Notes: generated from the letters alone by a model not told the origin. DNA of 26,128 nt from a virus (IMGVR_UViG_3300029448_009013:1-26128); one strand, 5' to 3'. Positions 1-26,128 are shown, counted from the first letter of the stretch. A program made the numbers and translations.

Positions 1-42
1 AGAAGTGGTGGTTAGTGCATAATTGGTAAATATGGGTATAAA

Positions 43-1887
43 ATGAAGAAGTTCATACATTACACACTGATAGCAATAATGTTCAACTGGAACATGGCGG
101 TCTTCGCGGAAGGGGACCAAGGCTGTGAATGGAAGACGTTCGAAGAGACCGACACCTATGTGATGGAGAACTGTGTCAAGGAAGATGGCAGTTACTCCGC
201 ACGTGTGAGGCAGAAACCAGTAGAAGGACTGAACATAATAGTTGTTGAGTCACCTGAGAAGAAGAAAGAGAATCCCATAAAGAAATTCAAGGACAAGGTC
301 GAGGAGGCTCCCAAGGCCACTGCCAAGGTAGAGAAACTGGAGAAGATAGAGCAGGAAGTAATAGTCACAGAGAAGAAAGTAAAAGAATTGAAGGAAGAGA
401 AGGAAAAGGTCATACTACCTTTGCCTAAACCAAAGATAGAAAAAGATGTTGCTGAAAAAGTAGAAGAGAAAGTTGAGAAAGCAATCGAAGAGAAGAAACT
501 GGCAGAGACGCCTGTTGAGGAAACAGAGAAACCCATCATAAAAGAAGAGATTGCCAAGATAGAGGAAGAGAAGAAGTCCGACGAGAAACTGGTGGAACAG
601 GCCACAGAAAAAGAATGGGCAGATGTTGACGCAGAACAGAAAATAAGTTGGATGCAGTTCCATGAACTGCTACCTAGATTGATTGTTGAGAATGAAAAGA
701 TCAAAGCGGCTGAACTGGACTACGAAGCGGCTGTTGAATCGCTCAAATCAGAATACACAGCATACTACCCACAGGTGACTATATCAGTTGGCAACAACTG
801 GGAGGATGACAGGACACCTGCAAAGGGAACATATCCCAACAACACAATCACACATGACTCCAAACAGGGAATACAAAAAAGTATCACGATCACACAGATG
901 ATATGGGACGCAGGCAGAACCACTGCCATGATAGACAAGGCCAAAGCGACGGCACAGCAGGCACACTACAGACTGGAACTTGTGAAAGAAGATGTTGTCA
1001 TAGAGGCCATCAACGCATGGTTGAATCTACAGAAGGCATACAACACACATGAAGCCAACAAGAAAGTAGAAGCCAACGCAAAGATCACACTGGCAATGAC
1101 AATAGAGAAAGTCAAAAAGGGTGAAGGTTCTAAACTGGAACAACTACAAATCGAACAGCAATACAGAACTTACCAAACACTGTCAATGACCAGCAGACTA
1201 GGTCTCGACAGTGCAATACAGAGATTCCAGAATGTGTGGAGATGGAAACCACACAACATCGCAGAGATGCCTGCACCTTTGTCGGATGCTTTGGGCATTA
1301 TCCCTTTACAGGGCACTCCTGTGTCTAACAACACATCATTAAGGATAGCCAGCATGGACATCACCATCGCCAGAGAACAACTTAACTTTGACCGTGCGGA
1401 GTTCAAACCAAGGATAGACGGAAAACTTTCTTACACAGAGAAGGACGGAGAACTGGCAGGTGGTTATGATACAAGCGACTCACAGAAAGAAGAGTACCGG
1501 GCAGACATAACAATGACATGGAAACTGTTCAACTTCAAGAACAAACATATGACCAACGCAGACCAGTCTAGATTGAATGCGGCAAACTTCAGATATCAAG
1601 ACACATTGAGAAGTATACAGGAACAGTTCGACAACGCATGGAACAACTATGTGTTGGTCGAGAAGAATCTAGAGACACTGAAACGTACGGTTGAAATCAA
1701 CGATGAGATGTACAAACTCACACTGGCGGACTTCCAGGCAGGTAACTCACCCATAATGGCAGTGTTCGGCATGAAGACAGCACACCTGATGAGCGAGGTT
1801 GCTTACCAGAACGCACAGATTGATCTGCAGATTGCAAGATATCAACTGCACAAGGTACTGGGCCTAGTAGATCCTATACTCCAGTAA
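43..1887 (+). CDS. TolC-family outer-membrane efflux protein with a long Lys/Glu-rich N-terminal extension
   Basis: The 614-residue product starts with a signal peptide (about residues 1-22, ending AVFAEG). A short segment with two cysteines follows, then about 125 residues very rich in Lys and Glu (roughly 72-200), predicted to be helical or coiled coil. From about residue 205 it resembles the TolC/OEP fold: a helical repeat, a YYPQVTISVG strand start, WDAGRTTAMIDKAKATA, and a second repeat with FKPRIDGKLSYTEKDG and LADFQAGNSPIMAVF. TolC proteins form trimeric outer-membrane and periplasmic channels for type I secretion and efflux. The permease and HlyD genes follow directly, supporting that role. 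The charged extension is not part of ordinary TolC and would lie in the periplasm. No clear Shine-Dalgarno site precedes this start; an ATG at 31 runs into a stop at once. Confidence 0.85.
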   Translation: MKKFIHYTLIAIMFNWNMAVFAEGDQGCEWKTFEETDTYVMENCVKEDGSYSARVRQKPVEGLNIIVVESPEKKKENPIKKFKDKVEEAPKATAKVEKLEKIEQEVIVTEKKVKELKEEKEKVILPLPKPKIEKDVAEKVEEKVEKAIEEKKLAETPVEETEKPIIKEEIAKIEEEKKSDEKLVEQATEKEWADVDAEQKISWMQFHELLPRLIVENEKIKAAELDYEAAVESLKSEYTAYYPQVTISVGNNWEDDRTPAKGTYPNNTITHDSKQGIQKSITITQMIWDAGRTTAMIDKAKATAQQAHYRLELVKEDVVIEAINAWLNLQKAYNTHEANKKVEANAKITLAMTIEKVKKGEGSKLEQLQIEQQYRTYQTLSMTSRLGLDSAIQRFQNVWRWKPHNIAEMPAPLSDALGIIPLQGTPVSNNTSLRIASMDITIAREQLNFDRAEFKPRIDGKLSYTEKDGELAGGYDTSDSQKEEYRADITMTWKLFNFKNKHMTNADQSRLNAANFRYQDTLRSIQEQFDNAWNNYVLVEKNLETLKRTVEINDEMYKLTLADFQAGNSPIMAVFGMKTAHLMSEVAYQNAQIDLQIARYQLHKVLGLVDPILQ

Positions 1888-1895
1888 TAAAATTC

Positions 1896-1903
1896 ATTAA
1901 ATA
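1896..1903 (+). promoter_or_regulatory. T4-late-like promoter box ATTAAATA
   Basis: ATTAAATA resembles the T4 late consensus TATAAATA. It sits in the 24-base gap after the TolC gene, 8 bases before the ATG at 1912. T4 late boxes lie about 6 bases before the transcription start, so the mRNA would begin at or next to the ATG. No Shine-Dalgarno site is visible. In AT-rich DNA one such box is weak evidence, but the same spacing recurs at 5395. Confidence 0.45.
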
Positions 1904-1911
1904 CATACATA

Positions 1912-2667
1912 ATGAAAAGTCTTATTCGACATCTGTCCAAAGAACCTGGAACTGCATCCATGCTGTTGATCAGCAGTTTGATCATTGGTATTTGTGCATT
2001 GGCACCTGCATTATTTGTTATAATAGTTCTAAACAAGTATCTGGCATCGGGCATCACAGCAACATTGATTAGCCTATCCATAGGAGCAGTGTTGGCCATT
2101 GCATTTGAATTCACTTTTAGGCAGAACAGAGGTTCTATGATGTCTGCGTTCAACCAACGTGTGTATGATCCTTTGCTACAAAAGTTCGTAGAAAAATTTA
2201 GAACAGCAGGACAACTCACAGCACAGCAGTATAAAAAGTTAGATGGTGCAGGCACAATGATAAAGAATATGAGAACATCTTCAACCACAAGTTGGATACT
2301 CGACTGGCCCTTTGTGTTGATGTTTTTGATTGTGTTGCTGTACATAAATTGGGCGGCTTCAATTATCACTGCCATATTCATGTTGATAATGTATTTTTTA
2401 ATCACTTGGAAACGCAACGTTTCCATGTCACAGGAAACACAGGGCAACATAGAAATATTTTTAAACGGATTACAGACGATAGTAATAATGGCAGTTGGTG
2501 CCATAATGATCATAGCAGGCACACTGGACATAGGATTGCTGATTGGTTCTAACATACTGGCGGCAAGAGCATTACAAGGAACCAGCAAGTATGCCAAGGC
2601 AAACGAATTTTTAAAACAACGTGATCAAGCAGTAGGGGAAATAATAAATTATGTCAAAGGCAAGTAA
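1912..2667 (+). CDS. ABC-exporter transmembrane domain (type I secretion permease-like) lacking the ATPase domain
   Basis: The 251-residue protein has about five hydrophobic helices (near residues 16-40, 50-68, 128-145, 147-166, 185-204). It carries landmarks of the membrane half of PrtD/LapB-like type I secretion exporters: SLIIGICALAPALFVIIVLN near the start, a DWPF segment before the third helix, and IGLLIGSNILAARALQG near the end. A full exporter is about 550-720 residues, with a nucleotide-binding domain after the membrane domain. Here the gene stops after the last helices, and there is no Walker A, LSGGQ or Walker B motif here or in the next ORFs. It overlaps the HlyD gene by 17 bases. 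Either an ATPase is encoded elsewhere, the protein pairs with a host exporter, or it is repurposed. The membrane-domain call is fairly secure; transport activity is not. Confidence 0.72.
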   Translation: MKSLIRHLSKEPGTASMLLISSLIIGICALAPALFVIIVLNKYLASGITATLISLSIGAVLAIAFEFTFRQNRGSMMSAFNQRVYDPLLQKFVEKFRTAGQLTAQQYKKLDGAGTMIKNMRTSSTTSWILDWPFVLMFLIVLLYINWAASIITAIFMLIMYFLITWKRNVSMSQETQGNIEIFLNGLQTIVIMAVGAIMIIAGTLDIGLLIGSNILAARALQGTSKYAKANEFLKQRDQAVGEIINYVKGK

Positions 2668-3352
2668 CAGATTCTTTTTTGCAATCACAACTTTGTTTGT
2701 GATGTTCTTTGTGTGGATGACGTTTGCTAAGGTAGATGTTACCACGGTGGCAAACGGACTTATTGTTCCTGAGAGAAATATTACTAAACTGGGCACAATG
2801 GTCACTGGTGAGATCGTTGCAGTGAATTACAAGCAGGGAGACACAGTCAAAAAAGGTGACATAATAATAACAATCAATCCAGGTGTGGGTTATGAACCAT
2901 ACCACATAAGGGCAAACATTGATGGCAGGATACAAAACCTCACTTTTAAAAATCCAGGTTCGGTTGTGAAACAGGGCGATGCACTGGCGATACTTGTTCC
3001 ACTGGATCAGAAATTGATTGTGATAGGACAACTACAGGTCAAGGACAGAGGATACATCGAAGTCGGGCAGTCAGCAAAAATTAAGTTGGCCAGCATGGAG
3101 CAACTCACATATCAGCCAATCGTTGCAAAACTTGTTTCAATATCACCAGATGCTGTACAAACTGACATGATGAGTTATTACGAACTGGAACTTGAACTAG
3201 ATTCGCAAACATTTGTAAATGGTGATATGCAGTACAAACTAGTACCAGGTGTGCAGGTACACATTTTTATACTAACAGGTGAGAGGACTGTGTTGAGTTA
3301 CATCACGACACCTTTCCACAACGGAATAGGCATGGCACTACAGGAGAGATAA
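2651..3352 (+). CDS. Short HlyD-family periplasmic adaptor without the coiled-coil hairpin
   Basis: The 233-residue protein has one N-terminal membrane helix (about 8-26), a lipoyl-like half (TVANGLIVPERNITKLG, GEIVAVNYKQGDTVKKGD), then directly the second half (RANIDGRIQNL, VVKQGDALAILVP). A beta-barrel domain follows, with the typical HlyD ending TGERTVLSYITTPF. Type I secretion HlyD proteins usually run about 390-480 residues, because a long helical hairpin that docks to TolC separates the two lipoyl halves. Here only about ten residues separate them. The start overlaps the permease gene; AGGGG lies about 13 bases upstream, farther than usual. It probably sits in the inner membrane with its bulk in the periplasm, as a partner of the two upstream products. 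Confidence 0.82.
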   Translation: MSKASNRFFFAITTLFVMFFVWMTFAKVDVTTVANGLIVPERNITKLGTMVTGEIVAVNYKQGDTVKKGDIIITINPGVGYEPYHIRANIDGRIQNLTFKNPGSVVKQGDALAILVPLDQKLIVIGQLQVKDRGYIEVGQSAKIKLASMEQLTYQPIVAKLVSISPDAVQTDMMSYYELELELDSQTFVNGDMQYKLVPGVQVHIFILTGERTVLSYITTPFHNGIGMALQER

Positions 3353-3477
3353 TGTTGAGTTGGTTTTTGATAGGCATATTGGTTGGACTATGTATAAGGT
3401 GCACAGTGCGACCACACAAATCTGTTGAAGACAAATTCAAAGATCCATGGAACTGGACAGGATTCGGAGGCGGATGA
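3352..3477 (+). CDS. 41-residue membrane protein of unknown function
   Basis: This small ORF has a strong Shine-Dalgarno site (AGGAGA, 3342-3347) and starts inside the HlyD stop codon (TAATG). The product begins MLSWFLIGILVGLCI, a single hydrophobic helix, then a basic segment with Arg/Lys, and ends in WNWTGFGGG. Its stop codon overlaps the cyclase start as ATGA, so HlyD, this gene and the cyclase look translationally coupled. I recognise no family. It could be a small accessory subunit of the envelope complex or a regulator of the cyclase. Confidence 0.65.
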   Translation: MLSWFLIGILVGLCIRCTVRPHKSVEDKFKDPWNWTGFGGG

Positions 3478-5399
3478 GAATATTAACAAGTATATGGATG
3501 GTTATAGTATTCGCTGTTGTGTTGTTGGGTGTAAGGATAGACAACAACGACAGTGTTAAAACTTTAAGATACAAAACCTGGGACCATTTCCAAAAAATGC
3601 AACCAAGAAGCACGGTAAGTGATTCGGTGACTGTAATCAATATCACCGAACAGGATCTTGAACTTTATGGACAGTGGCCTTGGCCCAGGCACGTGATGGC
3701 CATGCTACACGCCAAGATAGCAGATGCAGGTGCCTTGCTTGTGAACTACAATATACTGTTCGCAGAACCAGATAGAATGAGTGGCGTTGAATATTTGAAG
3801 TCAATGCCCATGACCAACGAACTACGTGAACAACTGGGGCAGGTGTTATTGGACACCGATGCTGTATTCTCCATGGTGTTGAAAGAATCAAAAAGAGCGG
3901 TGCTAATGATGAGTGTGAAGAATTCATCCGACACAAATCTGCCCAGCACCACAAAGATAATTGAAAAAGGAAATGTTAAACCTTGGTTATACGAGTACAG
4001 TGGCATAGTGGCACCCCACTCCAAAGTATCCGCGGGTGCAACAGGCATGGGAGTTAATGTGACATCTCCAGAACCAGATGCTGTTGTGAGGAAGATGCCT
4101 GTGCTGATACGTATAAATGGAAAAATTTATCCTAGCATGATTTTAGAAAATATTAGACTGCTGAACGGATCAAAAAGGATCAAAGTCGTAGCAAAGCAAC
4201 ATGGCATAGATGAAGTGCTTGTGAGCAAGAAAGCAGGCATACCAGTGAATCATAATGCAGAAATGTATATCAACTATGCTGATCCTGAGATGTACGTGAA
4301 TATGTCAGCCACAGACATCCTCACAGACAACTTTAATGAGAACAAGATAAAAGACAGGATAGTAATTGTGGGCTTGGACGCCGCGGGATTGAGTGTTTTG
4401 AAGTACACCCCGCATGGACTTACCACAGACCAAAACATATCTGCCCAAGCATTGGATACATTGTTAACAGGCAAACATTTGTTGCGTACACCACAAGCAG
4501 ACACCTATGAAATTGTGTTCCTGGCATTGTTATTATTGCTTTTAATATTAGTAGTACCTAGAACTAGTGTGTTGTTGGCTGTGCCTTTGTTATTGTTTGT
4601 TGAAGTGGGTGTTGCCTACGGAGCATTCATGGCATACACAAACAAAGGATTTCTTGTGGATCCATCTTGGATAATGTTGTCTGTGTTTTTAATTTGGTCT
4701 CATTCTGTGTACAACAACTTTGCCACACAAAGCAGACTGAGACAGCAAATCAAAAAACAATTTGAACACTATCTTGATCCTGGCATGGTGAAGAAATTAC
4801 AGAAAGATCCATCATTATTAAAACTAGGTGGTGAGACAAGGAACATGACTTTCTTGTTCTGTGACATCAGAGGATTCACACCTATCAGCGAGAAGTACAA
4901 GGGCAATCCTGCAGGACTAACCAAACTTATCAATAGATTTTTAACACGTATGACAGATGTCATAATTGCCAATGGTGGAACAATAGACAAGTTCATGGGT
5001 GACTGTATCATGGCATTCTGGAATGCACCTATAGAAAACAAAAAGCACAGGCAGATGGCAGTCAAGAGTGCTATGGAAATGACAGTTGCACTGGCAGAAT
5101 TGAACACGCACCTTCAAGCAGAAGGACTTCCACAGATCAACATAGGAATAGGAATCAACACAGGTGACGCATTGGTTGGCAACATGGGATCAGAACAGAG
5201 ATTTGATTACTCCGTGATTGGTGACGCAGTTAACCTAGCAAGTAGATTGGAAAGTTCAAGTAAAACACTGGGCAAGACCATAGTGATAGGTGAGGGCACA
5301 AAGCACACAATCGACACAGACTATCCATTTGAATACATTGACAGCATCACAGTCAAAGGTAAAACTGAAGAAATTAAAGTGTATACAATTAAAGATTAA
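3474..5399 (+). CDS. CHASE2-domain class III adenylate/guanylate cyclase, membrane bound
   Basis: I place the start at the ATG at 3474, not 3447, because GGAGG at 3466-3470 precedes it and it overlaps the previous stop as ATGA. The 641-residue protein has an N-terminal helix (about 6-21), a CHASE2 sensor domain (TVINITEQDLELYGQWPWPR, NILFAEPD) and about three membrane helices near 345-420. A class III cyclase domain occupies the C-terminus. Catalytic residues are present: metal-binding D464 (FCDIRGFT) and D510 (DKFMGD), purine-contacting K506, and transition-state N587 and R591 (VNLASR). The Lys suggests ATP rather than GTP as substrate, so cAMP is the likely product. CHASE2 is an extracytoplasmic sensing domain. 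Nothing looks truncated. It is the last gene of the envelope operon. Confidence 0.92.
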   Translation: MRILTSIWMVIVFAVVLLGVRIDNNDSVKTLRYKTWDHFQKMQPRSTVSDSVTVINITEQDLELYGQWPWPRHVMAMLHAKIADAGALLVNYNILFAEPDRMSGVEYLKSMPMTNELREQLGQVLLDTDAVFSMVLKESKRAVLMMSVKNSSDTNLPSTTKIIEKGNVKPWLYEYSGIVAPHSKVSAGATGMGVNVTSPEPDAVVRKMPVLIRINGKIYPSMILENIRLLNGSKRIKVVAKQHGIDEVLVSKKAGIPVNHNAEMYINYADPEMYVNMSATDILTDNFNENKIKDRIVIVGLDAAGLSVLKYTPHGLTTDQNISAQALDTLLTGKHLLRTPQADTYEIVFLALLLLLLILVVPRTSVLLAVPLLLFVEVGVAYGAFMAYTNKGFLVDPSWIMLSVFLIWSHSVYNNFATQSRLRQQIKKQFEHYLDPGMVKKLQKDPSLLKLGGETRNMTFLFCDIRGFTPISEKYKGNPAGLTKLINRFLTRMTDVIIANGGTIDKFMGDCIMAFWNAPIENKKHRQMAVKSAMEMTVALAELNTHLQAEGLPQINIGIGINTGDALVGNMGSEQRFDYSVIGDAVNLASRLESSSKTLGKTIVIGEGTKHTIDTDYPFEYIDSITVKGKTEEIKVYTIKD

Positions 5400-5402
5400 A
5401 TA
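5395..5402 (+). promoter_or_regulatory. T4-late-like promoter box ATTAAATA
   Basis: ATTAAATA overlaps the cyclase stop codon and ends 8 bases before the ATG at 5411, the same spacing as at 1896. The predicted transcript would start almost at the ATG, and no Shine-Dalgarno site is seen. The 13 bases after the first T (TTAAATACACATAT) recur on the minus strand before the gene starting at 17303. Confidence 0.45.
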
Positions 5403-5410
5403 CACATATA

Positions 5411-5689
5411 ATGAATTTTTGGACACTAGTTGCAGAGTTAGGATTACCAATAGCGGCCACGGCCGGTATGGGTGTGTTCATACTGTTCATTATAAAATAT
5501 ATTCTAAATGGCATCGTTAGTTCTATCAAGTTTATTGAAACTGTGATTACACAATTAGACAACAGGGTTAAAACAATGAACAACGACATCATAAAAATAG
5601 ATCAAGAAGTTTCCGAGCAACTGGGCATACCCATAGACACTGACAGGGTGGCACGTGCTGACGGAAAAAAAGATGCGAGGAAAGACTGA
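5411..5689 (+). CDS. Small one-helix membrane protein, holin-like (copy 1)
   Basis: The 92-residue protein has one N-terminal membrane helix (about 10-32, ELGLPIAATAGMGVFILFII), then an amphipathic, coiled-coil-prone segment (FIETVITQLDNRVKTMNNDI) and a charged tail (DGKKDARKD). This plan, with a short periplasmic start containing Gly-x-Pro, one helix and a charged coil, is seen in YvrJ/BhlA-type phage holin-like proteins. The next gene encodes a shorter relative. Its stop overlaps that gene's start (TGATG). A role as holin or other membrane-disrupting lysis factor is inference from the plan. The late-type promoter box fits a lysis-stage gene. Confidence 0.68.
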   Translation: MNFWTLVAELGLPIAATAGMGVFILFIIKYILNGIVSSIKFIETVITQLDNRVKTMNNDIIKIDQEVSEQLGIPIDTDRVARADGKKDARKD

Positions 5690-5919
5690 TGGACCTAGTC
5701 ACAATGATAAATGATTACGGGTTTCCCACAGTGGCAGTTTTCTTCCTTGCCTACTTCATATATTTCCTTTGGAAATTTATCACCAGAGAGATCACACCGA
5801 AACTGGGTTCAACTTCAAAGACATTGATTGCTCTCATAGACAGAGTACGTATGTTGGACAACGACCTTATAAGGTTGAGAACTAAAGTGCGTACTTTCCG
5901 ACAGCAAGACCGCAAGTAA
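5689..5919 (+). CDS. Small one-helix membrane protein, holin-like (copy 2)
   Basis: The 76-residue protein is laid out like the preceding one: a YGFPTVAVFFLAYFIYFLWK helix (about 10-30), then a helical segment ALIDRVRMLDNDLIRLRTKV that aligns with TQLDNRVKTMNNDIIKIDQ of its neighbour. YGFP before the helix is typical of YvrJ-like holin-related proteins. It starts inside the stop codon of the upstream gene, so translation is probably coupled. The pair may form a mixed oligomer or a holin/regulator pair, but that is not shown by the sequence. No endolysin gene is adjacent. Confidence 0.7.
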   Translation: MDLVTMINDYGFPTVAVFFLAYFIYFLWKFITREITPKLGSTSKTLIALIDRVRMLDNDLIRLRTKVRTFRQQDRK

Positions 5920-5922
5920 ATA
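5915..5922 (+). promoter_or_regulatory. Possible late promoter box AGTAAATA
   Basis: AGTAAATA spans the stop codon of the second holin-like gene, 19 bases before the ATG at 5942. Unlike at 1896 and 5395, there is room for a leader, and that leader contains AGGAGAG (5932-5938), a strong ribosome-binding site. Confidence 0.35.
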
Positions 5923-5941
5923 TTCTTGGTCAGGAGAGTTT

Positions 5942-6193
5942 ATGAAATTCATCATGGTAGTAATAATATGTTTTGGTGTGGATTGTCAAGCCATATTCGA
6001 GCCCAACACATATGACAGCCACGACTCCTGCTATGAAGTTGCCATGCAGACATCTCAATTTATGCAACAGATGTATCCGGATTCGTCTGGTGAAGTACAC
6101 TGCTTTACTGAGGATCAATTCTCCGAATTCCAACTTATGCTTGAGAATGGTGGAAAACCAACACTATTACCAAAATTAACACCTTCAATCTAA
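5942..6193 (+). CDS. Small exported cysteine-containing protein, unknown function
   Basis: The 83-residue protein starts with a short hydrophobic segment (MKFIMVVIICFGVDCQA) that may be a signal peptide or anchor. Cysteines lie at about residues 10, 15, 30 and 54, and the acidic segment contains EVHCFTEDQFSEFQ. A strong Shine-Dalgarno site (AGGAGAG) sits 3-4 bases before the ATG. I do not recognise the family with confidence. The spaced cysteines and export-type start suggest a periplasmic, disulphide-containing protein. It is the last gene before the promoter of the nucleic-acid block. Confidence 0.6.
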   Translation: MKFIMVVIICFGVDCQAIFEPNTYDSHDSCYEVAMQTSQFMQQMYPDSSGEVHCFTEDQFSEFQLMLENGGKPTLLPKLTPSI

Positions 6194-6221
6194 TTGACAT
6201 CTAGTAGATCAGTAGTATAAT
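6194..6221 (+). promoter_or_regulatory. Consensus sigma-70 promoter (TTGACA, 16-base spacer, TATAAT)
   Basis: TTGACA lies at 6194-6199, right after the upstream stop codon, and TATAAT at 6216-6221. The ATG of the exonuclease follows 6 bases after the -10 box, so transcription should begin at or beside the ATG (leaderless). The same two hexamers, spacer and distance to ATG recur at 10682 and 11107. Confidence 0.85.
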
Positions 6222-6227
6222 TGCTAT

Positions 6228-6767
6228 ATGATTCATGCTATGATAGATCTTGAAACTTTGTCCACACGGCCAAACGCCACGATCCTTACAATAGGTGGTG
6301 TAAAATTTGACCCTTACACCTATACAGAACCATCACAAGGAATGTACCATCGTATAGATGTTGACTCGCAGACAGCGATAGGAAGAGATGTCATGGAGGA
6401 AACTGTTGAATGGTGGGGCAAACAGGCCGAAGATGTCAGGGAAGAAGCACTGGGTGACCATGACAGAATAGATCTAAAATATTTTATAAAGCAGTTGAAC
6501 AAATGGTCAGTGGGTGTAGATGTGTTCTGGTGCCAGGGGCCATTATTTGATTATGCAATATTACAAAATTTGTACGCACAAATGAACGTGCCTGTGCCGT
6601 GGAACTACTGGCAGATAAGGGATTCTAGAACGCTTTTCAGTCTTGTGCCACGAGATCCAAACGAGAAGAGGACCGGTTTGCACAACGCATTAGAAGACTG
6701 CTACTTCCAAGCAAAGAAAGTGCAGAAAGTTTTCCACGAACTGGATATTAAAAATGACAGATACTAA
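6228..6767 (+). CDS. DEDDh 3'-5' exonuclease, T4 DexA-like
   Basis: The 179-residue protein contains a complete DEDDh exonuclease site: D7 and E9 (MIDLETLSTRPNA), D108 (QGPLFDYAIL), and H152 with D157 (GLHNALEDCYFQA). The ILTIGGVKFDP strand after the first motif is typical of phage DexA and the related Rv2179c-like exonuclease group. T4 DexA is a little longer (about 227 residues). The likely role is single-strand 3'-5' degradation of DNA or RNA in host-nucleic-acid turnover or processing. A leaderless-type promoter drives it directly. An in-frame ATG at 6240 is an alternative start, but the first fits the promoter geometry. The end overlaps the next gene by 14 bases. Confidence 0.9.
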   Translation: MIHAMIDLETLSTRPNATILTIGGVKFDPYTYTEPSQGMYHRIDVDSQTAIGRDVMEETVEWWGKQAEDVREEALGDHDRIDLKYFIKQLNKWSVGVDVFWCQGPLFDYAILQNLYAQMNVPVPWNYWQIRDSRTLFSLVPRDPNEKRTGLHNALEDCYFQAKKVQKVFHELDIKNDRY

Positions 6768-7122
6768 ATGGTATAGGATCGAAGACCTTTACACCATAGA
6801 AAAATACAAAATCAAGCACAACAAAAATCCAAAGACTAAATGGATAAGATTACCATGTGTTTACAAAATTAAAATAAACGAAACTGTGGTTGAGGTCGGG
6901 CGTTCTGACACTTGCAAGAAACATGGTGGTGCGGAAAAAGTGCGTAAGGCAATTGTGAATCTTTTAGACGTAATAGAATACAATCCAAGTGTAACAAAAA
7001 CCAAGCGATGGGAACAAATCCGGTTGCGACATAGGCCAAATAGTAGTAATATTAGGATAGGAATAATAAAAACAAATGCAATCAAAAAAACCTATCTTCA
7101 AGAAACCCTGGGAAAAAATTAA
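6754..7122 (+). CDS. Basic protein of unknown function, faint GIY-YIG resemblance
   Basis: The 122-residue protein is very basic and overlaps both neighbours, 14 bases into the exonuclease gene and 47 bases with the HIT gene. The segment CVYKIKINETVVEVGRS resembles the start of GIY-YIG nuclease domains (an xVYxI strand then a VGRS/VGKS strand). Arg and Lys later in the chain would fit a nucleic-acid binder. The first motif lacks the GIY form, and I cannot point to the catalytic Arg and Glu with confidence. It may be a diverged or inactive nuclease domain, or unrelated. Confidence 0.62.
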   Translation: MTDTKWYRIEDLYTIEKYKIKHNKNPKTKWIRLPCVYKIKINETVVEVGRSDTCKKHGGAEKVRKAIVNLLDVIEYNPSVTKTKRWEQIRLRHRPNSSNIRIGIIKTNAIKKTYLQETLGKN

Positions 7123-7483
7123 CCATTACAACGAATCGACGTGGGTTGGTAATAGCAAACCAATTTTTGAAAATGAATATTGTGGTGTTTTTCCGGATAG
7201 GTATCCTGTGGTTAATGGACATCTTTTGTTTATACCTAAGAAAAACGATCCAGCCACAATAGCAGAAGCCTATAAACTTGCATATTATTGTGGTGAGCAA
7301 TGGATGGAAGAAGGCAAGATGGATGGCTTCAACGTTGGACAGAATAGAGGGGCCGCCGCAGGGCAAAGCATCTTTTGGCCACACATACATTTCATTCCAA
7401 GAAACAAAAATGATTACAAGGGAGATGGCCACAATGGTGTGAGATTATCTATACCATCCGGAGACCACACTAATTATTATTGA
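7076..7483 (+). CDS. HIT-family (histidine triad) nucleotide-binding protein
   Basis: The 135-residue protein matches the HIT fold: VVNGHLLFIPKK (H49), a helix, then GFNVGQNRGAAAGQSIFW and the triad strand PHIHFIPR. In HIT proteins the triad is His-x-His-x-His followed by two residues, Pro and Arg. Here the first position is Trp101, while the middle nucleophilic His103 and His105 are kept. Such proteins bind or hydrolyse nucleoside monophosphate conjugates and dinucleoside polyphosphates. Catalysis is plausible, since the middle His forms the covalent nucleotide intermediate, but the W substitution may change activity. It lies among nucleic-acid genes and overlaps the upstream gene by 47 bases. 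Confidence 0.82.
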   Translation: MQSKKPIFKKPWEKINHYNESTWVGNSKPIFENEYCGVFPDRYPVVNGHLLFIPKKNDPATIAEAYKLAYYCGEQWMEEGKMDGFNVGQNRGAAAGQSIFWPHIHFIPRNKNDYKGDGHNGVRLSIPSGDHTNYY

Positions 7484-7486
7484 AAA

Positions 7487-8362
7487 ATGGAATATGTTAT
7501 TTTAAGATTATCAGATAGTAAAGACGCAACAAAATTTTTAGATCTTAAATTTAAATTGCTTGATCACCCATTTGTGAAAAAATGGATAGGCTGTGTTTTA
7601 GAAGCACAGCAGAAGCAATATCCAATATCGGAGCCCTGGGCAATTTACAATATAAACAATAAGATGAATGCCGATTTTATTAAAGACAATTTAAATAGGT
7701 TGATCAAAGAAGTCGACAGTGTTGAAAAACTGTTTGACATTCAACTGACTGATATCAAAGACCAATCCGCTCTAAATAAAATACATGCGGTGTTCGAATC
7801 AAATCATGGCACATTGGATGAATGGAAAAACAATCCACTTTTTGAAAACAAGCCAGATTCATTTAGGAAAAATTTGAGTGAGATAAATCAATTTGTACAT
7901 GCCTGCGAAGGGATGGCCAGCACTCCTAAAATTAGAATTGTTTGGTTTGACTTGCCAAAAACAAAACTATTTTCTGATGCCGATTACGATCTTTTCACAA
8001 ATAAAAGAAAATTTGGATCACTTTATCATCTATATTGTGACGTGGGTAAGCCAATAGAAAGCCTGGCCACAGACAATGACGATGAACACCACGATATCGT
8101 ACCAAACTTGCATTATAGTGCAGACTGTGTCGTTTATTTTCAAAGCGACAGCGACGAACAAGTTAAACTTGTTGAAGAAAAATATAAAAAATATGTCCAA
8201 GACAACAAAGAATATATCCAAACAAAAGGATACGATATACAAAACAAACAACTCACCACAGGAAGGATAGAACTTGCTAGTCTAGTGCCAACAATGACAG
8301 AAAAAGAACTCTTGACAAAGGCCAAAAACTTTGATAATATACAATCATTATCTTTAATCTAA
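7487..8362 (+). CDS. Unknown protein, paralogue of the product of 12195-13328
   Basis: The 291-residue protein starts 3 bases after the HIT gene. I recognise no named family. Several stretches align in order with the 377-residue product at 12195: LNKIHAVFESNHGT with CNLLHRYFEDLQGT, the LSEINQFVHACE helix with LNNICHEIESW, and DYDLFTNKRKFGSLYHLYCDVGKPIE with DFELFKINRYDRELGGVYLHWSQVGKTLVE (matched in parts). A C-terminal GRIELASL matches LGQIDL. The conserved YDLF..GxLYxHYxxVGK region, with many acidic residues after it, may be a functional core. The protein is soluble by appearance and codes on AT-rich codons like its neighbours. Its end overlaps the next gene (TAATG). Confidence 0.75.
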   Translation: MEYVILRLSDSKDATKFLDLKFKLLDHPFVKKWIGCVLEAQQKQYPISEPWAIYNINNKMNADFIKDNLNRLIKEVDSVEKLFDIQLTDIKDQSALNKIHAVFESNHGTLDEWKNNPLFENKPDSFRKNLSEINQFVHACEGMASTPKIRIVWFDLPKTKLFSDADYDLFTNKRKFGSLYHLYCDVGKPIESLATDNDDEHHDIVPNLHYSADCVVYFQSDSDEQVKLVEEKYKKYVQDNKEYIQTKGYDIQNKQLTTGRIELASLVPTMTEKELLTKAKNFDNIQSLSLI

Positions 8363-8619
8363 TGAAAACAAGAAAAAGAAGATCAAACCCAATATATGTA
8401 TCACCAGATGGTGGAGAAACAGTTTATGTACAGAAGAAAGATGGCACACGTGGTAGGTTAGTTTCAAAATCACAGTATGCGAAAGACATTGAAACTGTTC
8501 AGGATGAAGATGAAATGGTAGACGAAAATGCTGTCAAGATGAGGAGGAAATATCCTGCACTTGGCAAAGCATGGAAACACTACAAGACCGTTTGGCATCT
8601 GATCATGGGTTCAAAGTAG
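8362..8619 (+). CDS. Small basic conserved-type phage protein, unknown function
   Basis: The 85-residue protein starts in the stop codon of the previous gene. It has a basic start (MKTRKRRSNPIYVSPDGGE), a KKDGTRGRLVSKSQYAKDIE segment, an acidic patch (QDEDEMVDEN) and an ending MRRKYPALGKAWKHYKTVW. From memory, similar small proteins occur in marine myophages, but no function is known to me. Its TAG stop codon begins a 17-base sequence that is repeated at the end of the next gene. Confidence 0.65.
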   Translation: MKTRKRRSNPIYVSPDGGETVYVQKKDGTRGRLVSKSQYAKDIETVQDEDEMVDENAVKMRRKYPALGKAWKHYKTVWHLIMGSK

Positions 8620-8633
8620 ATAATTACTGTTAT
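8617..8633 (+). repeat. 17-base direct repeat, copy 1 (stop codon plus GATAAT)
   Basis: TAGATAATTACTGTTAT occurs here and again, base for base, at 8893-8909. In both copies the first three bases are the TAG stop of the upstream gene, and the following ATG starts 0-1 bases (here) or 1 base (copy 2) past the repeat end. GATAAT could serve as a -10 box, but I find no convincing -35 at 16-18 bases. Confidence 0.6.
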
Positions 8634-8895
8634 GGCAGTGAAGAAAAATCATAAAGAAAAGATGTTAGAAACAATAGAGCGGCTAGGTTTAATTGTTATT
8701 CATACAGAAATAGCACCATATGGACCAGGCACCCGTAGATACATGGTTGGCAGACATCTCGAAGAGCCAACTAGATCCCATCAGATGGGCAGTGGCAAGT
8801 GGCAAATGACCTCCGGTAAACAGGACTGGCTAACTCCTGAACCTTTGACGGGAATTGAATTAGAACAGTGGTTAGAAAACTATCAACAAAAATAG
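8632..8895 (+). CDS. Small hypothetical protein, unknown function
   Basis: The 87-residue protein (MAVKKNHKEKMLETIERLGL at its start) contains a YGPGTRRYMVGRHLEEP segment and a C-terminal acidic helix (GIELEQWLENYQQK). It is soluble and mixed in charge, with no motif I recognise. The start lies just after the 17-base repeat copy 1, and the stop codon lies in copy 2. The two flanking repeats bracket exactly this gene, which would fit insertion or duplication of a gene-plus-promoter cassette. Confidence 0.62.
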   Translation: MAVKKNHKEKMLETIERLGLIVIHTEIAPYGPGTRRYMVGRHLEEPTRSHQMGSGKWQMTSGKQDWLTPEPLTGIELEQWLENYQQK

Positions 8896-8909
8896 ATAAT
8901 TACTGTTAT
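8893..8909 (+). repeat. 17-base direct repeat, copy 2
   Basis: TAGATAATTACTGTTAT is identical to 8617-8633. Here it is followed by AATG, so the sequence TGTTATAAT also forms an extended -10-like string overlapping the start codon of the radical SAM gene. That string would place transcription inside the gene, so I favour GATAAT (8895-8900) if either acts as a promoter. Confidence 0.55.
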
Positions 8910-8910
8910 A

Positions 8911-9969
8911 ATGACAGTAGCATCGGTTCGTAATAGCAAACTTAAACTTTGGTATTCTCCTGTTCCACTGTCCCTAGCATTCGAGCCCATTAACCTCTGT
9001 AACGCAAGATGTTTCTGTTGCCCCTACACAGAATTTGCGGATGATAAAAGTTTCATAAAACAAAAGATGTCGGCGGAACAGATCACCACAATGATAGAAG
9101 ATTGGGTGGCACAACTTGACAAATACAAAGTAAAGCACAAAAACGCCGCAATACTGCCATGGAGATACTCCGATCCCTTGGTCAATCCTAATCTAGACAC
9201 AGTGCTGGAATTGGCAGACAAGCATGGATTAAGAGTCGGGCTCACAACCAATGCAATATCATTCAAAAAAAGGCAGTGTGATCTCCTACAAAAATACATA
9301 CACACCTTAGAAAAAATATTCGTGTCAGTGATAGGTTTCACAGAAGAGGCAGTGCAAGAGCAGATGGGAATCAGCAAGAAAAACACTCTGCACAGTTTGG
9401 ACTTCCTCAAGGAGAACTATCCAGACATATCCAGACTGCTAGACGTACAAATCAAAGACAAAAAGAACATGTTGCCAGATCAAAGTATTGTTGAAGAATA
9501 CCAAGCAAGGATAATTGCTCCAGGCAAAGCAAGGGGACAGGCCAACTGGATCAGCAATAGGTTAGGCAAGGGGGATGACGTATGGGTCAAAAAAGTTAAA
9601 TGGAAGCCCAGCAAATGGTCGTACGTGAATGGATGTATGTTGACACCTGGTAAAATTTTGAATCGACTGGAAGTAATGGTAAGCGGCAGGGCGGCATTGT
9701 GTTGTGATATGTCATACGATGTAAATTTTCCAAAAGAAAAAGTTGATTATGGAAATGTTTTTGAAATAGGGGTGGCGGGTGTGTGGGCCAATCTCACACG
9801 AGAACACCAACGTATCTATGATCAAAAATTTTCAGATGGTAAAATGAATCTTCTCTGTAACAACTGTAACAGGGCCGGGGTCACAAACTTTGGCTTTGAC
9901 TTTCAAAAAACAGTCAATAAGCAGAGAAAGATCAGCACCAAATTCTTCCCTGATTATATAGGCCAATAA
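8911..9969 (+). CDS. Radical SAM protein with Cys-rich C-terminal domain (copy 1)
   Basis: The 352-residue protein has the radical SAM cluster motif C30-x3-C34-x2-C37 (NLCNARCFCCPY) right after an AFEPINLC strand. A TIM-barrel-like region follows, with WRYSDPLVNPNLDTVLELAD and LRVGLTTNAISF. The C-terminal part holds C242, C264/C265, C316 and C319, spaced like a SPASM or half-SPASM auxiliary-cluster domain. Such enzymes cleave S-adenosylmethionine to make radicals, often for peptide or protein side-chain changes. The substrate is unknown. A second radical SAM gene lies at 14505 and an A-type Fe-S carrier at 15931, consistent with a need for cluster supply. No Shine-Dalgarno site is evident. 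Confidence 0.88.
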   Translation: MTVASVRNSKLKLWYSPVPLSLAFEPINLCNARCFCCPYTEFADDKSFIKQKMSAEQITTMIEDWVAQLDKYKVKHKNAAILPWRYSDPLVNPNLDTVLELADKHGLRVGLTTNAISFKKRQCDLLQKYIHTLEKIFVSVIGFTEEAVQEQMGISKKNTLHSLDFLKENYPDISRLLDVQIKDKKNMLPDQSIVEEYQARIIAPGKARGQANWISNRLGKGDDVWVKKVKWKPSKWSYVNGCMLTPGKILNRLEVMVSGRAALCCDMSYDVNFPKEKVDYGNVFEIGVAGVWANLTREHQRIYDQKFSDGKMNLLCNNCNRAGVTNFGFDFQKTVNKQRKISTKFFPDYIGQ

Positions 9970-10054
9970 ATAGGATATACAACTACTCCAGTCATGCTTT
10001 TACCATGCGTGTATGCCGCTCTAAAGCAGTTTAAAGGGGTATTTAAAGTGCATT
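9965..10054 (+). other. Intergenic gap with a late-type AATAAATA box
   Basis: This is one of the longer gaps among the plus-strand enzyme genes (85 bases after the stop). AATAAATA at 9965-9972 overlaps the radical SAM stop codon. TTTAAAGGGGTATTTAAA (10031-10048) is an imperfect inverted repeat just before the next ATG, with GGGG as a weak ribosome-binding candidate. I see no tRNA or terminator. Confidence 0.35.
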
Positions 10055-10693
10055 ATGACCAAGTTTGTAAGTGTAATAGGTAACGGTGAAAGTAGGAGGG
10101 GATTTGATATCACTCCATTAAAAAGCGTCACGACAATGGTAGGCTGTAATGCCTTGTTTAGAGATCATACCCTTGAATATGTAGTTTGTGCTGATCGCCA
10201 TATGTGCCAGGAGGCCGCGAACACGGTTGGTAAAAATACCACAATATACACACGAGACAAATGGTACAAACAGTTTGCCTTTTGGCCTAACGTAAAATGT
10301 GTTCCGGATTTACCCTACGAGGGAGACAAGAGACAAGACGACCCTTTCCACTGGGGCACTGGACAATTCGCCGCGTTAGTTGGAATGAGTTTCAAGCCGA
10401 AAGCAATATTCCTTGTTGGTATGGACCTGTACGGACTTGGTAAAGAAAGGAAACCGGAAAATGTTAACAATATATACAAAGGCTCAACAGGATATACCTA
10501 CATCAAACGTCCGGTTGATCCCAGTTATTGGATCTATCAATTTAACAAATTATTTGAACATTCTGAATGCAGATGGATAGTGGTAAATGAAGAGGGATGG
10601 AAAATGCCCGAGGAATGGAAGGCCAACAAAAATGTGTTTCAAGACACATATGAAGGCCTTGCGAAATGGACCAACAAGCAGTTGACAAAATAA
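10055..10693 (+). CDS. GNGESR/GCNA-motif protein (Rossmann-like, possible DUF115 or GT42-type), copy 1
   Basis: The 212-residue protein begins VSVIGNGESRRGFDI, followed by VGCNALFRDH and a strand ending in VCADRHM. A GTGQFAALVG segment and a LVGMDLYGLG strand follow in the second half. The order GNGxSR, GCNAxxRD, Asp, GTG-xxA and G-x-D is shared with the 247-residue product at 16284, so the two are paralogues. Similar layouts occur in MptE-like DUF115 proteins and in GT42 sialyltransferase-like proteins, where the GNGxS loop binds a nucleotide. A nucleotide-sugar or pterin-related transferase role is therefore possible but not proven. The final codons contain the -35 box of the next gene's promoter. 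Confidence 0.72.
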   Translation: MTKFVSVIGNGESRRGFDITPLKSVTTMVGCNALFRDHTLEYVVCADRHMCQEAANTVGKNTTIYTRDKWYKQFAFWPNVKCVPDLPYEGDKRQDDPFHWGTGQFAALVGMSFKPKAIFLVGMDLYGLGKERKPENVNNIYKGSTGYTYIKRPVDPSYWIYQFNKLFEHSECRWIVVNEEGWKMPEEWKANKNVFQDTYEGLAKWTNKQLTK

Positions 10694-10709
10694 CAATCCC
10701 AACTATAAT
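10682..10709 (+). promoter_or_regulatory. Consensus sigma-70 promoter (TTGACA, 16-base spacer, TATAAT)
   Basis: TTGACA (10682-10687) lies in the last codons of the upstream gene, and TATAAT is at 10704-10709. The ATG at 10716 is 6 bases downstream. The geometry is identical to 6194 and 11107, again predicting a leaderless mRNA. The spacer sequences differ, so this is not a simple copied segment. Confidence 0.85.
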
Positions 10710-10715
10710 TGTAGT

Positions 10716-11126
10716 ATGACAAAGAAAATGTTAGATGACCTTATGGTGCAACAACAAATCAAAGCACCTTATAAAAAGTGGAAACACATGGTTGGTGTAA
10801 TTTGTCTAAACCAGACATATAGGAAACAGGTGAAAGAAGTTTTGCCTAAGTTGTTCAAGCAATATCCAAACCCTGTTGCATTCATACGTGGAAGGCAAAA
10901 GACACAGGAAAATTTACTTAAACCTTTGGGCATGTGGAAAGTAAGGGCAAAAAGACTAAGAAACATGAGTGTTGATTATTTGAGTTGGGACGGCAAAGAG
11001 GCATCTGACTTACACGGCATAGGCAAGTACGGTTCAGACAGTTACCAAATTTTTTTCTTGGACCGCATTCCACCAAATGTGCAAGACAAAGAATTAAAAA
11101 AATACATTGACAATTTAACAGGATAG
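10716..11126 (+). CDS. MBD4-like HhH-GPD DNA glycosylase
   Basis: The 136-residue protein is a compact version of the catalytic domain of the MBD4 mismatch glycosylase. It shares VICLNQTYRKQVKEVLP, LLKPLGMWKVRAKRL and the helix-hairpin-helix segment LHGIGKYGSDSYQIF, plus DKELKKYIDNL at the end. The catalytic Asp of this family corresponds to D108 (GSDSY). There is no C-terminal Fe-S cluster loop as in endonuclease III. MBD4 removes T or U opposite G, and some relatives act on modified pyrimidines. A role in repair of deaminated or modified phage DNA, or in attack on host DNA, is inference. A strong promoter drives it directly. Confidence 0.85.
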   Translation: MTKKMLDDLMVQQQIKAPYKKWKHMVGVICLNQTYRKQVKEVLPKLFKQYPNPVAFIRGRQKTQENLLKPLGMWKVRAKRLRNMSVDYLSWDGKEASDLHGIGKYGSDSYQIFFLDRIPPNVQDKELKKYIDNLTG

Positions 11127-11134
11127 TTTATAAT
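11107..11134 (+). promoter_or_regulatory. Consensus sigma-70 promoter (TTGACA, 16-base spacer, TATAAT)
   Basis: TTGACA (11107-11112) sits inside the 3' end of the glycosylase gene, and TATAAT is at 11129-11134. The ATG at 11141 is 6 bases further, after AAGGAT, which could act as a short Shine-Dalgarno only if transcription began earlier. This is the third member of the set with 6194 and 10682. Confidence 0.85.
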
Positions 11135-11140
11135 AAGGAT

Positions 11141-11446
11141 ATGTTTGAAAAATATAAAGATGGAGATCTAATAACTCTTAAATTAATGCACGGTGAAGAG
11201 GTGATCTCTACTCTGCAATCACAAACCGAGACCACAATTGAAATAAAAAAAGCATTAACACTTATGCAAGGTCCACAAGGACTGGCTTTTGGTACATTCT
11301 TTTCAACTGCAGATCAAGAAAAAGAAATTACAATAGCAAAGGACAAGATACAGTGCGTATCTGTGATCAACTCAAAAATAGAGGAAGAATACAAAAGAGT
11401 ATTCCAGACTATCAAGACACCAGAGAAGCCAAAAATTATTGTATAA
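11141..11446 (+). CDS. Small beta-rich protein, possibly Sm-like
   Basis: The 101-residue protein starts DGDLITLKLMHGEEVISTLQ, then has further short strands (TTIEIKKALTLMQG, EKEITIAKDKIQCVSVIN) and a helical, basic tail. A strand-turn-strand start of the form LKLxxGEEVI recalls LSm/Hfq-type folds, and small proteins of this pattern are common in T4-like marine phages. RNA binding is only a suggestion. It has its own consensus promoter, and its stop codon overlaps the start of the next gene (TAATG). Confidence 0.68.
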   Translation: MFEKYKDGDLITLKLMHGEEVISTLQSQTETTIEIKKALTLMQGPQGLAFGTFFSTADQEKEITIAKDKIQCVSVINSKIEEEYKRVFQTIKTPEKPKIIV

Positions 11447-11703
11447 TGAAACACTTTGAAAAACACAGTACCAGTATAGAGGCCCTTATTGATGTCACAG
11501 AAGCCATGCTAAACAACATGGAGAAGCACGGCGTTGATCCAGAAACTGTTGCAAATAGGCCAGAGTTTACTATATTGGTGCATTTTTTAAAAAGCATTAT
11601 TGACGGCGAGTTAAATATACCAAACGAACTTACTGATACTATTAGAAACAAATCAGAAGAATTAGGAATCAACCTTGAGGACATTAAGAAAAGGTTGCAC
11701 TAA
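11446..11703 (+). CDS. Small acidic helical protein, unknown function
   Basis: I set the start at the ATG at 11446, inside the stop codon of the upstream gene. A longer reading from 11353 would overlap that gene heavily. The 85-residue product (MKHFEKHSTSIEALIDVTEA at its start) is predicted mostly helical and acidic and contains HGVDPETVANRPEF and NLEDIKKRLH. I recognise no family. Its stop overlaps the tiny ORF at 11703. Confidence 0.65.
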   Translation: MKHFEKHSTSIEALIDVTEAMLNNMEKHGVDPETVANRPEFTILVHFLKSIIDGELNIPNELTDTIRNKSEELGINLEDIKKRLH

Positions 11704-11771
11704 TGAGAGGACTCAAAGACTTTCATCCCTCTATAAACACTCTGCAAGTCATCATTAAGGAGAAAAGATGA
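11703..11771 (+). CDS. 22-residue ORF linking two genes
   Basis: A short ORF (MRGLKDFHPSINTLQVIIKE, then KR) starts in the stop codon of the previous gene (TAATG) and ends by overlapping the start of the QueD-like gene (ATGA). Its last codons encode the strong AAGGAG ribosome-binding site of that gene, so passage of ribosomes could regulate it. It may be a leader peptide, a real micropeptide, or chance. A run of 22 codons is short enough that only conservation could settle it. Confidence 0.35.
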   Translation: MRGLKDFHPSINTLQVIIKEKR

Positions 11772-12217
11772 CTTACTACTCAACTAAAACATACGGACAT
11801 AACATAGGATTGGCCTGTGTGTTCCGACAACCCAACGCAGATCATTCACACTGCCATTTATTACACGGATACAGCCTTGCTTTCAAGTTCACATTTGGTT
11901 GCAATAACTTGGACAACAAAAATTGGGCCGTGGACTTTGGTGGCCTGAAGCCTTTAAAGGCCTGGCTCGAGGACAAGTTCGATCATAAAATGGCGCTTGA
12001 TATAAATGACCCTCAACTTGAAAAATTAAAGGAACTTGAAAAGCACGATCTTGCTGAAGTTAGGATCTTTGATGGAGTTGGCGCTGAGATGTTTGCCAAA
12101 CATGCATTTGATTTTGCAGACGAGTTGATCAAGGATAAAACAGATAGCAGATGTTTTGTGGAAAGTGTAGAGTGCATGGAACACGGAGCAAACAGTGCCA
12201 TCTACAGAAAAGATTAA
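11768..12217 (+). CDS. QueD/6-pyruvoyl-tetrahydropterin synthase-like protein (variant metal site)
   Basis: The 149-residue protein has the family layout: HCHLLHGYSLAFKFTF, WAVDFGGLKPLKAWLEDKFDHK, and EHGANSAIY near the end. Catalytic-type residues C29, D72-H73 and E138-H139 are recognisable. In classical QueD the zinc site uses an early His plus a HGH pair. Here the second motif is HGY and the early motif reads CVFRQ, so the metal ligands must be arranged differently (H26, H28, H30 and H33 are candidates). QueD makes 6-carboxytetrahydropterin on the path to 7-deazaguanines. No QueC, QueE or FolE is in this window. AAGGAG 5 bases before the ATG is among the strongest ribosome-binding sites here. 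Confidence 0.82.
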   Translation: MTYYSTKTYGHNIGLACVFRQPNADHSHCHLLHGYSLAFKFTFGCNNLDNKNWAVDFGGLKPLKAWLEDKFDHKMALDINDPQLEKLKELEKHDLAEVRIFDGVGAEMFAKHAFDFADELIKDKTDSRCFVESVECMEHGANSAIYRKD

Positions 12218-13328
12218 ATCATTAGACTCGAAAATTATTGTTGGCTACAACAATAGGGAAGTTGTAATAGATGTTTACGACACGCCGTTAGGCAAAAGAT
12301 TTTTAGAAGCACTTGCCGACAACCTTGTTGAAAATAGAATATTAGAAAAAAACTTTTGTTTCCTCGGTTGGGCAAGTTCTACTCGTGATTTAAATTTTTT
12401 GTGTAATGAACTTAACAAAGCGATCGAACAGATAAATTCTTTCGGTTTTGAACCTGCATACCAAAGGATAGATTCTTTCACTGTGGATGACTTCCAATAT
12501 TCGGACAAACTTAAAGTTGGATTGGGACCTGAAAAGCAAACACCTGGGCTGAGATTAAAACACGAGTCCTGTAATCTACTGCATAGATATTTCGAAGATC
12601 TTCAAGGAACCGCTTGGCAATTATCCAATTATTACAAACAGGCAGATGCAGAAACAAAATATGCAATCAGGCAATTGAATAATATTTGCCATGAGATTGA
12701 AAGTTGGGTTATGAGTTACAGGAAAAGTGTCATTGATCCTGATTGGATGAGACCGTCCCAGATCACTACTTTCCTTAATGCACCAAGATATGATCTACAT
12801 GAAAATGATTTTGAACTTTTTAAAATTAATCGATATGATAGAGAACTTGGTGGTGTGTATCTGCATTGGTCACAGGTTGGCAAAACACTTGTAGAAGTAT
12901 ACCGAGACGAACACGCACCACACATGGACGACGCTTTGTGTTCAGAGATAAATCATCAAAAATATTACTCGGGAGAATTTGACATAGAGTGGGGAGACAC
13001 TATCACAGAAGAGACCCACGATTTTAAAAAAGAGGAAATGGACGGATATAGGGCATGGCTTAAAGAGAACAACTATGATTACGAAGATCCAAACCTATCG
13101 TTAGGTTATATAAAATTAGGACAAATCGATCTAAACAAAAATTTCGGCACACACAACTTTACAAAAGTTTATAACCTCATGAAAGATAATTTAAATATAA
13201 ACAAAATACAAATTGTAGGAAAAGATATAACAGACAACGTCTTTCCATACACTTTGGAGAGCGACAATTGGAAACAGATACAAATCAAAGGACTAAAAAG
13301 AGGTTATGAATCACGTAGTTTGCGTTAA
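12195..13328 (+). CDS. Large unknown protein, paralogue of the product of 7487-8362
   Basis: The 377-residue product starts at a GTG that overlaps the previous gene by 23 bases and is preceded by GGAG at 12185-12188 with 6-base spacing. No later ATG gives a better ribosome-binding site. I recognise no named family. Its middle and C-terminal parts align with the 291-residue product of 7487 (see that entry). It is about 80 residues longer, with an extra N-terminal region (IIVGYNNREVVIDVYDTPLG, NFCFLGWASSTRDLNFLCNE) and a C-terminal extension ending in basic residues. It looks soluble. The end overlaps the glycosyltransferase gene by 23 bases. Confidence 0.75.
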   Translation: MPSTEKIKSLDSKIIVGYNNREVVIDVYDTPLGKRFLEALADNLVENRILEKNFCFLGWASSTRDLNFLCNELNKAIEQINSFGFEPAYQRIDSFTVDDFQYSDKLKVGLGPEKQTPGLRLKHESCNLLHRYFEDLQGTAWQLSNYYKQADAETKYAIRQLNNICHEIESWVMSYRKSVIDPDWMRPSQITTFLNAPRYDLHENDFELFKINRYDRELGGVYLHWSQVGKTLVEVYRDEHAPHMDDALCSEINHQKYYSGEFDIEWGDTITEETHDFKKEEMDGYRAWLKENNYDYEDPNLSLGYIKLGQIDLNKNFGTHNFTKVYNLMKDNLNINKIQIVGKDITDNVFPYTLESDNWKQIQIKGLKRGYESRSLR

Positions 13329-14004
13329 ATGGGGCAACAAATATACATCCATGTATGCCAATGTTTTATACAACATGGTCAAGAGGCACACAACGGTACC
13401 TTTTGAATTCCATTGCATCACAGATGATGTAAAAGGCCTCGATCCAAATATAAAGACAATAATTTTTCCTAACCAGCCATGGATAAAGACATGGTGGAGC
13501 AAGTTATGGATGTTCAGTCCGGAGTTTCCTCTAAAGGGTAACATACTTTTTTTTGATCTTGACGTAATAATCCACAACAACATTGATCCTTTGTTTTCAC
13601 ATATGCCAGGCAAGTTTATGATCATAAGAGATTTCAACAGATGTAGAATACCGGAATGGAAACAGAGTAATTCAAGTTGTATGCGTTGGGAGGCTGGCAC
13701 CATGGAACATTTGTACACAAAATTTGTTAATGATCATGTAAAAATTATGAGGCAAAATTGGGGAGACCAAGACTGGATAATGAAGGCCGGAACAGAACAG
13801 ATCACACATTGGCCGGATGACTGGATTAGGTCCTACAAGTGGGAGATGATTGGTTTTAAAGACACAAAATTAAGAGACAAGTCAGGCAAATGGTATTTCA
13901 AAAAGGCTCCAAAGGTCCAAGTTGAAAACAGAGTAGCAGTGTTTCATGGACAGCCAAACCCCATGGAGTGTTCAGATCAATTTGTAATTGACAATTGGAA
14001 GTAA
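13306..14004 (+). CDS. GT-A fold glycosyltransferase-like protein
   Basis: The 232-residue protein has the plan of small phage GT-A transferases: an N-terminal strand (VVCVKWGNKYTSMYANVLYN), PFEFHCITDD, then WWSKLWMF before the metal-binding DxD (D84-L-D86, ILFFDLDVIIHNNIDPLF). A later QDW motif (NWGDQDWIM) and a VAVFHGQPNP strand near the end fit the acceptor side. It likely transfers a sugar from a nucleotide sugar to a glycan, protein or modified base. It overlaps both the unknown gene upstream and nearly the SDR gene downstream. The acceptor is not deducible. Confidence 0.8.
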   Translation: MNHVVCVKWGNKYTSMYANVLYNMVKRHTTVPFEFHCITDDVKGLDPNIKTIIFPNQPWIKTWWSKLWMFSPEFPLKGNILFFDLDVIIHNNIDPLFSHMPGKFMIIRDFNRCRIPEWKQSNSSCMRWEAGTMEHLYTKFVNDHVKIMRQNWGDQDWIMKAGTEQITHWPDDWIRSYKWEMIGFKDTKLRDKSGKWYFKKAPKVQVENRVAVFHGQPNPMECSDQFVIDNWK

Positions 14005-14005
14005 T

Positions 14006-14515
14006 ATGAAAATAGGAATCACAGGAACCACTGCAGGAATAGGTGCAACACTAATAAAAATGCCTTATGAATTTGTGAAATTCGATAGGCATGATGGAGA
14101 CCTACAAGAACCAAGTTGTGTATATGAAAAATTAAAAGACTGTGACGTTTTTATCAACAACGCATGGGAGGGTGACTGCCAGATCAAACTTCTAACATAT
14201 TTTTTTGACAAATGGAGACACCAGCATAAAAAAATTATTTCAATAGGCAGTTCTGTTTGTTCATATCAACCATCCAGCAATGGTTATGGAGATTATGTGG
14301 ATTTGAAAAGACAACTTAGAACAGCACACTGTGATATTGTCAATCTTAAGACTACAAAATGCAAATCATATCTTGTGAATCCAGGTGTGACAGATACGAA
14401 ACTTGTGCAGTCAAGAGAGTGTAATAAAATGACCACCGATGATGTCACAAGCATTATTAAATTTGTATTGGAAAATAAATTATACATTCCGGAGATATAC
14501 TTTTATGTTGAATAG
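14006..14515 (+). CDS. Compact short-chain dehydrogenase/reductase (SDR)
   Basis: I start the gene at the ATG at 14006, one base after the upstream stop; an upstream TTG would overlap. The 169-residue product shows the classical SDR signature in order: G7-x3-G11-I-G13 (GITGTTAGIGATL), VFINNAW for the NNAG motif, catalytic Ser in SIGSSVCSY, YVDLK for YxxxK, and LVNPGVTDT. The usual SDR length is about 250 residues, so loops and the C-terminal part are trimmed. It probably reduces or epimerises a small molecule, perhaps a sugar nucleotide given the neighbouring glycosyltransferase. Its end overlaps the next gene by 11 bases. Confidence 0.78.
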   Translation: MKIGITGTTAGIGATLIKMPYEFVKFDRHDGDLQEPSCVYEKLKDCDVFINNAWEGDCQIKLLTYFFDKWRHQHKKIISIGSSVCSYQPSSNGYGDYVDLKRQLRTAHCDIVNLKTTKCKSYLVNPGVTDTKLVQSRECNKMTTDDVTSIIKFVLENKLYIPEIYFYVE

Positions 14516-15602
14516 ATATGGATGGCAGTTTTATCATTGGCACATAGAGCCAAGTTCCAAATGCAGTTTAAAATGTCCTAGATGTCCAAGGCAGGAGCAC
14601 CCTGATATTAGTTGGATGCAAAAAGAAATATCATTGACTGAATTTAAAAGGGTGTTTACCAAAGATATGTTGGATCAGGCACAGCGGTTCACCATGTGTG
14701 GTGACGTTGGAGACCCTATCTATGCCAAAGACTACATAGACATAATAGATTATATAAAATCTCACAATCCTGAAATACAAATATTCACAATCACAAACGG
14801 AAGTTATAAAACAGAAAAATGGTGGAAAAAATTTGCCGCTGTATCAAACAAACATGACACCATTAATTTCAGTGTAGATGGTTATGATCAAAAGTCAAAT
14901 GATCTATATCGTGTTAACAGTCATTGGGACAGTATCATGCATGGTATGAAAATATGTTCAAACGAAAGTGACATGTTTGTGAACTGGGCAACCATTGTAT
15001 TCAAATTCAACGAGACACATTTATTACAAATCAAAGGACTGGCAAAAGAACAAGGTTGTGACGCCCTGCAATTGACACATAGCACTAAATTTGGTTCTAA
15101 GTACGGTGACGCATATGGTGGGGAGTATGACCTTCTCGAACCTAGTGCAAAGTTTGTCAGCAAATCTCATAGATACGAAAGACACACGATAAACTTGTCC
15201 GGTAGGCGACCAATGCGTTTGCAATACATGAAAACAAACTTCAAAAAATTTAATGAAATCAAAAAACAATTCACCGGTGATGTTGTCCCGATGTGCTTAA
15301 TTGGTAATCGTGGATTGTACATGAATGCAGAAGGAACAATTTTTCCCTGCAGTTGGACAAGTTTTCCATACAAGAGCCTAGAACACAATGGCAAAACAAT
15401 AAACTGGGAGGACAGTTTTTTTGTTAAAAACAAACATCTAGTGAATGCCAAAGGAAACAGATCAATCGAAGAAATACTTAATGACGACATATGGCAGACG
15501 TTGTTTGATAGTTTTACCAACAATCCTTTTGTTGAGTGTTCACAAAAGTGTGGCAAAGAAGTGGTAGACAAAAAATACGGAGTAGGTTATTATACAAACT
15601 AA
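14505..15602 (+). CDS. Radical SAM protein with Cys-rich C-terminal domain (copy 2)
   Basis: I set the start at 14505 (MLNRYGWQFYHWHIEPSSKC at its start), preceded by GGAG at 14491, instead of an upstream reading inside the SDR gene. The 365-residue protein has C20-x3-C24-x2-C27 (KCSLKCPRCPRQ), an FTITNGSY strand and NFSVDGYD. SPASM-like cysteines follow at C264, C282 (TIFPCSW), C345 and C349. The layout matches the first radical SAM protein only in outline, so the two probably act on different substrates. SPASM proteins often modify peptides or transfer electrons through extra clusters. The substrate is unknown; no obvious small precursor peptide was identified beside it. The end overlaps the next gene (TAATG). 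Confidence 0.88.
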   Translation: MLNRYGWQFYHWHIEPSSKCSLKCPRCPRQEHPDISWMQKEISLTEFKRVFTKDMLDQAQRFTMCGDVGDPIYAKDYIDIIDYIKSHNPEIQIFTITNGSYKTEKWWKKFAAVSNKHDTINFSVDGYDQKSNDLYRVNSHWDSIMHGMKICSNESDMFVNWATIVFKFNETHLLQIKGLAKEQGCDALQLTHSTKFGSKYGDAYGGEYDLLEPSAKFVSKSHRYERHTINLSGRRPMRLQYMKTNFKKFNEIKKQFTGDVVPMCLIGNRGLYMNAEGTIFPCSWTSFPYKSLEHNGKTINWEDSFFVKNKHLVNAKGNRSIEEILNDDIWQTLFDSFTNNPFVECSQKCGKEVVDKKYGVGYYTN

Positions 15603-15919
15603 TGAATAAAAGTTTTGGAAAAGTGAAAGTAAAAAGAATCAAACCTCAACTGGACGAAATACCGGAAGATTGTGGTTACGATAAAAGATTCAAATACGAT
15701 ATTGATATGAATGCAAACGGCATTATGGGTGAATGTATAGAATGGTGCCAGGTTAATTGCAAAAGCAGATGGGGATGGTGGTTTGACGGACCGGTATCCG
15801 ACAATCCTTACCATCATAACTGGGAGGAACAGAATAGTTTTATGAGTTTTGAAAACAAAAGAGAAGCCATGGCATTTTTCTTAGCCGTTGGTTTGGCAAA
15901 CATGGGACACAAACATTGA
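15602..15919 (+). CDS. Small hypothetical protein, Trp/Cys-rich centre
   Basis: The 105-residue protein starts in the stop codon of the radical SAM gene (an upstream reading from 15536 would overlap it). Its centre is unusual: CIEWCQVNCKSRWGWWFDGP, followed by HHNWEEQNSFMSFENKREAM and a hydrophobic helix AFFLAVGLANMG. Three close cysteines and several tryptophans could bind metal or form a small domain. I recognise no named family. Its coupling to the radical SAM gene and the Cys/Trp-rich core make it worth testing as a substrate or partner. Confidence 0.65.
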   Translation: MNKSFGKVKVKRIKPQLDEIPEDCGYDKRFKYDIDMNANGIMGECIEWCQVNCKSRWGWWFDGPVSDNPYHHNWEEQNSFMSFENKREAMAFFLAVGLANMGHKH

Positions 15920-15930
15920 TAATTAATAGT

Positions 15931-16284
15931 ATGGAAGGTTACGAAAATCACAAATGGTTTGAGATCACTGATGAAGCAAAAAATCAGATGGAGAAACTGC
16001 TATCGAAGAATCCAGAAAAATATGCTGTCAGCCTTGAAGTACAAGGTGGTGGCTGTGCAGGTTTCAAATACGAATGGGGATTTGCAGACACCAAGGAATC
16101 CATAGGCAAAGATGATCATGTGGAAGATTGGAAGACAGGCCGTTTTGTTGTTGACGAATCATCAATGCTGTATGTTGCAGGCACCAAAATTGATTGGAAA
16201 GAAGAAGTATTTGGTTCGCAGTTTGAAATAATCAATCCAAATGCACAGTCAGGTTGTGGTTGCGGTGAATCATTCAGCATGTAA
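15931..16284 (+). CDS. A-type iron-sulfur carrier (IscA/HesB-like)
   Basis: The 117-residue protein has the full A-type carrier signature: C42 in GGGCAGF and C109-G-C111 in SGCGCGESF. The start is the ATG at 15931; an upstream TTG at 15916 overlaps the previous stop. GATAAT at 15918-15923 lies 7 bases before the ATG but lacks a good -35. IscA/HesB proteins carry Fe-S clusters to client enzymes, and homologues are frequent in marine myophages. Here the two radical SAM proteins with auxiliary-cluster cysteines are natural local clients. The segment GKDDHVEDWKTG between the motifs is slightly long. Its stop overlaps the next ATG (TAATG). Confidence 0.92.
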   Translation: MEGYENHKWFEITDEAKNQMEKLLSKNPEKYAVSLEVQGGGCAGFKYEWGFADTKESIGKDDHVEDWKTGRFVVDESSMLYVAGTKIDWKEEVFGSQFEIINPNAQSGCGCGESFSM

Positions 16285-17027
16285 TGGACACAGCATTTGT
16301 AATAGGCAACGGTGAAAGCAGACCAATTTTTCCTATAGAACATTTAAAAGACAAAGGCATCATATACGGGTGCAACGCAATATATAGAGACTATCCAAAA
16401 TTATGTGATCATATAGTTGCTGTCAATCAACCGATGTATGACGAACTACTGGCGTGGCACAATAACGGTAAAGAATCACCAATGATACACGGGCCAGAAG
16501 ACATCAGCAAATGGAACTACATCTGTCAAGGAGACGAAACCACGGATACTCCAAAGAATCTAAAACTTTATAGAATTTGGCGAGGTGGAGACATCAAAAA
16601 AGGCAACGAGATTAGAACAATTGATTTCACATTAAACAGAGGATCGGGCATGAGTGCAGTGCTCATGGCGGCGGAATCCGGTGTCAAAAATATTATGATA
16701 TTGGCCTTTGACATATTGGGTTCCAGACAGTGGGAGAGAGACACACCCAGCAGGAGTCAGAACAACATGTACAAGAACACGCAGAATTATCCATCACGTA
16801 TGAGCATGAAAGCATATCTAAAATATGAATGGATGTTTCAGTTGAGACAAATTATAAGAAAATTTCCAGACACCAATTTCTATTTCATAAACAGGCGTGA
16901 GTACCTGCACGGCAATCAGTTCCTAAAACACTATTTCGATCAAGCAAATATAAAGTGTGGCATCTATGCGGACCTGCGTAGGTGGATCGACGGACAGCGT
17001 GATGATATTAAATGGTTAAGACTATAA
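16284..17027 (+). CDS. GNGESR/GCNA-motif protein, copy 2
   Basis: The 247-residue protein starts AFVIGNGESRPIFPIEHLKD, then GCNAIYRDYP, HIVAVNQPMYDE, and a second half with GSGMSAVLMAAESG and MILAFDILGS. This is the same motif order as the product of 10055, with extra residues in the middle (WNYICQGDETTD). The GNGESR loop suggests nucleotide or nucleotide-sugar binding, and a DUF115-like or GT42-like transferase is the nearest idea, but I cannot assign a substrate. It begins in the stop of the Fe-S carrier gene and its 3' end overlaps the convergent minus-strand gene by 6 bases. Confidence 0.72.
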   Translation: MDTAFVIGNGESRPIFPIEHLKDKGIIYGCNAIYRDYPKLCDHIVAVNQPMYDELLAWHNNGKESPMIHGPEDISKWNYICQGDETTDTPKNLKLYRIWRGGDIKKGNEIRTIDFTLNRGSGMSAVLMAAESGVKNIMILAFDILGSRQWERDTPSRSQNNMYKNTQNYPSRMSMKAYLKYEWMFQLRQIIRKFPDTNFYFINRREYLHGNQFLKHYFDQANIKCGIYADLRRWIDGQRDDIKWLRL

Positions 17028-17303
17028 GGTCTTTATTGTTGAACTTGCGTCGAGCTGATATATCTTTCTCATTTTGACGCCAACTTTTTGTGCGTATTTT
17101 TTGGTATCACAATATGAACAAACGTGTTTGTAATCGTTACATGCTCGGTCGGGATCTACCTTTGCTCTTGGTCTAAAAAATGTAACTCCGCAACTGTCAC
17201 ACTTGAAGACATACACAGTATTTTTTCTATGGAACGTGTGATAAATGCCCAGTTTGGACTGGCGTTCGTACAATCTCATGGTCTTGAGTGTTTCTATGAA
17301 CAT
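17022..17303 (-). CDS. Small zinc-ribbon protein, only minus-strand gene
   Basis: On the minus strand, 93 residues are encoded with two paired cysteine knuckles: C35-x2-C38 (FKCDSCG) and C62-x2-C65 (HVCSYCD). Between them lies TFFRPRAKVDPDRACNDYKH, which fits a four-Cys zinc ribbon. The composition and gap-filling position between a convergent and a divergent neighbour support a real gene rather than a shadow. A late-type box ATTAAATA (17309-17316 on the minus strand) precedes the ATG by 5 bases. It likely binds nucleic acid, perhaps as a regulator or a relic of an HNH-type protein, but no HNH motif is seen. Confidence 0.75.
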   Translation of the reverse strand: MFIETLKTMRLYERQSKLGIYHTFHRKNTVYVFKCDSCGVTFFRPRAKVDPDRACNDYKHVCSYCDTKKYAQKVGVKMRKIYQLDASSTIKTL

Positions 17304-17308
17304 ATGTG

Positions 17309-17316
17309 TATTTAAT
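17309..17316 (-). promoter_or_regulatory. Minus-strand late-type box ATTAAATA (divergent pair)
   Basis: Read on the minus strand this is ATTAAATA followed by CACAT and the ATG of the zinc-ribbon gene. It overlaps the plus-strand box at 17314-17321 by three bases, so the 32-base gap would hold two back-to-back late promoters. Confidence 0.4.
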
Positions 17317-17321
17317 AAATA
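17314..17321 (+). promoter_or_regulatory. Plus-strand late-type box AATAAATA for the fibre block
   Basis: AATAAATA lies 14 bases before the ATG at 17336, the first fibre gene. Together with the minus-strand box it forms the near-palindrome TATTTAATAAATA. Late timing would fit structural genes. Confidence 0.5.
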
Positions 17322-17335
17322 AGCATATAGATAAT

Positions 17336-17824
17336 ATGACTAGATTAAATATTGACACAGGAACTTTAGGAAACACTGCAACAGGCGACACAATCAGGAC
17401 CGCCATGACGAAAGTAAACACGAACTTCGAAGAAGTTTACCAACTTATCGGAAACGCCGACGATGGTCTCATCACCACAACAATAACCAATGGTGACCTT
17501 AAATTACAGGCCAACGGGACAGGTATCGTAGAAATAGATCAATTACAAATCAACAACACTGCGATCACACCAATTACAACTAACAGTGACCTAACATTGA
17601 GTGCGAATGGCACAGGTGATATAGTTCTAGGTGCTGTGACCGTAGCAGATAATAAAATAACATCTAATGAATCCAATGCAAACTTACAAATCGACGCCTC
17701 AGGGACTGGAGCAGTTGAACTCTTGACAGCAAAAGTCATAATGGCCAATTTGCCCACAAGTAATCCAAATGTTGCTGGACAGTTGTTCAGAGACGGCACG
17801 GATCTTAAGGTAAGCACAGGCTAA
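17336..17824 (+). CDS. Short fibre-type structural protein (shared N-terminal module)
   Basis: I start at the ATG at 17336; a GTG at 17306 would read through the promoter. The 162-residue protein has the N-terminal module of the three following fibre proteins: TGTLGNTATGDTIRTAMTKV then NTNFEEVYQLIG. Next come two or three beta repeats of the form SDLTLSANGTGDIVL with VADNKITSNESNANL. It ends LPTSNPNVAGQLFRDGTDLK and VSTG, a common C-terminal end in marine phage structural proteins. The N-terminal module probably attaches to the virion or to other fibres. It is the shortest of the set and lacks the adhesin-type domains. Confidence 0.78.
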   Translation: MTRLNIDTGTLGNTATGDTIRTAMTKVNTNFEEVYQLIGNADDGLITTTITNGDLKLQANGTGIVEIDQLQINNTAITPITTNSDLTLSANGTGDIVLGAVTVADNKITSNESNANLQIDASGTGAVELLTAKVIMANLPTSNPNVAGQLFRDGTDLKVSTG

Positions 17825-17830
17825 TAGCCT
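17818..17830 (+). terminator. Weak hairpin after the first fibre gene
   Basis: AGGCT-AAT-AGCCT forms a 5-base-pair stem with a 3-base loop across the stop codon, followed by TTAAACG and not by a real T-tract. It could slow or end transcription weakly, but a factor-independent terminator would usually have a longer stem and more Ts. Confidence 0.25.
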
Positions 17831-17852
17831 TTAAACGTAATACATTAAAACC

Positions 17853-17860
17853 ACTAAATA
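17853..17860 (+). promoter_or_regulatory. Late-type box ACTAAATA before the giant fibre gene
   Basis: ACTAAATA ends 9 bases before the ATG at 17870 in a 45-base gap. No Shine-Dalgarno site is present, so a nearly leaderless transcript is again predicted. Confidence 0.45.
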
Positions 17861-17869
17861 TTAGTTGAT

Positions 17870-20800
17870 ATGGCACAACAAGTAATAGATGTAGGGACAA
17901 GTGCGGATAGCGGTAACGGTGATTCGCTGTACGAGGCTGGCAATAAGATCAACAACAATTTTGGTGATTTCTTTGATCTCACACCGGTCAAATCTGACAT
18001 CAAGTTCCTCGGCAACAACATCACCGCAAGATTATCCAACGCAGACATCATGGTACATCCTAGCGGCACAGGTACTGTGCTGTTTCCTGGCATTAGATTC
18101 AATGACAACAACATTGAGGTTCTTAACAGCAACGATGATCTTAAAATAACAGCAAATGGATCTGGGCGTGTCACAATAGCAGGACTTGGATTTGGTGGCA
18201 CAACAATCAGTTCAGACGATTCCTCTTCTGTCAACATAAATGAAAATTTAATTGTCGATGGTGACTTCACTGTGGCCGATGGTTTTACTTTCAGCGGTGC
18301 ACAGACCTTTGCCACAGGCACTACTTTTGGTACTTTGACTATTGCCAATGGATCAATCACAGATTCCTCAGGTGCAATTAGTTTTGGAAATGAAAATTTG
18401 ACCACAACAGGAACACTTGCCGCGGGAGATGACTCTGTAATAGGAAACTTGACATTGACTGATGGATCAATTACAGATTCCTCAGGTGCAATTAGTTTTG
18501 GCAATGAGAATATCAGCACAACCGGAAACCTATCAGCGGGCACGACTACGTTTGACGCATTGACAGTGTCCGGGGCGACTTCTTTTGCGGCGCCTGTCAC
18601 TGTGGACAGTCTATCTTTCAACGACAATATAATTTCTACAAGCACAAACGCAGACCTTGAGCTGACACCGGGAGGCACGGGTGTTGTAAACGTGTCCAAC
18701 ATGACAATAGATTCCTCAATAAATTTCACGGACAATGTGATCAAGGTCACAACCTCAAATGCGGACATGGTGCTTTCTGCCAATGGTACCGGTTCGGTAG
18801 TAATAAACAATTTAGATCTAGATTCCGGCACTATCGATAACACGATAATAGGAGCCAACGATCCATCTTCAGGATTGTTCAGTACTTTGAATTACACAAC
18901 ACTTGTAATACCAAACAAAATTACTTTTTCAGGCAACACAGTTTCAACTAATAGATCAAATGACAATCTTGAGTTTGCGGCCAACGGCTCTGGAAACGTT
19001 GTAATAAATGGTTTGTCACTTCCCAATTCCGACGGATCCACTGGTGCCTTCATAAAAACAGACGGAAGCGGGGCATTATCATTTTTTGCCAGTTCGATAG
19101 CATTCAGTGAATCAACTATCGTGGACAACCAACAAACTATTGGTTTCAGTTCTAAGACCATAATAGATTCCAACACAGCAATTGGTTCGCATGAACAATT
19201 ACAGTCTGACGCAGTTATGCTTGACAGTTTTGATCAAAGCAAGTATGACAGTGCATGGTACATAGTTCTAAGCAGAAACAAGGCGGCGGACAGTGCCATA
19301 GAATTCCAAATACAAAAACACGTCTTGGCACAGGGCACGGAGGACGGATCGACCTTTGACTCATTCTCTGGTTCATCTCAGATTGTAAGATCATCAGCCA
19401 GTGACAAGGCTCCTGAACTTGCAAGTGACGTTAGGTCCGCTGTCAGCAAAGTAAGACTGTTGGGACGGGCAGGTTTACTTGCAGACTCATCGGTATCCAC
19501 AGACAATGCCGTGACTTTCTTTAGAATTGGTCTTGGAGACAATGACTCTTCAGGTACGCAGGCCGCTTCAGGACTTGCACAGACACTTTTGACCGCTGAC
19601 CTGGATTCGGCGGCGGCCACCCTAGACAGTTGGGCCATAGCAGATCACAGGGCGGCCAAATATTTCATATCCATCAACAACACAACAACCAATGAAGTTT
19701 CTTCCACAGAGGTGATGTTGATACATGATGGCACAGACGCATACGTAACAGAATACAACACAATAATTTCAAATGGAGAATCTACACCTTTGGCAACTTT
19801 CACTGCTGATATTAGTGGCGGCAACGCCAGACTAAGGGGAGCGAACGGAACAGCAGGGACCTGCAGAGTTGTGATGTACAGAATACTACTTGCCGACGAC
19901 ACTTCGGCCGCTGATGGAACCTATGTTGATGTGCTTGGTGCCAAGGACGTCACCAACACCGGACAAACAACAATCGACACCGACACATTCAGAGGCACAG
20001 CATCTCCGGATGTAAGTTCCCAGAAGGTTATTAGTACTTTTGCCAACACTTTTGACAGTGTTTGGTATCATGCAACACACAAGGACATTACAAATGGCGA
20101 ATTCGCCATGCACAAATATTCAATAAACCAAGGCATCACAAGCGATGGCAGTACGCAACAGGCCGGTATAACAGACTCATCAATTTTACAAACAGGCGCA
20201 ATGAACGACATCAACACTGTGGACGTTGGCATAAGCGGATCAAACATTCAATTGTTGGCGACAGGGGTCAACGATGGCTCCACGGCAATACTCAATGCAA
20301 CAAGTTATTTTGCAATAGGAGTTGGAGATAACACCGCAGATGCCACATCAGGTAGAATTAAAACCGTAGCAGGTGTCAGTGTTGCAGGAAATGTCGAAAC
20401 CAAAATTGATCATGTTACTGCCACTGGAAACACACAAGGTTCGGTGGCGTCAACAAGAACAGGTGCAGAATTTACTGCCAGCGAATTCAACGGTGCATTA
20501 TACTTTTTGGTCACACGTGATATTGCTAACGGCAGTTTTGAAACACAGAAAGTTTCAGTGATGCACAATTACAATGACGCTTTTTTGACATCATCGTCAG
20601 TTACCAGCACGGATGAGGGTGACACACATCCAACATTTGATGCTGACATGGTAACAGCAGATGACAGCTCATCAAAAATAAGATTAAGAATGACAGACGG
20701 TGACGGATCAAGTGTTACACCATCGAACACAATGAATTACTTCAGAATAGGAATCGGTGACGATGACTCCACAGGGTATGTGGGCGAACTGACTTTGGTC

Positions 20801-22705
20801 AACGACATCACGCATGTTAACATCATAGACAGCAGTGCTGTGGTGCTTGATTCATTTACAAAAACATCACACGTTGGAGCAAAATATTTCATAAACGTAA
20901 AAAATCAATCTACAGGTGAAACAGGCAATTTAGAATGCCTTATCACACACGACAACACCACTGGTTATGTAATTTCATACAACGAATTTTTCTCAGGCAA
21001 CAACAGTCTTATTACGTTGACCGCGGACGTAAGTGGTAACACACTCAGTTTGCGAGGTTCTGCCACAGCGGGTGGTAGCACCAAGGTAATAGTACACAGA
21101 GTAGTTGCATTCGGTGATTCAGAGTCTGATGATGCCAATTCAGACAGCACAAGAAAAGTGATAGGAAATGTCGTAACGTCAAGCACAGCCACAGAATTTG
21201 ACTCATTTCAATCGAGTGACACTGATGCAGTTCATTATGTCATAACCGGTCAAGGTGGAACTAATGAAAATTACATATGCGAAGCCACAGTGGTCACAGA
21301 TGGCACAGAAGTTTTTGTATCACATGGACCTAGTATTACTACCAAAACTGGTGAAATAGAACTATTAGAACTTTCTGCTACCATATCAGGAGGCACTGTG
21401 AGTGTCAAAGCCGCTTCAACATCTGGAGCAACTGCGGTGCAGGCATTTGCAATTAGACTGAAGGCACCAACCAGTGTGGCAACTACTGTGGACAGTTTTG
21501 CAACTGCTGACACGAGAGGAGCAAAATATTATTTCAGTGTGACCAATGCGGCCTCTGGAGAAGTTTCAAACATGGAGGCATTGGTGGTGCATAATGGTTC
21601 GGACGCATTTGTAACTGTCTACAACGAGCATCACTCAAACACAGACTTATTGGATGTCACTGCAAATATCGTTGGTAGCAACGTGGTGGTGACAGGAACA
21701 CCTTTTGTGGCTAACAGCACTGTGAAATTTTACAGGATTGATTTGGCCGACAACGAATCTGATTCCACAGGCACAGACTTCAACACTATTGGTGCTGTCA
21801 CAGTTTCCAGCTCGGACACTGCCATTGACACATTCGAAGACACTTCATTCACTGGCGCCCATTACGTCATTGTTGGCTTCAACAACAGTGAGTCGTCGGC
21901 ATCGATATTGGAGGCGACTGTGTTGTCTAATGGCACACAGGCTTTTGTGGCAGAAGGTCCATTTGTTTCATCAAAAGGCACAGCACAACTAAATTTAACA
22001 GCGGCACACAACGGGTCCAGCACAGTGACTCTATCAGCATCTGCAACTTCCGGTTCGTCAACAACTGTTAACGCATTCAGGATACACATGTTGAGGGGTG
22101 ACGCAACACCATTTACAGAACTTGATTCATTTTCACATTCTGATTCGCAGGGAGCAAATTATATCATTGCCATGAAAGATGCATCAAACAGGGTACAGAT
22201 GTCTGATGTCATGCTGGTCAGTGACGGTACGGACGCATACCACACCGAACTTGACATCAACAGTGAATCAACAAGTGCGCCTTTCATTACTTTGACTTCG
22301 GCCGTGGACGGTGATAATGTCAAACTTAGAGCTGAAAGCACAATAGAAAACACAACAACAGTGACCAACGTTTGGAAAGTGCCTCTAACAAGGGCAACAG
22401 GAAATCCACAGTCGGTGGCGACACTTGACACATTTGACAAAACGACCCACAGAAGTGCTTTTTATAATGTCACCATCAGTGATTCAAACGCAGGTGCACT
22501 AGGAAACTACGAAACATGTGAACTTAGGGTTATACATGATGGTACCGACTCTTACATATCTGTGTTTGGAAGAACAAGTTCGAGTGGCTCGGATTTGGTT
22601 ACATTTACTACAGATGTCAGCGGCAACGATGTAAGGCTACGAGGCTCGATAAGTACTACTAACGACCATGTAGTTACTGTGGTAAGGAGATTAGTGAATT
22701 TATAG
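17870..22705 (+). CDS. Giant fibre/adhesin protein with about ten tandem beta domains
   Basis: The 1611-residue protein starts with the shared module (IDVGTSADSGNGDSLYEAGN, KINNNFGDFF). Residues of about 50-450 hold beta repeats of the type SNADLxLxANGTGxVxI, including two near-identical ITDSSGAISFGNEN units. From about residue 450 to the end I count about ten tandem domains of roughly 85-125 residues. Each opens with a DSFxxxxxxxAKYFI-like segment, has a HDGTDAYVTEYN-like turn, and closes with FTADISGGNARLRG and a FRIGLGD or RRLVNL strand. Two flavours alternate: one opens WYIVLSRN and closes with FRIG(I/L)GD, the other opens AKYFIS. The composition is Ser/Thr/Asp/Gly-rich and without cysteine-rich parts, as in phage receptor-binding fibres. 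The virion role is inferred from context and family resemblance. Confidence 0.85.
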   Translation: MAQQVIDVGTSADSGNGDSLYEAGNKINNNFGDFFDLTPVKSDIKFLGNNITARLSNADIMVHPSGTGTVLFPGIRFNDNNIEVLNSNDDLKITANGSGRVTIAGLGFGGTTISSDDSSSVNINENLIVDGDFTVADGFTFSGAQTFATGTTFGTLTIANGSITDSSGAISFGNENLTTTGTLAAGDDSVIGNLTLTDGSITDSSGAISFGNENISTTGNLSAGTTTFDALTVSGATSFAAPVTVDSLSFNDNIISTSTNADLELTPGGTGVVNVSNMTIDSSINFTDNVIKVTTSNADMVLSANGTGSVVINNLDLDSGTIDNTIIGANDPSSGLFSTLNYTTLVIPNKITFSGNTVSTNRSNDNLEFAANGSGNVVINGLSLPNSDGSTGAFIKTDGSGALSFFASSIAFSESTIVDNQQTIGFSSKTIIDSNTAIGSHEQLQSDAVMLDSFDQSKYDSAWYIVLSRNKAADSAIEFQIQKHVLAQGTEDGSTFDSFSGSSQIVRSSASDKAPELASDVRSAVSKVRLLGRAGLLADSSVSTDNAVTFFRIGLGDNDSSGTQAASGLAQTLLTADLDSAAATLDSWAIADHRAAKYFISINNTTTNEVSSTEVMLIHDGTDAYVTEYNTIISNGESTPLATFTADISGGNARLRGANGTAGTCRVVMYRILLADDTSAADGTYVDVLGAKDVTNTGQTTIDTDTFRGTASPDVSSQKVISTFANTFDSVWYHATHKDITNGEFAMHKYSINQGITSDGSTQQAGITDSSILQTGAMNDINTVDVGISGSNIQLLATGVNDGSTAILNATSYFAIGVGDNTADATSGRIKTVAGVSVAGNVETKIDHVTATGNTQGSVASTRTGAEFTASEFNGALYFLVTRDIANGSFETQKVSVMHNYNDAFLTSSSVTSTDEGDTHPTFDADMVTADDSSSKIRLRMTDGDGSSVTPSNTMNYFRIGIGDDDSTGYVGELTLVNDITHVNIIDSSAVVLDSFTKTSHVGAKYFINVKNQSTGETGNLECLITHDNTTGYVISYNEFFSGNNSLITLTADVSGNTLSLRGSATAGGSTKVIVHRVVAFGDSESDDANSDSTRKVIGNVVTSSTATEFDSFQSSDTDAVHYVITGQGGTNENYICEATVVTDGTEVFVSHGPSITTKTGEIELLELSATISGGTVSVKAASTSGATAVQAFAIRLKAPTSVATTVDSFATADTRGAKYYFSVTNAASGEVSNMEALVVHNGSDAFVTVYNEHHSNTDLLDVTANIVGSNVVVTGTPFVANSTVKFYRIDLADNESDSTGTDFNTIGAVTVSSSDTAIDTFEDTSFTGAHYVIVGFNNSESSASILEATVLSNGTQAFVAEGPFVSSKGTAQLNLTAAHNGSSTVTLSASATSGSSTTVNAFRIHMLRGDATPFTELDSFSHSDSQGANYIIAMKDASNRVQMSDVMLVSDGTDAYHTELDINSESTSAPFITLTSAVDGDNVKLRAESTIENTTTVTNVWKVPLTRATGNPQSVATLDTFDKTTHRSAFYNVTISDSNAGALGNYETCELRVIHDGTDSYISVFGRTSSSGSDLVTFTTDVSGNDVRLRGSISTTNDHVVTVVRRLVNL
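18350..18411 (+). repeat. Fibre repeat unit ITDSSGAISFGNEN, copy 1
   Basis: The stretch encoding GSITDSSGAISFGNENLTTT is nearly identical at the DNA level to 18464-18525. Related units lie in the next gene at 23190-23254 and 23304-23368, with more third-position change. Confidence 0.7.
18464..18525 (+). repeat. Fibre repeat unit ITDSSGAISFGNEN, copy 2
   Basis: This unit is 114 bases after copy 1, so the repeat period is 38 residues. The first part (GGATCAAT.ACAGATTCCTCA) is almost unchanged between copies. Confidence 0.7.
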
Positions 22706-22706
22706 T

Positions 22707-24275
22707 ATGACACAATTAATTTTAAATGTAGGCGCAAACGCAAACGACGGAACGGGAGATACCTTACGAGATGCTATGATCAAGGTGAACACCAATTTCA
22801 CCGAAATTTATGCATCACCAGGCTTTGACCTAACAACAATACAAGTATCCGGAAACGAAATACGAGCAACCAGGACAAATGATGACCTAGTCTTCAAGCC
22901 GGCCGGATCCGGTGCGGTCGTGTTTCCTGCAATTCAGATCAGGGGCAACAACATCGAGGGCACAAGGTCAAACGAGGATATTAATCTTCTACCGTCTGGG
23001 ACTGGTAACATTGTTTTTGGTGCTATACAGATCGCAGGAACAACTTTAAGTTCCACTGACTCCACATCCATTAACATTAATGAAGGACTGATAGTGGACG
23101 GCACACTGTCTGTGTCTGGTTCAACAACATTCTCAGGAAGCATATCTGCTGGTTCAGGTTCTACAGTTGGAAATATTACTCTTGCAGATGGTTCAATAAC
23201 AGACTCAAGTGGTGCAATTAGTTTTGGCAATGAAAACCTAACAACCACAGGAACTGTTACCGCGGCTACAGGTTCCACAATTGGTAACCTTACCCTAGCA
23301 AATGGATCAATTACAGATTCATCCGGGGCCATAAGTTTTGGAAATGAAAATCTAAGCACAACTGGTACTCTGGATGTTGACGGAACAGCAACACTTGGAG
23401 CATTGACTGTTACATCACTTAATATAACAGGTTCCTTGGCTGTTGACAATTTGAACTTTCAAGACAACGAGATAACATCTGATTCTAATGCAGACATTCG
23501 ACTGACACCGGGTGGTACAGGATCGGTTGTAATTGACAATCTTACAATTGATGACAACATCAACATCACGGACAATGAAATTAAAACAACAGTATCAAAT
23601 TCAAATTTAGTGATATCACCTTCCGGCACAGGCCAAGTGTCAATCGCCAAAGCGGATATCAATAGTGGTAACATTGACGGAACAGCAATAGGAGCCACAA
23701 CACCGGCCGCTGGAACATTTACAACTTTGACTGTGACAACAGCCTTAGCACTTGAACAAGTGACGATAGATGACAACACCATCAGCACAAACTCATCAAA
23801 CGCTAATCTTGAATTATCAGGAAACGGAACAGGTGGTGTAACAATAAGTGGTTTCACCTTTCCCACTTCAGATGGATCTACTGGACAGTTTTTAAAGACA
23901 GATGGATCTGGCACACTTTCATTTGCCACTGCAGGTGCCTCATTAAATCATTCGGATCTTGCTGATGCCACAACAACTGTGGCAAGTTCGGCAACTTCTG
24001 TTTTAAACACCTTCTCAACATCAACTTACAGAAGTGCAAAGTATTTTGTTTCGGCTTCGGACGCCTCGAACAGCAGATTTGAAATGGTCGAGTTCAATGT
24101 GGTGCATGATGGTTCTGACGCTTACATATCTATATTTGGTTCAACAACAGATTATACAGGTCCATTAACAACATACACAGCAGACGTTAGTAGTGGTAAT
24201 GTTCGGGTATTAGTGACAAATATAAGCGACAATAGTATAGTTTTCAAGTTTCAAAGAATTGCTGTTGATTTATAA
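22707..24275 (+). CDS. Fibre-type structural protein with one C-terminal beta domain
   Basis: The 522-residue protein starts one base after the giant fibre gene ends. It opens with the shared module (NVGANANDGTGDTLRDAMIK, VNTNFTEIYA), then beta repeats closely matching the N-terminal 450 residues of the giant protein, including two ITDSSGAISFGNEN units and TFPTSDGSTGQFLKTDGSG. It ends with a single copy of the domain that the giant protein has about ten times (STYRSAKYFVSASDASNSRF, VVHDGSDAYISIFG, closing FKFQRIAVDL). It looks like the basic form from which the giant gene grew by domain duplication, or the reverse. No Shine-Dalgarno site lies close to the start. Confidence 0.83.
   Translation: MTQLILNVGANANDGTGDTLRDAMIKVNTNFTEIYASPGFDLTTIQVSGNEIRATRTNDDLVFKPAGSGAVVFPAIQIRGNNIEGTRSNEDINLLPSGTGNIVFGAIQIAGTTLSSTDSTSININEGLIVDGTLSVSGSTTFSGSISAGSGSTVGNITLADGSITDSSGAISFGNENLTTTGTVTAATGSTIGNLTLANGSITDSSGAISFGNENLSTTGTLDVDGTATLGALTVTSLNITGSLAVDNLNFQDNEITSDSNADIRLTPGGTGSVVIDNLTIDDNINITDNEIKTTVSNSNLVISPSGTGQVSIAKADINSGNIDGTAIGATTPAAGTFTTLTVTTALALEQVTIDDNTISTNSSNANLELSGNGTGGVTISGFTFPTSDGSTGQFLKTDGSGTLSFATAGASLNHSDLADATTTVASSATSVLNTFSTSTYRSAKYFVSASDASNSRFEMVEFNVVHDGSDAYISIFGSTTDYTGPLTTYTADVSSGNVRVLVTNISDNSIVFKFQRIAVDL
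23190..23254 (+). repeat. Fibre repeat unit, copy 3 (second gene)
   Basis: This encodes the same ITDSSGAISFGNENLTTTGT unit as 18350 and is the first of two copies in this gene. Confidence 0.6.
23304..23368 (+). repeat. Fibre repeat unit, copy 4 (second gene)
   Basis: Copy 4 is 114 bases after copy 3, the same 38-residue period as in the giant gene, so the repeat phase is kept between genes. Confidence 0.6.
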
Positions 24276-24298
24276 TTTACATTAGGTTTACAAAATCA

Positions 24299-24318
24299 TT
24301 GATAAATAAACTTATCAA
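24299..24318 (+). repeat. 7-base inverted repeat around a late-type box
   Basis: TTGATAA-ATAAAC-TTATCAA is a perfect 7-base inverted repeat with a 6-base loop. It overlaps the GATAAATA box at 24301-24308 and ends just before the ribosome-binding site AAGGGG. It could be a regulator's operator or, if transcribed, a weak stem. Confidence 0.4.
24301..24308 (+). promoter_or_regulatory. Late-type box GATAAATA before the fourth fibre gene
   Basis: GATAAATA ends 24 bases before the ATG at 24333, leaving a true leader with AAAAGGGG (24317-24324) at normal spacing. This gene therefore differs from its neighbours in having an ordinary ribosome-binding site. Confidence 0.55.
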
Positions 24319-24332
24319 AAGGGGAAAAACGC

Positions 24333-26128
24333 ATGGCACAACAAAGTATTAACATAGGATCAAGTGCAAACGACGGAACAGGTGATCCGTTACGAACAGC
24401 ATTTGATAAAATTAACGACAATTTTACAGAATTATATGGCTCTACAGCAGAAGCCAATGATCTAATAGAAGATTCAACACCACAGTTAGGTGGTGATCTT
24501 GATGTTAACGGCAGAAGAATTACTTCCGCAAGATCTAACGAAGACATTATTTTATTACCAAATGGCACGGGTGGTGTCGTTGCGAGTGCAGTTAGAATTG
24601 CAGGCACAACTTTAAGTTCAGATGACTCAGCATCAATCACAGTTGCTGAAGCATTTCAAGTAAACGGTGCAACAAATATTGATGGTGCTTTAACGGCAAC
24701 ATCAACTTTGGCAGTTACTGGCACATCAGCATTCACGGGAGCGGCAACTTTTACAGGTGCCACTACGGTTAACAACGCTCTAACAGCCAATAGTGTGACG
24801 ACAAACACTATCGCATCAAACGGATCAAATGCAGACCTTTCGATACAGCCAAGCGGAACAGGAGACGTATTAATAAGTGCGTTAAGAGTAAACGGCACAA
24901 CACTTGATTCATCTGATTCAACTTCAGTAAACATCAATGAAAACACTGTTGTTGATGGAACTTTAAGTGTAAGTGGAACAAGCACATTGACAGGCAATGT
25001 CACAGCATCGGGTACACTGACTGTGACTGGAATTTCCACTTTCGGTGATCAGTTAGATGCAGAGAGTATTAGCACAACAACTATTACTTCAAATGGTTCA
25101 AATGCAGATTTAAGTTTACAACCAAGTGGTACTGGTGACGTTTTAATCAGTGCATTAAGAGTTAACGGTACAACACTTGATTCATCTGATTCAACTAAAG
25201 TTACGATAGCAGAAGCAGTTGATGTAACAGGTGCATTGGATGTCGCAGGGGCAACAACAGTTGCGGCGATCACAGCATCGGGCACAGCAACATTCAATGG
25301 TGCAGTAGCAATTACTGGAGCAACAGGCATAGGAGATTTAAACATTCTAGCAGACGGTACAATAACATCTGACTCTAACGGTGACATTGTTATTGACCCA
25401 GCAGGAACAGGTGCAATAGTTCTTACAGGACCAATCACAGCAACAGGTACACAGACAACAACAGGACAACTCAACGTAGACAACTTGAGAATGGACGGAA
25501 ACGCAATAACGGCAACTGACACCAATGGTGGTATTACAATAACACCAGACGGATCAGGTGGTATTACACTTGGTGGTGAAGTTGTTGGTGTAACAAATGA
25601 ATTAAATGCTACAGACATAGAAGTTTCAAACGTATTAAGAGCAAACAAGATACAGAGTGATACTTCTGACGCTGATATTGAAATTAGTTCACAGGGTACA
25701 GGTGCTGTTGCAGTCAGTTCTCAATTGACTTTGACAGGATCATTCCTGCCAGCAATACACACATTCACGGCAACGGACTCTGTAACAATAGCGGAACACG
25801 CCGGAAGAACTTTACTGCTTGGTGAAGTAGGTGGTAACGCGGCAGTGACTTTAACACTACCAGCGGCAACTGGAACAGGTGCAGTTTACAAATTCATCGT
25901 GAGTGTAACGAACACATCAAACTACAAGATACAGGTGGCAGATGCAACAGACACTATCGATGGAATAATGCTATACCTAGACGAAGACGGTACAGCAGTA
26001 TCGGCCTTCCCAACAGTGGCGGCTTCGGACACAATCACACTCAATGGTGGTACAACAGGTGGTATCATTGGTGATTATCTTGAGCTGATTGACATCGCGA
26101 CCAACCAATACCACGTAAGAGGTGTTAT
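24333..26128 (+). CDS. Fibre-type structural protein, cut by the window end
   Basis: An open reading frame runs from the ATG at 24333 to the last base of the window, 598 complete codons with no stop. The shared module opens it (MAQQSINIGSSANDGTGDPL, RTAFDKINDNFTELYG). Then come beta repeats such as GSNADLSIQPSGTGDVLISA in at least two copies of 36 residues, and a later section AGRTLLLGEVGGNAAVTLTL, GAVYKFIVSVTNTSNYKIQV. The last part is typical of the C-terminal region of marine phage structural proteins. The start is supported by a strong Shine-Dalgarno site. It lacks the HDGTDAY-type domain seen in its two upstream neighbours, at least up to the window end. Confidence 0.85.
   Translation, partial: MAQQSINIGSSANDGTGDPLRTAFDKINDNFTELYGSTAEANDLIEDSTPQLGGDLDVNGRRITSARSNEDIILLPNGTGGVVASAVRIAGTTLSSDDSASITVAEAFQVNGATNIDGALTATSTLAVTGTSAFTGAATFTGATTVNNALTANSVTTNTIASNGSNADLSIQPSGTGDVLISALRVNGTTLDSSDSTSVNINENTVVDGTLSVSGTSTLTGNVTASGTLTVTGISTFGDQLDAESISTTTITSNGSNADLSLQPSGTGDVLISALRVNGTTLDSSDSTKVTIAEAVDVTGALDVAGATTVAAITASGTATFNGAVAITGATGIGDLNILADGTITSDSNGDIVIDPAGTGAIVLTGPITATGTQTTTGQLNVDNLRMDGNAITATDTNGGITITPDGSGGITLGGEVVGVTNELNATDIEVSNVLRANKIQSDTSDADIEISSQGTGAVAVSSQLTLTGSFLPAIHTFTATDSVTIAEHAGRTLLLGEVGGNAAVTLTLPAATGTGAVYKFIVSVTNTSNYKIQVADATDTIDGIMLYLDEDGTAVSAFPTVAASDTITLNGGTTGGIIGDYLELIDIATNQYHVRGV
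24816..24923 (+). repeat. 36-residue fibre repeat, copy 1 (fourth fibre gene)
   Basis: This encodes SNGSNADLSIQPSGTGDVLI and 16 more residues to DSSDST. Copy 2 is at 25089-25196 with one amino-acid difference (I to L). By hand count about 19 of 108 bases differ, all but one silent. Confidence 0.8.
25089..25196 (+). repeat. 36-residue fibre repeat, copy 2 (fourth fibre gene)
   Basis: The protein is nearly identical to 24816-24923, with the changes at silent positions, including one TCG to AGT serine switch. The last 27 bases are identical to copy 1. Confidence 0.8.

Follow-up and report, generated by a model that had tools for sequence, protein, structure and literature searches.

We propose, at a probability of about 0.6, that the genes described here, which are found in a group of large marine phages, form a phage-encoded module for the display of a surface adhesin, reduced from an alphaproteobacterial type I operon of the LapA/LapB type. 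This way of redecorating the surface of infected cells appears not to have been described before, and no relevant report on phage-encoded type I secretion was found in the open-access literature.

The window, i.e. the whole stretch of DNA analysed (26,128 nucleotides), comprises bases 1-26128 of a virus record of 26,466 bases in IMG/VR. Tail-fibre- and baseplate-connector-like genes (from 17306) and an exonuclease are found in it, which fits a phage origin. Further genes encode a radical SAM protein (8911-9969, Pfam), a PTPS/QueD-like protein (11768-12217, Pfam), a second radical-SAM-like protein (14439-15602, by eye) and an IscA/HesB-type Fe-S protein (15916-16284).

Gene array and its truncated components

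The sequence-only reading had placed a TolC protein, a permease and an HlyD protein next to each other, and these were recovered as consecutive genes on the phage contig, at the positions listed in Table 1 together with the neighbouring features.

Table 1. Features at the start of the window, with positions counted from its first nucleotide.
Feature	Position	Strand	Basis
C-terminal end (last 6 codons and stop, EVVVSA*) of giant FecR/cadherin surface protein	2..22	+	translation; gene otherwise upstream, off contig
TolC-family outer-membrane channel protein, 614 aa	43..1887	+	Pfam OEP (E=4e-52); TIGR01844, type I TolC (E=2e-31)
TolC N-terminal extension (residues ~23-195), a small beta domain with two Cys followed by a K/E/P-rich segment	109..627	+	absent in the cellular TolCs compared
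Type I ABC transmembrane domain without NBD, 251 aa, also without ICL2	1912..2667	+	NCBIfam, profile and fold comparison
Mini-HlyD adaptor, 233 aa: membrane helix, directly joined lipoyl halves, C-terminal beta domain, no coiled-coil hairpin	2651..3352	+	TIGR01843 (E=4e-48)
Putative small ORF, 41 aa, single hydrophobic stretch, between HlyD and cyclase	3353..3478	+	read off the sequence; not seen as conserved gene
CHASE2-class III adenylate cyclase, 650 aa	3447..5399	+	Pfam CHASE2 (3e-41), Guanylate_cyc (4e-23)
sm1: one apparent membrane helix and coiled-coil-like tail	5411..5689	+	phrog_18771
sm2: sm1 paralogue	5689..5919	+	same PHROG as sm1 (phrog_18771)

The permease gave no significant match in Pfam, and it matches the NCBIfam models of type I permease/ATPases in the membrane part only, the best being TIGR03375 (LssB, E=3e-19). 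Profile-profile comparison with eight cellular type I ABC proteins gave a probability of 99.7% (E=1e-25), and the solved structures nearest to an AlphaFold2 model of moderate confidence (pLDDT 69) were PrtD and HlyB. A profile search of the PDB with the permease found nothing, so the homology rests on the NCBIfam, profile-profile and fold comparisons. That the permease has no ATPase domain had been read from the single sequence and holds for all 22 phage permeases, which are 247-251 aa long and carry no Walker A motif. Beyond that reading, the permease has an internal gap of ~51 residues (profile comparison) or ~56 residues (split matches, whole genomes), and a stretch of ~55 residues is missing there from all 22. 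From the known fold of ABC exporters, we take the gapped stretch to be ICL2, the loop coupling to the nucleotide-binding domain (NBD). With both NBD and ICL2 lost, the usual ATP coupling is gone.

Residues 76 and 85 of the mini-HlyD align to residues 128 and 329 of HlyD, meaning that 8 residues stand in place of ~200 and that the coiled-coil hairpin is gone, in agreement with the sequence-only reading; measured against cellular HlyDs the deletion amounts to ~183 residues. All of the 29 phage HlyDs, with stop-to-stop frames of at most 266 aa, are without the hairpin (~185 residues), one of them (L016) being a fragment cut by the contig end.

For TolC, an extra Lys/Glu-rich helical stretch of about 125 residues had been noted. 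A charged extension is indeed present, but it is larger, with ~170 residues between the signal peptide and the OEP core, and only partly helical in a low-confidence model, where a small Cys-containing beta domain and a 30-residue helix are followed by mostly unordered K/E/P-rich sequence. The phage TolCs have 127-196 residues ahead of the core with a K+E content of 31-40%, against 17-51 residues with at most 6% in the three readable cellular TolCs (the start of a fourth, L109, is uncertain). Judged by these sequences the extension is specific to phages among the TolCs compared, which makes it plausible that it compensates for the missing hairpin.

The true start of the cyclase is probably 3474, since homologues begin there, most of them aligning from about residue 10. 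With this start, the 41-aa ORF overlaps the cyclase by a few bases. In one relative (L012) a different ORF of 127 aa is found at the same place.

Conservation of the truncations and search for a motor

A sequencing break as the cause of the truncations was ruled out by the 22 permease and 29 HlyD homologues and by dN/dS values of 0.03-0.22, which place both genes under purifying selection. The same T1SS-derived truncated triple, proposed as something to look for in related phages, was found there and is conserved, and our scans found no ordinary full-length relatives of the permease or HlyD among phages. Named phages gave no match to TolC and permease, and only weak matches of HlyD to ordinary HlyD. 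No comparably truncated permease or HlyD was seen in 385 genomes of Alphaproteobacteria, the class to which the Rhodospirillaceae MAG G028 belongs. In this set the open frames of the type I ABC matches are 470-886 aa long, and HlyD open frames span 273-1000 aa among the matches listed, where the few below 400 aa may include contig-end cuts.

A separate ABC ATPase had been suggested as something to search for nearby, and none adjoins the array. PF00005 gave no match in the window's own contig, and in 24 related records the sole match over the cut-off lies at 8.1 kb of the relative G001; the relatives G018 (172 kb) and G019 (148 kb) have none. The match in G001 was rejected as a partner, as it is SufC (TIGR01978, E=4e-103) beside SufE, ~13 kb upstream of the FecR gene. 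In the 458 kb made up by the three longest relatives (G001, G018 and G019), SufC is thus the only ABC ATPase. The contigs of the relatives are probably partial genomes, and an ATPase elsewhere on the phage is therefore possible.

The relative G001 (137.6 kb) carries the whole array together with a phage clamp loader and a DNA polymerase, whose closest isolates are the jumbo phages Phosso, PA5oct and Atu_ph07 (46-51% identity across the 422 aa used as query). Structural genes of Pelagibacter phage HTVC008M were not detectable in the relatives of 137-172 kb. In G001, SufE, SufC and a TonB-dependent receptor (Plug domain) stand in a row (L034:7651-10436), and many further SPASM-like ORFs were seen by eye. 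Another phage contig (L027:1722-4429) has a class I/II aminotransferase, by eye 5-aminolevulinate synthase-like, close to a porphobilinogen deaminase (Pfam); this pair suggests synthesis of haem precursors and an alphaproteobacterial host.

The upstream giant protein and its cellular relatives

In the six relatives with complete upstream genes, a giant FecR-domain protein of 1005-1696 aa ends 13-22 nt before TolC. The C-termini EVVVST (L009), EVVVTA (L012) and EVVVSG (L135), each followed by the TolC gene 18-19 nt later, match the EVVVSA-stop in the first bases of the window. From these six codons, we infer that a FecR giant gene also stands directly upstream of the window's TolC. All six giants have the FecR domain and all except that of L012 have cadherin domains; the five counted have 0-1 Cys and a net charge of -170 to -288. 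Hydropathy analysis of three of them revealed neither a signal peptide nor a membrane helix. The central part of the giants is charged and resembles a coiled coil, and RTX repeats were found in L136 and L149, the latter with a serralysin-type C-terminus. A linked substrate with no N-terminal signal peptide, often with RTX repeats, is thus seen in the relatives, and is presumed for the window from the six codons.

Every pair of giants is 65-86% identical in the N-terminal region, whereas the C-terminal 400 aa are of two types with no detectable similarity between them. The giants of L135 and L136, for example, share 86% identity at the N-terminus, and their final 400 aa show no similarity that could be detected. 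By these alignments the giants appear to carry interchangeable tips, and the protein looks like a LapA-type adhesin of type I secretion. LapA is anchored via its N-terminal retention domain in its TolC-like subunit (PMC6890996), and the FecR domain occupies the position of the retention module. The retention_LapA profile gave a weak match to one cellular FecR giant (1.3e-5, below cut-off) and none to the phage protein. An HtrA-like trypsin/PDZ protease with an apparent signal peptide is encoded just upstream of the giant in L009 (L009:962-2023), and is a possible processing protease; it was not seen in L012 and L027.

Loci near CHASE2 cyclases in alphaproteobacteria and others gave an HlyD match in 17 of 80 and FecR in ~28 of 80, by a hand count made with no background set. 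Clear cases are the operons TolC451-FecR1100-ABC564-HlyD426 (L280), TolC-FecR986-ABC566-HlyD443 (L279) and TolC443-ABC727-HlyD436-cyclase763 (L115), as well as the arrangement adhesin-like ORF-ABC551-HlyD417-cyclase753 (L058). Alphaproteobacteria thus have an operon of the same parts in which ABC protein and HlyD are full-length, and the cellular FecR giants carry RTX repeats. RTX repeats are typical of secreted proteins.

If the FecR giant were instead a virion protein, such as a fibre or tail component, TolC, the membrane domain and HlyD would aid assembly or act as envelope factors. Its gene is on a phage genome, its variable tips are as in receptor-binding proteins, and its coiled-coil region gives weak matches to PHROG tail proteins. 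These matches, however, fall in low-complexity coiled coil, and in cells the homologues that share the giant's N-terminal domain and bear RTX repeats belong to T1SS operons, leaving a virion protein very improbable.

The truncated membrane domain and HlyD could also join type I complexes of the host as dead subunits and block adhesin secretion, with the phage meanwhile installing its own TolC and FecR protein. Such a poison would account for proteins that have lost NBD and ICL2, yet keep the membrane helices and the HlyD C-terminal domain under purifying selection. Mixed complexes are conceivable given the trimer of dimers with six HlyD formed by HlyB/HlyD (PMC9751043), and full-length homologous systems are present in marine alphaproteobacteria. 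We nevertheless regard this explanation as unlikely: a poison needs no TolC of its own with a 170-residue extension, no giant substrate gene and no cyclase in the array, and an identity of mostly only ~25-40% between the phage proteins and their cellular counterparts makes mixed assembly doubtful.

The parallel curli module and the proposed function

Homologues of the cyclase are found in Pelagibacter phage HTVC008M and Methylophilales phage Melnitz, where the cyclase closes a CsgF-CsgG-CsgB-FecR-cyclase array. This curli/FecR/cyclase module of phages has already been described (PMC7029224, PMC9004378, PMC9599517). The genes sm1 and sm2, downstream of the cyclase in the window, stand just before csgF in both of these phages. 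Classed by neighbours, 84 phage loci (a few contigs represented twice) comprise 45 of curli type, 13 of T1 type, 2 of both and 24 of neither, the last being mostly cut contigs. In the two double loci (L217 and L219) the T1SS-derived and curli machines lie side by side; apart from these, no CsgF, CsgG or CsgB match was found in T1-type loci. In a further locus (L144) a T1-type cyclase adjoins csgF/csgG. In a midpoint-rooted tree, made by a quick method from members picked by similarity to the window cyclase, the phage cyclases group together in a single clade (support 100). One of its two branches (98) unites the T1-type cyclases with the second cyclases from the double loci, and the other (91) contains the curli-type cyclases. 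The T1-type module thus has the FecR protein, CHASE2 cyclase and sm1/sm2 of the curli module, and has neither CsgF/CsgG pore nor curlin repeats.

The adhesin display module that we propose would derive from an operon of FecR-RTX adhesin, TolC, ABC protein, HlyD and CHASE2 adenylate cyclase, later reduced. The giant FecR-cadherin(-RTX) protein would be put on the host surface via the phage TolC during infection, held by its N-terminal FecR/retention-like domain with the exchangeable tips outside. The membrane domain and the hairpin-less HlyD would form an inner-membrane docking platform, which the TolC extension would bridge to the outer membrane. In HlyB/HlyD, the N-terminal membrane helix of HlyD contacts the first permease helices (PMC11026475), and as both are kept here, an inner-membrane complex is plausible. 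The CHASE2 cyclase might sense the state of the envelope and make cAMP. As a result, infected cells would aggregate or rival phages would be excluded, effects that have been suggested for the curli module of pelagiphages.

Export may be powered by an ABC protein of the host, by a gene so far unseen, or by folding driven by calcium. That the energy comes in trans, with a type I ABC protein of the host as the most likely source, is the weakest step of the proposal and is put forward tentatively. Three dimers of HlyB/HlyD hydrolyse ATP and one is the channel (PMC9751043), so subunits without NBD could take up structural positions next to an ABC protein of the host. For RTX proteins, a ratchet based on calcium-driven folding is a published idea (Bumba 2016, as cited in PMC11026475), and it would suit seawater. 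A motor-free export through type-I-like parts can be drawn from this: the unfolded acidic RTX/cadherin chain would cross a passive inner-membrane channel and then TolC, pulled out by calcium-driven folding (seawater has ~10 mM Ca2+), with the TolC extension standing in for the HlyD hairpin; the adhesin-cyclase module would be the common frame in which phages exchange this export device and the curli pore. Taken as one joint reading, this has little probability.

Among the roles offered by the sequence-only reading, alteration of a host exporter and superinfection exclusion are possible, and a role in lysis is disfavoured by the context, i.e. the FecR/cadherin/RTX giant upstream, the full-length cellular operons and the parallel curli/FecR/cyclase module (PMC9599517). 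As a lysis device, the complex would bridge both membranes and time host lysis, as proposed for the CsgG pore of Melnitz. Pore proteins of the curli module have been proposed as lysis regulators (PMC9004378), and sm1 and sm2 are short, apparently single-helix membrane proteins of holin-like size. They match no holin family, however, and neither an adhesin with exchangeable tips (RTX in some phages) nor a CHASE2 cyclase is expected in a lysis cassette; we therefore hold this role to be improbable.

With adhesin display as the preferred function, marine phages would combine one FecR-cyclase core with either of at least two interchangeable envelope machines, the curli-type and the T1SS-derived one, so that remodelling of the infected-cell surface looks like a strategy to which phages have turned repeatedly. 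The conserved loss of ATPase, coupling loop and adaptor hairpin is a natural experiment on which type I parts are needed, and opens to test the question whether retained adhesins can reach the surface without an ABC motor.

Among the three parts of a type I secretion system, the TolC-family outer-membrane channel is present here, while an ABC exporter with NBD and a membrane fusion protein with a hairpin reaching TolC are absent. Since two defining features, motor and hairpin, are missing, the phage module is a T1SS-derived variant and not a T1SS. It shares with E. coli HlyB/HlyD/TolC the homologous membrane domain, the HlyD C-terminal domain and the OEP channel, but is without ATPase, C39-like domain and hairpin. 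With the pelagiphage type VIII (curli) module sm1-sm2-CsgF-CsgG-CsgA/B-FecR-adenylate cyclase (HTVC008M, Melnitz) it has in common the cyclase clade, a FecR-domain protein, sm1/sm2 and the overall logic of secreting a surface protein; TolC and truncated T1SS parts are used instead of CsgF/CsgG, and a giant FecR-cadherin substrate instead of curlin repeats. The LapA/LapEBC-type systems (Pseudomonas, Legionella LssB and the alphaproteobacterial FecR-TolC-ABC-HlyD operons) share the gene set in near-identical order: the phage permease matches the LssB-type TIGR03375, a TolC partner is present, and the substrate is giant, acidic and nearly Cys-free, with cadherin domains and in some phages RTX repeats. 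The phage version differs from them in being phage-borne, without NBD, ICL2 and HlyD hairpin, and in the long charged extension of its TolC.
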